Source: Deltaproteobacteria bacterium (GTDB taxonomy: Bacteria > Myxococcota_A > UBA9160 > UBA6930). Taken from it: 64,000 nt of DNA. This document shows positions 1 through 64,000 of this stretch, in pieces (position 1 is the stretch's first letter; the number at the start of each line of letters is the position of its first letter). A program made the position numbers and the translations under genes. Location of the stretch: assembly GCA_016875395.1 (NCBI GenBank), contig VGRF01000006.1, forward strand, positions 62,001 through 126,000. The letters run 5' to 3'. The notes below the pieces were generated by a model. That model made no database searches. It was given only the letters and a program-made list of their open reading frames with translations, and had not been told where the DNA came from.

Positions 1-2
1 GG

Positions 3-299
3 CGCTCGGGTGCGCTCGTGCACGCGGACCTTCACCTCGTCGTCCCGCGTTACTACGACGCGGAGCGCCTGCACGAAGTCAGCGAAGAGGTAGAGGAACG
101 GCTGCTGGCCGGCCTCGCCGAGCCGGGCGAGGCGGTCGTTCACTTCGACCCGTGCGGGCCCGTGCACTGCGCGAGCTGCGAGGTGCCGGCCTGCCGCGTG
201 CGCGGCGCCGCGTTCAAGGAACGCGCGCCGCTGAGTGTGCTGCACGCGACGCGCACCGATCCCGACGCGGACCACGCGAAGCGGGCTGCGAGGCACTGA
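3..299 (+). CDS. Cation diffusion facilitator efflux protein, C-terminal part
   Basis: This is the last 98 residues of a protein that enters from the left edge; the frame is open back to base 3, so the GTG at 18 is probably not the start. The sequence fits the cytoplasmic C-terminal domain of cation diffusion facilitator (CDF) metal/proton antiporters: an HADLHLVV strand, a helix HEVSEEVEERL, then a Cys/His-rich tail with HFDPCGPVHC, CEVPAC and a final CRVR segment. That tail is familiar from bacterial CDF proteins and probably binds metal. The membrane domain lies outside the window, so the transported metal (Zn, Fe, Co or another) cannot be named. The family call rests on the tail alone. 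Confidence 0.75.
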   Translation, partial: RSGALVHADLHLVVPRYYDAERLHEVSEEVEERLLAGLAEPGEAVVHFDPCGPVHCASCEVPACRVRGAAFKERAPLSVLHATRTDPDADHAKRAARH

Positions 300-354
300 G
301 CACGCGAAGCACGCAGCGCGGCGAAGCCGAGCGAGTCGAGGCACTGCTGCTGCG

Positions 355-1458
355 CTACGCGCCTACCGCGCGCTCCCAGAGCCACACGCTCGCGAGCGCG
401 GCGACCGCGAGCGAGCCGCCCGCGAGCGCGAAGCGCGGGTAGAGCGCGCTCCGCCGCAGCGCGAGAGCGAGCGGCAGGAATGCGGCGACGATCGCGAGCT
501 GGCCGAGCTCGACGCCGGCGTTGAACGCGACCAGCGCGAGGGTCCGCGCGCCGGCCGGGAGGCCGAGGTCGATCAGCACGCTCGCGAAGCCGAGCCCGTG
601 CACGAGGCCGAAGCCGAACGCGATCGCCCAGCGCGGCGCGCGCAGGAACGGGCGCAGGTTGTCGAGCGCGGCGAGCACGATCGACGCAGCGATCGCGGAC
701 TCGACCCAGCGCGACGGGAGTGCGACCACGTCGAGCGCTGCGAGCGCGAGCGTGATCGAGTGCGCGAGGGTGAACGCGGTGACGACGCGCAGCACGTCGA
801 GCGCCGCCGCGCGTGCGCTCTCGACCGCGCGCCAACGGCCGGCCTCGCGGCGCACGACCGCGGGCAGCAGCAGGCACAGCAAGAACAGCACGTGATCGAT
901 GCCGATCCAGATGTGCCACACGCCCTCGCGCAGGAAGTCGTTGAGCGTGCGCCACGTGCTCGCGGGCTCCGTCAGCGCGAAGCGCGGCGCCGCGGGTGAG
1001 AGCACGGCGCTGCTCGCGGAGCCGCCATGGGAGGTGCGCAGCAGCCCGCGGTGCTGCGGATCCAGCGCGAAGAGCAGGTCGTACTCGAGCGCGATGTCGC
1101 GCGCGCTCGCGCACGTCGCGTCGAGCGCGAGCACGGCGTAGGCGCCATCCGTGTGCCGGTCGACCTGGTGCGAGGCGATGCGCGCACGGCACGGCGAGTC
1201 GCTCGCGCTGATGCGCAGGTGCGAGAGCGCGTACGCGTCGATCGCAGCGCGCTGCTCGCGCAGCTCGCCCCAGCTGATCGCGCCGTCCGCATTCGCGTCG
1301 AGGCCGACCGCGAGCTCGAGGTCGCGCAGCGCGATGTCCCAGCGGCCCGACACGCGGGCGCCGTCGACCGTGAGCGAGAGGTATGCGTCGCTCGCCTTGT
1401 GCGCATGTGCGCTCGCGGCGACGAGGAGCAGCGCGAGGACGCGGAGGATCGGCTTCAT
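355..1458 (-). CDS. HupE/UreJ family membrane protein with EF-hand
   Basis: A 367-residue protein with an N-terminal signal peptide (about residues 1-19), a soluble periplasmic domain and about six membrane segments from residue 170 on. Residues 54-65 form a textbook EF-hand calcium loop (DANADGAISWGE). The membrane half carries the HupE/UreJ hallmarks HIWIGIDH and FGLVHGLGFA, whose His and Asp residues are thought to bind a metal. The family is linked to nickel or cobalt uptake, but many members like this one lie away from hydrogenase or urease genes and their substrate is unknown. The ATG follows a GGAGCTGCG stretch that may act as a ribosome site. No hydrogenase or urease genes are nearby. 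Confidence 0.85.
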   Translation of the reverse strand: MKPILRVLALLLVAASAHAHKASDAYLSLTVDGARVSGRWDIALRDLELAVGLDANADGAISWGELREQRAAIDAYALSHLRISASDSPCRARIASHQVDRHTDGAYAVLALDATCASARDIALEYDLLFALDPQHRGLLRTSHGGSASSAVLSPAAPRFALTEPASTWRTLNDFLREGVWHIWIGIDHVLFLLCLLLPAVVRREAGRWRAVESARAAALDVLRVVTAFTLAHSITLALAALDVVALPSRWVESAIAASIVLAALDNLRPFLRAPRWAIAFGFGLVHGLGFASVLIDLGLPAGARTLALVAFNAGVELGQLAIVAAFLPLALALRRSALYPRFALAGGSLAVAALASVWLWERAVGA

Positions 1459-1580
1459 CGCAGCTCCTTCGCGCGCGCGGCGAGCGCCTGGATGCGGGCA
1501 TCTTCGAGTCGCGAGCTTGCGACCAGCGCGAGCGCGGGCTGCGCGGCCGCGCGCTCGCGCGTCGCGAGCGCGGCTACCGC

Positions 1581-1799
1581 GTGGCTCGAGTGCCGCTGCC
1601 CGCGTGCGGCGGCTTCGTCGCGCGCATCGAACAGCCCGAGCCGTGCGCGGCGCGCTGGGATCGCTTCGTCGCGCGGGAGCTCGGCTGGCCCCGCTCGCGA
1701 GTGGAGCGCGAGGCGGCGCGCGGCGCGCTGCGCGTGAATGGCGCGGGTGATCTGCGGCGCGTCGTCGCAGACGGCGACGAGCTCAGCTGCGCGTCATGA
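1581..1799 (+). CDS. Possible small S4-like RNA-binding domain protein
   Basis: A short reading of about 72 residues if started at GTG 1581 (GTG 1590 is equally possible). Its second half resembles an S4 RNA-binding domain as found at the N-terminus of pseudouridine synthases: WDRFVARELG, then RSRVEREAARGALRVNG and RRVVADGDEL match the usual order of basic helix, turn, VNG and gD.i strand. No catalytic domain follows. The stop codon overlaps the stop of the convergent symporter gene (shared TCATGA at 1794-1799). There is no clear ribosome site, and the opposite strand is also open here, so the gene may be a remnant or not real. Confidence 0.35.
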   Translation: MARVPLPACGGFVARIEQPEPCAARWDRFVARELGWPRSRVEREAARGALRVNGAGDLRRVVADGDELSCAS

Positions 1800-3257
1800 C
1801 GACTTCGCGCGCGCGAACGCCCCCGCCTTCAGCCGCGCGAAGTAGTCGCGCGCGGCGGCGTCGATCTTGCCGGAGAGCATCACGACACCGACGAGGTTCG
1901 GGAACGCCATGCCGAGGATCATCAGGTCGCCGAAGTCGAGCACCGCCTGTGCTGCGAACACGGCGCCGGCCCAGGTGAAGAGCAGGAAGACGAGCTTGTA
2001 GACGAGGAGCGAGCGCACGCCGAACAGGTGCGCCCAGCACTGTTCGCCGTAATAGCTCCACGAGATCATCGTGCTGAACGCGAACAGGAACGCGGTGAGC
2101 GAGAGCACGTACTCGAAGCCTGGGAAGATGCTGTTGAACGCCCACGAGGTCATCGCGATGCCCGAGCCCGCTTCCGGATGCGTGTAGGCGCCGGTCACTA
2201 CGACCACGAGCCCGGTCATGTGGCACACGATCACCGTGTCGATGAACGGCTCGAGCAGTGCGACGAGGCCTTGTCGCACGGGCTCGCTCTGCGTCGCGGC
2301 GCTGTGCGCGATCGGCGCGGAGCCGCAGCCCGCCTCGTTCGAGAAACCCGCACGGCGGAAGCCGATGATCATCACGCCCACGACGCCGCCGAACGCCGCC
2401 TCGGGTGAGAACGCGCCGCGCACGATCGTTCCGAACGCGGCAGGGATCTCGCTCGCGTGCAGCACGAGAATCGCGAAGCCCGCGACGAGGTAGATGCCGC
2501 ACATCACGGGCACGAGCACCGAGGCGACGTCGCCGATGCGCTTGATGCCGCCGATGATCACGAGGCCGACGAGCACCGCGAGAAAGAGCCCGAACGCGAC
2601 CGCGCCGCCGGTTCCGGCGAAGGCGGGCACGACGTTCGCGAACTGAGCGAACGACTGGTTCGCCTGATACATGTTGCCGCCGCCGAAGCTCGCGCCGATG
2701 CACATCACCGCGAACACGCTCGCGAGCACGGCGCCGAGCCGCGGCCAGCCGATCTCCGCGAGGCCTGCGCGCAGGTAGTGCATGCCGCCGCCGGAGATGT
2801 GCCCGTCGGCGCGCGTCACGCGATACATCTGCGCGAGGGTCACCTCGGCGAACTTCGACGACATGCCGAGCATGCCGGCGATGACCATCCAGAACACCGC
2901 GCCGGGGCCGCCGAGTCCCACCGCGGTCGCCACGCCCGCGATGTTGCCGAGGCCGACGGTGGCGGAGAGCGCGGCGGAGAGCGCTTGGAACGGGGAGATC
3001 TCGCCCTTGTCCTCGGCGCGCGCGTAGTGACCGCGTACGACCTCGGTGCCGTGCTTGAAGCCGCGCAGACTGATGAAGCGGAAGCGCAGCGTGAAGAAGA
3101 GGGCGGCGATTGCGAGCCAGACGACGACGGCGGGAGCGACGATCTCGCCGGGCGTGCCGTTGTCCCAGAACGCGACGTCGAAGAAGATCACTGCATCGAT
3201 CGGGCTCACGATGAAGCGCTGAAAGAGCGCATCGAGCTGGCCGAGGATGTCGCCCAC
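1794..3257 (-). CDS. Sodium:alanine/glycine symporter (AGCS family)
   Basis: A 487-residue inner-membrane transporter of the alanine or glycine:cation symporter family, which imports small neutral amino acids with sodium. Family signatures are clear: VGLGNIAGVATAVGLGGPGA followed by VFWMVIAG in the N-terminal half, and the GFSNEAGCGSAPIAHSAA loop in the middle. About ten or eleven hydrophobic segments are visible. I placed the start at GTG 3257 because GGGGG sits just upstream; an ATG at 3296 would add 13 residues (NGRALPRAQGAL) that do not look like part of the fold. It stands divergent from the acyl-CoA synthetase gene, with about 110 bases between them for both promoters. No special regulatory site was seen. 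Confidence 0.9.
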   Translation of the reverse strand: MGDILGQLDALFQRFIVSPIDAVIFFDVAFWDNGTPGEIVAPAVVVWLAIAALFFTLRFRFISLRGFKHGTEVVRGHYARAEDKGEISPFQALSAALSATVGLGNIAGVATAVGLGGPGAVFWMVIAGMLGMSSKFAEVTLAQMYRVTRADGHISGGGMHYLRAGLAEIGWPRLGAVLASVFAVMCIGASFGGGNMYQANQSFAQFANVVPAFAGTGGAVAFGLFLAVLVGLVIIGGIKRIGDVASVLVPVMCGIYLVAGFAILVLHASEIPAAFGTIVRGAFSPEAAFGGVVGVMIIGFRRAGFSNEAGCGSAPIAHSAATQSEPVRQGLVALLEPFIDTVIVCHMTGLVVVVTGAYTHPEAGSGIAMTSWAFNSIFPGFEYVLSLTAFLFAFSTMISWSYYGEQCWAHLFGVRSLLVYKLVFLLFTWAGAVFAAQAVLDFGDLMILGMAFPNLVGVVMLSGKIDAAARDYFARLKAGAFARAKSS

Positions 3258-3368
3258 GAGAGCCCCCTGTGCGCGCGGAAGTGCGCGTCCGTTCAATGAA
3301 ATCGGCGAGGGGGTCGCGTACGCTTAGCGCCTTTCGCGCGCTCGCACGATGCGCGCCGGAGGCTTTTC

Positions 3369-5531
3369 GTGACGGGTCGCACGCTCTCGGAGCACGCATC
3401 GAAGGAGCTGCTCGCGCGCTACGGCGTGCCCGTCTCGCGCGAGGCGCTCGCGCAGGACGCCGCGGGCGCTGCCGCTGCGGCGGAGCGATTAGGGTTTCCC
3501 GTCGTCGTGAAGCTGTGCGGCGACGCGATCGCGCACAAGACCGAGCGCGACCTCGTGCGCCTCGGCCTCGCGAACGCGGATGCGGTGCGCGCGGCCGCGA
3601 GCGAGCTGCTCGCGAAGGCGCGGCCTGATGACGGAAAGGTCGAGCTGCTCGTCGCGGAGATGGTGCGCGGCAAGCGCGAGCTGATCGCGGGCCTGGTGCG
3701 CGACCCACAGTTCGGGCCGTGCGTGTTGTTGGGGCTCGGCGGCATCGCGGCCGAGGCGCTCAGCGACGTCGTGTTCGCCGCGGCGCCGCTCACCCGCGCC
3801 GAGGCGAGAGCGCTCGTGACGAAGCTGCGCAGCGCGAACCTCTACGTGAAACCGTGGCGCGGCGAGCCCGCGGTCGACCTCGACGCGCTCGCGGACGTGC
3901 TCGTGGGGCTCGGCAAGCTCGGCGCCGAGCGCCCCGACATCGCGAGCGTCGACCTGAATCCCGTGCTGATCGCACACGGCAAGCCCGTCGCCGTGGACGC
4001 GCTGGTGGAGATCGCGGACGTACAGCCGGCCGCGGCGAAGCCGGCGCGCGCTCTCGACGAGTCCGCGATCCGCGAGAAATTTGCGCGGCTCTTCAACCCG
4101 CGCGGTGTCGTGGTCGCGGGCGTGTCGTCGCATCCGGGCAAGTTCGGCTTCGTCGCGTATCACAACCTGCTGCGCTTCGGTTATCAGGGGCAACTGTTCC
4201 CCGTGAACCGCGAGGGCGTGGACGTGCTCGGCATGCCCACGCTGAGCGACGTCTCGCAGGTGCCCGAGAACGCGGCGGACCTCGTGTTCGTGTGCACCCA
4301 GGCGCAGACGAACCCCGAGTTATTGAAGGCCTGCCGCGCGCGCGGCGTGCGCGCCGCGTTCATCGCGAGTGCGGGCTACGGCGAGGCGGGCGAGGAGGGA
4401 AAGAAGGCCGAGGCGGATCTCGTGAAGCTCGCGAACGACCTCGGCATGGTCGTTGCGGGCCCGAACGGGCAGGGCGTGATCTCCACCGAGGTCTCGATGT
4501 GCGCGCAGATTGTGGCGCCGCATCCACCGCGCGGGCACATCAGCGTCGCGAGCCAGAGCGGCAACCTCGTTTCGAGCTTCCTCAACTACTCCGTCGAGTC
4601 CGGCATCGGCGTCTCGAAGGCGATCAGCGCCGGCAACTCTGCGCAGACCACGCTCGCCGACTACGTCGAGTATTTCGGCGTCGACCCCGACACCGCGGTC
4701 GTGCTCGCTTACCTCGAGAGCGTGGGCGACGGGCGCCGCTTCGCGGACGTGATGCGCGCGACCTCGCGGCGAAAGCCGATCGTGCTCGTGAAGGGCGGCG
4801 CCGCGGCCGAGGGCCAGCGCGCTGCTGCGAGCCACACGGGAGCGCTCGCGAGCGACGACCGCGTGTTCGACGGCGTCGCGAAGCAAGCGGGGGTGATCCG
4901 CGCGCCGAGCGTCGAGCACGCGTTCGAGTGGGCCGCGAGCTTCGCGACGCAGCCGCTGCCGCGCGGCCGCCGCACGATCGTGTTCACCACCGCCGGCGGC
5001 TGGGGCGTGCTCGCGGCCGACGCCTGCGCCGCGAGCGGGCTCACGCTCATGCCTCTGCCCGACGACCTGAAGGCGAAGATCGACACCGTCGTTCCGCCGC
5101 GCTGGTCCCGTAACAACCCGATCGATCTCGCCGGCGGCGAGACGCGCGACACCGTGGCGCAGGTGATGGACTGGATCGTCGCGCATCCCGACGTCGACGC
5201 GATGATCCACCTCGGCATCGGCATCCAAGCCGGCCAGGCCAACGCCTTCAGGTCGGGCCCTTACTACCCGGGCCACGGCATCGACCGCATCGTCGACTAC
5301 CACGTTCGCCAAGACCGCCGCTACGCCGCGATCGCGCGCGAGGTGAGCGAGAAGTACGGCAAGCCCGTGCTGACGTGCAGCGAGCTCGTGAACACCGACA
5401 GGCATTATGGAAACAGCGGGCCGGTCGGCGTGAAGGAAGAAGGCCGCGTCTGCTACCCGAGCGCGCACCGCGCCATCGCCGCGCTCGCCGCGATGTGCGA
5501 GTACGCCGAGTGGCGGCGAGCGCAGGGCTGA
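3369..5531 (+). CDS. ADP-forming acyl-CoA synthetase, fused subunits, ATP-grasp first
   Basis: A 720-residue enzyme of the NDP-forming acetate-CoA ligase family, which interconverts an acyl-CoA plus ADP and phosphate with the free acid, CoA and ATP. Residues 1 to about 225 are the ATP-grasp (beta) domain (GFPVVVKLCGDAIAHKTE, LLGLGGIAAEAL). After a linker, residue 240 onward is the CoA-binding Rossmann domain (RGVVVAGVSSHPGKFG) and the succinyl-CoA-ligase-like domains. The phosphohistidine loop is visible as ASHTGALASDD. In the common fused form the CoA-binding part comes first, so this order is swapped. The start is GTG 3369 after GGAGG. The true acyl substrate is unknown; nearby catabolic genes suggest organic acids. 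Confidence 0.88.
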   Translation: MTGRTLSEHASKELLARYGVPVSREALAQDAAGAAAAAERLGFPVVVKLCGDAIAHKTERDLVRLGLANADAVRAAASELLAKARPDDGKVELLVAEMVRGKRELIAGLVRDPQFGPCVLLGLGGIAAEALSDVVFAAAPLTRAEARALVTKLRSANLYVKPWRGEPAVDLDALADVLVGLGKLGAERPDIASVDLNPVLIAHGKPVAVDALVEIADVQPAAAKPARALDESAIREKFARLFNPRGVVVAGVSSHPGKFGFVAYHNLLRFGYQGQLFPVNREGVDVLGMPTLSDVSQVPENAADLVFVCTQAQTNPELLKACRARGVRAAFIASAGYGEAGEEGKKAEADLVKLANDLGMVVAGPNGQGVISTEVSMCAQIVAPHPPRGHISVASQSGNLVSSFLNYSVESGIGVSKAISAGNSAQTTLADYVEYFGVDPDTAVVLAYLESVGDGRRFADVMRATSRRKPIVLVKGGAAAEGQRAAASHTGALASDDRVFDGVAKQAGVIRAPSVEHAFEWAASFATQPLPRGRRTIVFTTAGGWGVLAADACAASGLTLMPLPDDLKAKIDTVVPPRWSRNNPIDLAGGETRDTVAQVMDWIVAHPDVDAMIHLGIGIQAGQANAFRSGPYYPGHGIDRIVDYHVRQDRRYAAIAREVSEKYGKPVLTCSELVNTDRHYGNSGPVGVKEEGRVCYPSAHRAIAALAAMCEYAEWRRAQG

Positions 5532-5536
5532 GAGCC

Positions 5537-5848
5537 ATGGCCGCGAAGAAACCCCCTGCGAAGTCTGCGAGCGGCGACCGCGTCGTCGTCGAAAACGTGA
5601 ACCACCCCGGCAAGACGAGCACGGTGGACGGCACGAAGTACCGCGAGGCGAAGGCCGCGCTGCTCGCGGCGCTGCCGAAGACGGGCGGGCTCACGCAGGC
5701 CGAGATGATCGCGGGCGTAAGATCGCGCCTGCGCGGCGAGCTCGCGGAGAAAGCGGGCTGGTGGACGAAGTGCGTGCAGCTCGATCTCGAAGCGAAGGGC
5801 GTCGTCGTGCGCGATGGGAAGAAGCCCGTGCGCTGGCGGCGGGCGTGA
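5537..5848 (+). CDS. DUF6958-like small protein
   Basis: A 103-residue protein beginning MAAKKPPAKS five bases after the acyl-CoA synthetase stop, so probably co-transcribed. The core resembles the family I know as DUF6958: VENVNHPGKTSTVDGTKY, then GGLTQAEMIAGVRSRL, EKAGWWTKCVQLDLEAKG and KPVRWRR at the end. Members are small, soluble and of unknown function; the helix-turn pattern and basic end would be compatible with a small winged-helix-like fold, but that is speculation. The stop overlaps the GTG of the next gene (GTGA), suggesting coupled translation. The family assignment is from memory of the motif order. Confidence 0.65.
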   Translation: MAAKKPPAKSASGDRVVVENVNHPGKTSTVDGTKYREAKAALLAALPKTGGLTQAEMIAGVRSRLRGELAEKAGWWTKCVQLDLEAKGVVVRDGKKPVRWRRA

Positions 5849-6318
5849 TCGGGCTCGGGGCGCGAAAGCCGATCGACGAGCTCACACTCGCAGACTTGGA
5901 GGTCTTCCCGATCTGGGAATTCGCCGACGACGAGGAGGCGCTCGAGGGCCGCGATGAGACCTGGGTGCGACCGGTCGCCGCGCGAATCGTTGATCCGCAG
6001 AGGCTGGCGAGTTTGAGTGTCGCAAGCGGATTCACGACGGCGTCTGGGAAGACGCTCGGCGGGTTTGTCGGACTCCGCGTGGCGGTGTCCGCTCCGGACG
6101 AACTCGAAGTCGCCGTCGCCGTCCTGCTCGCCAACGGCATGTACGTGCCCGCGTGGCCCACACGAGGAAGAGCGCGAATTCACGCCGCGGCGCGCCTCGG
6201 GTTGACGGAGGAGCAATTCTTCCCGTTGCGGTACCGCCTTCGGGTGCACATCGGCGACGAAGGCACGCCGCGCGAGGGAGTGCTCGATCGCGCACCGGAT
6301 CTGCCGCCGATCCTCTAG
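5845..6318 (+). CDS. Conserved hypothetical protein coupled to DUF6958 gene
   Basis: A 157-residue soluble protein. I chose GTG 5845 because it overlaps the upstream stop (GTGA), although the frame stays open further upstream. Visible features are an acidic stretch, IWEFADDEEALEG, followed by DETWVRPVAA, a central Gly-rich strand region (GKTLGGFVGLRVAV) and a C-terminal LGLTEEQFFPLRYRLRV. There is no signal peptide, membrane segment or catalytic motif that I recognise. The WEFADDEE...DETWVRP pattern recurs in uncharacterised bacterial proteins I have seen, but I cannot attach a function. Its coupling to the preceding gene suggests the two are made together. Confidence 0.6.
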   Translation: MIGLGARKPIDELTLADLEVFPIWEFADDEEALEGRDETWVRPVAARIVDPQRLASLSVASGFTTASGKTLGGFVGLRVAVSAPDELEVAVAVLLANGMYVPAWPTRGRARIHAAARLGLTEEQFFPLRYRLRVHIGDEGTPREGVLDRAPDLPPIL

Positions 6319-6331
6319 GAGAACCACGACG

Positions 6332-7117
6332 ATGATCCTCTTCGAACATCCCCTCTCGCCCTACGCGCAGAAGAACAAGATCGCGCTGCGCGAAAAAAAC
6401 GTGCCGTTCGAGCTGAAGCTGCCGATGGGCATCGGTGCCGGTGCGGGAATGGCGTCCGACTTCACGAGCGCGTCGCCGCGCGGTGAGGTGCCGGCGCTCG
6501 TCGACGGCGACACGCGCATCTTCGATTCCACGATCATCCTCGAGTACATCGAGGAGAAGTGGCCGACGCCGCCGCTGTTGCCGCGCGATCCGGCGCTGCG
6601 CGCCCGCGCGCGCATGATCGAAGACGCGATGGACACACACTACGAGGCGATCAACTGGGGCCTCGGCGAGATCCGCTTCATGGGCCGCGCGAAGGGCGAG
6701 CTCGCGGCGAAGATCGAGGCGAGGGCCGCGCAGCAGGTGGCGGCTTGGCAACGCTGGCTCGAGAAGCAGTTAGGGAACGCGGACTGGTTCGGCGGCGCGA
6801 GCTTCGGCTGGGCCGACCTCTCGGTGATCCCGTACATCAACGGCTCCGCGGGCTTCGGCCTGACACCTGTCGCCGGCTCGAAGCTCGCGGCGTGGGCCGC
6901 GCGCGCGAACGCGAGGCCGTCGGTCGCGCAGACCGCAGCGGAGGCGACCGCCTCGATCGCGGGGATGAGCGGCGTGAGCGACCTGATCGAGAAGGGCCTC
7001 TTCAAGCGCGAGTACCGCGACCACCGGCTCGAGTGGATGATCAAGAGCGGCGGGCTTCAGGTCGTGCTCGACGGGCTCGCGAAGGACAACATCCGGTTCT
7101 CGCCGGAGTTCGAGTGA
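6332..7117 (+). CDS. Glutathione S-transferase family protein
   Basis: A 261-residue protein with a thioredoxin-like N-terminal domain (ILFEHPLSPYAQKNKIALRE, then RGEVPALVDGDTRIFDSTII, the glutathione gamma-Glu site with the Asp-Ser pair) and an all-helical C-terminal domain from about residue 90. It is about 40 residues longer than a usual GST because of a C-terminal extension (HRLEWMIKSGG and following). A good ribosome site (AGGAG) precedes ATG 6332. The stop overlaps the start of the next gene (GTGA), so the two are probably coupled. The likely role is glutathione conjugation or isomerisation in a catabolic route; the substrate cannot be read from the sequence. Confidence 0.88.
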   Translation: MILFEHPLSPYAQKNKIALREKNVPFELKLPMGIGAGAGMASDFTSASPRGEVPALVDGDTRIFDSTIILEYIEEKWPTPPLLPRDPALRARARMIEDAMDTHYEAINWGLGEIRFMGRAKGELAAKIEARAAQQVAAWQRWLEKQLGNADWFGGASFGWADLSVIPYINGSAGFGLTPVAGSKLAAWAARANARPSVAQTAAEATASIAGMSGVSDLIEKGLFKREYRDHRLEWMIKSGGLQVVLDGLAKDNIRFSPEFE

Positions 7118-7926
7118 GCACGCCCACGGCCTGGCGCGGCACCGCCTACAACGCCGCCACCGAATCCGAGAACCGCATCCACGCCGACGACGTGGCGCAG
7201 CGCTTCGGCTTTCGCGGCGGGCTCGTGCCGGGCGTGACGGTGTTCGCGTACCTCGTGCAGCCCGCGATCGAGGCGTGGGGGCTCGACTGGCTGTCGCGCG
7301 GCGGGGCGACGATCACTTGCAAGAAGCCGCTCTACGACGGCGCGCAGTTCGAGGTGTCCGTAACAACCGAGGCGGACGAACGTGGCTACGCGGGCCGGGT
7401 GGTGGACGACGCGGGCGTGCTTTGCGCCGACGGGCGCGTGTGGCTCCCGCGCGAGCTTCCGCCTGCGCCGCGGCGAAGCGGCGCGCGGCCCGTGCCCGCG
7501 CTCGATGCGCGTCTGCCCGCGACGCGCGCGGCGCTGGAGCGGCTGCGGGAGATCGGCATGGGCGCGCTGCGGCTGCGCTGGAACGCGGACGGCGAGATGG
7601 GGCGCACCTCGCGCGATCTCGCGGACATGCCCGCACTCGTGCGCCCCGATCGCGAGGCGCTCGCGAACCCCGCATTCGTGCTCGGCCTCGCGAACTGGGT
7701 GCTCGCGCGCAACGTGAGGCTCGACGCGTGGATTCACGCGCAGAGCGAGGCGCAGCTCTTCGCCTCCGTACCGCTCGGCAGCGAGATCACGGTCGAGGCG
7801 CACGTGACGGACCTCTTCGAGAAGGGGGGCCACGAGTTCGTGGACCTCGACATCGCCGCCTTCTCGGACGAGCACGCGCTGATGAGCGCCAAGCACCGCG
7901 CGATCTACAGGCTGCGCGGCGCCTAA
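7114..7926 (+). CDS. MaoC-like hotdog-fold protein (acyl-CoA dehydratase-like)
   Basis: A 270-residue protein started at GTG 7114, which overlaps the GST stop. The segment HADDVAQRFGFRGGLVPGV followed by TVFAYL is typical of MaoC-type hotdog enzymes that hydrate or dehydrate acyl-CoA thioesters. A second half with SEAQLFASVPLGSEITVEA and a DLDIAAF strand suggests two hotdog repeats in one chain. The classical catalytic Asp/His pair is not obvious, so activity is uncertain; it could bind thioesters without hydrating them. Its place between a GST and an esterase suggests a small catabolic cassette. Confidence 0.72.
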   Translation: MSTPTAWRGTAYNAATESENRIHADDVAQRFGFRGGLVPGVTVFAYLVQPAIEAWGLDWLSRGGATITCKKPLYDGAQFEVSVTTEADERGYAGRVVDDAGVLCADGRVWLPRELPPAPRRSGARPVPALDARLPATRAALERLREIGMGALRLRWNADGEMGRTSRDLADMPALVRPDREALANPAFVLGLANWVLARNVRLDAWIHAQSEAQLFASVPLGSEITVEAHVTDLFEKGGHEFVDLDIAAFSDEHALMSAKHRAIYRLRGA

Positions 7927-7942
7927 CAAGCGGAGATTCGAG

Positions 7943-8857
7943 ATGACCCCCGAGCTTGCCGCCCAGATCGCAGCGCAAGAGCGCTTCTTCGCGCCGGTGT
8001 TGTGTACGCCAGCGGGCGTGACGTTCTCGCGCGACGAGCTCGGCGGCGTGCCCGTGGAGTGGACCACGCCCGCGAGCGGCGTGACCGACGCATCGCGGGT
8101 GGTGCTCTACCTGCACGGCGGCGGCTACTCGAGCGGGCTCGCGGCGTGGGCCCGGCGCGCGACGGCGCGGCTCGCGCTCGGTCTCGGCGTGCGCGTCGCC
8201 GCTGCCGAGTACCGCCTCGCGCCGCGCTTCCCGTTTCCGGCCGCGCACGAGGACGTGCTCGCGGTCTATCGCCACCTGATCGGAGCCGGCGGCTTCGCGC
8301 CGGGCCGCGTCGCCGTCGCCGGTGACTCCGCTGGCGGCGCGCTCACGGTGTCGCTGATGGCCGACGCGCGCGATCGCGGCATCCCGCAGCCCGCGTGCGG
8401 AATGCTGAACTCGCTCTGGGCCGACATCGCGCTGAACACTCCCTCGCTCGACGACCCCGCCCGTAACGAGTTCGACATCCGCCGCGAGCTGGTCGAGGTG
8501 CTCTCGCGCACGCTGCTCTCCACGGGCGGCGTCGATCCGCGCGATCCACGCCACTCGCCCGTCTACCGCGATCTGCGCGGGCTGAATCCGCTGCTGATTC
8601 AGGCCGCGGGCCGCGACGTGTGCCACGACGACAGCATTCGGCTCGCCGCGAACGCGCGCGCGGCGGGCGTGACCGTGAAGATCAGCGAGTACGCCGACGC
8701 GGAGCACATCTGGATCCTGAACGGCCCCTGCCGCATGCACTACGGCGCGAGCTATCCGAACGACACGGTCGCGTTCGTCGCCAGCGCCAGCGAGCCGCCG
8801 GAGGCGATCAGCGCGGTCGAGGAGATGTGCGCGTTCGTGCGAGAGCACGCGCGCTGA
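7943..8857 (+). CDS. Alpha/beta hydrolase, hormone-sensitive lipase type esterase
   Basis: A 304-residue carboxylesterase-like enzyme. The oxyanion-hole motif HGGG is followed about 80 residues later by the nucleophile elbow GDSAGG. The acid and base of the triad are probably the Asp in the AGRDVCHDD region and the His of AEHIW. This layout is that of the HSL (type IV) esterase family, which hydrolyses short to medium acyl esters in the cytoplasm. No signal peptide is present. It follows the MaoC-like gene by 16 bases with a GGAG ribosome site and ends the plus-strand run before the convergent argG. Confidence 0.88.
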   Translation: MTPELAAQIAAQERFFAPVLCTPAGVTFSRDELGGVPVEWTTPASGVTDASRVVLYLHGGGYSSGLAAWARRATARLALGLGVRVAAAEYRLAPRFPFPAAHEDVLAVYRHLIGAGGFAPGRVAVAGDSAGGALTVSLMADARDRGIPQPACGMLNSLWADIALNTPSLDDPARNEFDIRRELVEVLSRTLLSTGGVDPRDPRHSPVYRDLRGLNPLLIQAAGRDVCHDDSIRLAANARAAGVTVKISEYADAEHIWILNGPCRMHYGASYPNDTVAFVASASEPPEAISAVEEMCAFVREHAR

Positions 8858-8881
8858 GGCGCACGCGGCGCGCGGCCGCGC

Positions 8882-11132
<2,251 letters not shown>

Positions 11133-11435
11133 GTGGGACCTCTTGGGGCGGTTGAGGCGAGCGACCATCGCACAGGTCCAGGGCATCGAGACGGCCGCTT
11201 TTTTCCGCGTTTACTCCGCATCGGCGTCGAGGACTCCGCCGATGCTGCGCGCTTCGCTTGCGGTCTCGGCCGACGTGCTTGGGCGGAGAGTTCGACTTCG
11301 AGGTTGTTCCGGCGGTGCGCTGGCGCGTGATTGGGTGTTCGATGAGCGGAGACGTTGTTGCGCCGTGTAGAAGGATGTGAACCCGACGTGGCGGAGGCCG
11401 TAGGGGCGGCGGCGCGCGCGATTGGAGATGGGTCG
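11133..11435. other. Intergenic region between divergent genes
   Basis: About 300 bases between the start of the MOSC gene (leftward) and the CPBP protease gene (rightward). It must hold both promoters. A TTTTTT run near 11200 and the sequence TTGTTGCGCCGTGTAGAAGG near 11355 are the only AT-richer stretches. I see no convincing -35/-10 pair, hairpin or small gene. Confidence 0.4.
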
Positions 11436-12077
11436 ATGACTCCGTGGAGCTGGCTCTCGCTCGTTCTTGCGCTCGTGCTCGTGCCTGGCGTCGCGCTCGG
11501 AAACCGCTGGCTCGGCCGGCCGGGAGGTAACGAAGGCGCGCTCGTCGCCGAGCTCGCGATGTTCGCGCTCGCTGGGCTGATGCTCTGGATCGTGCGCGTG
11601 AAGGAAGGCAAGAGCTGGGAGTCGTTAGGCCTCGGTCCGCCGCCGCGCGGCACGCCCTTGCTGACGCTCGGCATCATCGCCGCCGCAGTCGCTTCGATCG
11701 CCGCGGTGATCCTCGTGTTGTCGCTCCTCGACATTCCATCGCTTCAGGGCGACAGCCACGATCGCCCCCTCTGGCTGCTCGCGGTGATGTGCTTCCGCGC
11801 CGGCACGCTCGAGGAGCTCACGTACCGCGCGGTGGCGATCGATCGCGTATCGCTGCTCACGCGCAGCAAGACGCTGGGGTGGCTCCTTCCCGCCGTTCTC
11901 TTCGGCGTGCTGCACTACCCGCAAGGCGTCTCGGGAATCCTCATCGCGTTCGTGGCAGCCCTCGTGATGAGCGTGTTCTTCCTGAGGAAGCGAAATCTGT
12001 GGGCGAACATGACCGCGCACTTCTCGATCGACTTCATCCCGAACGTCGTGCTGCCGCTGCTCGGCGGCGTGGAGTGA
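11436..12077 (+). CDS. CPBP family intramembrane metalloprotease
   Basis: A 213-residue membrane protein with about six hydrophobic segments. It carries the CPBP (CAAX protease/Abi) motifs: motif 1 as EELTYR, motif 2 as FGVLHYP, and the final HFSIDF with His and Asp. These residues bind the zinc of glutamate-dependent intramembrane proteases related to Rce1. ATG 11436 follows GGAG at a good distance; longer starts upstream would add a non-hydrophobic tail that looks non-coding. Bacterial members are linked to bacteriocin self-immunity or peptide processing, but nothing here points to a substrate. Confidence 0.85.
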   Translation: MTPWSWLSLVLALVLVPGVALGNRWLGRPGGNEGALVAELAMFALAGLMLWIVRVKEGKSWESLGLGPPPRGTPLLTLGIIAAAVASIAAVILVLSLLDIPSLQGDSHDRPLWLLAVMCFRAGTLEELTYRAVAIDRVSLLTRSKTLGWLLPAVLFGVLHYPQGVSGILIAFVAALVMSVFFLRKRNLWANMTAHFSIDFIPNVVLPLLGGVE

Positions 12078-12112
12078 GGCGCGGGCGCCGAGCGGCGCGA
12101 TAGCCTCGGCGC

Positions 12113-13339
12113 ATGCCTGCAGCGCTCTCCCACCTTCGGATCTGTGACTTCACCGGTCAACTAGCCGGGGCCGGCGCGACCAAATGGCTCGCGGCGTTCG
12201 GCGCCGAGGTGATCCGCATCGAAGACCCCGTCACGATGGGGCTGTGGGACATCCTGCGGCCGATGCCGCCGTTCGTGGACGAGCGACGCGGGCCGGACTT
12301 CGGCGGCGGCTTCAATAATCACAACGTCGAGAAGCTCGGCATCACGCTGAACCTGCGCACCGAGAAGGCGCGGGAGATCCTCGCCGAGATCGTGAAGCGC
12401 TCGGACGTGGTGAGCGAGAACTTCGCGAAGGGCGTGCTCGCGCGCTGGGGCTTCGGCTACGAGCGCCTGAAGCAGCTGAAGCCCGACATCATCTACGTCT
12501 CGAACTGCGGCTTCGGGCACGTGGGCCCGTACTCGGACTGGAAGACGTGGGGCCCGATCGTGCAGGCGATCTCGGGCCTCACGCACTTATCAGGCTTGCC
12601 CGGCCGCGAGCCAGCCGGCTGGGGCTACTCTTACATGGACCACACCGGCGGCATGTACATGGCCCTCGCGATCCTGCTCGCGCTCGTGCACCGGCAGCGC
12701 ACGGGCGAGGGGCAGTGGGTGGACATGTCGTGCACCGACGCGGGCCTCTCCCTGACAGGCACCGCCGTGCTCGACTGGACGGTGAACGGGCGCCCTTCCC
12801 GGCGCGAGGGCTGGCCGGACGCGAACCGCAGCGCGCACGCGCCGTGGGCTCCGCACGGCATCTATCCCGCCGCGGGCGAGGACGAGTGGATCGCGATCGC
12901 TTGCCGCAGCGACGCCGAGTGGCGCGCGCTCGCCGCCAAGCTCGGCATCGCGGACGCGCGCTTCGCAACGGCGCCGGCTCGCCTCGCCGCACAGGACGCG
13001 CTCGACGCCGCGGTCGGCGCCGCGACGCGCGCCCACGCGAAGTTCGCACTCGCGCGCGAGCTTCAGGCATTGGGGATCGCTGCTGCTGCAGTCGCGAAGC
13101 CCGAGGAGCGCATCGACCACGACGCGAACACCGCCGCGTGGGGCCTTTGGCCGACGAGCACGCATGCGAAGATGGGCCGCGTGCGCGTCGACGGGCTGCC
13201 GGTGCACCTCTCGAAGACCGACTGGAAGATCGAGCACGGCGCGCCGTGCCTCGGCGAGCACACCGAGCTCGTCCTGAACCGCGTGCTCGGCATGAGCGCG
13301 GACGACGTGGCGAAGCTGCGCGCGGAGGGCGTCGTATGA
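12113..13339 (+). CDS. Family III CoA transferase (CaiB/BaiF), catalytic-type subunit
   Basis: A 408-residue CoA transferase that would move CoA from a donor thioester to an organic acid through an enzyme aspartyl intermediate. The N-terminal Rossmann-like start (LRICDFTGQLAGAGATKWLA, FGAEVIRIED), NLRTEKAREILAEIVKRSDV and RTGEGQWVDMS are family hallmarks. The likely catalytic Asp is residue 176 (YSYMDHTGG), judged by its spacing to GEGQ. The stop overlaps the start of a second, related transferase (ATGA), which suggests a heteromeric enzyme like the benzylsuccinate or succinyl/malate transferase pairs. The substrate is unknown. Confidence 0.92.
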   Translation: MPAALSHLRICDFTGQLAGAGATKWLAAFGAEVIRIEDPVTMGLWDILRPMPPFVDERRGPDFGGGFNNHNVEKLGITLNLRTEKAREILAEIVKRSDVVSENFAKGVLARWGFGYERLKQLKPDIIYVSNCGFGHVGPYSDWKTWGPIVQAISGLTHLSGLPGREPAGWGYSYMDHTGGMYMALAILLALVHRQRTGEGQWVDMSCTDAGLSLTGTAVLDWTVNGRPSRREGWPDANRSAHAPWAPHGIYPAAGEDEWIAIACRSDAEWRALAAKLGIADARFATAPARLAAQDALDAAVGAATRAHAKFALARELQALGIAAAAVAKPEERIDHDANTAAWGLWPTSTHAKMGRVRVDGLPVHLSKTDWKIEHGAPCLGEHTELVLNRVLGMSADDVAKLRAEGVV

Positions 13340-14583
13340 GCGCCCCCGAACAGCATGGTGCTCTGCACGGCGTTCGCGTCGTCGAGCTCGCGAACGAGAA
13401 GTGCGCTTGGGCGGGCAAGCTGCTCGCGGACATGGGCGCGGACGTGATCCTCGTCGAGCCGCCGGGCGGAGACGCCACGCGCAGCTACGGCCCGTTCTAC
13501 GAGGACGAGCCCGGCGACGACCGCAGCCTGTACTGGTGGCACCACCACACGAGCAAGCGCGGCATCGTGCTCGACCTAACAACCGAGCCGGGCCGCGCCA
13601 CGCTGCGCGAGCTCGTCGCGCGCGCCGACGTGCTGCTCGAAGCCGAAGCGCCAGGCGCGCTCGCGGCGCAGCGCCTCGACTACGCCGACCTCGCGCCCGC
13701 GAATCCGCGCCTGATCCACTGCGCGATCACGCCCTTCGGCCGCAGCGGGCCGCGCAAGGACGAGATCGCGACGGATCTCACCGTGATCGCGGCGGGCGGC
13801 CCCGCCTGGATGAACGGCTACGACGACCACTCGCTGCCGCCCGTGCGCGGGCTCGGCAACCAAGGCTGGGCGATGGGCTGTCATTACGGCGTGTTGTCGA
13901 TCCTCACGGCGATCGTCTACCGCGCCGTTTCGGGCGAGGGGCAGTTCATCGACGTGAGCTTGCACGCGGCGGCGAACGTGACGACGGAAGTCGGCTCCTA
14001 CGGCTGGCTCGTCGCGAAGCAAACCGCGCAGCGGCAGACCGGCCGCCACGCGGGCCCGACGATCACGATGCCGTCGCAGATGAAGTGCGCCGACGGCCGC
14101 TACGTGAACACCGGCATGCCACCGAGGAAGCCCGCGGAGTTCGCGAACCTCGTGCGCTGGCTCCAGTCATTGGGGTTCGACGAGCAGCTGCCCGAGGTGG
14201 TGTTCCTGAAGATGGGCGCGGAGCGCGACTCGATCGATCTCAGCAAGATCGGCCAAGACGCCGAGATCACCGCGATCTTCGGTGCGGGCCGCGAGGCGAT
14301 GAACTTCATCGCCTCGAGAGTCAGCGCGTACGAGTTCTTCACCGGCGCACAGCGCGCAGGATTAGCCGTCGGCGCGATCTTCTCGCCCGACGAGGCCTAC
14401 GAGGACCCGCACTTCAAGGCGCGCGGCTTCCAAGTCGAGGTGCATCACCCCGAGCTGGGGAAGAGCTTCCGCTACCCCGGCGCGCCGTACGCGATGCAGC
14501 GCGGCAAGTGGCGCATCTCGCGCCGCGCGCCGCGGCTCGGAGAGCACACGGACGAAGTGTTGAGAGAAATCGGAGAACCCTGA
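13336..14583 (+). CDS. Family III CoA transferase, partner subunit lacking catalytic Asp
   Basis: A 415-residue paralogue of the preceding gene, translationally coupled to it. The fold landmarks are present (VRVVELANEKCAWAGKLLAD, MGADVILVEPPGGDATRS, VSGEGQFIDVS). In my hand alignment, however, the position of the catalytic Asp is Ala179 (GWAMGCHYG). Loss of the Asp in one of two adjacent subunits is known from heteromeric family III transferases, where one chain is structural. It probably works with the upstream protein in the cytoplasm. The alignment was made by eye from the conserved GEGQ, so a one- or two-residue shift is possible. Confidence 0.88.
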   Translation: MSAPEQHGALHGVRVVELANEKCAWAGKLLADMGADVILVEPPGGDATRSYGPFYEDEPGDDRSLYWWHHHTSKRGIVLDLTTEPGRATLRELVARADVLLEAEAPGALAAQRLDYADLAPANPRLIHCAITPFGRSGPRKDEIATDLTVIAAGGPAWMNGYDDHSLPPVRGLGNQGWAMGCHYGVLSILTAIVYRAVSGEGQFIDVSLHAAANVTTEVGSYGWLVAKQTAQRQTGRHAGPTITMPSQMKCADGRYVNTGMPPRKPAEFANLVRWLQSLGFDEQLPEVVFLKMGAERDSIDLSKIGQDAEITAIFGAGREAMNFIASRVSAYEFFTGAQRAGLAVGAIFSPDEAYEDPHFKARGFQVEVHHPELGKSFRYPGAPYAMQRGKWRISRRAPRLGEHTDEVLREIGEP

Positions 14584-14611
14584 CCGCGCGCAAGCGCGCG
14601 AGGAGAGACGT

Positions 14612-15757
14612 ATGGGCATCCACGACTTCCCCCTGATCGACGTCGACGCGCACTACACGGAGCCGCCGGATCTTTGGCTGTCGCGTGCGCCGGCTGCGCT
14701 GCGCGACGTTGCGCCGCGCGTGGTGAAGACGCCGGAAGGCAACGACACGTGGATCGTGGGCCGCGACACGCCGCTCTCGCCGCCCGGTTTCTGCGTGATC
14801 CGCACCGATGGCTCGAAGGCAATCGGCTCGTTCTCGGTACACCGCTTCGACGAGATGATCGCGGCCGCGAGCGACCCGGCTGCGCGCGTGCGCGTGATGC
14901 AGGAGTTGGGCATCTCGCGGCAGGTGCTCTACCCGAACGTGCTCGGCTTCGCGGGCGCCGCGCTGATGCGCATCGAGGACGCCGCGCTGCGAGACTTCTG
15001 CATCACCGCCTACAACGACGGCGTGGCCGACGTGCAGCGCGCGTCCGGCGGGCGCCTTCTGCCGCAGGCGATGCTGCCGTTCTGGGACGTGCGCGCCTCC
15101 GCGCGCGAGCTCGAGCGCTGCCACGAGCAGCTCGGCCTAACAGGCTTCACGATGATGGACGCGCCCGAAGCTTGGGGCATGCCTTCGCTCGCAGACAGCG
15201 CGTGGGATCCGCTCTGGTCCACCGCGCAGGAGCGCAGGCTCCCGGTGAACTTCCACATCGGCTCGAGCGGTGTGAGCGCGACGGCGGTCTGGCCCGGCAT
15301 CGAGATGCCGCGCCAGCTCGCCGCGGGCTCGACGGTCATGTTCATCGCGAACGCCCGCTGCATCGTGAACCTCATCTTCAGCGGACTGCTCGATCGCTTC
15401 CCCTCGCTCAACTTCGTCTCCGTCGAGAGCGGTGTGGGCTGGCTGCCATTCGCGATCGAGGCCGCCGAGTATCAGGTGGACGAGAACGGCGTCGACCTCG
15501 CACTTCGCCCGAGCGAGTACTTCCGGCGGCAGATTTACGCCTCGTTCTGGTTCGAGCAGCGCGATCTGGCGGCCTGCGCCAAGCGGCTCGGCACCGACAA
15601 CGTGATGGTCGAGACGGACTTCCCGCATCCGACGTGTCTCTACCCCGGTCCGCGCAAGAAGCTCGAAGAGGCGGTCGCCAGCCTGAGCGAAGCCGACCAG
15701 CGCAAGATCTTCTACGGCAACGCCGCGCGCGTGTACGGAGTCGACCCGAATCCGTGA
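14612..15757 (+). CDS. Amidohydrolase (Amidohydrolase_2 / ACMSD-like)
   Basis: A 381-residue TIM-barrel hydrolase or decarboxylase. It opens with IDVDAHYTEPPDLW, where Asp-x-Asp-x-His is the metal-binding start of many family 2 amidohydrolases. Further ligands are probably the His in NFHIGSSG and the acidic residue in VETDFPHPTCLYP near the end. The family includes decarboxylases and ring-opening hydrolases of aromatic catabolism. It follows the CoA-transferase pair by 28 bases with an AGGAG ribosome site, so it probably belongs to the same catabolic operon. The exact reaction cannot be read from the sequence. Confidence 0.87.
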   Translation: MGIHDFPLIDVDAHYTEPPDLWLSRAPAALRDVAPRVVKTPEGNDTWIVGRDTPLSPPGFCVIRTDGSKAIGSFSVHRFDEMIAAASDPAARVRVMQELGISRQVLYPNVLGFAGAALMRIEDAALRDFCITAYNDGVADVQRASGGRLLPQAMLPFWDVRASARELERCHEQLGLTGFTMMDAPEAWGMPSLADSAWDPLWSTAQERRLPVNFHIGSSGVSATAVWPGIEMPRQLAAGSTVMFIANARCIVNLIFSGLLDRFPSLNFVSVESGVGWLPFAIEAAEYQVDENGVDLALRPSEYFRRQIYASFWFEQRDLAACAKRLGTDNVMVETDFPHPTCLYPGPRKKLEEAVASLSEADQRKIFYGNAARVYGVDPNP

Positions 15758-15772
15758 GGGGTTAGGGGAAGC

Positions 15773-16273
15773 GTGAGCGACACGTTCGAAGGCGGCTGCG
15801 ACTGCAAGCACGTGCGCTACCGGCTCACCTCGAAGCCGCTGTTCGTGCACTGCTGCCACTGCCGCTGGTGCCAGCGCGAGAGCGGCGCCGCGTTCGCGCT
15901 CAACGCGATGATCGAGACGGAGCGCGTGCAGCTGCGCGCGGGCCAGCCGCTCTACGTGATGACGCCATCCGACAGCGGCTTCGGCCAGGAGTTCGTGCGC
16001 TGCCCGAACTGCCACCTCGCGCTCTGGAGTCATTACGCCGGCGCGGGCCGCGCCGTGGCGTTCGTTCGCGTCGGCACGCTCGACGCTCCCGACGCGCTGC
16101 CGCCCGACATCCACATCTTCACCGCGTCGAAACAGCCGTGGGTCGTGCTCCCGCCCGGCGCGCTCGCCGTGCCCGAGTACTACGACAGCGAGGCGACGTG
16201 GCCCGCCGAGAGCCTCGCGCGGCGGCGCGCGCTGCGGGAGCGCATCGCCGCGCAGAAGGCCGGCGCTTCGTGA
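15773..16273 (+). CDS. GFA family zinc protein
   Basis: A 166-residue protein of the GFA/CENP-V family (glutathione-dependent formaldehyde-activating enzyme-like). The zinc ligands are easy to see: GGCDCKHVRY near the start, HCCHCRWCQRESG, and CPNCHLALWSHY in the middle. The fold is a beta-structure built around one or two zinc ions; the formaldehyde function has been demonstrated for few members. It starts at GTG 15773 and its stop overlaps the GTG of a GST gene, so the two are coupled. A link to glutathione adducts is therefore reasonable, but inferred. Confidence 0.88.
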   Translation: MSDTFEGGCDCKHVRYRLTSKPLFVHCCHCRWCQRESGAAFALNAMIETERVQLRAGQPLYVMTPSDSGFGQEFVRCPNCHLALWSHYAGAGRAVAFVRVGTLDAPDALPPDIHIFTASKQPWVVLPPGALAVPEYYDSEATWPAESLARRRALRERIAAQKAGAS

Positions 16274-16929
16274 GCGCGCGTCGCAAGCGCGATGCCAAGG
16301 GCGCGAAGCGGGACCTGCTCGTCACGGCGAATGGCGGGGGCGGCTTGATCATCGAAGCGGCCTACGCGATCGCGCGCGTTCCGCTCGAGATCGAGGACAT
16401 CGCGTGGGACGACGTCGGCCCCGGCAGTCGGCGGCTCGCCAAGCTGAATCCATTAGGGCAAGTGCCGACGCTCGTGCTCGCGAGCGGCGCCGTGATGACC
16501 GAGAGCGCCGCGATCCTGCTGCATCTCGCCGAGCGCGCGCCGCGCGCGAAGCTCGCTCCGCCGGTGCGCGATCCGCAGCGCGCGGCGTTCTTGCGCTGGC
16601 TCGCGTTCTTCGTGGCCGCGCTCTACCCGACGTTCACGTACGGCGACGATCCCGCGCGCTGGGTCGGCGACGCGGCCGGGTCCAGGCTGCGCGCGAGCAC
16701 CGACGCGCACCGCGAGCGGCTGCTGCGCTTCCTCGAGCGCGAGGTCGCGAGCGCGCCGTGGTTCCTCGGCAAGCGCTTCAGCGCGCTCGATCTCTACCTG
16801 CCGGTGCTGCGCCTCTGGCGTCCCGGCGCGGCGTGGTGGCGCAGCGAGGCGCCGAAGCTGAACGCGATCGCGGATCGCGCGCGCGATCTCTCGCCTGTGG
16901 CGCGCGCGTTCGCGCGGAACGAAGTCTGA
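16270..16929 (+). CDS. Glutathione S-transferase family protein
   Basis: A 219-residue GST with a basic N-terminal tail (SARRKRDAKGAKRD), a thioredoxin-like domain (LLVTANGGGGLIIEAAYAI, LGQVPTLVLASGAVMTESAA with the Glu-Ser pair for glutathione) and a helical domain containing FLGKRFSALDLYLPVL. The usual catalytic Tyr, Ser or Cys near residue 20 is not obvious (Asn-Gly-Gly-Gly instead). Translation is coupled to the upstream GFA gene (GTGA overlap) and the MFS gene follows after 3 bases. It is distinct from the GST at 6.3 kb. Confidence 0.85.
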   Translation: MSARRKRDAKGAKRDLLVTANGGGGLIIEAAYAIARVPLEIEDIAWDDVGPGSRRLAKLNPLGQVPTLVLASGAVMTESAAILLHLAERAPRAKLAPPVRDPQRAAFLRWLAFFVAALYPTFTYGDDPARWVGDAAGSRLRASTDAHRERLLRFLEREVASAPWFLGKRFSALDLYLPVLRLWRPGAAWWRSEAPKLNAIADRARDLSPVARAFARNEV

Positions 16930-16932
16930 GGC

Positions 16933-18150
16933 GTGAGCGAAGCGCGCCCGCGCGAGATCGCCCGCGTCGTCGCCGCGGCGACGATCTCCAACTTCGGCTC
17001 GATGCTGACGCGCATCGCGCTGCCGTTCGTCGCGATCGATGTGCTCGGCGCGAGCGCGTGGGACATGTCGGCGCTCAGCGCCGCGCGCCTCGTGCCCGGG
17101 CTCGTGTTCGGCATCGCGATCGCGGCGTGGATCGAGCGGCGCCGGAAACGCGGCGTGATGATCGGCGCCGATCTCGCGCACGCGATGTTGTTGCTCGCGG
17201 TGCCGCTCGCGGCTGCGCTCGGCGCGCTCTCGATCCCGGCGCTGCTCGCCTTCGCGGCGCTCTCGGGCGCGCTCTCGTACGCCTTCGGCGTCGCGCGCGC
17301 CTCGTTCGTGCCCGCGCTCGCCTCGCGCGAGCAGATCGTCGCCGCGAACGCGCGCATCGCGGCCGGGAGCAACGCGGCGGAAGCGCTGGCGTTCGGCGGC
17401 GGCGGCTGGCTCGTGCAGCTGCTCAGCGCGCCGCTCGCGCTCGTGGTGGACGCCGTCAGCTATCTCGCCTCCGCCGCGCTGCTCGCGGGCATTCCCGAGC
17501 GCGAGGCCGAAGCGAAGCCGCCGCGCGAACGCGGGCTCGCTCGCGCGCTCGGAGGGCTGCGCGTGATTCGCGCCGACGCGCGGCTCGGCGCGCTCGCGCT
17601 CGTAAGCGTGGCGGTCGAGCTGCTGAGCGAGGTGCTCGGGGTCGTCTACTTCCTGTTCGTGCGCGAGCAGCTCGGCTTCTCGCCGGGCGCGCTCGGCACG
17701 CTCTTCGCCGCCGGCTCGGTCGCGGCGCTGGCGAGCAGCCTCGCGGCCGCGTGGCTCGGCGCGCGCTTCGGCGCACGCGGCACGATGGGCTGCGGCCTCG
17801 CGGGCGGCGCGCTCGCGACCGCGGTGCTCGCGCTCGCGCCGGGGCCGAGCTGGATCGGCGCCGCGTGCATCTTCGCCCAACAACTCGGCGACGCGGGCCT
17901 CGCCGTGTTCGAGATCCACGCGCTGAGCGCGCGCCAGCGAGCGGCTGCGCTGGACGTGCAGAGCCGCGTGCACGGCGCCTTCACGTTCTTCGGCGGCTGG
18001 GCGGCGCTCGCGGGCGCGGCGCTCGGCGGCGCACTGGGAAGCGTGCTCGGCCCTCGCGCGACGATCGCGCTCGTCGCCGCCGCGATGCTCGCGCTCGGCG
18101 CGTCTTGGCTCGCGTTCGCGCCGCGCTACGAAGAGTCTGCGAGCGATTAG
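16933..18150 (+). CDS. MFS transporter
   Basis: A 405-residue inner-membrane transporter with about twelve hydrophobic segments and a central charged loop (EREAEAKPPRERG). The N-terminus (VVAAATISNFGSMLTRIALP) and the basic loop IERRRKRGVMIGADLAH after the second helix resemble the MFS_3/EntS group of drug or siderophore exporters. It starts at GTG 16933, three bases after the GST gene, as the last gene of the plus-strand catabolic run. The stop overlaps the convergent CMD gene by four bases. The substrate is unknown; export of a pathway intermediate is a guess from context. Confidence 0.87.
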   Translation: MSEARPREIARVVAAATISNFGSMLTRIALPFVAIDVLGASAWDMSALSAARLVPGLVFGIAIAAWIERRRKRGVMIGADLAHAMLLLAVPLAAALGALSIPALLAFAALSGALSYAFGVARASFVPALASREQIVAANARIAAGSNAAEALAFGGGGWLVQLLSAPLALVVDAVSYLASAALLAGIPEREAEAKPPRERGLARALGGLRVIRADARLGALALVSVAVELLSEVLGVVYFLFVREQLGFSPGALGTLFAAGSVAALASSLAAAWLGARFGARGTMGCGLAGGALATAVLALAPGPSWIGAACIFAQQLGDAGLAVFEIHALSARQRAAALDVQSRVHGAFTFFGGWAALAGAALGGALGSVLGPRATIALVAAAMLALGASWLAFAPRYEESASD

Positions 18151-18872
18151 GCCGGCTTGCGCCCCTCGAGAATCCCGTCCGCGCCGGGCAGCCACGACGC
18201 GACGCCCGCGATCGGGATCGCGCACAGCACGGCCTCGACGATCTCGGCCTCGCTCGCGCCCGCGCGGCGCGCGCCGTTCGCGTGCACGTTCACGAAGCGC
18301 GAGGAGAACTCGGCCGCGTTGACGCAGCAGAGCAGCAGCTCGACGTGCTTGGCTGCGAGCACGTTCTCGGCGAGCGACCACTCGCGCATCAGCACGTAGC
18401 CCTCGAGCGCGCGCGGCGCCTCGTCGGCCATCAGCGTGACGTAGCTCGGCACGAAGCCGAAGTAGCCCTGGAAGTAGGCGAGGGCGGAGTCGCGCGTGAC
18501 GGGGAAGTCCGGCCGCTCGAGGGCGCCGCTGCGGGGCTCCGCGCCATAACAAGCGCGGACCGCGGCGCTGAACGCCGCGTAGGCGCTCTCACCGCGCGAG
18601 ATCATCACGGCGAGCGCGGCGCCCTCGGCGTCGCGCAGCGCGAGGCCGAGCTGCTTGGCGCGCGCGATCTCGCGCGCGAGCACCTCGGGCTGCTTCTTCA
18701 CCGCGGCTGCTGCGGCAATGTACAGCGCCTTCGCCCAGGCCGGGCACGCGCCGTCGCGGTCCGTCACGTCGCGAACGCGCGCGAAGCCCTCCGCGAACTT
18801 CGCCGAGACCGCCGCGATCTCGCCGCTTCTGAGCGCAGGCGATGCGAGCTCGTCGAACCTGCTGCTCACCAC
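18147..18872 (-). CDS. Carboxymuconolactone decarboxylase family protein
   Basis: A 241-residue helical protein of the CMD/AhpD family. The core helix AAKHVELLLCCVNAAEFSSRF followed by VNVHANGARRAGASEAEIVEAV is the usual CMD signature with Cys and His, but AhpD's redox CxxC is replaced by Cys-Cys. An N-terminal half (residues 1-110) appears to contain a second, weaker CMD-like repeat (WAKALYIAAAAAVKKQP). Its start overlaps the stop of the Rieske gene by 7 bases, so the two are translated together. The role, decarboxylase, peroxidase partner or other, is open. Confidence 0.82.
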   Translation of the reverse strand: MVSSRFDELASPALRSGEIAAVSAKFAEGFARVRDVTDRDGACPAWAKALYIAAAAAVKKQPEVLAREIARAKQLGLALRDAEGAALAVMISRGESAYAAFSAAVRACYGAEPRSGALERPDFPVTRDSALAYFQGYFGFVPSYVTLMADEAPRALEGYVLMREWSLAENVLAAKHVELLLCCVNAAEFSSRFVNVHANGARRAGASEAEIVEAVLCAIPIAGVASWLPGADGILEGRKPA

Positions 18873-20029
18873 TTCTCTCCGTACACGTCGCCCTCGCTGA
18901 GCTTATCCACCCAGCGGTGGTAGTGCTGCAGCGTGGGCTCGTTGCGCCCGAACACGAACGAGTCCACGGCGCCGCCGTCGACGCCGCGCTGGATCGCGAG
19001 GCCCATCGCGTAGTCCTCGTCGCGCACGGCTTGCAGCGTGAGCGCCGCGAACGCCTCGGCCGCTTGCTTCTGCTCCGGCGTTTCGGGCGCGCGCTCGGTG
19101 AGGATCGTCTGCACCGTCACGCTGCGATTCGGCTCGCTCGCGGGATAGAGCTGCGACACGAGCACGTGGTCGCCGAGGATTCCGCTGATCGAGAGATTCG
19201 GGAACGCGGAGTGGATCAGGCGAATGTGCTCGCCGGGGTTCCACTCGCGCTCGGGCACGCCGCGCAGCTGACCGAGGCTCTTGCGCCCGAACACGATGCG
19301 CTGATGCGGACCGAACGTGTCGGTGACCATCAAGTTCGAGAGCGTGTTCTTGCCGACCGTCTGGGGATGCAGCGTGCCCTGGTGGTAGCCCTCGAGGTAG
19401 CCGTCCCACGCGACCTTCCAGCCGGGTCCTTCGATCTCGCGCTGCAAGTACACGTGCCAGCGCTCGAGCGCGAGCGTCGCGAGCGGCGCGGCGAACGAGC
19501 CGAGCCACGCGTCGACGTCGAACGCGCCGCCAGGCGTGAGAGCGACCCACACGAGGCCCGCGCGCTCCGCGCACGGCAGAGCTGTCAGGGACAGCGCGCT
19601 GCGATCCGAGGCGCCGAAGGTGTGCTCGCCGTACATCGCGACGAGGGTGCCGCGCGCGTCGTAGGCCCAGGCGTGATACGGGCAGGCGTGCTTTGCGGCG
19701 CGCCCACAGCCTTCGCGCAGCGGCGCGCCGCGATGCCGGCACGCGTTCACGAATGCGCGCACGGCGCCGTCTTCCGCGCGTGTCAGCAGCACCGGCACGC
19801 CCGCGACGCGCAGCGCCTTGTAGGCGCCGGCGCCCGCGAGCTCGCCGCTCAGCGCGAGCGCGAGCGGCACGCGCCGCCACACGCGCGCGAGCTCGCGCTC
19901 GTAGCGCGCACGGTCGGTGTAGGCGCTCGCGGGCATCCGCATCGTCGCGGGGGCGAGGTCGGTCGTGTCCGCCTCGAGGTGCGCGAGCGCGCGGCGCGCA
20001 AGGGGAAGCAGGCGTTCGCGCGCGTCCAC
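18866..20029 (-). CDS. Rieske non-haem iron oxygenase, alpha subunit type
   Basis: A 387-residue ring-hydroxylating oxygenase. The Rieske [2Fe-2S] ligands are Cys97, His99, Cys116 and His119 (CRHRG and CPYHAW). The catalytic domain has the mononuclear iron motif region GYLEGYHQGTLHP, with the bridging Asp likely in AWDGYLEG. Such enzymes insert oxygen into aromatic, aliphatic or steroid substrates using electrons from a separate reductase, which is not encoded nearby. It follows the DUF3604 gene by 6 bases and is coupled to the CMD gene, giving a three-gene minus-strand operon. Confidence 0.92.
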   Translation of the reverse strand: MDARERLLPLARRALAHLEADTTDLAPATMRMPASAYTDRARYERELARVWRRVPLALALSGELAGAGAYKALRVAGVPVLLTRAEDGAVRAFVNACRHRGAPLREGCGRAAKHACPYHAWAYDARGTLVAMYGEHTFGASDRSALSLTALPCAERAGLVWVALTPGGAFDVDAWLGSFAAPLATLALERWHVYLQREIEGPGWKVAWDGYLEGYHQGTLHPQTVGKNTLSNLMVTDTFGPHQRIVFGRKSLGQLRGVPEREWNPGEHIRLIHSAFPNLSISGILGDHVLVSQLYPASEPNRSVTVQTILTERAPETPEQKQAAEAFAALTLQAVRDEDYAMGLAIQRGVDGGAVDSFVFGRNEPTLQHYHRWVDKLSEGDVYGEKW

Positions 20030-20035
20030 GAGTTG

Positions 20036-21856
20036 TTACTGCGCCGGCGTGTACCAGATCGCGCTCGTGTAGGCGCGATCCTGGATCACGGAAGGTGGGC
20101 TCGCGGGGTGTTCTTTCTTCAGTGCAAGCGAGTCGTAGAGCGTGTGGCGCGGCGTCGGGATCTGCAGCACGCGCACGTAGTAGAACGCGCGCTGCGCGGG
20201 ATCGAACTCGGCGTCTGTCCAGACCGCGGCGAGCTGCGCTGCCCCGATCGTGTTCGCGTACCTCCCCGTCGCGACGTCCACCGTGTTTCCCACGGGCGGC
20301 AGCTTCCCGTCGGCGCCGGGCTCGCGGTCGCCCGACCACGCGACGTCGAACACGCGCTCGCGCGCCTTCCCGTCCGCGTCGAGCCAGCCCTTCACGATCT
20401 GCGCGCGGTCGAGGTTGCCGCCGAGCGGATCCTTCGCGGCGTGCACCAGGAAGCTCGGCGCGCGCCCCTTCGGCGCGCTCGTCAGGTCGCCGCCCATCGG
20501 CACGCCCTTCACGTAGCCGACGCGCGCGATGTCCTTCGCGCGCGCATCCGCCGCGCGGAACGCGAAGCCGCCGAAGAAGCGCACCGCGATGCGCGGCCCG
20601 CTCGTCGCGTACACCTCCTTGCGGCGCAGCGCGGAAAAGATCGCGTCGCGCGTGTTCTCGGTGGCCCACACCGCCGCGAGCCCCGACGCGCTCATGCGCA
20701 CGTTCGGCAGCAGCGTTTGCGTGAAGCGATGCTCCGGCGTCGAGTCGTACGCCATCTTGCCGCCGAAGTTGTCTTCGTCGGGCGTGGACGCGCCGGTGTG
20801 CGAGTCGGTCGAGCCGATCACGCCAAACTGATACGGGTTCACGCCCGCGCGCTGCGCCACTTCGAGCCCGCGCATCAGCGCGGTGCGCACGTAGGAGCCC
20901 GGCTTCGGCGGCGGCGCCGCCATCAACGTGCCGTCGGCGCCCGACTTCAGCAGGTAGTCGAACACCTCGAAGCTCGCGAGCTCGTCGGTCGGCGAGAGCT
21001 CGCGGCGCGCCTCGCTGTCGCCCTTGATCTGCGTCGCCTCGACGATCGGCTCCCAGCGCATGCGCGTGCGCGCATAGTCAGCTGTTAGGGGTCGCCCCTC
21101 GCTGTCGACTTCGTCGAACATGAGGCCGTCCGAGACGTTCGAGTTGTGCGGGATCGAGAGGAAGTCCGCGCCGACGCGCTTCGAAGTCGCATCGAGCCAG
21201 CTCCACAGCTCCTCGGGCTTGTTGCTGTCGATCGTGCTGAAGGGCTGGAACTGCTGCGCCTGCGCGGCGCTCGCGGTCGACATCACGATGCGGTGCAGGT
21301 TGTTGCCGCCCGGCATCGAGGTCCACTCCCAGCCGACGAACGCGGTGAACTTGCCTGGCTGGTTGTGGCGCTCGGTGATGTCGGTCGTCTCCTGCCAGAT
21401 CGAGCGCCGGTACTCGGGCGTCGAGAGGTCGGCCGGTGGCGCCGCGTTCCCACTGAGCGCCGCGAGGAACGCTTGGCCAACGGGGTTCTGAAACAGATTC
21501 GCGCCCGTGCGGAGCGTCGCGAGGATTTCCTTGCCCGACGCGCTCTCGGCGATCAGCGGATCGCCCGCGCTGAGGCGATAGAGCGTGCCGAGCAGCTCGG
21601 CGTGGTCGGAGACGACGAGGAAGTCGAGGGGACGCTCGAGCTGAATGCGCGCGCGGTGGTAGGGGTGCACCATCGGCAGGCCCTTCGCGAAGCGGTACGC
21701 GTCGTCGGGCGTCGCGCTGCGGTTGCCCACGGTGTACGCGTCCACCGAAAACGCGCTGTGCACGTGCGTGTCGCCCCAGAGCAGCTGCGTCTCTTGCGCG
21801 AGAGTCGGTGCGGCAGCTGTTAGGGCGAGTGCGAGGGAAGCGGCGAGGTGGCGCAT
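20036..21856 (-). CDS. Secreted DUF3604 protein (PHP-like hydrolase)
   Basis: A 606-residue exported protein. The signal peptide is MRHLAASLALALTAAAPTLA with cleavage after Ala20. The mature start LLWGDTHVHSAFSVDAY has the HxH metal motif of the PHP/amidohydrolase-like DUF3604 family, followed by LDFLVVSDHAELLG, IPHNSNVSDG and VIGSTDSHTGA, all likely metal ligands. Members are probable periplasmic metal-dependent hydrolases of unknown substrate and often lie beside oxygenase or DUF1302/1329 genes. ATG 21856 is the only start that gives a signal peptide. It is probably the first gene of the operon with the Rieske oxygenase and CMD protein. Confidence 0.9.
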   Translation of the reverse strand: MRHLAASLALALTAAAPTLAQETQLLWGDTHVHSAFSVDAYTVGNRSATPDDAYRFAKGLPMVHPYHRARIQLERPLDFLVVSDHAELLGTLYRLSAGDPLIAESASGKEILATLRTGANLFQNPVGQAFLAALSGNAAPPADLSTPEYRRSIWQETTDITERHNQPGKFTAFVGWEWTSMPGGNNLHRIVMSTASAAQAQQFQPFSTIDSNKPEELWSWLDATSKRVGADFLSIPHNSNVSDGLMFDEVDSEGRPLTADYARTRMRWEPIVEATQIKGDSEARRELSPTDELASFEVFDYLLKSGADGTLMAAPPPKPGSYVRTALMRGLEVAQRAGVNPYQFGVIGSTDSHTGASTPDEDNFGGKMAYDSTPEHRFTQTLLPNVRMSASGLAAVWATENTRDAIFSALRRKEVYATSGPRIAVRFFGGFAFRAADARAKDIARVGYVKGVPMGGDLTSAPKGRAPSFLVHAAKDPLGGNLDRAQIVKGWLDADGKARERVFDVAWSGDREPGADGKLPPVGNTVDVATGRYANTIGAAQLAAVWTDAEFDPAQRAFYYVRVLQIPTPRHTLYDSLALKKEHPASPPSVIQDRAYTSAIWYTPAQ

Positions 21857-21964
21857 CCGGGCTCCGAGTCCTCGCGAGTGGACCGCAGCGGGCCAGTGGC
21901 GCGCAACCCCGTCGCGAGCCCGCGTGGCGCGACTTATGCTGCGACACCCGCTCCGGAGGCCCGC

Positions 21965-22918
21965 ATGAAGCGCTTCATCCAGCACGAAGAGCTCGCCCGC
22001 GACAGCCGGTTCACGCGCCAGACCACGGCGCTCTCGACGCTGATCGCGCAGCTGCCCGACGACGTGAATGCGGTCGTCGAGGTCTTCGAGAAGTTCGCGC
22101 CGATGATCGAGCAATCGACGCGCGGCACCGCAGCCGAGCCGCTCTACGACGCCTACGGCCCTGGCTTCGGTCTCCTCACCAACACGCAGGCGATCCGTCC
22201 CGGCGATCCGGCGACGCCGACGCGCATGAAGCTGCGCATGCACGGCATCTACGTGGGCGAGCTGCAGGCGCTCGAAGGCGCGGGCCGCTCGCTCTGGGAC
22301 TTCCCCGACGCGCCGTGGGAGTTCAAGATGAACATGGCGCGCCAGTGCTGGGACGAAGCGCGCCACGTGCAGATCTACGAGAAGCTGCTCGAGCACGTGG
22401 GCGGGAAGCCGGGGATGTTCCCGGAGAGCACGTTCCTGTTCGAGTGCGCGTGCTCCGACGACCCGGCGCTGCGCGTCGCGGGCGTGAACCGCGGCCTCGA
22501 AGGCCTCGCGTGCGACGTGTTCCGCGATCTCATCAAGTACGCGGACGAAGTCGGCGACGAGAAGATGAAGCAGGCGGTCGACTACGTGCTCGCCGACGAG
22601 CTCACGCACGTGCGCTTCGGCAGCGATTGGGTGCGCGAGTTCTGCAAGAACGACCCCGAGCGATTGAAGCGCGCGAACGAGTTCCGCAAGCAGGTCGACA
22701 AGCAGTTCAACTTCGGCGGTGCGCGCAGCGCGCGGAGCGACGCCGCGATTCGCATCGCGTTCGAGGATCGGCGCGAGGCGGGCTTCACCGAGGAAGAGCT
22801 GAACGAGCTCGTCGAGCTGTGCGGTGAGGGCCCGTCGCGCGAGACGATGCGCGAGGCCGCGCGCATCCTGCGCGAGCGCCACCACGCGAAGAAGGCTGCC
22901 GCGGGAGCGCAGTCGTGA
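21965..22918 (+). CDS. Ferritin-like DUF455 family protein
   Basis: A 317-residue protein with a ferritin-like four-helix core. Likely di-metal ligands are the Glu residues of YVGELQALEGAGR, the DEARHVQIYEKLLEHVG helix (E..H) and ADELTHVRFGSDW (E..H) further on. DUF455 proteins are uncharacterised but built like diiron oxidases or hydroxylases. The C-terminus ends in a basic stretch (ILRERHHAKKAAAG). It opens a seven-gene operon in which each gene overlaps or nearly touches the next, joined downstream to thioesterase and sulfur-handling genes. The ATG at 21965 follows GGAGG. Confidence 0.85.
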   Translation: MKRFIQHEELARDSRFTRQTTALSTLIAQLPDDVNAVVEVFEKFAPMIEQSTRGTAAEPLYDAYGPGFGLLTNTQAIRPGDPATPTRMKLRMHGIYVGELQALEGAGRSLWDFPDAPWEFKMNMARQCWDEARHVQIYEKLLEHVGGKPGMFPESTFLFECACSDDPALRVAGVNRGLEGLACDVFRDLIKYADEVGDEKMKQAVDYVLADELTHVRFGSDWVREFCKNDPERLKRANEFRKQVDKQFNFGGARSARSDAAIRIAFEDRREAGFTEEELNELVELCGEGPSRETMREAARILRERHHAKKAAAGAQS

Positions 22919-23598
22919 GCGAGCGCATGTACCCGGGCTTCGGCCCGAACGAGCGCACGACCTTCGCGCCCTACGGCGCGTTCGAAGTGCCCGCCGATCT
23001 GCGCGAGCTCTCGGGCCGCTACGATGTCGAAGCCACCGCGCGGCGCGTGCGCAACTTCCGCTACGCCGAAGAGTGGACGATGATGCTCCTCGGCGGCTGG
23101 ATCGCGACGATCCCCGAAGTTCCGGTGAAGACGGGCCTCGGCAAGATCACCTGGGATTGCGCCGTGACCGCCGACGCGCTCGGCAAGCGCCTCCCCGAGC
23201 TGCGCTGCGGACGCAAAGCTGCCGAAGCGAGCGAGTCCGCGAACGACGGCTTCGCGAAGTTCATCCAGGCGCTCGCCGAGCCCGAGACGCCGGATCTGAC
23301 GATCGAGAAGCTCGCCGGCGTGTTCGACGTGCTGAAGCCGCACCTGATCGCGGTCTACGAGCGCACGATGCGCGAGACGGATCAGATCAGCGACGCGCCC
23401 ACGATCGAGTTGTTGGAGGACGCGGTGCGCAAGACGCGCAAGCACATCGCCTGGGCCGACGAGGTGCTGGAGCGCCTGTGCGACACGGACGGCAAGCGCG
23501 AACGCCGCCGCCGCCGCGTCGCCGCGCTGCGCGCGCAGCTCGAAGCGTGCGGCGGCGTGACGGGGACGCTGGCGGACGAGACGGGCAGGGCGAACTGA
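22915..23598 (+). CDS. Hypothetical protein, possibly a second ferritin-like domain
   Basis: A 227-residue soluble, mostly helical protein started at GTG 22915, overlapping the DUF455 stop. The segment FRYAEEWTMMLLGGWIATIP, then WDCAVTADALGKRLPELR, and a later RKTRKHIAWADEVLERL resemble the helices and acidic/His positions of ferritin-like proteins, so it may be a partner or split second domain of the DUF455 protein. This is an impression from helix and ligand spacing, not a firm family hit. There is no signal peptide. Tight coupling implies stoichiometric production with its neighbour. Confidence 0.7.
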   Translation: MSERMYPGFGPNERTTFAPYGAFEVPADLRELSGRYDVEATARRVRNFRYAEEWTMMLLGGWIATIPEVPVKTGLGKITWDCAVTADALGKRLPELRCGRKAAEASESANDGFAKFIQALAEPETPDLTIEKLAGVFDVLKPHLIAVYERTMRETDQISDAPTIELLEDAVRKTRKHIAWADEVLERLCDTDGKRERRRRRVAALRAQLEACGGVTGTLADETGRAN

Positions 23599-24047
23599 TG
23601 CCCGATCCGCGCGCCGCGGAAGTGTTCGACCAGAAAGTCGCGGCCGGCTTCCTCGCCGCGAACGAAAAGCAGACGGGGCTCCCCGCGTTTCTCGGCGCGC
23701 GCTTCACCTCGTTCACGCCCGGCGTGCTGCGCGCGGAGCTCGACGTGCGGCCGGAGCTGCTGACGCCGTTCAAGAACATGCACGGCGGCGTGATCTCGGC
23801 GCTGTGCGACCACGTGCTCGGCTGCGTGTGTTACCCGCACATGAAGCGCGGCCAGTGGGCGGCGACCACCGAGTTCAAGCTGAACCTGCTCGCGCCCGTA
23901 ACAACTGGCGTGGTGGCGGCGACGGCGGAGATCCTGTCGCTCACGAAGGCGACGGCGGTCGTGCAGATCCGCGTCGAGAACGAGGGCCGGCTCGCGGCGA
24001 TCGCGCAGGGCACGGTGCTGATTCGCGACCCGCGGCCGGCGGCGTAG
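23598..24047 (+). CDS. PaaI/YbgC-like hotdog thioesterase
   Basis: A 149-residue hotdog-fold acyl-CoA thioesterase. The family core PFKNMHGGVISALCDHVLG contains the HGG motif and the helix bearing the catalytic Asp, followed by the strands WAATTEFKLNLLAP and VVQIRVENEGRLAAIAQGT. It is expected to hydrolyse short or aromatic acyl-CoA thioesters as a tetramer. The start overlaps the previous stop (TGATG). It sits between ferritin-like and sulfur-handling genes, so a thioester of sulfur or branched-acid metabolism is possible but not shown. Confidence 0.88.
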   Translation: MPDPRAAEVFDQKVAAGFLAANEKQTGLPAFLGARFTSFTPGVLRAELDVRPELLTPFKNMHGGVISALCDHVLGCVCYPHMKRGQWAATTEFKLNLLAPVTTGVVAATAEILSLTKATAVVQIRVENEGRLAAIAQGTVLIRDPRPAA

Positions 24048-24055
24048 GAGGGATC

Positions 24056-24616
24056 ATGCCGGTGAAAGAAATCGGTCCCGCCGAGGCCGAGCAGCGGCTC
24101 GGCGAGTTCCTCGCCGTGGACGTGCGCGGCGCTCACGAGTACGCGGGGCCCCTCGGGCACGTGCCCGGCTCCGTGCTGATCCCGCTGCCCGAGCTCGAGC
24201 TGCGCGCGCGCGAGCTTCCGAAGGGCAAGCAGTTGTTACTGGTGTGCCGCTCCGGCGCGCGTTCGGCGCGGGCGTGCGAGCAGCTCGAAGGGCTCGGCTA
24301 CGGCCCCGCGACGAACCTCACCGGCGGCATGATCGCGTGGAACCGCGCCGGCCTCGCGATCGAGAAGCCGCGCTACGCGCACGCCGCCGCGCTGCTCGAC
24401 AACGCGATCGCGTGGCTCGCGCAGGTGAGTGCGCAGAAGGCCGACGCCGTGCGCGCGAGCCTCACGGCGGAGATCGGCAGCACCGGCGAAGGGCGGACGA
24501 AGGCCGAGTCCGCGCGCGTGCTCGACTGGATCGAGCAGAAGGCGCGCGCTGCCGGCGCGCCGCCCGACACGGACCTGTCGCTCGCCGCGTTCCGCGCGGC
24601 GCTCGCGCAGCTCTAG
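24056..24616 (+). CDS. Rhodanese-domain protein with helical C-terminal extension
   Basis: A 186-residue protein. Residues 1 to about 105 form a single rhodanese domain: EFLAVDVRGAHEYAGPLGHV, then the active loop LLVCRSGARSARA with the sulfur-accepting Cys, and LTGGMIAWNRAGL. Residues 110-186 are a helical extension (LLDNAIAWLAQVSAQ, RVLDWIEQKARAAG) that is not part of the rhodanese fold. It carries the strongest ribosome site of the operon (TAGGAGGGATCATG). Followed directly by a TauE/SafE exporter and two YeeE-type halves, it probably carries sulfane sulfur in thiosulfate or persulfide handling. Confidence 0.88.
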   Translation: MPVKEIGPAEAEQRLGEFLAVDVRGAHEYAGPLGHVPGSVLIPLPELELRARELPKGKQLLLVCRSGARSARACEQLEGLGYGPATNLTGGMIAWNRAGLAIEKPRYAHAAALLDNAIAWLAQVSAQKADAVRASLTAEIGSTGEGRTKAESARVLDWIEQKARAAGAPPDTDLSLAAFRAALAQL

Positions 24617-24617
24617 C

Positions 24618-25514
24618 GTGGCGGCGCTCGGCTACGCGCTGAGCATCCTGATCGGCGTCTCGCTCGGTTTCTTCGGCGGCGGCGGCTCGATCCTCACCGT
24701 GCCGCTGATGGCGTACGTGTTCGCGCTCGACGCGAAGATCGCGATCGCGTCGTCGCTGCTCGTGGTGGGCGCGGCGAGCGCATCGGCCGCCGCGCAGCAC
24801 TGGCGCGCCGGCAACGTCGACGCGCGCACCGCGGCGTTGTTCGGCGCCGCGGGCATGACGGGTGCGTACGCCGGCGGCCGCGTCTCGCAGCTCTTCGACG
24901 GTTCGCTGTTGTTGTTGATGTTCGCGGTGATGATGGGCATCACCGCCATCGCGATGTGGCGCGGCCGGCGCGCGCCGCCCGAGAACGCCGTCACGCGCTC
25001 GCCGCGGCGGCTCGTGCTGCAGGGCCTCGCGGTGGGCGCGTTCACCGGCCTGATCGGCGCCGGCGGCGGCTTCCTGATCGTGCCTGCGCTCGCGCTCTGG
25101 GCCGGTCTCCCGATGCAGCGCGCCGTCGGTACCTCGCTCGCGATCATCGTGATGAACTGCATCGCGGGCTTCGCGGGCTACGCGAGCCACGTCAGCGTGC
25201 CTTGGCAGCTCGTCGCGTTCGTTTCGGTCGCGGCGATCGCCGGCTCCTTCGCAGGCTCCGCCGCCGCCAAGCGCATCAACCCGGCGCAGTTGCGCCGCGC
25301 CTTCGCCGGCTTCGTGCTCGCGATGGCGGGGCTGATCCTCGTGCGCGAAGTGAACGTGTGGCTGAGCGACGCGCTCGCCGCGCTGCCGCGCACCGGACCG
25401 CAGCTCGTGTTCGCGGTGATCATGCTCGCTGGCGGCATCGCCGCAGGCCGCGCCTCGCGCAGCCTCGGCGGGCGCCACGGCGAGCCGGACTACGAAGATG
25501 GAGCTGGGATCTGA
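24618..25514 (+). CDS. TauE/SafE (TSUP) family anion exporter
   Basis: A 298-residue membrane protein with about eight hydrophobic segments in two related halves. Each half contains the glycine-rich TSUP motif: GVSLGFFGGGGSILTVPL near the N-terminus and GAFTGLIGAGGGFLIVPAL in the middle. The family moves sulfite, sulfoacetate and related anions out of the cell. GTG 24618 lies one base after the rhodanese stop. Its place between a rhodanese and YeeE/YedE proteins is the familiar arrangement of sulfide and thiosulfate detoxification operons, which supports sulfite export. Confidence 0.9.
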   Translation: MAALGYALSILIGVSLGFFGGGGSILTVPLMAYVFALDAKIAIASSLLVVGAASASAAAQHWRAGNVDARTAALFGAAGMTGAYAGGRVSQLFDGSLLLLMFAVMMGITAIAMWRGRRAPPENAVTRSPRRLVLQGLAVGAFTGLIGAGGGFLIVPALALWAGLPMQRAVGTSLAIIVMNCIAGFAGYASHVSVPWQLVAFVSVAAIAGSFAGSAAAKRINPAQLRRAFAGFVLAMAGLILVREVNVWLSDALAALPRTGPQLVFAVIMLAGGIAAGRASRSLGGRHGEPDYEDGAGI

Positions 25515-25948
25515 TGGAAGCGACGCCGTTCACTCCGCTCGAAGGCTTGCTCGGCGGCGCGCTGATCGGCCTCGCTTCTGCGCTGTTGTTATGGACGGAC
25601 GGCAAGGTGGCGGGCATCAGCGGCATCCTGTCTCGCGCGCTCGTGCCCACGCGCGGCGACTTCGCGTGGCGTCTCGCGTTCCTCGTCGGGCTCCCGCTCG
25701 GCGCAGCGCTCGTCGTGCGCGCCACGAGCGACGTGCACGGTTTCGCGATCACGGCGAGCTGGCCCACGTTGATCGCGGGCGGCCTGCTCGTCGGCTTCGG
25801 CACCGCGCTCGGCAACGGCTGCACGAGCGGCCACGGCGTGTGCGGCATCGCGCGCGGCTCGAAGCGCAGCGTCGCCGCGACCGCGACGTTCATGGCGAGC
25901 GCGATCGCCGCGACCTTCGTGCTGCGCCACGTGCTCGGAGCCGCGTGA
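25514..25948 (+). CDS. YeeE/YedE family transporter, first half
   Basis: A 144-residue membrane protein with about four hydrophobic segments. It holds the key YeeE/YedE signature GNGCTSGHGVCGIARGS, whose Cys residues are thought to relay thiosulfate in the thiosulfate importer YeeE (TsuA). The full-length YeeE has two such halves in one chain; here they are two genes, this one and the next, joined by a TGATG overlap. The two products probably assemble in the inner membrane. The start also overlaps the exporter stop (TGATG). Confidence 0.87.
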   Translation: MEATPFTPLEGLLGGALIGLASALLLWTDGKVAGISGILSRALVPTRGDFAWRLAFLVGLPLGAALVVRATSDVHGFAITASWPTLIAGGLLVGFGTALGNGCTSGHGVCGIARGSKRSVAATATFMASAIAATFVLRHVLGAA

Positions 25949-26352
25949 TGGCGCAGATCCTCGCCGCACTCGCGAGCGGTCTCGTGTTCGGCGCCGGCCT
26001 CGCCCTCGCGGGCATGACCAACCCCGCGAAGGTGCTCTCGTTCCTCGACCTCGCCGGTGCGTGGGACCCGACCCTCGCGCTCGTCATGGGCGGCGCGCTC
26101 GCCGTGAACGCCGCCGCCTACGCGGTGACACGCCGCCGCGCGAAGCCGCTCTACGCCGACGCCTTCGCGCTGCCCACCCGCAGCGACCTCGACGCGCGCT
26201 TGTTAGGCGGCGCTGCGCTGTTCGGCCTCGGCTGGGCGCTCGTCGGCCTCTGCCCCGGCCCCGCGCTGGCGAGCCTCGCACGCGGCGACGTGCACGTGCT
26301 GGGCTTCGTGGCGGCGATGGCGGTGGGGATGCTCGCGGCGCGCCGGGTGTAG
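25948..26352 (+). CDS. YeeE/YedE family transporter, second half (DUF6691-like)
   Basis: A 134-residue membrane protein, the matching second half of a split YeeE-type transporter. The N-terminal GLVFGAGLALAGMTNPAKVL and the Cys motif GLCPGPALASLARGD near residue 105 are characteristic of the DUF6691/YedE half. About four membrane segments are present. It is the last gene of the operon that starts at 21965; a repeat array begins four bases after the stop, so transcription probably ends in or beyond the repeats. Confidence 0.87.
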   Translation: MAQILAALASGLVFGAGLALAGMTNPAKVLSFLDLAGAWDPTLALVMGGALAVNAAAYAVTRRRAKPLYADAFALPTRSDLDARLLGGAALFGLGWALVGLCPGPALASLARGDVHVLGFVAAMAVGMLAARRV

Positions 26353-26355
26353 GCC

Positions 26356-26442
26356 GCGCACCTGGGACGTACGTGCACCGAAGCGCGCACTTGGGACGTA
26401 CGTGCACCAAGACGCGCACCTGGGACGTACGTGCACAGAAGC
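26356..26442 (+). repeat. Three tandem 29-bp REP-like repeats upstream of RAYT
   Basis: Three direct copies of a 29-bp unit start at 26356, 26385 and 26414. Each begins GCGCAC and contains the exact 14-mer GGGACGTACGTGCA (26364, 26393, 26422), which has the 8-bp palindrome ACGTACGT at its centre. A fourth unit at 26443 is degenerate. The same 14-mer occurs on the far side of the adjacent transposase gene, so these are most likely the REP sequences served by that enzyme. Confidence 0.85.
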
Positions 26443-26524
26443 GCGCGCGCTGGGTCGCGGCCTCCCAGAATCGCGCGAGCGCGATACGTTACTCGCTCAC
26501 TCCGCGGTCCCGCGGAAAGAACCA

Positions 26525-27346
26525 ATGCCCCGCGGACCTCGCGTCGACGCCGAGGGCGTCGCGCACCATGTCTGGCAGCGCGGCGCAGGTCGCATGGTCG
26601 TCTTCATCGACGACACCGATCGCGCCAGCTTCATGAGGCGCTTCAGGCGCCTCCTCGTCGAGCAGCGCATGCGCGCCTTCGGCATCGTGCTGATGTCGAA
26701 CCACTATCACGTCGCGCTGCAAACCGGCCCGATCGCGATGTGGCGCTTCATGCACCGCCTGCTCACCGGCTACGCGCTCGAATTCAACAAGCGGCACGAG
26801 CGCGACGGGCACGTCTTCCAGAACCGCTACGGCTCGCGCGCCCTGAACGGCGACGACGAGCTCGCGACCGTGGTCGTGTACGGCGCGAGAAACCCACTCG
26901 AAGCCGGCGTGGTGAGGGACGAGCCAGGGCTGCGGCAGTACGTGTGGTCCAGCTATCCGGCGTTGATGGGCGAGGATGCGGCGGATCACGGCGTCGCGGT
27001 CGGAGCGACGCTGTCACTGTTCGGCGACACGGTGCCCAGTGCCCGCCGGGAGCTGCGCCGGCGCGTCGTCCAGGGCGTGACCTGGGCGCCGGAGAATCGG
27101 CACGACGCGAAGCATCCGTCGCTGAGCCCCGAGCGCGCGGCGCAGTTCGCGGCGATCGCGGCGGAAGTGTGCGCGCGAGCGAACCTCGAAGCGCGCGAAG
27201 TGCGCGGCCGGTCGATGCGCGTCGAAGCGCGCGCAGCGCGGCGGGAGATCGCGCAACGCGCAACGAGGGCAGGTTTCAGCGCATGCGAGATCGCCCAAGA
27301 ACTCGGTTCATCCGAGTGGTCGGTTCGGCGCGCAGCCTCCCGGTGA
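26525..27346 (+). CDS. REP-associated tyrosine transposase (Y1 HUH family, RAYT)
   Basis: A 273-residue transposase-like protein of the TnpA_REP/Y1 family. The HUH metal motif is SNHYHVALQ, and the likely catalytic Tyr is in VVVYGARNPLEAGVV, where the family usually has a Tyr near an NP-x-x-A-G motif. The C-terminal 70 residues (ARREIAQRATRAGFSACEIA, then SSEWSVRR) look like a DnaA-type helix-turn-helix, a known RAYT addition. ATG 26525 follows GGAAAGAACCA. RAYTs are domesticated single-copy nucleases that act on REP palindromes; both flanks here carry matching repeats. All expected residues seem present, so it may be active. Confidence 0.88.
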   Translation: MPRGPRVDAEGVAHHVWQRGAGRMVVFIDDTDRASFMRRFRRLLVEQRMRAFGIVLMSNHYHVALQTGPIAMWRFMHRLLTGYALEFNKRHERDGHVFQNRYGSRALNGDDELATVVVYGARNPLEAGVVRDEPGLRQYVWSSYPALMGEDAADHGVAVGATLSLFGDTVPSARRELRRRVVQGVTWAPENRHDAKHPSLSPERAAQFAAIAAEVCARANLEAREVRGRSMRVEARAARREIAQRATRAGFSACEIAQELGSSEWSVRRAASR

Positions 27347-27349
27347 GGC

Positions 27350-27437
27350 GTGCAACGGCGACGTACGTAGGCGTGCAACGGGGACGTACGTGCAACTCAA
27401 CGTGTGCAAGCGCGATGCACGTACGTCCCCGTTGCAC
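27350..27437 (+). repeat. REP-like copies downstream of RAYT, including a perfect 22-bp inverted repeat
   Basis: A partial direct copy (27350-27368) is followed by a full copy at 27373-27394 and its exact reverse complement at 27416-27437. The two 22-bp arms match at every base, with a 21-base spacer, and contain the 14-mer GGGACGTACGTGCA seen upstream of the transposase. As RNA or single-stranded DNA this would fold into a strong hairpin. It ends 10 bases before the stop of the convergent DUF35 gene and could also end transcription. Confidence 0.85.
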
Positions 27438-27447
27438 GTCCCGCGCC

Positions 27448-27879
27448 TTACGCCACCACCTCCCACTGCGGAATCCTCAGCACCTCGCCGCTCTCCGGGT
27501 CCTTCGCTTCCTCGAAGCACACGCGCACGCGCTGACCCACGGCCACTTCGTCGGGCGCGCGGTTCACGACGTTGCCGACCACGCGCACGCCGGGCACGTC
27601 GTCGACCGAGACGAGCACGACCACGTAGGGGACGCGGTCGTGCAGCGCGGGGTGCACCGCGTAGTGCGCGACGGTGAGGCTCTCGATGCGGCCGCGGCCG
27701 GCGCTCGCGCGCTCCGTGAACTCGAACGACTGGCACGCGCCGCACACGTCGGTGGGCGGGTGCTGCACGTGCGCGCACTTCGCGCACTGCTGGAACACGA
27801 GCGCGCCGGCCGTGAAGAAGCGCTTCGTGAGCGCGTCGGTGCCGGGCAGCATCCAGCTCTCGCCGAGGTAGCGGGCCAT
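27448..27879 (-). CDS. DUF35 Zn-ribbon/OB-fold protein, thiolase partner
   Basis: A 143-residue protein with an N-terminal zinc ribbon (QQCAKCAHVQHPP and DVCGACQSFEF, two Cys-x2-Cys pairs) and a C-terminal OB-fold (VVVLVSVDDVPGVRVVGNVV, VGQRVRVCFEEA). DUF35 proteins form complexes with thiolases or HMG-CoA synthases and help handle acyl-CoA substrates, for example in steroid side-chain degradation. It lies 18 bases downstream of a thiolase gene on the same strand, the usual pairing. It is the last gene of a four-gene operon and converges on the REP-like hairpin. Confidence 0.9.
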   Translation of the reverse strand: MARYLGESWMLPGTDALTKRFFTAGALVFQQCAKCAHVQHPPTDVCGACQSFEFTERASAGRGRIESLTVAHYAVHPALHDRVPYVVVLVSVDDVPGVRVVGNVVNRAPDEVAVGQRVRVCFEEAKDPESGEVLRIPQWEVVA

Positions 27880-27897
27880 CGCGCGTCTCCCCTCGCC

Positions 27898-29052
27898 CTA
27901 ATTGCTGAACAGCACGGCGCTGCCCGGCGCGAAGCCGGGGCCGGCGACGGCGAGTGACAGCTCGACATCCGGGACTTGCGCGGTGCTCTCGCCGCGGACT
28001 TGGCGCACGGCCTCGACCACGCACTCGAAGCCGTGGATGTAGGCCTCGCCGAGGTTGCCGCCGCTGGTGTTGAGCGGCAGCGCACCGTGCGGCGCGAGCA
28101 GGCGTCCCCCCGACACGAACTCCTCGATGCCCTCGGGAGGCGCGAGGCCCATCTCGCACATCGCGATCAGCACCGGCCCGGTGAAGTTCTCGTAGAACTG
28201 CACCACGTCGAGATCGGCGGGCGTGACGCCCGACTGCTCCCAGATCGCGCGGCCGACGACGTGCTTGTGCGCGGTGGGGAAGACGTGCTCGTTGAACGCG
28301 CCCGCGCCGTCGCGGAAGCCGAGGCCCTGCGACGCGGCGAGGATCGGCACGGGCTTCTTGCGCAAGTCGCGCGCGCGCTCGGGCGTCGTCACCACGATCG
28401 CGGCGGCGCCGTCGTTCTCGGGGCAGCAGTCGTAGAGGTGGAACGGCTCCGCGATCCAGCGCGAGGCGTGATACTTCTCTCTTGTTAGGGGCTTGCCGTA
28501 GCGCAGCGCGCGCGGGTTCGACTGCGCGTGGTGGTACGAGGCCAGCGCGATGTCGCAGAGCGCCTCCTGCGAGATGCCATGACGCGCCATGAACGCGCTC
28601 GTCTGCAGCGCGCAGATCTGCGCGGGCGAGAGCAGGCCGTAGGTCGCGGTGAAGGCGAAGTTGCCGCGTGCGTAGCCCGCGCCGCCGGCTTGCCCGAAGC
28701 GGCCGAACTGCCCCTGCGCGAGCGCGCGGAACACGACGACGTGCTTCGCGAAGCCGCCCGAGACCGCGGCGTCCGCGAGCATCACCGCGCTCGCCATGCC
28801 GTTGCCGCCGCCGCCCCACGGCTGCGCGGTGTAGGTGAGCTGCTTGCAGCCGAGCGCCAGCGCGAGGCGCATCGGGTCGTTGCGCTGATCCATGTACGAG
28901 ACGAAGCCGTCCACGTCCGCGAGCGCGAGCCCCGCGTCCGCGACCGCGTTCCGGATCGCGATGCACGCGAGCTGGAACTCGCTCTCGCTCGCGCGACCGC
29001 GCTCGTAGTACGTCGACTCGCCCACGCCCGCGACGACGGCCCGCTTCTTCAC
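27898..29052 (-). CDS. Thiolase family protein (lipid-transfer/SCPx type)
   Basis: A 384-residue thiolase-fold enzyme. It opens MKKRAVVAGVGESTYYERGR, carries HLYDCCPENDGAAAIVVTTP in the middle and the late motif LPLNTSGGNLGEAYIHGFE, with the Gly-rich loop and His typical of non-decarboxylating thiolases of the SCPx/lipid-transfer group. These cleave or form carbon-carbon bonds in beta-ketoacyl-CoA, often branched or steroid-derived, with a DUF35 partner as here. The operon continues from two luciferase-like oxidoreductase genes upstream. The natural substrate is unknown. Confidence 0.9.
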   Translation of the reverse strand: MKKRAVVAGVGESTYYERGRASESEFQLACIAIRNAVADAGLALADVDGFVSYMDQRNDPMRLALALGCKQLTYTAQPWGGGGNGMASAVMLADAAVSGGFAKHVVVFRALAQGQFGRFGQAGGAGYARGNFAFTATYGLLSPAQICALQTSAFMARHGISQEALCDIALASYHHAQSNPRALRYGKPLTREKYHASRWIAEPFHLYDCCPENDGAAAIVVTTPERARDLRKKPVPILAASQGLGFRDGAGAFNEHVFPTAHKHVVGRAIWEQSGVTPADLDVVQFYENFTGPVLIAMCEMGLAPPEGIEEFVSGGRLLAPHGALPLNTSGGNLGEAYIHGFECVVEAVRQVRGESTAQVPDVELSLAVAGPGFAPGSAVLFSN

Positions 29053-29062
29053 GCGCGTCTCC

Positions 29063-30226
29063 TCAAGTGAGACCGCCGAAGCGCGGCATCACCTCGGTCG
29101 CGAAGCGCTCGATCGAGCGCTTCAGCTTCTCGTGCGGGATGAGGCCGTTGTAGGTCCACGCGAACAGCCACTTCGCGGGCAGGCGCTTCAGCAGGCGCTC
29201 GAGCTGGCGCGACACGGTGTCGGGCGTGCCCACGAGCACGAGGCTGTCTTCCATGATGTCTGGCATGGCGCCGCTCTGCGGGTGCGACATGCCCTGGTCG
29301 AAGCCGAACGGCGCGAACCAGGCGGCGCCCACGAACGCACCGGAGTCGCGCCACAGCGCGTGCGCCTCTTCGTCCGTGTCGGCGATCACGACGTCGCGCA
29401 GCACGCCGATGCCGTCGCCGGGCGCGCGGCCCGACACGCTCGCATACAGCTCGAACAGCGCGCGCTCTCGCACGGGGTGCAGCTGAGGCAACACCGCCGT
29501 AATGCCTTGCTCCGCGCACCAGCGGATGCTGCGCTCCGAAGACGCGAAGGGCTGGAAGATCGGCGGATGCGGGCGCTGCAGCGGCTTCGGCACGACGCCG
29601 ACCTCGCGCACGATGCCGTCCCGAACACCGGCGCCGAAGCGCTGCGTGGCCTCGAGCGTCCAGGGCGTTTCGCCCGGCGGCACGCGCCAGGTTTTGCCCT
29701 GATGACTGATCAGGTCCTCGGTCCACGCGCGCTTGATCAGCGCGAAGCTCTCCTCGAACGCCTCGCGGTTCGCGGCGTCGATCGCATCGTGCTGATGCGG
29801 CTGCGCGCCGTGGATGCCGTGGGTCTGCTGCGCGAGCACGTCCACCCAGCGCCGCTGGTAGCCGCGCGCGAAGCCCGCGCAGGCGCGGCCGCCCGACATG
29901 TGGTCGAGCATCGCGATGTCTTCGGCGACGCGGATCGGGTTGTCGGCGGGCAGCACGATGCCGAGCTGCCCCACGCGAATGCGCTGCGTCTGCATCGCGA
30001 TGAAGAGATCGAGCAGCACGGGGTTCTGCGACATCTCCACGCCTTCGACGTGGAAGTGATGCTCGGTGAAGTAGATGCCCTCGTAGCCGAGCCAATCGCC
30101 GAGCCGCGCTTGCTCCGAGAGCTCGCGCAGCATCTTCGCGTAGAGGTCGCGGCGCAGGCCCGAGCAGCCCGCTTCCATTTCGGCGCGGCTGCCGACTGAG
30201 GGCAGGTAGAACAGCGAGGCCTTCAC
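29063..30226 (-). CDS. LLM class flavin-dependent oxidoreductase
   Basis: A 387-residue luciferase-like monooxygenase with a TIM-barrel fold. Visible family marks are YEGIYFTEHHFHVEG at the end of the second strand, RIRVGQLGIVLPADNPIRVA, the sequence MLDHMSGGRACAGFARGY, and LVLVGTPDTVSRQLERLL near the end. Members use FMN or F420 to oxidise small organic substrates; which cofactor is used here is not clear. Its start overlaps the stop of a second LLM gene (ATGA), and a thiolase follows 10 bases downstream, suggesting joint catabolism of a lipid-like compound. Confidence 0.9.
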   Translation of the reverse strand: MKASLFYLPSVGSRAEMEAGCSGLRRDLYAKMLRELSEQARLGDWLGYEGIYFTEHHFHVEGVEMSQNPVLLDLFIAMQTQRIRVGQLGIVLPADNPIRVAEDIAMLDHMSGGRACAGFARGYQRRWVDVLAQQTHGIHGAQPHQHDAIDAANREAFEESFALIKRAWTEDLISHQGKTWRVPPGETPWTLEATQRFGAGVRDGIVREVGVVPKPLQRPHPPIFQPFASSERSIRWCAEQGITAVLPQLHPVRERALFELYASVSGRAPGDGIGVLRDVVIADTDEEAHALWRDSGAFVGAAWFAPFGFDQGMSHPQSGAMPDIMEDSLVLVGTPDTVSRQLERLLKRLPAKWLFAWTYNGLIPHEKLKRSIERFATEVMPRFGGLT

Positions 30227-31164
30227 GCATTTCTCCCTAGCAAGGGCCGCACTTCCTTTGCGAAGCGCTCGAGCTGCTCCTCGCGTTCCTCGGCGCGCCC
30301 GACTACGTCCACGATCACGCTGCGCACGCCCGCGCGCTGCAGCTCCGCGATGCGCGCTGCGACATCGGCGGGCTTGCCGAGCGCCGCGTAGCGCTGCGCC
30401 GCGCGGCGAAAGTCCATCGCGTACCGGCGCGACAGATGCTCGGTGGCGCCGTCGAGCGCTTCCTCGTACGAATTCTTGGTGAGCGTGAAGAGCAGGTGGC
30501 CGGTGTGGAAGCGCTTCAGCTCGCGCTTCGCGGCGAGCGCGGCGGCTTCGATCTTCTCGAGCCCCGCGCGGTACTGCTCCGCCGTCACGACGTACGAGAT
30601 CCAGCCGTCGCAGAGGCGGCCGATGCGCGCGAGCGCACCGTCACTGCGTCCGCCGGCGTGAATCGGCAGCTCGCGCTGCGCGGGCGGCGGCAGCATCTGC
30701 ACGTTCGCGACGGGATAGAAGCGCCCGTCGTGCGTGACCGGCGCGCCCGTCCACAGCTTCCGTAACAGCTCGATGCCTTCCGTGAGGCGCGCGCCGCGCT
30801 CGTTCAGCGGCACGCCGCAGGCTTTGTATTCATTCGCGAACTCGCCGCCCACGCCGACGCCGAATTCGAGGCGCCCTCCGATCATGCGGTCGAGCGTCGC
30901 GACCTGCTTCGCGACGGGAACCGCGTGGCGCAGTGGCAGCAGGTAGACCGAAGTGCCGAGCCGGAGCTTCTGCGAGAACGCGCCGATCATCGCGAGCTGA
31001 ATCAGCGGGTCGTAGAGCGGGACCGTGAACGCGATGTGATCGCCGACCCACAGCGAGTCCCAGCCCTGCGACTCCGCGCGCTCGGCGGTCCGCTTCGCTT
31101 CCTCCACGTTCGCGGCGGTGGTGATGAAGCCGTACGTGAGCTCGGACGCGAGGGGGAGCGACAT
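30223..31164 (-). CDS. LLM class oxidoreductase, F420-type group
   Basis: A 313-residue luciferase-like protein, first gene of the operon. The N-terminal strand-helix pattern (AERAESQGWDSLWVGDHIAF), LRLGTSVYLLPLRHAVPVAK, the segment LDRMIGGRLEFGVGVGGEFA and RELPIHAGGRSDGALARIG match the shorter LLM class that includes many F420-dependent enzymes. It is coupled to the following LLM gene by a four-base overlap. The two paralogues are only distantly alike, so they probably have different substrates or form a heteromer. Confidence 0.88.
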   Translation of the reverse strand: MSLPLASELTYGFITTAANVEEAKRTAERAESQGWDSLWVGDHIAFTVPLYDPLIQLAMIGAFSQKLRLGTSVYLLPLRHAVPVAKQVATLDRMIGGRLEFGVGVGGEFANEYKACGVPLNERGARLTEGIELLRKLWTGAPVTHDGRFYPVANVQMLPPPAQRELPIHAGGRSDGALARIGRLCDGWISYVVTAEQYRAGLEKIEAAALAAKRELKRFHTGHLLFTLTKNSYEEALDGATEHLSRRYAMDFRRAAQRYAALGKPADVAARIAELQRAGVRSVIVDVVGRAEEREEQLERFAKEVRPLLGRNA

Positions 31165-31197
31165 GCGCGCACGGTACGCCGCTCGCGCGCGCGCTTG

Positions 31198-31644
31198 CTA
31201 TTGGGCGACGAACGTTTCCCGCGTGCCGTTCGCGTCCACCGTGTAGGCCGTGCCCGAGACGAAGTCCGTGCCGAGCGCGAGCGCGGTCTCCTTCTCGCCG
31301 TAGATCATCGTGCAGGCGACGTCGTCGCGCGCGGGCTCGGTGTTGAACACGTCGATGAAGATCGTCGCGCCCTCGCGCCGCACGTCCGCGCGCGCGAACT
31401 GCGCGCAGCCGTTCGGAAGCGCGGAGGTCACGTCGGCGAAGACCTGCGGCGGGAAGGACTCCGCGACGCGCACGGAAACGCGCACGACCTGCGCGCGCAC
31501 TTCGCGCCGCGCGTCCGCGAGCGAGCCACGCAGCGGCGGCTTCGTCGGCGCGCCCGGAAGCTCGGCGCGCGCCGGCGGTGCGCCATCGGTGCACGCGGCG
31601 TGGAGCAGGACGAGGAGCGCGAGGAGCGCGATGCGGAGCGGCAT
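31198..31644 (-). CDS. Small predicted lipoprotein
   Basis: A 148-residue exported protein. The N-terminus MPLRIALLALLVLLHAACTD is a lipoprotein signal with lipobox LHAAC, so Cys18 would be lipid-modified. The mature part has a Pro/Ala-rich linker, then VRVSVRVAESFPPQVFADVT and FIDVFNTEPARDDVACTMIYG, a beta-rich pattern with two further Cys that could form a disulfide. I do not recognise the family. It is transcribed leftward, away from the DUF1214-like gene at 31686, and the 41 bases between the two starts must hold both promoters or overlap them. Confidence 0.7.
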   Translation of the reverse strand: MPLRIALLALLVLLHAACTDGAPPARAELPGAPTKPPLRGSLADARREVRAQVVRVSVRVAESFPPQVFADVTSALPNGCAQFARADVRREGATIFIDVFNTEPARDDVACTMIYGEKETALALGTDFVSGTAYTVDANGTRETFVAQ

Positions 31645-31685
31645 GGGCGCAGCATAGAGTCGCTTCGGACTGCGAGGAGGCGCCC

Positions 31686-32891
31686 GTGCGAATGCGAGCG
31701 GTGTTGGCGGCGGCTGCGATCTCGGCCAGCGCAGGCGCGGAGGAGGCGCTTCCGAGCGCGGCGTTTCGCGACGCGATCGCGCGCACCGAGGCGAAGCTGC
31801 TGGCGAGCGCGCCGGCGCAGTCGCCGGAAGGAAGGCGCGCGGCCAGCGCGTATCTCGCGGGCCTGATCGAGCAGGCGTGGTCGCTCGCGGGCGAGGATGC
31901 GCTGCGCTTCGAGCCGGTCTTCTACGGCAGCGGCTCGCTCGGCGGGCGGCCCGGCCTCTTCAATCCCGACAACATCTACCTAACGACGCTGCTCGATCCG
32001 GCAGGGAGCTATCGCATCACGGGCAGGCGCGGCTCGCACGCGCAGCTGATCCTTCAGCTGCTCGACGACCCGAGCGTCCTGGCGCTCGGGCAGAGTCGCG
32101 GCGTGATCGACGTGCAGCAGCTCGGCGTCGCGGCCGGCGAGGAGATCGAGTTGTGGCTCGGCGGCGAGCAGCGCGCGGGCCACTGGTTTGCACTCGCGCC
32201 CGACGCGAGCTCGATGCTCGTGCGCATGACCTTCGCCGATTGGGCGGCCGAGTCGCCGTCGACGCTGCGCATCGAGCGCCTCGACGAGCCGGCGCCCGCT
32301 GCGGAGGATCCAGCGCAGGGCCGGCTCGCGCGCGCTGCGCGCTTTCTCGACGGCGCGGCGGCGCTGTGGCTCGACGCGTTCCTGCAGCGCATGGAGTCGA
32401 GCGTGCCGGTCAACGGCGTGACGGAGCTGCGCGCGACGCGCGATGGACTCACGGGGCAGTACTCCGTGAACGGCCGCTTCGATCTCGCCGAGGACGAGGC
32501 GCTCGTGATCGAGGTCGCGCGCAGCAGCGCGACTTATCAGGCAATCCAGCTCGGCGACGCTTGGTTCGTCACGCCCGACTGGACGCGCCATCAAGTGAGC
32601 CTCAACCACGCGCAGGCCCGCGCCGACGCCGACGGCAGATTCCGCTTCGTGATCTCGCGCCGCGACCCGGGCGTCCCGAACTGGCTCGACACCGCAGGCA
32701 CCGCGCGCGGCTACCTGTTCATGCGCTGGCAGGGCGTGCCGGCGCCCCTCGGCCCCGAGTACGCGCCGAGCGCGCGGCTCGTGAAGCTCGCCGAGCTGCG
32801 CGGCGTGCTGCCGCAGGACACGCCCGTCGTCGACGCCGAGGAGCGCGCGGAGCAGCTGGCGGCGCGCAGACACGCCCCGTCGCGGAAGTGA
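31686..32891 (+). CDS. Exported DUF1214-like protein
   Basis: A 401-residue protein with a short signal-like N-terminus (VRMRAVLAAAAISASAGAEE). The last 150 residues match what I recall of DUF1214: GRFDLAEDEALVIEV, ATYQAIQLGDAWFVTPDW, ADADGRFRFVISRRDPGVPN then WLDTAGTARGYLFMRW. Such proteins are exported and of unknown function, often near lipid or steroid genes. The start is placed at GTG 31686, six bases after GAGGAGG; ATG 31692 is an alternative two codons later. The gene is convergent with exonuclease III. Confidence 0.7.
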   Translation: MRMRAVLAAAAISASAGAEEALPSAAFRDAIARTEAKLLASAPAQSPEGRRAASAYLAGLIEQAWSLAGEDALRFEPVFYGSGSLGGRPGLFNPDNIYLTTLLDPAGSYRITGRRGSHAQLILQLLDDPSVLALGQSRGVIDVQQLGVAAGEEIELWLGGEQRAGHWFALAPDASSMLVRMTFADWAAESPSTLRIERLDEPAPAAEDPAQGRLARAARFLDGAAALWLDAFLQRMESSVPVNGVTELRATRDGLTGQYSVNGRFDLAEDEALVIEVARSSATYQAIQLGDAWFVTPDWTRHQVSLNHAQARADADGRFRFVISRRDPGVPNWLDTAGTARGYLFMRWQGVPAPLGPEYAPSARLVKLAELRGVLPQDTPVVDAEERAEQLAARRHAPSRK

Positions 32892-32918
32892 GGGGCGGAC
32901 CGAAACGCGAGGTCTGAC

Positions 32919-33716
32919 TCAGGCGCCGAAGATCCCGCCCTCGACGTCCACGCCGACGGGCGCGTGGTCGCTGCCGCGCACGCTCGCTTGGATGAACGCG
33001 GCGCGCACGAACGGCATCGCTTCGGACGACGCGAGCACGTAGTCGATGCGCCAGCCGATGTTCTTTGCGCGCACGCCGAAGCGCTGGCTCCACCACGAGT
33101 AGTGCCCGCCGTCCGGCTCGAACGCGCGGAACGTGTCGACCCAGCCGGCCGCGAGCCAGCGCGCGAGCTCGCGGCGCTCGTTCGGAAGGCAGCCGCTCGT
33201 CTTGCGGTTCTCCTTCGGGCGCGCGAGATCGAGATCGGTGTGCGTGGTGTTGAAGTCGCCCATCGCGAGCACGTGCGCGCCGTCCGCGCGCAGCTTCTCG
33301 AGCCGCTCGAACACGCGCTTGTAGAAGCGCAGCTTGAACGGCACGCGCGAGTTGTCGCGCTCTTTCCCGTTGCCGTTGGGGAAGTAGACGTTCGCGACGA
33401 CGAGCCGCCCGAAGCGCGCGAGCTGCACGCGGCCCTCGGCGTCGAAGGCGCGCTGCTCGAGTGAGGTATGCACCGCCTCCGGCGCGCGCCGCGCGTAGAG
33501 GCCGACTCCGCTGTAGCCGGCGCGCTCGGCCGCGACGAAGTGTGTGTGCCAGCCGCGCGGCGCCGCGAGCCGCTGCGGCAGGTCGGCGTGCTGCGCGCGC
33601 ACTTCCTGCACGCCCACGATCTCGGCGTCGCTGCGATCGAGCCAGCGCCGAAAGCCTTTCGCGTCGCACGCGCGCAGGCCGTTCACGTTCCAGCTGAGGA
33701 TGCGGTGGAGGGTCAT
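32919..33716 (-). CDS. xth: Exodeoxyribonuclease III family AP endonuclease
   Basis: A 265-residue nuclease of the exonuclease III family, which cuts DNA at abasic sites and trims 3' ends during base excision repair. The active-site motifs are all visible: ILSWNVNGLRA (metal-binding Asn), VGVQEVRA (Glu), the phosphate-binding Tyr region FVAAERAGYSGVG, MGDFNTTHTDLDLA (Asp and Asn) and the terminal GSDHAPV (Asp-His). The length is normal. It sits 22 bases downstream of speA on the same strand and could be read through from it. Confidence 0.95.
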   Translation of the reverse strand: MTLHRILSWNVNGLRACDAKGFRRWLDRSDAEIVGVQEVRAQHADLPQRLAAPRGWHTHFVAAERAGYSGVGLYARRAPEAVHTSLEQRAFDAEGRVQLARFGRLVVANVYFPNGNGKERDNSRVPFKLRFYKRVFERLEKLRADGAHVLAMGDFNTTHTDLDLARPKENRKTSGCLPNERRELARWLAAGWVDTFRAFEPDGGHYSWWSQRFGVRAKNIGWRIDYVLASSEAMPFVRAAFIQASVRGSDHAPVGVDVEGGIFGA

Positions 33717-33738
33717 CGCTCGGTTCGAGCTCGCGAAG

Positions 33739-35643
<1,905 letters not shown>

Positions 35644-35647
35644 CTTG

Positions 35648-36934
35648 TTAGGTGATTCCCCCGTCTTGCAGCGCTTCGTCGCGCTGCTCTTCCGTGGCCA
35701 AGTCTTTCACACGCACGACACCGCGTGCGCGCTCTTCGGGCCCGATCAGATAAACGTGCCGCGCGCCGGCTTTGTTCGCATCGGCGAACACCCGCTTCGG
35801 CTTCAGGTTGCTGAGCACGAGCTCGACGGTTTTCCCCTGGGCGCGCAGCGCGCGGGCGAGCCGCACGGCCGCGGGCCGCTCGTCGTCGCCGAGCGGGAAC
35901 ACGACCGCGTCGAGCGCGCGGGTCAGGGTGGGCAGCTTGCCGCGCTCGGCGAGCAGCTCGGCGATCACGGCGTCGCCGAAGCCGAAGCCGACCGCCGGCA
36001 GGGGCTTGCCGCCGAGCGTCTCGACGAGGCGGTCGTAGCGGCCGCCGCCGCATACGGCGCGCAGCTCGCCCGCTGTGTCGAAGGCCTCGAACACGACGCC
36101 CGTGTAGTACGCGAGCCCGCGCACGACCGAGGCGTCGAAGGCGACGCGATCCGCGACGCCATACGCCGCGAGCAGCTCGAACAGGCGCCGCAGCTGTGCG
36201 AGCGCGGGGGACGCCGCGCCGGCGAGCCGCGCGGCGTCGTCGAGGCCGCGCGCTTCGAGCAGCGCCACGACCGCCTCGCCTTCGGCGCGCGCGAGCTGCA
36301 CCGCGCCGCTCGCCTCCGTGAGCTGGTCGATCACGGCGTCGCGCCCGATCTTCGTGAGCTTGTCCACGATCACGCACAGCGGCGCGAACGCGTCGGGCCG
36401 CTTCGCCAGCACGCCCGCGCGCAGGCTCTCCTCCAGCAGCGCGCGGTGGTTCACGCGCATGCGCACGTCGCCCGCCGCGAGCCCCATCGCGTCGAGCGCG
36501 TGGAAGATCGCGGCGATCAGCTCGGCCTCGGCGGTGACGTCGGCCTCGCCCCAGACGTCCATGTTCCACTGGTAGTGCTCGCGGCGGCGCCCGCGCTGCA
36601 GGCGCTCGTAGCGCCAGCACTGTGGGATTGCGAACCAGCGCAGCGGGAGCCGCAGCGCGCCCTGGCGCGCCATCACCATGCGCGCGAGCGAGGGCGTCAG
36701 CTCGGGGCGCAGCGCGAGGTGCCGGTCGTGGAGCTGGAAGTGGTAGAGCTGCTCGACGATCTCCTCGCCGGCCTTGCGCAGGTAGAGCTCGGCGTGCTCG
36801 ACGACGGGCGCGTCCACCTCCTCGAAGCCGAACGCGAGCGCGGTGCTGCGAAAGCGCTCGAACAGCCACGCGCGCAGGCGCATGTCGTCGGGGTAGAAGT
36901 CGCGCGTGCCGCGCGGCGGGGCGAGGTCGGTCAC
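35648..36934 (-). CDS. hisS: Histidine-tRNA ligase
   Basis: A 428-residue class II aminoacyl-tRNA synthetase. Motif 1 starts at PPRGTRDFYPDDMRLRAWLF, motif 2 is seen as RPELTPSLARMV and RRREHYQWNMDVWGEADV, and the histidine-specific loop is GLAYYTGVVFEAFD with GGGRYDRLVETLGG after it. A C-terminal anticodon-binding domain begins around residue 330 (VVFPLGDDERPAAVRLARAL). This charges tRNA-His in the cytoplasm. It is the first gene of the leftward hisS-speA-xth run. A palindromic repeat cluster lies about 60 bases upstream of its start. Confidence 0.96.
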   Translation of the reverse strand: MTDLAPPRGTRDFYPDDMRLRAWLFERFRSTALAFGFEEVDAPVVEHAELYLRKAGEEIVEQLYHFQLHDRHLALRPELTPSLARMVMARQGALRLPLRWFAIPQCWRYERLQRGRRREHYQWNMDVWGEADVTAEAELIAAIFHALDAMGLAAGDVRMRVNHRALLEESLRAGVLAKRPDAFAPLCVIVDKLTKIGRDAVIDQLTEASGAVQLARAEGEAVVALLEARGLDDAARLAGAASPALAQLRRLFELLAAYGVADRVAFDASVVRGLAYYTGVVFEAFDTAGELRAVCGGGRYDRLVETLGGKPLPAVGFGFGDAVIAELLAERGKLPTLTRALDAVVFPLGDDERPAAVRLARALRAQGKTVELVLSNLKPKRVFADANKAGARHVYLIGPEERARGVVRVKDLATEEQRDEALQDGGIT

Positions 36935-36994
36935 GCGCGCGATGTATCACCCACGCGCGCTGCGGACCAGAGCGCGCGCGCTGCGCGGGGCAAT

Positions 36995-37074
36995 TTCGGC
37001 CGGGCCGCCTCGGCCCCCGATCATTCTGGCCGGGCCGAAATGTACGGGGCGGTCATTTTGGCCCGGCCGGAATG
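36995..37074. repeat. Cluster of GGCCGGGCC palindromic repeats between hisS and a lipoprotein gene
   Basis: Two 21-bp imperfect palindromes at 37022-37042 and 37054-37074 share the pattern CATT-YY-GGCCGGGCC-R-AAATG and lie in opposite orientation; their reverse-complement match is 19 of 21 bases. A third, shorter copy of GGCCGGGCCG is at 36997. They occupy the 224-base gap between two divergent genes, so they could be protein-binding sites or another short interspersed palindrome family. No -35/-10 pair was obvious. Confidence 0.6.
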
Positions 37075-37158
37075 CTCGCTCGCCCGCGCGCGCCGCTGCT
37101 AAACCCCGCGCCCGCGCCGCGCCGATGCTGCGCGCGACACTTCCGAGGAGCCCTCGCG

Positions 37159-38442
37159 ATGCAACTCCGCCTCTCGCTCGTGCCCGTTGCCGCTGCGTTC
37201 GCTCTCGCCGCGTGCGGCGGTGACGATGCTGCGCCCGCCGATGCTTCCGGCGCGGCGGAATCCGCAGCGAGCGCCGCCCCCGCAGCCGCGCCCGCGACGC
37301 CCGCCGATCTCCCGCGCGGCCTGCTCCTCGCGCTCAGCACGTTCCGCAACGGCGACGACGGCAAGCCCATCCCGCAATCCGAGCTCGTGGTCGTGACGCG
37401 CAGCGGCGGCGCCTGGAACGCGGCCTCGGTCAGCGACCCCGACAGCAACGTGTTCCACAAGGCGATGGTCGTGGACCTGCCGGGCCACGGGCCGTCGCTG
37501 GTCACGCTCGGCGCGATGAAGGCCGCGGTGAAGCGCTGGCAGAAGGGCGACGCGGGGCTCGCGCCCGCCGAGACGCTCTGGGAGGCGAAGTTCGGCGGCA
37601 CCTTCGACCGCATGCGCGACGGCGAGGCCGCGGACCTGTTCGGCGATGGCAAGCAGGCGCTCGCGATCGCGACGCACGACCAGGGCGTCGTCGCCGTGCT
37701 GCGCGCGCAGGAAGGCGGCGGCTGGGCCGCGACCGAGCTCGACCGCAAGCCCGACACCTTCGTGCACGAGATCGAGCTCGGCGATCTCGACGGCGACGGC
37801 GTGCGCGAGATCTACGCCACGCCGAGCGCGCCCAACAAGCTCGACGGCTCGCCGCAGCCCGGTGAGGTGGTGCGCTTCGTGCCGGGCAAGGGCGAGGGGC
37901 GAGCGGTCGTGGCCGACCTCGGCATGCGCCACGCGAAGGAGATTCTCGTCGCCGACGTCGACGGCGATGGCCGCGACGAGCTCTACGTCTCGGTCGAGGC
38001 CGCCGAGGGCGGGAACCTCGAGGTGAAGCGCTACGACGCCGGCACCGATCCCACCGCGGGCGCGGTCGTGGTGACTCTCGCCGACCCGATGTGCCGCTTC
38101 CTCACCGCGGGTGATCTCGATGGCGACGGCAAGCAGGAGATGGTCGTCGCGGCGAAGGACACCGGCCTCTGGCTCGCGCGCCCCGGCGCGGACGCAAAGG
38201 CGCCCTGGACGACGGAGCACATCGACGCGGACTCGAAGGGCTTCGAGCACGCCGCGCTGCTCACCGACCTCGACGGCGACGGCGTGGACGAGCTGTACGT
38301 CGCGAACGACAAGGCGAAGCAGCTGAACCGCTACGTGTGGGCGAACGGCAAGGCGCAGCGCGAGACGATCTACACGAGCGCGTCGCCGAACGCGGTGCTC
38401 ACGTGGAACCTGATGCCCGCGCCGGTGGAGCTGGTGAAGTAG
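37159..38442 (+). CDS. FG-GAP/VCBS-repeat lipoprotein
   Basis: A 427-residue exported lipoprotein. The signal is MQLRLSLVPVAAAFALAACG with lipobox ALAAC; an Ala/Pro-rich linker follows to about residue 50. The rest is a beta-propeller of FG-GAP/VCBS type: calcium-loop repeats read LGDLDGDGVREIY, VADVDGDGRDELYVS, AGDLDGDGKQEMVVA and LTDLDGDGVDELYVA at roughly 50-60 residue spacing. Such propellers bind calcium and usually stick to proteins or polysaccharides at the cell surface. The ATG follows GAGGAG. Its function beyond a surface propeller is unknown. Confidence 0.85.
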   Translation: MQLRLSLVPVAAAFALAACGGDDAAPADASGAAESAASAAPAAAPATPADLPRGLLLALSTFRNGDDGKPIPQSELVVVTRSGGAWNAASVSDPDSNVFHKAMVVDLPGHGPSLVTLGAMKAAVKRWQKGDAGLAPAETLWEAKFGGTFDRMRDGEAADLFGDGKQALAIATHDQGVVAVLRAQEGGGWAATELDRKPDTFVHEIELGDLDGDGVREIYATPSAPNKLDGSPQPGEVVRFVPGKGEGRAVVADLGMRHAKEILVADVDGDGRDELYVSVEAAEGGNLEVKRYDAGTDPTAGAVVVTLADPMCRFLTAGDLDGDGKQEMVVAAKDTGLWLARPGADAKAPWTTEHIDADSKGFEHAALLTDLDGDGVDELYVANDKAKQLNRYVWANGKAQRETIYTSASPNAVLTWNLMPAPVELVK

Positions 38443-38448
38443 AGGCTG

Positions 38449-38484
38449 CGCCGCCTGCGCGGAGACACGTCCACGCAGGCGGCG
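38449..38484. terminator. GC-rich hairpin between convergent genes
   Basis: An 11-bp perfect stem (CGCCGCCTGCG at 38449-38459 with its complement at 38474-38484) and a 14-base loop, starting seven bases after the lipoprotein stop. No T-run follows, as is common in very GC-rich genomes. It could end transcription from both sides, since the next gene converges on it. Confidence 0.5.
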
Positions 38485-38554
38485 GGCTCACGGCGCGCGG
38501 AGGGGACGTCCGCGCACCGCGCACAAGCGGAGCTTCTTTCCGCGCGCGTGTCCG

Positions 38555-39519
38555 CTACGGCAGCGGCAGCTGCGCGCAGCGCGCGTCGTGGCTGCACGCG
38601 ACGAGCGGCACGAAGCGCCCCGAGCGCGGCTTCGTCTCGAGGAAGAGCCCGACTCCGCGCGCGAAGAACTTGTGCTCGTAGGCCGCTGGCTCGAGTGTCG
38701 TCGTGTCCGCAACCACGACGCAGTCGCCACTCGCGCAGAACAGCTCCGCGAGTGCCTGCGGTACGGCTTGGTCGAGCATCGCGTTCTGCCCGTAGCGGTA
38801 GGTCGTGCTGAGCACCGTGCCGACGTCTTCTGCCGAGCCCGCGGCCCACTCTTGGCGATACGTCGCGCCGACACGGGGCGCTCCCATCATCAGCGTGCCC
38901 GACTTCGCGCCGTCGACTCCTGCCTTGAACGAGCCCTCGATCTCGACGAGCTGCGGCAGTTCCGGGTCGTCGCCCTCGAACACCTCGTAGTCCCGCGCGA
39001 GCTCGCCGCAGTACTCGACGCTGCCGTCCGTGCGCAGCCCGAACCAGTCGTCCGTGTCCTCGACCAGCACGCCCTCTTCGAACGCCCTGTCGTTCACGAC
39101 GACGCAGTCGATCCCCGCGATGCGCTTCGTTTCGTCCAGCACCTCGATCTCGACGCGCGAGTCGCCATCGTCGAACACCCAGCGGTTCCCGACGTCGAGC
39201 GGGAACCAAGGATTCGTCCGCGAGGGACTTCGCGGATCCTGGAACAGCGCGGGATCCATGTCGGGCTCGTAGGGCGCCTCACCGATCTTCTCGCACAGCG
39301 CACGCCGCGCGCCGCGCTGTGCGCTGCACTCCTCCGCCTTCTCGGAGCGCGCCTCGTGCGCGTCCGCGAGGCACTCCGCGCGCTCGGCGGCGGCGCCGCT
39401 CTCTTTTTCTTCTTGCCCGCTTCCGCCGGTGCGGCGCCGAAGGCCAGTGCGACCGCCGCGATCACGGCAACTCCAAGACTCAGTCGACGTGCTGCCCGAC
39501 CCGAACGCTCTCGCAACAT
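38555..39519 (-). pseudogene. Frameshifted gene for a secreted Cys-rich protein of unknown function
   Basis: The start ATG 39519 gives a clear signal peptide (LSLGVAVIAAVALAFGAAPA, cleaved near AEA) with a GGGAG ribosome site, then GKKKK. The rest of the protein is in a second frame: a Cys-containing segment (AECLADAHEARSEKAEE, CSAQRGARRALCEKIG) and a conserved domain with NPWFPLDVGNRWVF, IAGIDCVVVNDRAFEEG and DTDDWFG. The frames join at the A5 run at 39404-39408; adding one A gives a continuous protein of 321 residues. Without repair only the signal peptide and a wrong-frame tail would be made. The mature domain resembles uncharacterised secreted proteins I have seen, with no known role. Confidence 0.75.
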
Positions 39520-39734
39520 GAGTGACTCCCGTTGAAGTTCGCTCGCGGCGGGGTGCAAGCGCGGTGCCGCGCTCCGAACGCGGCCATCGCGCGCTGCGCG
39601 GGCGGCGTTGCCGAGACGCTCTGCCGATTTCGGCGCGGCTCTGCCGGACTCGGCAGGCGCGCGAGCGCGGAACGCCACCTCGTGGCACCACGTGCGGTAC
39701 GTCGCTTGCTGCGCTTCACCCGAAGGCGCGCGCT

Positions 39735-40175
39735 TCAGCGCTGCGCAGGAGCCTCGCTTTGCAGCCTCAGCACCACGCGCACGCTCGCGTTCACGGCGCT
39801 CGCGTGCACGTAACCGATCGCGCGCTTCTCGCTGGCAACGAAGCGCAGCACCGCCTCGTCCGACGCCAGCGTGGCCGGCGGCTGTACGCCTTCGAAGTAC
39901 TGGCGGCTCCAGTAGCGGCTCAGCTGCGCCGGCGTGAGCGCGAGCACCGCGCGCGTGAAGGCCTCGCGCAGCGGGCTGCTCGCGGCGTGATTGAGCGGCA
40001 CGATGCGCGCGCCGTCCTTCCAGTAGCGGCGCTGCTTCAAGTAGATCTGCGCGAGCTCGTCCGCATCGAGGCTCACCGCGCGCTCGCGATGCACGATCAC
40101 CGCGATCTCCTCTGCCTCGGCTGCGCGCGGCGCGAGCGCGAGCGCGAACGCGAGGGCGAACGCCGTGCGCCGCAT
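39735..40175 (-). CDS. PstS-like periplasmic substrate-binding protein, short
   Basis: A 146-residue exported protein with signal peptide MRRTAFALAFALALAPRAAEA. The mature part resembles one lobe of phosphate-type binding proteins: VIVHRERAVSLDADELAQIY, YLKQRRYWKDGARIVPLNHA, LREAFTRAVLALTPAQLSRYW and FVASEKRAIGYVHASAV. Full PstS proteins are about twice as long, so this is the short single-domain type often found next to OprO/OprP-like porins. Its start overlaps the stop of such a porin gene (TGATG), so the two were built to be made together. Anion or phosphate capture is likely but not proven. Confidence 0.75.
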   Translation of the reverse strand: MRRTAFALAFALALAPRAAEAEEIAVIVHRERAVSLDADELAQIYLKQRRYWKDGARIVPLNHAASSPLREAFTRAVLALTPAQLSRYWSRQYFEGVQPPATLASDEAVLRFVASEKRAIGYVHASAVNASVRVVLRLQSEAPAQR

Positions 40176-41302
40176 CAGAACAGCACCGAGAACGACGCGT
40201 GCAGCCCGCTCGCGAGCTCGGCGTTCTCATGCGTGACGGCGCGATACCCCGCCTTTAGGTTCAGCCACTCGCGCGGCAGCCAGTTCACGCCGAAGTCGAA
40301 GATCTGCGCGGCGCGCCCGTCGGCGGCGTCGTAGTGCTCGGCGCGTCCCACGAGATAGAGGCGCGCGAGCTTCGGCGAGACGCGATCGAGCGGATACGCC
40401 GCCTCGACGAACACGCCCCAGAAATCGCGGCCGGGGATGTCGCCGCTCGAGACGTGCAGCTCGCTCGTCAGCTCGAGGCGGTCGGTCGCGCGCCACTTCG
40501 CGTCGAGGGCGCCCTGCGTCGTCCAGGCGCCGTTCTTCTCGTTCGCGAGCACGGCGCCGCCGAACGACCAGGCGCCGCGCGCCTCGCCGTATTCGAGCCG
40601 CACCCCGACGCTGCGCTCGGCGGGGCTCTCGTCGCTCTCGACGTCGAAGGTGTCGATGACTTGGCCGAAGACCTGATAGCTGACGACGCGGTCTTCGGGA
40701 TGGAACGATCCGAAGATCGCGACGCCCGTCGAGTGCTCGTCGAGCCCGAGCTCGACGCTCGCGGGCTGCGTCGGCGTCCACACGAAGGGCTCGGCCGGCG
40801 CAAGATTCCAGCGACCCACGGGCGTCTGGAACTTTCCGAAGCGCACGTTCAGCGCGTCGCTGAGTCCGTACTCCACCCAGAGCCGCTCGAAATTCGCGCG
40901 CGGGTCGGAAGCGACGGCGCCGCCACTCGTCTCCCAGCTGGCCAAGTCGCCCACTTCGAGCTCGGCGAAGAAGCGCAGCCGGTCCGTCGGCTCGTAGGCG
41001 ACGAGGAAGTTGATGCCGTCGAGCGCGAGCTCGGCGGGCTCGCCGTCCTCGCGTTCGATCTAGAACGTGCCGAAGGCCCCGAGCGTGAGGCCGCTGTTCC
41101 CGAACCGCAGCCCGCGCGCGGGCTCGTACTCGACCGGCGCGAACGAATAGGGCGCGCGGCTCGGCTGTTGCGCATCCGCTGCCGGCGCAGCCTCCTGAGC
41201 GTGCGCGGGCAGCGCCGCGAGCAGCGCCAGCGCGAGGCTCGCCAGGAGCGCGCCTGCGCCGCTGCTAGCGTGCCGCGTGATCGCCGACGTGGGTGCGGGC
41301 AT
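40175..41302 (-). pseudogene. OprO/OprP-like porin gene with in-frame TAG at codon 81
   Basis: Read through the stop, this is a 375-residue outer-membrane barrel. ATG 41302 gives a signal peptide (ASLALALLAALPAHA). After RFGNSGLTLGAFGTF comes TAG (41060-41062), and the same frame then continues with IEREDGEPAELALDGINFLV, AYEPTDRLRFFAELEVGDLA, VRFGKFQTPVGRWNLAPAEP and alternating barrel strands to a terminal Phe (SVLF). The continuation is clearly the porin, so the stop lies within one gene. A GAG-to-TAG change would explain it. Its start also overlaps the divergent kinase start, leaving no room for separate promoters if both starts are right. Confidence 0.75.
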
Positions 41303-43091
41303 GATGCTTCCGCCTGATGCGAAGCCGAGCGAAGCGGAGCAATCCGTATCGCGCTTCCCGCTCCGTAACAAGCTGCTCGCGTTCGCGTTCGCCCTGGTGG
41401 TGATTCCCGGCACTCTGCTCGGCGCGCTGGCGACACGCAACGCCAGCGCCGCGCTCGAGGCGCAAGTGGGCCGCGCCCTCGCGCGCGAGGCGGCGCACAC
41501 GGCCGATCAGCTAGCGGCGCGCCTGCGCAGCGAGCGACAGACGCTCGCGAGCTTCGCGCGGCAGGACTTGATGCGAGACCTGCGCGTCGGCGACGTCGAC
41601 AAACGCGTCTCGCTCGCGCTCGCGACCTTGCGCGCGGGCGCGGGCGCAGCGCGCAGCTACTACGCCCTCGACGCGCACGGCCGCGTCGTCGCGGCGAGCG
41701 AGCCGCGCGCGCTCGGCGAGGCGCCGCCGTGGCTGCGCGAGCTCGGCGTCGACGCCGCGCTCGGCGAGCGCACGCTCGGGCCGCTGCGCGCACCCGAGGG
41801 TGTGCAGCTCGTGATGATTGCGCCGCTGCCCGATCCCGACGACCCGGCGCGGGTGCTGGGCGTGCTCGCGGGCGCGTTCGCGTGGGACGCGCTGGTAACT
41901 GCGACGCGCGTGGTGCAGCGCGATCTCGCGCAGCAGGGCATCGCAGTGCACGTGCTCGTGTGCGACGCGCGCGGAGAAGTCCTCGGCGGCGTGCGCATGC
42001 AGGACCGCGCGGGGCCGGCGCGCGCCGAGCTTGCTGCCGCAGCGGAGCTCACGGGGGCGCCGGGCTGGCTCGCGCAGAGCGAGACGATCTCGGGTCGCGC
42101 CGCGCTCGCGAGCGATCTCCCGCCGTGGCGAATCGTGGTGATGCAGTCGCGCGAAGACGCGCTCGCGCCCGTAACGAGTCTGCAGCGGCGCATGGCGCTG
42201 ACGCTCGGCGCCTTGCTGCTCGCCGCGCTCGCGCTCGCCTGGCTCGCATCGCGCCGCGTCGCCCAGCCGCTCGCGGAGCTGACGCGCGCGATCCGCGGCC
42301 TCGCGCGCGGAGGCGCGCACAGCGTGCTCGTGCGCGGCGACGACGAGCTGGGCGTGCTCGCGGACTCCTTCAACCGCATGTCCGCCGATCTCACGCGCGC
42401 GCAGAGCGAGCTCGTCGAGGCCGAGAAGTTCTCGTTCGTGGGCGAGCTCGCCGCGGGTGTCGCCCACGAGATCCGCACTTCGCTCGGTGTGCTCAAGAGC
42501 TCGGTGCAGCTGCTGGACCGCTCGCTGCCTGCGGACGCGCGCGAAGAATCCCACGAGCTCGCGCAGATGATTCGCGACGAGGTGGGCCGGCTCGGCGGCG
42601 TGGTGGACGATCTGCTCACGCTGAAGCCCGACCGCACGCTGCGGCTCGAGCCGGGCCCGCTCGCGCCGATTCTCGCGCGCGCGGTGGAGTTCGCGCGCGC
42701 GCCCGCGAGCGCGAAGGGTGTGAGGCTCGCGTTCGAGGCGCCCGCTCACGAAGCACACGTCGCGCGCGCCGGAGCTGCTGCATCAGGCCGCGGTGAACCT
42801 GCTCGTGAACGCGGTGCAAGCGCTCGGCGAAGGCGGCGCGATCGAAGTCTCGATCCTGCCCGCGCGCGAGGGTTACGGAGGCTTCGAAGTGCGCGACGAC
42901 GGTCCCGGCATTCCCGACGCGATTCGCGAACGCATCTTCCAGCCATTCGTCACGGGCCGCGCCGGCGGCGTCGGACTCGGCCTCACCTTCGTGAAGCGCG
43001 TCGTGCACGAGCACCGCGGGCGCATCGCGCTCGATTCGGCGCCGGGCGCGACGCGCGTACGCGTCGAGATCCCGCTCGCGGAGGCCACGCC

Positions 43092-43095
<4 letters not shown>
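41277..43095 (+). pseudogene. Frameshifted sensor histidine kinase of a sigma-54 two-component pair
   Basis: The first frame encodes a membrane sensor: a TM segment (LLAFAFALVVIPGTLLGAL), about 250 periplasmic residues, a second TM (ALTLGALLLAALALAWLA), a HAMP domain and the HisKA helix with GVAHEIRTSLGVLKSSVQLL. The ATP-binding domain lies in another frame from about 42760: PELLHQAAVNLLVNAVQAL, VRDDGPGIPDAI, GGVGLGLTFVKRVVHEHRG. The frames change inside the GC-repeat GTCGCGCGCGCCGG, where two bases are missing or one is extra. The start is uncertain (GTG 41277, ATG 41301 or 41304), and all choices overlap or abut the start of the divergent porin. The stop overlaps the regulator gene (GTGA). 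Confidence 0.75.
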
Positions 43096-44444
<1,349 letters not shown>

Positions 44445-44454
44445 GCGCGCTCGC

Positions 44455-44973
44455 TCACGCGCCGCGCAGCCGCGCGTAGACGAATTCGTCGACGAGCTCG
44501 CCGTCCTTGAACGAGGACTTGCGCAGCACGCCCTCGCGCACGAAGCCGCACTTCTCGAGCACGCGGCAGGAGGCCGGGTTCCACGCGTACACGTGCGCAT
44601 CGAGCCGCGCGACGTCGGTCTGTGCGAACGCGGCATCGCTCAGCGCCGCGAGCGCCTCGCTCGCGTAGCCGCGCCCCCAGGCGTGCGGCCCGAGCATGTA
44701 CCCGATCGTGCCCGTGTACCGCTGCCGCCCGTCGAAGCGATACATCCCGATGCTGCCGACCACGTCGCCGCTCGCCTCGATCGCGAGATGCCAGGAGCGC
44801 TCGTCCTTCAGCGCCATCGCGAGAAACGCGTCCGCCGCCGCGCGCGTGTACGGAAACGGAATCGAGTCGCCGACGTTCCGCCACACCGCGCGATGATTGA
44901 TGTTCCGCACCAGCGCCTCTTCGTCGCCGAGCCGCCAGCTCCGCAATAACAACCGCGCCGTCCGTATCTCCAT
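44455..44973 (-). CDS. GNAT N-acetyltransferase (RimJ/RimL type)
   Basis: A 172-residue acetyltransferase. It starts with IRTARLLLRSWRLGDEEALV, typical of the RimJ/RimL/YdaF subgroup; the acetyl-CoA loop is in MLGPHAWGRGYASEALAAL and the end of the fold reads WNPASCRVLEKCGFVREGVL. The substrate could be a protein N-terminus, a ribosomal protein or a small amine; sequence alone does not decide. It is convergent with the regulator gene. Upstream lies a 368-base gap that contains the structured-RNA candidate. Confidence 0.9.
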   Translation of the reverse strand: MEIRTARLLLRSWRLGDEEALVRNINHRAVWRNVGDSIPFPYTRAAADAFLAMALKDERSWHLAIEASGDVVGSIGMYRFDGRQRYTGTIGYMLGPHAWGRGYASEALAALSDAAFAQTDVARLDAHVYAWNPASCRVLEKCGFVREGVLRKSSFKDGELVDEFVYARLRGA

Positions 44974-45129
44974 CGCACGAAGCTAACGACCGCACGCTCA
45001 CGGGCCGCCGACTCCGGGAAGCGCGGGAGGCGCGCCTCAACGGCGCGCCGACCCGCGCACGAATTCCGTCACATTCGATCACGCGAGCACGGCACCGAAC
45101 GCGCAGGAGACGCAGGCCGAGCAGGCGGA

Positions 45130-45277
45130 GCGCGGCGGGCGGGCCGCGGCGGCGAGGTAAGACCGGACGAGGGGCCCAAGAGAACGCCCGCCTTCAGACG
45201 AAGCGCGCCCCGTCTCCGAAGTGATTCCACCCAAAGGCCCCGAGGAGGCACGAGCCGCCGCGGCCCGCCCGCCGCGC
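45130..45277. ncRNA. Candidate structured RNA with 24-bp perfect closing stem
   Basis: Within the 368-base gap 44974-45341, bases 45130-45153 pair perfectly with 45254-45277 (24 bp, all G-C). The 100 bases between hold further nested pairing: GGGGCC 45171-45176 with GGCCCC 45236-45241, and a terminal hairpin CTTC-AGACG (45192-45200) with CGTCT-CC-GAAG (45211-45221). The layout of closing stem, asymmetric internal loop, short helix and terminal hairpin recalls 6S-like RNAs, but I could not match a known family and cannot tell the strand. The rest of the gap shows only a GGCGCGCC inverted pair near 45030-45050 and no gene. Confidence 0.4.
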
Positions 45278-45341
45278 GGAGCCGGTCCCACGAACCAGCG
45301 CGGCGACGGGAGCGAAGCGATCCGTCGCCTCTCCGTAACAA

Positions 45342-46121
45342 CTACCGCCGCGCCACCGCCAACATCGCCTCCGTCGCCACCTCGATGCACTGCGCCATGT
45401 TGCGGTTGAGGTCGATCTCCGCGGGCCCCGGCCACGGCGTGCGATCGCTCACGACGCAGATGCAGCCCGCGCGCACGCCGAACAGCGTCGCGAGCGTGAG
45501 CAGCACGCCGCTCTCCATCTCCATGTTCACGACGCCCGCCGCGCGCATGTCCTCGATGCGCTGGCGGTGCTCGTGCGCCCAGTAGCCGCCGACGCTCATC
45601 GAGCTCATGCCGCCGCCCGCCGCGAGCGTGGCGTTGCGGATGTAGAACGCGTCGAGCGACCAGGTGACGCCAGCCCGATGCCGTGCGCCGCGCTTCTTCG
45701 CCGCAGCCAGCAGCGCGCCCACGGTCGCGTGGTCGGCGACCGCGGGGAACTCGGGAATCACGTACGCCTTGCTCGTGCCGTCGTCGCGCACGGCGCCCGT
45801 CGTGATCACGAGATCGCCGAGCGCGAGATCGGGCGCGAGGCCGCCGCTGTTGCCGACGCGGATGAACGTGTGAGCGCCGAGCTTGATCAGCTCCTCCACG
45901 ATCACCGCCGTGCTCGGCGCGCCGATGCCCGTCGATGCCGCGCACAGCGGCACGCCATCGAGCTCCCCCGTAACAACTCGGTACTCGCGGACGCGGCACG
46001 TCTCGCGCACGCCGCGCCAGCTCGCGCTGATCTTCTCGACGCGCGCCGGGTCGCCGCACACGAACACGTGCGGCGCGACGCGATCGGCCGTGAGGCCGGT
46101 GATGGGCTGGGCGTTCGACAC
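45342..46121 (-). CDS. Uridine phosphorylase-like nucleoside phosphorylase
   Basis: A 259-residue phosphorylase that would cleave nucleosides with phosphate to free base and ribose 1-phosphate. The phosphate-binding GDPARVEKI, the second segment HTFIRVGNSGGLAPDLALGD and the ribose/base region VVNMEMESGVLLTLATLFG followed by ICVVSDRT are the marks of the PNP/UDP superfamily, closest to uridine phosphorylase. Base specificity cannot be read with confidence. It is transcribed leftward, toward the structured-RNA candidate, and divergent from topB. Confidence 0.9.
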   Translation of the reverse strand: MSNAQPITGLTADRVAPHVFVCGDPARVEKISASWRGVRETCRVREYRVVTGELDGVPLCAASTGIGAPSTAVIVEELIKLGAHTFIRVGNSGGLAPDLALGDLVITTGAVRDDGTSKAYVIPEFPAVADHATVGALLAAAKKRGARHRAGVTWSLDAFYIRNATLAAGGGMSSMSVGGYWAHEHRQRIEDMRAAGVVNMEMESGVLLTLATLFGVRAGCICVVSDRTPWPGPAEIDLNRNMAQCIEVATEAMLAVARR

Positions 46122-46280
46122 GGGCGGCTCCTCGGAAGTGGCGCGCAGCGTCTGTCAGGGGAGGGCGCGCGGCAACGCCGGGAGCTTCCGCACGCACTCG
46201 ACCGGCAACTTCGGCTCAAGTCCGGGCCGTTTTGCCCCGACCGGGAGGGGCCTCGGAGCGGCCGAAACGGGGGGCTTGGT

Positions 46281-46308
46281 TTGCCTCGCCAAAACACGAC
46301 GGCTAAAT
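46281..46308 (+). promoter_or_regulatory. Possible sigma-70 promoter for topB
   Basis: TTGCCT (46281-46286) and CTAAAT (46303-46308) are separated by 16 bases and lie about 90 bases before the topB start. The AT-rich stretch stands out in its GC-rich surroundings. Only about half of the consensus positions beyond the core ones match, so this is a suggestion. Confidence 0.3.
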
Positions 46309-46395
46309 CGGGCCGCCTGCTGGCGGGCTCTTAAGGATAGGAAGCCGCCTCCAGCCCTGGGGGCGGGGCGGAAAGCCGGACGGGTGGGGGGAACG

Positions 46396-49320
46396 GTGGC
46401 CAAGGGACTCGTGATCACGGAGAAGCCGAGCGTCGCGCGCGACATCACGGCGGCGCTGGGCGGATTCACCGAGCACGAGGGCTACTGGGAGAGCGATCGC
46501 TTCGTCGTGACCTTCGCGGTCGGGCACTTGTTCGAGCTGCTCGAGCCGGAAGAGATCGACGACAAGTACAAGCGCTGGACGCTCGACGTGCTCCCGATCC
46601 TGCCCGAGACGTTCCAGCTCAAGAAGAAGAAGGGGCAGACGGACCGCATCCGCGTGATCGAGAAGCTCGCGAAGCGCGACGACGTGGACCGCCTCATCAA
46701 CGCCTGCGACGCCGGCCGCGAGGGCGAGCTGATCTTCCGCGAGATCGCGCGCTACCTCGAGACGCGCAAGCCGATCGAGCGGCTCTGGCTGCAGTCGATG
46801 ACGCAGGATGCGATTCGCAGCGGCTTCGCGCAGCTGATGCCCGGCAAGCAGCTCGAGGGCCTCGCACAGGCCGCCGAGTGCCGCGCGTACTCGGACTGGC
46901 TGATCGGCATGAACGCGACGCGCGCGCTCACCAAGCGCCTGAAGAGCCGCAAGGAGACGCGCGCGTGGTCGGCGGGCCGCGTGCAGACGCCGACCCTCGC
47001 GCTGCTCGTCGACAAGGAGTTCGAGGTGCTCGCGCACGTACCGCGCCCGTTCTGGCGCGTGACGGCGACCTTCGCGGCGGCGGATCACACCTACACCGCG
47101 CAGTGGTTCGACCCTGCGTTCCGCGAGGGCGACGACAGCGAGCAGAAAGACGACCGCATCTTCGATCGCGCGCGCGCCGACGCGATCGTGGCGGCCGCGC
47201 GCGCGGGTACGGCGCTCGCGGGCGAAACGCGCAAGCCCTCGCGCGAGAGCGCGCCGCCGCTGTTCGATCTCACGAGCCTGCAGCGCGAGGGCAACCGCCG
47301 CTTCGGCTGGAGCGCGCGCAGGACGCTCGGTGCCGCGCAGGCTTGTTACGAGGCGTACAAGGTCCTCACCTACCCGCGCACCGATTCGCGCTGCCTGCCG
47401 AACGACTACCGCGCGACGGTCGACGAGGTGCTCGGGAAGCTCGCCGCCGCGCGCGGTGAAGGCGTCGCCGACTACGCCGCCGGCGCGCAGCGCTTGCTGC
47501 GGGACGGCCTGCTCAACACCGAGCGCGTGTTCGACGACGCCGGCGTCTCGGACCACTTCGCGATCGTGCCCACCGGCGTGCTGCCGCGCGCCGACATGCG
47601 CGGCGACGCGCGCCGCCTCTACGACCTCGTCGCGCGCCGCTTCCTCGGCGCCTTCCACGGCCCGGCGCTGTGGGAGCGCGTGGAGCGCACGACGGTGCTC
47701 GCGAGCGAGAGCTTCCGCACGCGTGCGCGCGCGCTGATGGAGCCGGGCTGGCGCGCGGTGCTGCCGGCGGGCGACGAGGAAGAGGGCTCGGGCGCGCTGC
47801 CGCGCCTCGCGCCCGGCCGCGACGAAGCGAGCGACGTCTCGGTGCGCACGCAGGAAGTGCTGTCGCAGGAAGAAGAGACGAAGCCGCCCGCGCGCATCAG
47901 CGAGGGCCGCCTGCTCTCGCTGATGGAGAACGCGGGCCAGGATCTCGACGACGAGAACCTCGCCGCGGTGATGCACGAGAAGGGCATCGGCACGCCGGCG
48001 ACGCGCGCCGAGATCATCGAGAACCTGATCGGCAAGGGCTACGCGCTGCGCCAGGGCAAGAGCCTGCGGCCCACCGTGAAGGGCATTCGCCTGATCGACA
48101 CGCTGCGCCGCATCGACGAGACGCGCCTTGCGAGCGCCGCCCTCACGGGGGAGATCGAGCAGCACCTGCGCGAGGTGGAGCACGGGCGCCGCACCGCGAA
48201 GGACTTCCTCGACGAGATGCGCGAGTACACGAGCGAGATCGTCGACCGCACCAAGGGCTTCCAGTACGAAGACCTCTACGCGAAGGAAGCCGAGCTCGGG
48301 CCGTGCCCGTCGTGCGGGCGGCCCGTGATCGAGATGGCGTGGTTCTACCGCTGCAAGCCCGTCGATCCGCTGCCCGAGGGCCAGGCGGACTGCACGATGC
48401 GCTTCTGGAAGGACACGTCAGGTCGCTACATCGATCGCCGCTCCATCGCCGCGCTGCTGCGCGAGGGCAAGACGGGCGTGCTCGACGGCTTCACTGCGCG
48501 CAGCGGCCGCACCTACCGCGCGAGCCTCGAGGTCGATCACGACGAGTGGCGCGTGCAGGTGCAGCCCGCGGGCTGGAACGAAGAGGCCGCGAGCGAGACG
48601 CCCGAGTACGAAGTGAACACCGAGCCGCTCGCAAAGTGCCCGTTCGGCGGCGAAGAGTGTCAGGTGATCGAGACGCCCACGCACTTCGCGTGCACGAGCT
48701 GGGTGGCCGACGCCGAGGCGCAGGCCGCCTTCCGCGCCGCCAAGCGCGCCGCGCGCGAGGCGGGCCAGCCGCCGCCGGAGAAGCCCGAGAAGCCCGACCA
48801 CGCGCTGTTCGTGTTTCCGCGCACGGTGTGCAAGCGCGAGATCACGCGCGACGAAGCGCTGACGTACTTGCGCGAGGGCAAGACCGAGCTGCTCACCGAC
48901 TTCACCTCGCGCCACGGCCGCCCGTTCAGCGCGCAGCTCGTGCTGAAGGACACGGGCCGCCACGGCTTCGAGTTCCCGCCGCGCGGGAAGCAAGGGCCGA
49001 AGCCGGAAGGCGAGGGCGCGGAAGCCGGAGCGGACGCCGTAACAGCTGAGCCCGCCAAGCCGGCGAAGCCGAAGCGCGGGCGCGCGAAGGGCGCAGCCGG
49101 CGCGGGTGCGGAGGCTACGACGGACGCGGCGGCTGCAGGCGACACGCTCGCCGCGAAGCCGAAGGCCCGGCGCGGCGCGAAGAGCTTCGACCCGGGCACC
49201 ACGCGCGTCGTGCGCGCGAAGAAAAAGAGCGCGAGCCCGCGCAAGGGGGCGGCGGCGAAGCGCGCGAAGCCGTGGGCGAGGAAGAGCGGGGCGAAGAAGG
49301 TGGCGCCCGCCGCGGAGTAG
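46396..49320 (+). CDS. topB: DNA topoisomerase III with C-terminal repeats and basic tail
   Basis: A 974-residue type IA topoisomerase. The Toprim domain shows VITEKPSVARD and NACDAGREGELIF; the catalytic Tyr is residue 326 in LTYPRTDSRCLP. After the core (to about 600) come a four-Cys element (GPCPSCGRPVIEMAWFYRC) and two topoisomerase C-terminal repeats (LLREGKTGVLDGFTARSGRT, then YLREGKTELLTDFTSRHGRP). The last 100 residues are a low-complexity Lys/Ala/Arg tail like histone H1, probably for DNA binding. It relaxes negative supercoils and unlinks DNA. The start is GTG 46396 after GGGGGG; no ATG is suitably placed. The length is well above E. coli TopB (about 650). Confidence 0.93.
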   Translation: MAKGLVITEKPSVARDITAALGGFTEHEGYWESDRFVVTFAVGHLFELLEPEEIDDKYKRWTLDVLPILPETFQLKKKKGQTDRIRVIEKLAKRDDVDRLINACDAGREGELIFREIARYLETRKPIERLWLQSMTQDAIRSGFAQLMPGKQLEGLAQAAECRAYSDWLIGMNATRALTKRLKSRKETRAWSAGRVQTPTLALLVDKEFEVLAHVPRPFWRVTATFAAADHTYTAQWFDPAFREGDDSEQKDDRIFDRARADAIVAAARAGTALAGETRKPSRESAPPLFDLTSLQREGNRRFGWSARRTLGAAQACYEAYKVLTYPRTDSRCLPNDYRATVDEVLGKLAAARGEGVADYAAGAQRLLRDGLLNTERVFDDAGVSDHFAIVPTGVLPRADMRGDARRLYDLVARRFLGAFHGPALWERVERTTVLASESFRTRARALMEPGWRAVLPAGDEEEGSGALPRLAPGRDEASDVSVRTQEVLSQEEETKPPARISEGRLLSLMENAGQDLDDENLAAVMHEKGIGTPATRAEIIENLIGKGYALRQGKSLRPTVKGIRLIDTLRRIDETRLASAALTGEIEQHLREVEHGRRTAKDFLDEMREYTSEIVDRTKGFQYEDLYAKEAELGPCPSCGRPVIEMAWFYRCKPVDPLPEGQADCTMRFWKDTSGRYIDRRSIAALLREGKTGVLDGFTARSGRTYRASLEVDHDEWRVQVQPAGWNEEAASETPEYEVNTEPLAKCPFGGEECQVIETPTHFACTSWVADAEAQAAFRAAKRAAREAGQPPPEKPEKPDHALFVFPRTVCKREITRDEALTYLREGKTELLTDFTSRHGRPFSAQLVLKDTGRHGFEFPPRGKQGPKPEGEGAEAGADAVTAEPAKPAKPKRGRAKGAAGAGAEATTDAAAAGDTLAAKPKARRGAKSFDPGTTRVVRAKKKSASPRKGAAAKRAKPWARKSGAKKVAPAAE

Positions 49321-49411
49321 ACGCACGCCCCGTGTTCGGCTCCGCGGTGAAGCACTTCACATCGCCGGCTCCGCGCAAGGAGTACTTCCTCGTGAAACGC
49401 GAGGAGAGGCG

Positions 49412-50995
49412 ATGTCGAAGCTCGGACTACTCAAGGCCGCGAACAAGCTCGGCCTCGGCGGAACGGTCAGCCGCTGGGTGATCAACGACTACGCGACGAC
49501 CACGCCGCCACGTCCGCGCCCGTTCAGCATGTGGTCACACGTGGCGCCGCACGAGAACTGGAAGCCCACCGACCTCGACAACCCCTCCGCGCCGAAGCCG
49601 CCTGGGTACGTCTCCGACTACACCTCGTGGCCGAGCCTCGTCGATCGCCGGTTTTCGGGGCGGCACCTGCGGCCCGCAGAGCCGAGTTATCAGGGGCGCT
49701 TGCAGGACGCTGGCAAAGTCGCCGCGCTCTTCTCGCGTTCCGGGCAGATGAAACCCGACCGCTCGAGCGCGCTTTTCGCTTTCTTCGCGCAGTGGTTCAC
49801 CGACAGCATTCTGCGTTTCGACTCGCACGACCGGCGCCGCAACACCTCGAACCACGACATCGATCTGTGTCAGATCTACGGGCTCACGACCGACGCCACG
49901 CACGTGCTTCGCGAGCACAGGGGCGGCCGCCTGCGGAGCGACTCCGCCACCGGTGAAGAGCTCCCCGTGAAGCTCTGCGCGCAGAACGCGGCGGGCGAGT
50001 GGGTGGTGAAGCCGGAGTTCTCGACGATCGTCAACGACGCCACGGTGAATGCGTTCCTGAAGGGTTTTCCGGACCCGCAGGCGCGCAGGCAATTCCTCTA
50101 CGCCAGCGGCCTCGAGCGAGGCAACTCTTCGATCGGCTACGCGGCCATCAGCACGATCTTCCTGCGCGAGCACAATCGCTTGTGCGCGGCGCTCGCGACG
50201 AAGCACCCCACATGGGACGATGAACGGCTGTTTCAAACCGCTCGCATGATCAACATCGTGTTGTTGATGAAGCTCGTCGTCGAGGACTACATCAACCACA
50301 TTCTGGGCGGGAAGCTCTTTCGACTCGAACCCGGCCTCGGCGAAGACAAGGCGTGGTATCGGCCCAACTGGATCGCGGCCGAGTTCGATCTGCTCTACCG
50401 CTGGCACGGGCTGATGCCGGACACGATCGCCGTCGGCGGGGACGTGCTCGACCACTGGGCATACCGCAACAACAACGCGCTGATCGAGCAGCGCGGCCTC
50501 TCGGCGGTGATCGATGCGGCCTCTAAGGCTCCCGCCGGCCGTATCGGGCTCTTCAACTCCCCGGGGTTCTTGCAGCCCGCCGAGCTGAACGCGGTGTTGA
50601 TGGGCCGAGCGTTCCGGCTCCAGCCCTACAACGCGTATCGCGATCGGTTCGGGCTCTCACGCATCGAGAGCTTCGACGACCTCACCGCGGACCCTGCAGA
50701 GAGAAGTGCGCTGCAGGAGTGCTACGCGAGCGTCGATGACGTGGAGTACCTGGTCGGGATCTTTGCCGAGAAGCGCAAGAAGCCAGCCCTCTTCGGCGAG
50801 CTGCTCACGCGCATGGTCGCCTACGACGCGTTCACCCAGATCTTCAGCAATCCGCTGCTCTCGAAGGCGATCTGGGGCAAGGAGACGTTCACCGACTACG
50901 GCCTAAAACAAATCGAGGAGACGAGCTCGATCCAAGATCTCGTCGACCGCAACCTCAAGCCCGGCACTAAGGCGACCGCGCGGCTCGGTCTCTGA
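49412..50995 (+). CDS. Cyclooxygenase-like haem peroxidase/dioxygenase
   Basis: A 527-residue member of the animal haem peroxidase superfamily that aligns by eye along the whole catalytic domain of prostaglandin H synthase. Shared landmarks are LFAFFAQWFTDSI, IDLCQIYGLT, TIFLREHNRLCAALATKHP, DERLFQTARMINIVLLMKLV, EDYINHI and NAYRDRFGLSRIESFDDLT. The radical Tyr and proximal His are Y329 and H332 (YRWH). The distal Gln is kept (Q127), but the position of distal His207 of cyclooxygenase is Asp131. It has no EGF or signal segment. A likely role is oxygenation of a fatty acid. GAGGAG precedes the ATG; it lies between topB and the DUF1302 gene. Confidence 0.88.
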   Translation: MSKLGLLKAANKLGLGGTVSRWVINDYATTTPPRPRPFSMWSHVAPHENWKPTDLDNPSAPKPPGYVSDYTSWPSLVDRRFSGRHLRPAEPSYQGRLQDAGKVAALFSRSGQMKPDRSSALFAFFAQWFTDSILRFDSHDRRRNTSNHDIDLCQIYGLTTDATHVLREHRGGRLRSDSATGEELPVKLCAQNAAGEWVVKPEFSTIVNDATVNAFLKGFPDPQARRQFLYASGLERGNSSIGYAAISTIFLREHNRLCAALATKHPTWDDERLFQTARMINIVLLMKLVVEDYINHILGGKLFRLEPGLGEDKAWYRPNWIAAEFDLLYRWHGLMPDTIAVGGDVLDHWAYRNNNALIEQRGLSAVIDAASKAPAGRIGLFNSPGFLQPAELNAVLMGRAFRLQPYNAYRDRFGLSRIESFDDLTADPAERSALQECYASVDDVEYLVGIFAEKRKKPALFGELLTRMVAYDAFTQIFSNPLLSKAIWGKETFTDYGLKQIEETSSIQDLVDRNLKPGTKATARLGL

Positions 50996-51076
50996 GCGAG
51001 TGCCCCGCAAGCCCCCTAGCGCTGCAATTGCGCTTTCGCGCGCATAGCGTGCCCCGCACTCAGCGCGGAGAACGCG

Positions 51077-54000
51077 GTGCTGCACGCGAGCTGGAGAGCT
51101 GCTCTCGCCACGCTGCTCCCGCTCGCGTTCGCGCAAGTCGCATTCGCTGACGAGCCCCCGGCTCCCGGCGCAGAGGCGCCCTCGCGCTGGCGCGAGCGCG
51201 TCGAAGTGCACGGCTTCTACGAGATGCGCGTGATGTTCGGCTGGGAGGACTTCGGCACGAGCGACGCGTGGGATCTGTACGGCTGGCAGCACGTGCTGAA
51301 TCTCGAGATCGACGCGCGCCTCGCGCCGCGAGGCGTCGGGCCGTTTACGTCGGTCACGGCGTTTGCGCGCGCGGAGGTGAAGTTCGACTGCGTGTACTCG
51401 CGCGGCTGCGGGCTGTTTCGGAGCGCGAACGCCTTCGGGCGGAGGCCGCGCAAGCTGCCGGCGCGTCTGCAGCACGGGCGCCGCGAAGGCGACGCGGGCT
51501 CGCAGCACACGGTCGACCGGCGCGCCTACTACTTCGACGACGAGACGCGCCTCGACGGCGCGTTGTTAGGGCCGGACGGCACGCGCAACGCCGAATTGCC
51601 GAGCGGACAGCGGCGCGCGACCTCGGTGCTGTTCGGGCCTTCGCTCGTGGAGATGTTCGCGGCGAGCGTCGGTGCAGACGGCGTGCGCGGCTCGTTCGCG
51701 AATCCCGGCGACGACGTCGGCTACTACGTGTTCGCGCGCGAGCGCAGCTGCCGCAGCGGTTCGCGCGCGTTGAAGGAGGACAGCACGCGCGGCTACGGCA
51801 ACCGCGAGCTGCTGTTCAACTACACGTGCGACTTCAACCCGATCGGGCGCCTGCGCGATCGCGCGAACCCGTTCGATGCGGGCGAGCTGCACCCGTTGTT
51901 AGGGAACGCCGGCGCCTACGCGCTGCCGCTTCGCCCCGCGCCCGAGCGCCGCGTGGGCGACGACGCCGAGGAGTGGGAGTCGCAGGGCTTGTTTCTCCCC
52001 AACGCTGCCGTGCGCGACGCCGTCCGCCGCGAGCGCTTCGATTCGAGCGATCAGTACTTCACCGTGGGCGAGCTGCAGTGGAACCACGGCGCGAATCAGC
52101 AGCTGCTGAAGGAGCTGCGCGAGCTCTATCTCGACTTCGAGACCGCGCAGCGGCGGCTTTGGTTTCGCGTGGGCAAGCAGACGATCGTGTGGGGGAAGAC
52201 GGAGCTGTTCCGCAATCAGGATCAGTGGAACCCCACCGATGTCGCGCTCGGTCCGCTCACGTCGCTCGAGGAGTCGCGCATTCCCGTCTTCGCGCTGCGC
52301 GGCATCTATTCGTTCTACGACGTGGGCCCGCTGCAAGACGTGCGGCTCGAGCTCGCCGCGATCTTCGACAAGTTCGAGCCGCAGGATCTCGGCGTTTGCG
52401 GCGAGCCGTTCACGCCGCGCCCCGCGTGCGACAAGGGCCTCGGGCTCTGGCAGCACGGGCTGACCGGCGCGGGCGTCGCGGGCGAGGTGCGTCCGCCCAA
52501 CCCCTGGAACGACGCAGCGGGGCTCGAGGTCGGCGCGCGCGTCGAGTTTCGTTGGGACCGCTTCACGTTCTCGCTCAGCGATTATTACGGCTACGAGGAC
52601 ACGCCGTATCCGCGCATCCTGTTCGAGTACTCGCGCAACGTCTACCCGCGCACGGGCAGGCCGCGACGCGCGAACGAGCGTGGCGACTGCATCACCGGCG
52701 TCGAGCCCGCGTGCCTCACACCCGTGAACGCGCTCGAAGAGCATCCCGCGAATCAGCAGCTGTTCGCGTTGATCTGCGCCAGCAGCGTCGGCGCGCTCGC
52801 GCAGGTCGAGCCCGCGGCGTGCGGCGTGAGCTTCTGGAACAGCACGGCGCGGCCTACGAACGCGGTCGGCGGGCCGCCCACGTACGTCGCGCTCTGGAAC
52901 AACATCCTCGCGGGCTCGGACGCAGGCGTGGATGCGTTCAACGGCCTCGTCGCTTCCGACCCGATCGCGCAGGCCTCGTTTCAAGCGCAGCTGCTCGCGG
53001 TCAACCCGAACATCCGCCGCGCCGGGTTCGCGAACATCCCGACGCCGCTCGTCGACCTGAGCGCGGATCCGAGCGACGGCGGGATCGCGTCGCCGTTGCC
53101 GCCCGGCACGGGCGCGATCCAGGGCGCGCTCTGGTTCGGGGACGCGCTGCAGCCGAATCTCACGGCGCCGCAGCAGGCATTGTTAGGGTGCGGCGCGTTC
53201 TTCCAGACGCAGTGCGACCTGCACGGCATCGATCTCCTAAACGCCGAGGCGAGCGCGCTCTTCCAAGCGTTCCCGTGGATCGAGGGCACCGCGGCGAATC
53301 CGCACTGGAACACCACCGATGCGTCGGTCGCGCAGCCCGGCACGCTCGGCTTCCTGGGCGGAGCGTTGTGCACGCGCTTCGAGGGCGGGCAAGTGTTCGT
53401 GCTGCCCGGCTGCCTCGGAGCGGGGATGCCGGGCTACGACGTGACGGTCGATGGCGCGACCGTCGCGCTGCACCCGTTCACGGGGCAAGCGTTCCGCAGC
53501 GAGACCGCGGCGCTCTAGTGGAACCTGCTGATGCTCGCGACCGCGCTCGGCTGCGAGGTGGACACGAGCGACCTCTCGAAGTGCGATCCGCTGCGCGCGT
53601 TCGCGACGGGGCGCTGCTCCTTCGCGCAGCCGCAGTTCTGCAAGCTCGTCGACGGCTTCGCGTCGCTGACGCGCGTGACGCGCAGCCAGCGCCGCGCCGG
53701 CGGGAACGGCGTGTACGGGCGGCGCCAGTTCGTGTGGGGCGGCCTCGGCTCCGCGGAGCTCGCCTACCGCAAACGCAACGTGCTCGGCTTCTCCACCGAT
53801 TTCGCGGAGGATCTGACGGGCACGAGCTGGGGCATCGAGCTCACCTGGCAAGAGGGACTGCGCTGGGCCAATAACAACTCGTTCGACGGCCTTTCGGGCG
53901 TCGACACCTTCAACCTCACCATCTCCGGCGAGCGCCCCACGTTCTTCCGGCGCCTCAACCAGCACCGCACGTTCTTCCTCAGCGCGCAGCTCTTCGTCAG

Positions 54001-54361
54001 CTACGTCGCCGGCTACGAGCGCGGCATGACCGCCGACGGTCCGTGGACGTTCCTGCTGCTCGCGAGCGCGAACACCGGTTACTTCCAGGACCGCTTGTTG
54101 CTCACTGCGAACGTCGTGTGGGATTTCCGCTCGCACTCGGGCGCGTTCCTGCCCGAGGCGCAGTGGCGCTTCACGGACGCCACGTCGATCACGTTCGGTG
54201 CCGGCGCCTTCACCGGCGGCTGGACGCGGCGCCTGCGCGGCGTGAGCGACTTCTCGGCGAACGACGACGACGTGCTCACGGACTTCACCTACGTGGAGAA
54301 CGGCCTCTCGCCCGCGCGGGATCTCGACAACGTCTACGTCAAGCTTCGATACGCGTTCTGA
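51077..54361 (+). pseudogene. DUF1302-like outer-membrane porin gene with in-frame TAG at codon 814
   Basis: GTG 51077 gives a signal peptide (AALATLLPLAFAQVAFA), then a DUF1302-type start (VHGFYEMRVMFGWEDFG) and long beta-barrel regions such as RVGKQTIVWGKTELFRNQDQ. The frame reads RSETAAL, TAG (53516-53518), then WNLLMLATALGCEVD in the same frame to a terminal Phe at 54361 (YVKLRYAF), the normal barrel end. Reading through gives 1094 residues. In relatives I recall Ser before WN, so TCG-to-TAG is likely. DUF1302 proteins are thought to move lipids or steroids across the outer membrane, usually with DUF1329, which is the convergent neighbour here. Confidence 0.78.
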
Positions 54362-54370
54362 GTCGAGTCG

Positions 54371-55803
54371 TCACTGCCCGCGCGAGAGCGAGTCGGTCGA
54401 GATCAGCGCGCGAAGCTCGTTCGCCTCGAGCGGTGTCGAGCGCACGTCCCAGCTTTCGCGCCGCCAGCCGCCGCTCGGGAGCACGAGGAACGCCTCGGCG
54501 ACGGGATCGAACACGTTCGCGGCGTCGCCGCTCGGGAACGCGGGGTAGCGCGCGACGTCGCCGCTGTAGCGGTGCGCGAGCACGCCGATTTCGCGCAGCG
54601 CGCCGCTCGCGTCGCGGCGCATCACGAACAGGGGCTGCGCAGTCTGCGCATCGACCCAATGAGTCACGCGCGGGAGCGGCACGTTCGCCTCGTGCGCGCG
54701 GCCCTCGATCACCACGGCCCAGCGCACGTCCCAGGTATCGTCCGCGAGCGCGAGCCCGCTCGGACCGTAATTCCTCTCCGCGAGCGGCCAGCCTTCGCTG
54801 CGCGCGTTCAGGGGTGCGAGCACCTCGCGCTCCGCGACGACGCGCCACGTCCACGCGTTGGCGCGCAGCGCGAACGCCGTGAAGCCGCGCGCAATGTCCT
54901 CCGCCGCCGCGAGCGCGCCGGCGTGGCCCGCCTCGATGGTGCCCATGCGCGCGCCTTGCCCGTACGGGATCACGCGCGCGTTGCCCTGGCCCGCGGCGCG
55001 GTAGCGCGGCACGAACATTCCATCGCCGCGCGCGCTCGCCGCGCGGCGCATCTTTCGCAGATCGGGCAGATACACGACACGTCGTCTGCGCGGCGCGAGT
55101 CGGTTGCGGATTCGCGCGCGCGGTACTGGCGCCACGCGAGGTCGCGCGCGTCGCCCGGCTCGCGGAACGCGCCGCCGGCGACCCAGTCGGCATTGCGCCC
55201 AGCGCGATCCCGACCGTTCGCGAGATCTGCGCGGCGCGCGGTCTGCGCGAAGAAGAACTCGCCCGAGAAGAGCTGCGCCGTCGTGCGGCTCGCGAGCGCG
55301 CGGGCATCGGCGAGATCGAGCAGGCGAAACGAGCCGCGCGGACCGGCCCCGCGATAGCGGCGCTCGAGGTTCCACTCCCAGCGCGCGCCGGCATCTGGCG
55401 CACCGGCGTCGATCGAGGCGGGCGGGAAGGGGAGGCCGGCGGCGTGCGCCGGGAGGTTCGCGTCGGCGTCGAGCCGTGCGTTCCCCGCGTTCGCGCGCGT
55501 TGCCTCCTCGAACGCGGCCGACGCCGCATAGCGCCGGTGACACGCGCCGATCGTGAGGCGCATCCCGTCGAAGAAGAACGCGTCGCGGTGGCGCCAGATC
55601 TCGGGCGGCAGCAGGTCGCGAACGCGCAGGAGCGCGGCGTGCTCGATCACGTCGCCGCTGCGCAGCGGCGCGTGCGTCGCATCGACCTCGGCGCTCGCGC
55701 CTGCCGCCCTAGCGCCCGGGCAGCGGCCCTCGGGTGGGAGCTCGGTCGCGAGTGCGCGCAAACCGAACACGAGCAGGACGCTTGCGAACGCGGCCGGACG
55801 CAT
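54371..55803 (-). pseudogene. Frameshifted DUF1329-like secreted protein gene
   Basis: The first frame from ATG 55803 encodes a signal peptide (AAFASVLLVFGLRALA) and the N-terminal half (DLLPPEIWRHRDAFFFDGM, NLPAHAAGLPFPPASIDAG, RWEWNLERRYRGAG, ending SRRADDV). The second frame continues with VVYLPDLRKMRRAASARGDG, then WRVVAEREVLAPLN, DTWDVRWAVVIEGRAH and VTHWVDAQTAQPLFVMRRDA to 54371. They join near 55078, where one base is missing from what would read GTG-GTC-GTG. DUF1329 proteins are the periplasmic partners of DUF1302 porins. With the lesion only a C-terminally wrong product of the first half would be made. Confidence 0.78.
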
Positions 55804-55906
55804 CGCGCGAGCATATGAGGCGTGCCAGGGCAGCGCCGCGGTGTGGCGGTGCCAGTGCCTCGGTCGACTCCGCAACCCGTTACGCTCGTTCGCATCCGGA
55901 GCCCAC

Positions 55907-56866
55907 ATGCGCCGCCGCTCCATCACCTACCCCCTCGCGCTCGGCATCACGCTGATGGTGCTCGCGCTCGCGCTCGGCATCGCGTGGCAGGTGGTGGTGG
56001 TGCGCGGCTGGCGGCCCGCGGCGGCCGGGCTCACGGGCGCGCACTGGGCGGCGATCGTGCTCGGCTCCCTCGTGGCCCTGACGATCTTCGTGGGCCTGCT
56101 GCTGCTCTGCATCTGGCTCGTGCGCGAGATTCGCTCCGGGCAGCGCCAGCAGGCGTTCATCGATGCCGTCACGCACGAGCTGAAGACGCCGATCGCCTCG
56201 CTCCAGCTCTATCTCGACACGCTGCAGCGCCGCGAGCTCGCGCCCGAGAAGCAGCGCGCCTTCCTCGCGCGCATGCAGGAAGACGTGGCGCGGCTCGAGC
56301 GCACCGTCATGCACGTGCTCGCGGCGGCGCGCAGCGAAGAGAAAGTGCGCGTGCGGCCCGCGGATCCGGTCGACCTCACCGCGATTTTGCGCGAAGCCGC
56401 GGGCGACGTGCAGCGCGCGCACGGGCTGCCCGAGGACGCGATCGCGATCGCGCGCAAGCGCCCGCTGACCGCTCTCGGTGACGCAGCCGAGCTCGGCGTC
56501 GTGTTCCGCAACCTGCTCGAGAACGCGGTGAAGTACTCGCAGCCGCCCCTCGAGATTCGCGTCGCGCTCGAGGAGACGCCGGACGGCCGCGTGCGCGCGG
56601 AGATCGCGGACCGCGGCATCGGCATCGAGCCGCGCGAGCTGCGCAAGATCTTCGGGCGCTTCTACCAGGTCGGGCGCGACGCCGCGGGCCTCGGCCTCGG
56701 GCTCTTCATCGTGAACAGCCTCGTGCGCCGCAACGGCGGCCGCGTCGAGGCGCGCAGCGAAGGCGTGGGGCGCGGCAGCCGCTTCACCGTCACGCTGCGC
56801 GCGGCGCCGGGCGTCGCGAGCGAAACGCAGGCCGCCCCGGCCGCATCGCCTGCCGGGAGTCATTAG
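55907..56866 (+). CDS. Sensor histidine kinase with two TM helices
   Basis: A 319-residue kinase. Two membrane helices (YPLALGITLMVLALALGIA and AIVLGSLVALTIFVGLLLLC) enclose only about 25 periplasmic residues, so it probably senses something in the membrane. The HisKA phospho-acceptor His is in DAVTHELKTPIASLQLYLD; the ATP-binding boxes are FRNLLENAVKYSQ (N), ADRGIGIEPRELRKIFGRF (G1/F) and GLGLGLFIVNSLV (G2). It is directly followed by its OmpR-type regulator with no gap. The pair lies next to the DUF1302/DUF1329 genes and may control envelope genes, an inference from position. Confidence 0.92.
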   Translation: MRRRSITYPLALGITLMVLALALGIAWQVVVVRGWRPAAAGLTGAHWAAIVLGSLVALTIFVGLLLLCIWLVREIRSGQRQQAFIDAVTHELKTPIASLQLYLDTLQRRELAPEKQRAFLARMQEDVARLERTVMHVLAAARSEEKVRVRPADPVDLTAILREAAGDVQRAHGLPEDAIAIARKRPLTALGDAAELGVVFRNLLENAVKYSQPPLEIRVALEETPDGRVRAEIADRGIGIEPRELRKIFGRFYQVGRDAAGLGLGLFIVNSLVRRNGGRVEARSEGVGRGSRFTVTLRAAPGVASETQAAPAASPAGSH

Positions 56867-57565
56867 GTGGCGCGCATCCTCGTGGTGGAGGACGAGGCGC
56901 ACCTCGCCGAGGGCCTCGCGTTCAACCTCGAAGCCGAGGGCCACGAGGTCGAGGTGATCGGCGACGGCGCGGAGGCCGCTGCGCGCCTGACGCGAGAGCC
57001 CGCGCCCGACGCGGTCATCCTCGACGTGATGCTGCCGCACATGAGCGGCTTCGAGATCGCGCGGCGCACGCGCGCGTCGGGCAACTTCGTGCCGATCCTC
57101 ATCCTCACCGCGAAGGACGAGAGCGGCGACATCGTGCGCGGCATCGAGGAAGGCGCGGACGATTACCTCACGAAGCCGTTCCGCTTGGGCGAGCTGCTCG
57201 TGCGCCTGCGCGCGCTGCTGCGACGCCGCAAGTGGGACAACGCTGCGGACGAGCCGCAGGGCCTGCGCGAAGTCGCGTTCGGCAACGTCGTCGCGCGCCT
57301 CGATCGCCTCGAGCTCGCGACGCCGAGCGGCACGATCCAGCTCACGCCGCGCGAGGCAGCGCTGCTGCGCGAGCTGATCGTGCACGAGGGCGAGCCGGTC
57401 ACGCGCGGCGAGCTGCTCGAGTCGGTGTGGGGCCTCAGGCCCGATACGCGCACGCGCGTCGTCGACAGCTTCATCGTGCGCCTGCGCCGCTACGTCGAGG
57501 CCGACCCCGCGAACCCGAAGCACATCGAGAGCGTGCGCGGACACGGGTATCGCTTCGTGCGCTGA
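56867..57565 (+). CDS. OmpR-family response regulator
   Basis: A 232-residue regulator beginning at GTG 56867, the base after the kinase stop. The receiver has the acidic pair (VVEDEAHL), the phospho-acceptor Asp in AVILDVMLPHMSG, Thr in LILTAKDE and Lys in LTKPFRLGE. The C-terminal winged helix is clear (LTPREAALLRELIVHEGEPV, RTRVVDSFIVRLRRYVE, VRGHGYRFVR). It would bind direct repeats near its target promoters once phosphorylated. The targets are unknown. A strong hairpin 19 bases after its stop probably ends the transcript. Confidence 0.94.
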   Translation: MARILVVEDEAHLAEGLAFNLEAEGHEVEVIGDGAEAAARLTREPAPDAVILDVMLPHMSGFEIARRTRASGNFVPILILTAKDESGDIVRGIEEGADDYLTKPFRLGELLVRLRALLRRRKWDNAADEPQGLREVAFGNVVARLDRLELATPSGTIQLTPREAALLRELIVHEGEPVTRGELLESVWGLRPDTRTRVVDSFIVRLRRYVEADPANPKHIESVRGHGYRFVR

Positions 57566-57583
57566 GGCAGCGACCGTCGCGAG

Positions 57584-57620
57584 GAATCGGAAGACGGCGT
57601 CTGACCCGATCTTCCGATTC
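57584..57620. terminator. 11-bp hairpin after the two-component operon
   Basis: GAATCGGAAGA (57584-57594) pairs perfectly with TCTTCCGATTC (57610-57620), with a 15-base loop holding GGCGTCTGACCCG. It starts 19 bases after the regulator stop and is followed by TCCC, not a T-run. It may be a terminator or a copy of a dispersed palindrome; I found no second copy in the window. Confidence 0.5.
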
Positions 57621-57664
57621 TCCCGAGCCGCGCGCCGCGCGCTCGCATCTGCAATGCTGCGCCC

Positions 57665-58447
57665 ATGTCCTCCCCCGAGATCCGCTTCGACGTCGAGCCC
57701 GCACTCGAAGCGCCCGCGCTGCTGCTCGCGTTCGAGGGCTGGAACGACGCGGGCGAGGCCGCCTCGAACGCGGCGCGCTTCATCGCCGACGCGCTCGGCG
57801 CCGCGCCGCTCGGCGAGCTCGACGGCGAGCACTACTACGACTTCACCGTGCAGCGCCCCGTCGTGCGCCAGAGCGAGGACGGCATGCGGCGCATCACCTG
57901 GCCGCGCTTCGCCTTCCAGTACGCGGTGATTCCCGGCCGCACCGAGCTCGTGATCGGCGTCGGCCCCGAGCCGAACCTGCACTGGCGCGCGTGGTGCGAG
58001 CAGCTCACGCGCCTCGCGAAGCGCCTCCGCGTCTCGCGTGTCGTGATCCTCGGCGCGTTCCTCGCCGACGTCGTCTACTCGCTGCCCGTGCACGTCACCG
58101 GCTTCGCGTGGCCGCCCGAGCGCATGGACGAGCTCGGCCTGCGCGCGAGCAACTACGAAGGCCCGACCGGAATCGTCGGGGTGTTAGGGAGCGTCTACCC
58201 CGAAGCCGGCTTCGAGACGGTGAGCTTCTGGGCCGGCCTGCCGCACTACATCCCGCTCACGCCCAACGCGCGCGGCACGCTCGCGCTCGTGCAGCAGGCC
58301 GCGCGCTACCTCGACCTCCCGATCGACCGCACGCCGCTCGAGCGCGAAGCCGCCGAGTACGAGGGCAAGACCTCGGAGTTGGTGTCGCAGGATCCGCAGC
58401 TCGCGGAGTACGTACGCGAGCTGAAGAAGCGCGGGTTTGCGCAGTAG
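57665..58447 (+). CDS. PAC2 family protein
   Basis: A 260-residue soluble protein of the PAC2 (proteasome-assembly-chaperone-like) family. The family opening is seen in APALLLAFEGWNDAGEAASN, with RVVILGAFLADVVYSLPVHV in the middle and GLPHYIPLTPNARGTLALV later. Bacterial PAC2 proteins are common in actinobacteria and some deltaproteobacteria and have no proven role; a chaperone or ATP-grasp-associated function has been suggested. It has no operon partner on its strand and converges on hicA. Confidence 0.88.
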   Translation: MSSPEIRFDVEPALEAPALLLAFEGWNDAGEAASNAARFIADALGAAPLGELDGEHYYDFTVQRPVVRQSEDGMRRITWPRFAFQYAVIPGRTELVIGVGPEPNLHWRAWCEQLTRLAKRLRVSRVVILGAFLADVVYSLPVHVTGFAWPPERMDELGLRASNYEGPTGIVGVLGSVYPEAGFETVSFWAGLPHYIPLTPNARGTLALVQQAARYLDLPIDRTPLEREAAEYEGKTSELVSQDPQLAEYVRELKKRGFAQ

Positions 58448-58457
58448 AGCGATCGTG

Positions 58458-58661
58458 TTACGGCTGCTTCTCGATCGCGGGATCCGGGACTTCGAGGTCG
58501 CGACAGATCTTGCGGGCGAGGTGCTCGTTGATCTCGCGATGCCGTGGAACTGACGACGACTTCCGCACGGCGCGATTTGCGTAGATCGAGTGTCGCCCAC
58601 TCTCACGAAGGAGCGCGCAGCCGTGCGCCTCGAGGTGGGCGATGAGATCGCGCCGCTTCAC
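58458..58661 (-). CDS. hicA: HicA-type toxin
   Basis: A 67-residue double-stranded-RNA-binding-fold protein of the HicA toxin family, an mRNA interferase. It reads MKRRDLIAHLEAHGCALLRE, then SGRHSIYANR with the catalytic His, VPRHREINEHLARKICRDL and a short acidic end. Its start overlaps the stop of the hicB gene by four bases (ATGA), so toxin synthesis depends on antitoxin translation. The gene order is antitoxin first, the reverse of the E. coli hicA-hicB arrangement but found in other genomes. All expected residues are present, so it looks functional. Confidence 0.87.
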   Translation of the reverse strand: MKRRDLIAHLEAHGCALLRESGRHSIYANRAVRKSSSVPRHREINEHLARKICRDLEVPDPAIEKQP

Positions 58662-58882
58662 CCGATCGCGATCTTGAGTGGCTCGCGAATGACCTCGCCA
58701 TCGCTCGCTTCCTCGCGCGCCAGCTCGCGATTCGCTTCGAGCACGAGTTGCACGGCCTCGCGGAGATTTTCGCGCGCCTCGGAGAGCGTTGCGCCCTGAG
58801 TGTTCGCGCCAGGAAGCTCCTCGACGAACGCGATGTAGCCCTCCGGCACTTTCTTGAACACCGCTGTGAATCCGAGGTCCAT
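58658..58882 (-). CDS. hicB: HicB-type antitoxin
   Basis: A 74-residue HicB-fold protein. The partial RNase H-like fold is seen in DLGFTAVFKKVPEGYIAFVE, the motif ELPGANTQGATLSEARENL and the helix REAVQLVLEANRELAREEAS. There is no C-terminal DNA-binding helix-turn-helix or ribbon-helix-helix domain, so it is the short HicB type and may not repress its own promoter unaided. ATG 58882 is preferred over GTG 58897 because GGGAGG lies at the right distance. It binds and blocks the HicA encoded just downstream. Confidence 0.87.
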   Translation of the reverse strand: MDLGFTAVFKKVPEGYIAFVEELPGANTQGATLSEARENLREAVQLVLEANRELAREEASDGEVIREPLKIAIG

Positions 58883-58941
58883 GGTTGCCTCCCGCACTAC
58901 CGAAGCTAGCTGCCGCTGCAGCCGCCCGGTCCGCCGAAGAT

Positions 58942-58964
58942 CGTCAAAGTTCGTCAGAACGTCA
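58942..58964 (-). promoter_or_regulatory. CGTCA repeats upstream of hicB
   Basis: Three copies of CGTCA lie at 58942, 58952 and 58960, about 60-80 bases upstream of the hicB start. On the hicB strand they read TGACG, the innermost within TTGACG, which would serve as a -35 box, but no good -10 follows. Evenly spaced repeats in front of a toxin-antitoxin operon suggest an operator. The evidence is only positional. Confidence 0.25.
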
Positions 58965-58975
58965 CAACGCGCGCC

Positions 58976-59224
58976 TCACACCGCGATCGATTCCTCCACC
59001 AGCATCACCGGAATCCCTTCCTCCACCGGGTACAGCACGCGCCCATCTGCGCGGATCAGCGCCTCGGTCAGCTCCTTCTCCACGCGCGCACCGGAGCGGT
59101 TGTACGCGTTCTTAGCGCGAATCGAGTTGTTGATGGCGGCGAGCTGCGCGGCGCTCGCCTGAGCGACGGGCTGGCGCGTCTCGGGGCAGATCAGGATTGC
59201 GACGAGGTTCGGATCGACGGGCAT
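58976..59224 (-). CDS. Trm112-like small protein
   Basis: An 82-residue protein of the Trm112/UPF0434 family. It reads NLVAILICPETRQPVAQAS near the start, and the conserved end is ADGRVLYPVEEGIPVMLVEE. Eukaryotic Trm112 activates methyltransferases; bacterial members are thought to do something similar but are poorly studied. Of the usual zinc Cys residues only one is left (ICPE), which is common in bacteria. It is the last gene of the leftward acyl-CoA dehydrogenase operon, 13 bases after the VOC gene. Confidence 0.85.
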   Translation of the reverse strand: MPVDPNLVAILICPETRQPVAQASAAQLAAINNSIRAKNAYNRSGARVEKELTEALIRADGRVLYPVEEGIPVMLVEESIAV

Positions 59225-59237
59225 GGAGTCTCCGCGG

Positions 59238-59594
59238 TCACTCGTTCTCGGTGACGAGGTGGATGATCGAGGCTGGGCTCGTGACCCAGAAGCCGGGGAA
59301 GCCGGGGCGCAGCGGCTCGATCGCATCGCAGCGCACGAAAGGCGTCTTCGCGAGCTGCTCCGCGGCGGCGTCCGCGTCGGGCACGATCAGCTCGAGCCAC
59401 AGCTCGGCTTGGCTCAGGTTGTCCGGCGCGACGTGCAGGAAGCTCGTCCCCCACTGGAACACGACCGCACGAGCGGCTTCCGAGAGCACGGGGATGCCGA
59501 GTGCGCGGTACGCCTCGACGGTCGCCGCGAACTGATGCGCGGGCACCTTCAGCGCGAGGTTCTTGCCGCCGCGAAAGGCGGGCGCGTCGCTCAC
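59238..59594 (-). CDS. VOC (glyoxalase-like) family protein
   Basis: A 118-residue single VOC module. The beta-alpha-beta-beta-beta pattern is seen in GKNLALKVPAHQFAATVEAY, AARAVVFQWGTSFLHVAPD, AELWLELIVPDADAAAEQL and the closing strand SIIHLVTENE, with His and Glu residues at positions where metals are bound. The family includes glyoxalases, ring-cleaving dioxygenases and resistance proteins. It starts four bases after an acyl-CoA dehydrogenase gene, so it may act on a product of that pathway; the substrate is unknown. Confidence 0.82.
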   Translation of the reverse strand: MSDAPAFRGGKNLALKVPAHQFAATVEAYRALGIPVLSEAARAVVFQWGTSFLHVAPDNLSQAELWLELIVPDADAAAEQLAKTPFVRCDAIEPLRPGFPGFWVTSPASIIHLVTENE

Positions 59595-59598
59595 GGCG

Positions 59599-60828
<1,230 letters not shown>

Positions 60829-60847
60829 GAGGCGTCTCGGTGAGGGG

Positions 60848-61927
60848 TTAGACGAGCGCGATGCACTCGAAGGCGGCAAGGCCGCGGGCGTTGCGGAGGT
60901 GGAGCTCGGGCAGGTACTCGCGGATGTAGCCGTGACCGCCGAACACCTGGACTGCGCCGTCGGCGGCGTCGAGGGCGATGCGCTTCACCTGGTTGATCGC
61001 GAGCGTGGCTTCGCGCAGCGCGTCGCCGCCTTGGTCGAGCTTCCACGCGGCTTCCCATACCAGTAGGCGCGCCGCGTCGATCTCGATCGCCATGTTCGCG
61101 AGCAGGAACGCGATCGCCTGCTTCTGCGCGATCTTGGTGCCGAAGGCCTCGCGCTCCTTCGCGTAGTCGCGCGCCACCTCGAAGGCCGCGCGCGCGACGC
61201 CGACGCCGCACGCGGCGAGCGCGGTGCGGCCGCGCGCAACGAGCGCGCGTGGGTCGAAGCGCGCGAGCTTTGCGCTCGCGGGCACGCGCACCGCGTTCAG
61301 CTTCACGTCGGCGAGCGGCAGCGCGCAGACGCCCATCGTCGCGTCGAGCGCAGCGGTGAGGCCCACGTCGGCGCGCGGCACGACGAACGCGCTCGCTGTG
61401 CCGCTCTCGCTCGCCGTCACGATCACGTTCGCGCCGCCCGGCAACCACGGCACGAGGCACTTCGCGCCGTCGAGCACGTAGTCGCTGCCGTCGCGGCGCG
61501 CAGTGGTCGCGGGCCGAAAGGGATCGCTGCCGATGCGCGGCTCGGCGACGCCGAGCGCGCCCGGCGTGAACGCGTCGCCGAGGAACGCGGGCAACAGCGC
61601 GCGCTGCTGCGCGTCGTCGCCGAAGTCGAGGGCGGGCAGCGCGCCGAGCGCGGGCGAGAGCGCCGCGAGCCCGAGCGCGAGGTCGCCCCACGCGAGCTCT
61701 TCCGCGATCAGCGCACTTGTTATGGCGCTGCGCGCGCCCCCGCCGCCGAACGCCTCGGGCAGCGCGCTCGCGACGAGGCCGAGCTCGTGCGCGCGCGCGA
61801 GCACGTCCGCGGGCAGGATGCGCGCCTCCTCGCACTTGCGCGCGAGCGGGCGCAGCTCCTTCGCGGCGAACTCGCGCACCGTTTCGACGATGAGCGCTTG
61901 CTCCTCGGTCGGCGTGAAATCGATCAT
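60848..61927 (-). CDS. Acyl-CoA dehydrogenase, divergent paralogue
   Basis: A 359-residue protein of the same fold as the next gene but shorter. It begins DFTPTEEQALIVETVREFAA and contains ALGVAEPRIGSDPFRPATTA in place of the usual TEP-x-AGSD flavin motif, then YVLDGAKCLVPWLPGGANVI and the C-terminal AVQVFGGHGYIREYLPEL. The end has HGYIREYLPELHLRNARG where typical enzymes carry the catalytic Glu on DIYEGT, so the active-site base may differ or be missing. Paired acyl-CoA dehydrogenases of this kind act on bulky or steroid-like CoA esters in other bacteria. First gene of the operon. Confidence 0.9.
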   Translation of the reverse strand: MIDFTPTEEQALIVETVREFAAKELRPLARKCEEARILPADVLARAHELGLVASALPEAFGGGGARSAITSALIAEELAWGDLALGLAALSPALGALPALDFGDDAQQRALLPAFLGDAFTPGALGVAEPRIGSDPFRPATTARRDGSDYVLDGAKCLVPWLPGGANVIVTASESGTASAFVVPRADVGLTAALDATMGVCALPLADVKLNAVRVPASAKLARFDPRALVARGRTALAACGVGVARAAFEVARDYAKEREAFGTKIAQKQAIAFLLANMAIEIDAARLLVWEAAWKLDQGGDALREATLAINQVKRIALDAADGAVQVFGGHGYIREYLPELHLRNARGLAAFECIALV

Positions 61928-62025
61928 CGGCTCCTCGGCCTGGCTTCGAACGAGAGGGCGAGTCTACCCGCGTGCGCCGCTGGCGAAGTGCGCTCCAAGT
62001 CCGTCGAAAACCACGCATTGGTGCG

Positions 62026-62054
62026 TTGAACTGCCAAAACGAAGGCGCTAGAAA
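62026..62054 (+). promoter_or_regulatory. Predicted sigma-70 promoter of the actA operon
   Basis: TTGAAC (62026-62031) and TAGAAA (62049-62054) are separated by exactly 17 bases and match the -35 and -10 boxes at four of six positions each. They lie about 90 bases before the actA start in an AT-richer part of the 219-base gap between divergent genes. Nothing else in the gap stood out. Confidence 0.5.
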
Positions 62055-62146
62055 GCGCGCGCCATTTCGACCGGTACTGCGCGAGCCGTGGCAGTCGAGT
62101 GCGCACCACCGAACGTCAGCCATAGAGGGGGCGCGTCGTACATCGC

Positions 62147-62890
62147 ATGGGTTTCCATCGCCCTCCCCGAACGTTGCTCGTCGTCTCTGCACTCTCGTTG
62201 GCCGCCGCTGCGGCGCTGTTCTTCGCGCCCGGTCTTGCCGGCACCGCTTCCGCGCAGGCGCCGCTCGTCGCGGACAGCGTGTGCCGCGCGCACGAGCTGA
62301 AGGCCATGAAGGCCGCGAACCCGGAGCTCGAGATCGAGATCCCGGAGCAATTCAACAGGGACTACCCGACCCAGAAGGCGTGCGACTCGCACAAGGCGGC
62401 TCTGGTGGTCGACGAGGCGACGGGCCCGGTCCAGCCCATCCCCTTCAGCCACAAGCACCACGCCGGCGACTGGCAGATCGACTGCATGTACTGCCACAGC
62501 GGAACCGATCGCTCCCGCGCCGCAGGCGTGCCCTCGGTCGAGCTGTGCATGGGCTGCCACCTGCAGTTCCCGGCGGAGTACGACGAGCTCTCGGGCATCC
62601 AGACGCTGAAGAAGCACTGGGAAGAGGGCACCACGATCGAGTGGACGCAGATCCACCGCCTGCCCGAGCACGTGAAGTTCCAGCACCAGGCGCACGTGCG
62701 GCGCACGGACCTCGGCTTCAACTGCCAGACCTGCCACGGCCCGGTCGAGACCATGGACAAGGTGATGCTGACCAAAGACACGAAGTGGTGGCCCTGGGGC
62801 CTGCCGACGCAGAAGCTCGAGATGGGCTGGTGCATCCAGTGCCACCGGGACAACGGCGCGTCGCAAGACTGCCTGACCTGCCACTACTAG
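62147..62890 (+). CDS. actA: Pentahaem cytochrome c of alternative complex III (ActA)
   Basis: A 247-residue membrane-anchored or exported cytochrome. An N-terminal hydrophobic segment (TLLVVSALSLAAAAALFFAP) is followed by five CxxCH haem sites at residues 113 (CMYCH), 134 (CMGCH), 193 (CQTCH), 229 (CIQCH) and 242 (CLTCH, next to the C-terminus). Five haems and the position directly before an ActB-type iron-sulfur protein fit ActA of alternative complex III, which passes electrons from menaquinol or ubiquinol to periplasmic cytochrome c. The segment FSHKHHAGDWQIDCMYCHSG gives His ligands. Gene order and haem count make this a strong call. Confidence 0.9.
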   Translation: MGFHRPPRTLLVVSALSLAAAAALFFAPGLAGTASAQAPLVADSVCRAHELKAMKAANPELEIEIPEQFNRDYPTQKACDSHKAALVVDEATGPVQPIPFSHKHHAGDWQIDCMYCHSGTDRSRAAGVPSVELCMGCHLQFPAEYDELSGIQTLKKHWEEGTTIEWTQIHRLPEHVKFQHQAHVRRTDLGFNCQTCHGPVETMDKVMLTKDTKWWPWGLPTQKLEMGWCIQCHRDNGASQDCLTCHY

Positions 62891-62933
62891 AACTGGGTCC
62901 GAGCCACGCCAATCCGGCGAGGGATGACTTGCA

Positions 62934-64000
62934 ATGCCTGAGATCGCACGTCGAGATTTTCTGAAGCTGGTGGGCGTGGGCGCGAGTGGCGCAGCCGCTG
63001 CCGGCTGCGCGGAGAAGGTCGAGCAGCTGATCCCGTACGTGGTTCAGCCCGAGGAGATCACCCCCGGCAACGCGGTGTACTACGCGTCGTCGTGCACCGA
63101 GTGCTCCGTCGGCTGCGGCATCGTGGTGAAGACGCGCGAAGGGCGCCCGATCAAGCTCGAGGGCAACCCCGAGAACCCGATCAACAAGGGCAAGCTGTGC
63201 AGCAAGGCGCAGGCGAGCGTCGGCCGCACCTACTCGCCGGATCGGCACAAGGGCCCGATGAAGCGCGACGCGAACGGTGCGCTGCAGCCGATCGCGTGGG
63301 CGGATGCGATCGCGGAAGTCGCCGCGGCGGTGAGGGCGAACCCGGCGGGCACGGCGGTGCTCGGTGGCGACCCGGGCGCGACGGCTGGCGACGTGATCGC
63401 GCAGATCGTGGCCGCGCTCGGCGCGAAGAGCGCGACGTACATGCCGTTCAGCGGGGAGTCGCTGCGCGAGGCGACGCGCCTCGTGTTCGGCGTCGCGAGC
63501 GAGCCGATCTTCGATCTCTCGGGCGCAGACCTGATCGTCGACTTCGGCGCCGAGTCGCTCGAGAGCGGCCCCTCGCCCGTGGAGCATCAGCGCCAATGGG
63601 CGGAAGCGCGTGACATCGACGCGCACTCGCACGACGGCGGCGCGCGTCTCGTGTACGTGGGCTCGCGGCTCTCGCTCACCGCGTCGTCCTCGGACCAGTG
63701 GCTCGCGGCCCGGCCGGGCAGCGAGGGCATCCTCGCGCTCGCGCTAGCACGCGCGGTCGTTGCGGCGCAGGGCGCCGAGAGCCCGAACGCGGCGCTCGCG
63801 AGCGGCGCACTCGCCGGGTTCGACGCGGATTCGGCGGCCGCCGCGACGGACGTGCCCGCGGAGACGATCACGAAGCTCGGCGGCGCGCTCGCGAAGGCGA
63901 AGAGCGCGGTCGCGCTGCCGCCCGGCGTCGCCGTCACGAGCCGCAAGGCCGTCGGCGCGAACGCGGCGGTGCTCGTGCTGAACCAAGTGCTCGGCGCGGT
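62934..64000 (+). CDS. actB: ActB-type molybdopterin/iron-sulfur subunit of alternative complex III, 5' part
   Basis: The first 355 residues of a protein that continues past the right edge. It starts with a Tat signal (ARRDFLKLVGVGASGAAAAG) that ends in a Cys, so it may also be lipid-anchored. Next come the Cys-rich start of a molybdopterin oxidoreductase-like domain (SSCTECSVGCGIVVKTREG, KGKLCSKAQASVG) and a Rossmann-like part (SGADLIVDFGAESLESG). In ActB this domain has lost molybdopterin and the iron-sulfur clusters lie in the C-terminal half, outside this window. It follows actA by 43 bases. Confidence 0.9.
   Translation, partial: MPEIARRDFLKLVGVGASGAAAAGCAEKVEQLIPYVVQPEEITPGNAVYYASSCTECSVGCGIVVKTREGRPIKLEGNPENPINKGKLCSKAQASVGRTYSPDRHKGPMKRDANGALQPIAWADAIAEVAAAVRANPAGTAVLGGDPGATAGDVIAQIVAALGAKSATYMPFSGESLREATRLVFGVASEPIFDLSGADLIVDFGAESLESGPSPVEHQRQWAEARDIDAHSHDGGARLVYVGSRLSLTASSSDQWLAARPGSEGILALALARAVVAAQGAESPNAALASGALAGFDADSAAAATDVPAETITKLGGALAKAKSAVALPPGVAVTSRKAVGANAAVLVLNQVLGA

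Follow-up and report, generated by a model that had tools for sequence, protein, structure and literature searches.

A dispersed family of extragenic hairpins with a conserved internal loop and free stem sequence, represented by a divergent copy in a deltaproteobacterial genome

REP and BIME elements are extragenic palindromes that occur in tens to hundreds of copies, lie behind 3′ ends between convergent or tandem genes, form inverted pairs, are patchily distributed among relatives and in some cases keep conserved mismatches in the stem (PMC3733652, PMC8266576). REPs between convergent genes are located less than 20 bp from both 3′ ends, which is the same placement as that of the elements described here (PMC3733652). 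REPINs are dispersed, non-autonomous inverted repeats with a variable middle (PMC3116915). MITE-like elements such as Correia/NEMIS and YPAL (PMC2229807) are 100–200 bp in length, form long stem-loops and are found with empty as well as filled sites. Two further systems are built around a hairpin: 6S RNA (RF00013) has a long closing stem with an internal loop, and the integron attC site is a hairpin behind genes on the opposite strand, in which structure counts over sequence and the tip is variable.

The hairpin family reported here was recognized from one copy in the window, that is, the whole 64,000-nt stretch of DNA that was analysed. It resembles each of these systems in the respects just given and differs from each in others. 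A REP is a fixed-sequence palindrome of 20–40 bp, whereas the hairpins measure 80–160 bp, their stem sequence is not fixed, and they contain a conserved asymmetric internal loop. By inspection, the GTAG/CGTC tag at the end of a REP palindrome is absent; CGTC was seen in some gammaproteobacterial copies, only internally and beside the loop. Unlike GTAG-class REPs, the hairpins have no RAYT gene alongside, and none is present in the genome with the highest copy number. The conserved part of a REPIN is its ends, two REP ends around a variable spacer, whereas the ends of the hairpins drift and the motifs on the loop side are conserved. Compared with MITEs, fixed terminal repeats are missing, no TA ends were seen, the inverted repeats differ from copy to copy and the stem sequence is free. 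By place and behaviour the family belongs with the repetitive extragenic palindromes, although the defining tags are missing and its plan is a different one, with a constant loop and a freely varying stem.

The hairpin of the window and the plan of the family

The two arms of the hairpin, 45130–45153 and 45254–45277, are perfectly complementary over 24 bp and enclose 100 nt, as stated in the preliminary description. This is the longest of the perfect inverted repeats in the window with a spacer of up to 150 nt, and in fifteen Markov-shuffled versions of the window (71% GC) the maximum was 16 bp. The predicted fold of the + strand has an energy of −105.6 kcal/mol (z = −5.5), and that of the − strand is also far better than shuffles (z = −3.3). 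The gap around it, confirmed as 368 nt without a gene (44974–45341), is flanked by two genes on the − strand. The element lies behind the PNP_UDP_1 phosphorylase gene (45342–46121), whose 3′ end is 64 nt away, and the next gene on the same strand encodes a GNAT acetyltransferase (44455–44973). The match to the R1 model (134.5 bits) delimits the whole element as 45126–45280 on the + strand.

On the + strand, which the wobble bias described below points to as the structured strand (the − strand being the gene-sense strand), the parts follow each other in this order. The left arm of the closing stem P1 (45130–45153) is followed by the left loop motif GAGGTAAGACCGGAC (45154–45168), which alignments identify as a divergent form of the family motif GAAGTAAAGCGCAG. 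The short helix P2, taken from the fold of four copies, consists of GGGGCC (45171–45176) and GGCCCC (45236–45241) and encloses a variable tip with GCCTTCAGA (45186–45209) that is conserved only inside the four-copy subfamily; the tips of other subfamilies are unrelated to it. The right loop motif GAGGCACGA (45245–45253), in the alignments a divergent form of the family motif GAGCCATKM, leads into the right arm of P1 (45254–45277). At least two more helices had been proposed inside the closing stem. P2, beside the loop motif, holds, with some covariation in 5–6 pairs and 59–90% of cells paired; the terminal hairpin is poorly supported, as two of the four copies break its middle pair.

Across the family, the plan comprises a stem of 16–30 bp of nearly free sequence, the conserved asymmetric internal loop, a small P2 and a variable tip of 3 to about 80 nt. 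The loop motifs beside the stem read GAAGTAAAGCGCAG and CGAGCCATKMG on the + strand of the window and are conserved across genomes that differ strongly in GC content. Myxococcota-type elements are about 150 bp long. Their stem has about 26 pairs and is followed by the motifs, a short P2 helix and finally a tip of 55–85 nt. In the usual form of Gammaproteobacteria, the loop is just 27 nt (ATGGCTCGCTNCGCTGCGCTTTACTTC on the other strand), and variants with a longer tip have 36 to 98 nt. The copy in the window and its three paralogues are divergent members that align over the full length and differ at several motif positions. In one high-copy genome, two pyrimidine mismatches near the loop are conserved and are replaced by true pairs in two copies. 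Some elements of a deltaproteobacterial metagenome-assembled genome (MAG) of 36% GC (L071:2950–3050 and L254:1400–1514) carry a CGTC-type REP-like repeat (TCATCCCTGCGAAGGCAGGGATCCAG) in the middle, a repeat within a repeat.

The comparison with 6S RNA in the preliminary description found no support, as RF00013 has no match in the whole genome and the element occurs in several copies whose neighbours are not constant. The Rfam covariance search found no family at gathering score, 6S included, and only chance-level matches in the gap at permissive settings (E ≤ 5). RNase P RNA was likewise rejected for the window element, which has no Rfam match; GAGGTAAGACCGGAC does resemble RNase P RNA, but the family reads GAAGTAAAGCGCAG at the same place, and the likeness is therefore accidental. 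The window contains a second perfect hairpin at 27372–27438, with 23-bp arms (CGTGCAACGGGGACGTACGTGCA), a 21-nt loop and GACGTACGTA standing just ahead of it. It is a different sequence type and matches R1 weakly, probably via the stem only.

Distribution of the copies and their position behind genes

A nucleotide search of the same genome revealed three further full-length relatives with 74–79% identity, and thus four full-length copies in total. The paralogues are located behind genes for a class V aminotransferase (serC-like), a PTS EIIA protein beside HPr kinase, and a class III aminotransferase. All four copies have the same orientation to the preceding − strand gene, at a distance of roughly 25–65 nt. 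A covariance model built from the four copies detected about 8 weaker copies in the same genome and matched 10 of 60 relatives, one of them with at least 23 copies. When the two loop motifs were searched as a pair, at least 120 stretches were found in named genomes. Among the matches listed, nearly all were from uncultured Myxococcales or ‘Deltaproteobacteria’ MAGs. Gammaproteobacteria (Woeseiaceae) contributed some, as did the 36% GC deltaproteobacterial MAG, which carries 32 motif copies in 1.7 Mb.

When a single motif was counted over whole genomes, each of 14 carriers had between 4 and 70 copies, and the reversed pattern gave zero. The copy counts are lower bounds, and nearly all carriers of the family are MAGs. 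Among 379 genomes of the phylum, the motif was concentrated in the order to which the window belongs and was patchy there. Copy numbers varied from 0 to 70 between genomes of one order, and within a single genus they were 40, 28, 19, 3 and 3. In the rest of the phylum the counts were near those of the reversed-pattern control, itself close to zero, and most genomes of the phylum are without the element. Viral contigs, phages and plasmids gave no match, and a phage or plasmid origin was rejected on that ground. No Rfam family is related to the copies, and in the searched literature the core sequence appears in no paper and nothing relevant was found on palindromic repeats of Myxococcota or Woeseiaceae. 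Judged against Rfam and this literature, the hairpin is a copy of a so far undescribed dispersed family.

We analysed the position of the copies relative to genes called with a simple codon-usage gene caller of our own making. Among copies with an upstream gene call, a same-strand gene was located upstream of 81 of the 110 elements of the Myxococcota type and 81 of the 99 from Gammaproteobacteria, and most copies lie within 65 nt of the stop codon of the same-strand gene in front. Over the family, the distance to the 3′ end in front ranges from a few to about 60 nt. Convergent neighbours were the commonest arrangement (45 Myxococcota-type, 59 gammaproteobacterial) and divergent ones were rare (5 in each). 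Between tandem genes the preference for one orientation was modest (46 vs 33), and the gap to the gene in front was tighter for the preferred orientation. In two gammaproteobacterial genomes (G061 and G063), twelve pairs of elements within a few hundred bases were tail-to-tail and none head-to-head, so that each convergent gene has one element. Single copies were found behind a tRNA (L236), an intrinsic terminator (L162) and an anti-hemB-like small RNA with a U8 terminator (L282). The latter RNA, in a gammaproteobacterial MAG (L282:1350–1451; 35.6 bits against a gathering score of 49.5; E = 8e-5), bears CCUCCCU motifs and is directly followed by the hairpin. The genes in front of the elements are unrelated housekeeping genes (NadA, YqeY, citrate synthase, PEP carboxylase, Crp and others), and a regulon was rejected for this reason.

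Such tight placement behind stop codons and between convergent genes, with one element per gene in the tail-to-tail pairs, could reflect a 3′-end hairpin kept by the host. Acting on either strand, it would mark a transcription end, protect mRNA or serve as a topology site, with the loop binding a protein; BIMEs are topology sites for gyrase. The loop, which keeps its sequence at a given site as the stem drifts, would also agree with such a role. We regard it as unlikely, as a T-run or U-tract after the stem was looked for and is absent, some copies already follow a complete terminator, and most genomes of the phylum manage without the element. An intrinsic terminator was rejected specifically because of the missing T-run. 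An integron attC-like site, in which a putative integrase would act on a bottom-strand hairpin placed behind each gene, would share the position behind genes, the folded strand opposite to the gene, the variable tip and the freely changing stem. Inspection of the consensus revealed no GTTRRRY/RYYYAAC boxes, however, and the neighbours are ordinary chromosomal genes and not cassette arrays, which makes this explanation highly improbable.

Stem covariation and turnover at orthologous sites

The stems of the four copies in the genome of the window differ and yet pair, and in 14–19 pairs one or more of the sequences are changed at both positions; P1 is formed in each of the three paralogues by different bases. 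In 28 aligned copies of one genome, 91% of cells were paired, and double changes were found in 21 of 32 pairs (115 cells, compared with 25 in shuffles). In a set of 30 sequences that included the four copies, all 26 stem pairs covaried. Double changes occupied 289 cells there, compared with 91 for shuffled and 57–84 for slid controls. Compensatory changes are thus present in the helices, and copying of one arm from the other at the DNA level would also yield them. The proposal of a novel non-coding RNA in the preliminary description stands as regards an undescribed and structured element, given the strong covariation and the lack of an Rfam match; that it acts as an RNA is no more than a possibility. 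Conservation only as a DNA repeat, which had been named as one contrary outcome, applies in part, because the hairpin is a dispersed repeat whose presence varies among relatives.

RNA helices are expected to change mainly via G-U. The set of copies from one genome contained 116 departures from the column consensus. Of these, 97 were fully paired, 48 of the 97 required transversions on both sides, and only 12 of the 116 were one-sided wobbles. GC/CG flips were nearly as frequent as GC/AT changes in the stems, and wobbles were rare. Few wobbles together with many two-sided transversions resemble one arm copied from the other rather than the change of an RNA helix, and the pairing pattern thus looks like arm copying at the DNA level. 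Template switching during replication has been described as a way in which stems are restored (PMC8794818).

The mismatches that do occur are unevenly distributed between the strands. On the gene-sense strand of the outer stem, A-C exceeded G-T mismatches by 128:52 in Gammaproteobacteria (p about 1e-8) and by 38:14 in a second set (p = 0.001), the p-values being optimistic because the copies are related to each other. The excess of A-C on this strand means that wobble is better tolerated on the + strand of the window, where it is 2.5-fold in excess. This bias points weakly to folding of the + strand as RNA or single-stranded DNA, and a mutational strand bias could be an alternative source. It is not predicted by arm copying alone.

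From these sequence comparisons, the element might be a functional RNA of the + strand, that is, a structured non-coding or 3′-UTR RNA whose loop would bind a protein or small RNA and whose copies would serve several transcripts. Covariation that includes P2, the favouring of G-U over A-C and a loop kept across genomes of very different GC content all argue for it. In the same stems, however, G-U pairs are very few and GC/CG flips numerous, the + strand runs antisense to the gene to which the element is tied, copy number is patchy with empty sites, and Rfam holds no relative. On this evidence we consider a functional RNA rather improbable.

Filled and empty sites were compared between relatives. 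In relatives with a readable gap between ptsN and hprK, hprK starts soon after ptsN and no element is present, so the copy at this place in the genome of the window is derived. For a gammaproteobacterial locus of 8 kb with three elements (sites A, B and C), the corresponding region of four relatives was examined. At site B, the two convergent genes adjoin in one genome, with zero bases separating them. Three genomes carry an element there with the same loop motifs; their stem arms are TTCGACCGGGAACCTCGTCG, TTCGGGCGCGATGCTTATCG and CGCGGCAACCATTTCA, and every one of these has a partner arm of its own that pairs with it perfectly or nearly so. Site C holds an element in two genomes, with unrelated stems, and none in three; site A is filled in one genome and empty in one. 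Elements therefore come and go, the loop sequence stays and the paired stem turns over. No obvious target-site duplication was found at the three orthologous sites examined. At L167:6135–6240 and L167:7095–7180, the same orthologous gap holds elements whose stems are unrelated between genomes; either elements were inserted repeatedly at one spot, or paired stems turn over very rapidly.

A mobile hairpin as the favoured explanation

We interpret the element, on balance, as probably a divergent copy of a REP-like family of extragenic hairpin DNA that is mobile in trans and whose arms are homogenised at the DNA level. A trans-acting factor would use the loop to recognise the + strand hairpin, in single-stranded or extruded form, and would set the copies behind transcription units. 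After insertion, and perhaps also during copying, one arm would be rewritten from the other by template switching during replication, so that the stem would stay paired while its sequence drifts, and the recognising factor would keep the loop conserved. A more specific version, which we offer tentatively as one possibility, is that the mobile hairpin is identified only by its internal loop, that a putative enzyme acts via this loop on the single-stranded hairpin and sets copies behind transcription units, and that the arms regenerate each other, as a result of which each site would have its own paired stem. Against a mobile DNA, no transposase or recombinase is linked to the element. Constant loops with different stems at orthologous sites also suggest a host-level constraint and not inert relics.

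A search for possible mobilising partners yielded no such gene. Y1 genes were commoner in genomes with R1 matches (9 of 11 vs 16 of 50; Fisher p = 0.005). None was flanked by the element in the carrier genomes examined, and Y1 genes are absent from the genome of the window (G000), from G017 and from the 70-copy genome G052; a RAYT partner was rejected on these grounds. Proteins of about 240 aa that match Y1_Tnp in part (profile 24–85) are encoded in multiple copies in the relatives G004 (30 genes), G024 (11) and G003 (11). They are not located beside the hairpin and possibly represent a divergent IS200-like or RAYT-like family. No RVT_1 match was found in G000, G008, G013, G017, G022 or G024, and a reverse transcriptase partner, or a repeat derived from a retron or group II intron, was rejected as there was no correlation. 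A search for a longer autonomous version, in which matching motifs and stem could be separated by as much as 7 kb, gave only chance pairs of neighbouring copies.

Covariation of stems is what normally serves as proof that an RNA is functional. The present family, with hundreds of copies, covaries almost completely, and yet its few wobbles, its many GC/CG flips and the stems that differ between genomes at one orthologous site while remaining paired point to copying between arms. It is a warning for RNA discovery based on covariation and a natural test of the maintenance of hairpins by template switching. It also adds a REP-like type of element without a known transposase that is common to distant bacterial groups.
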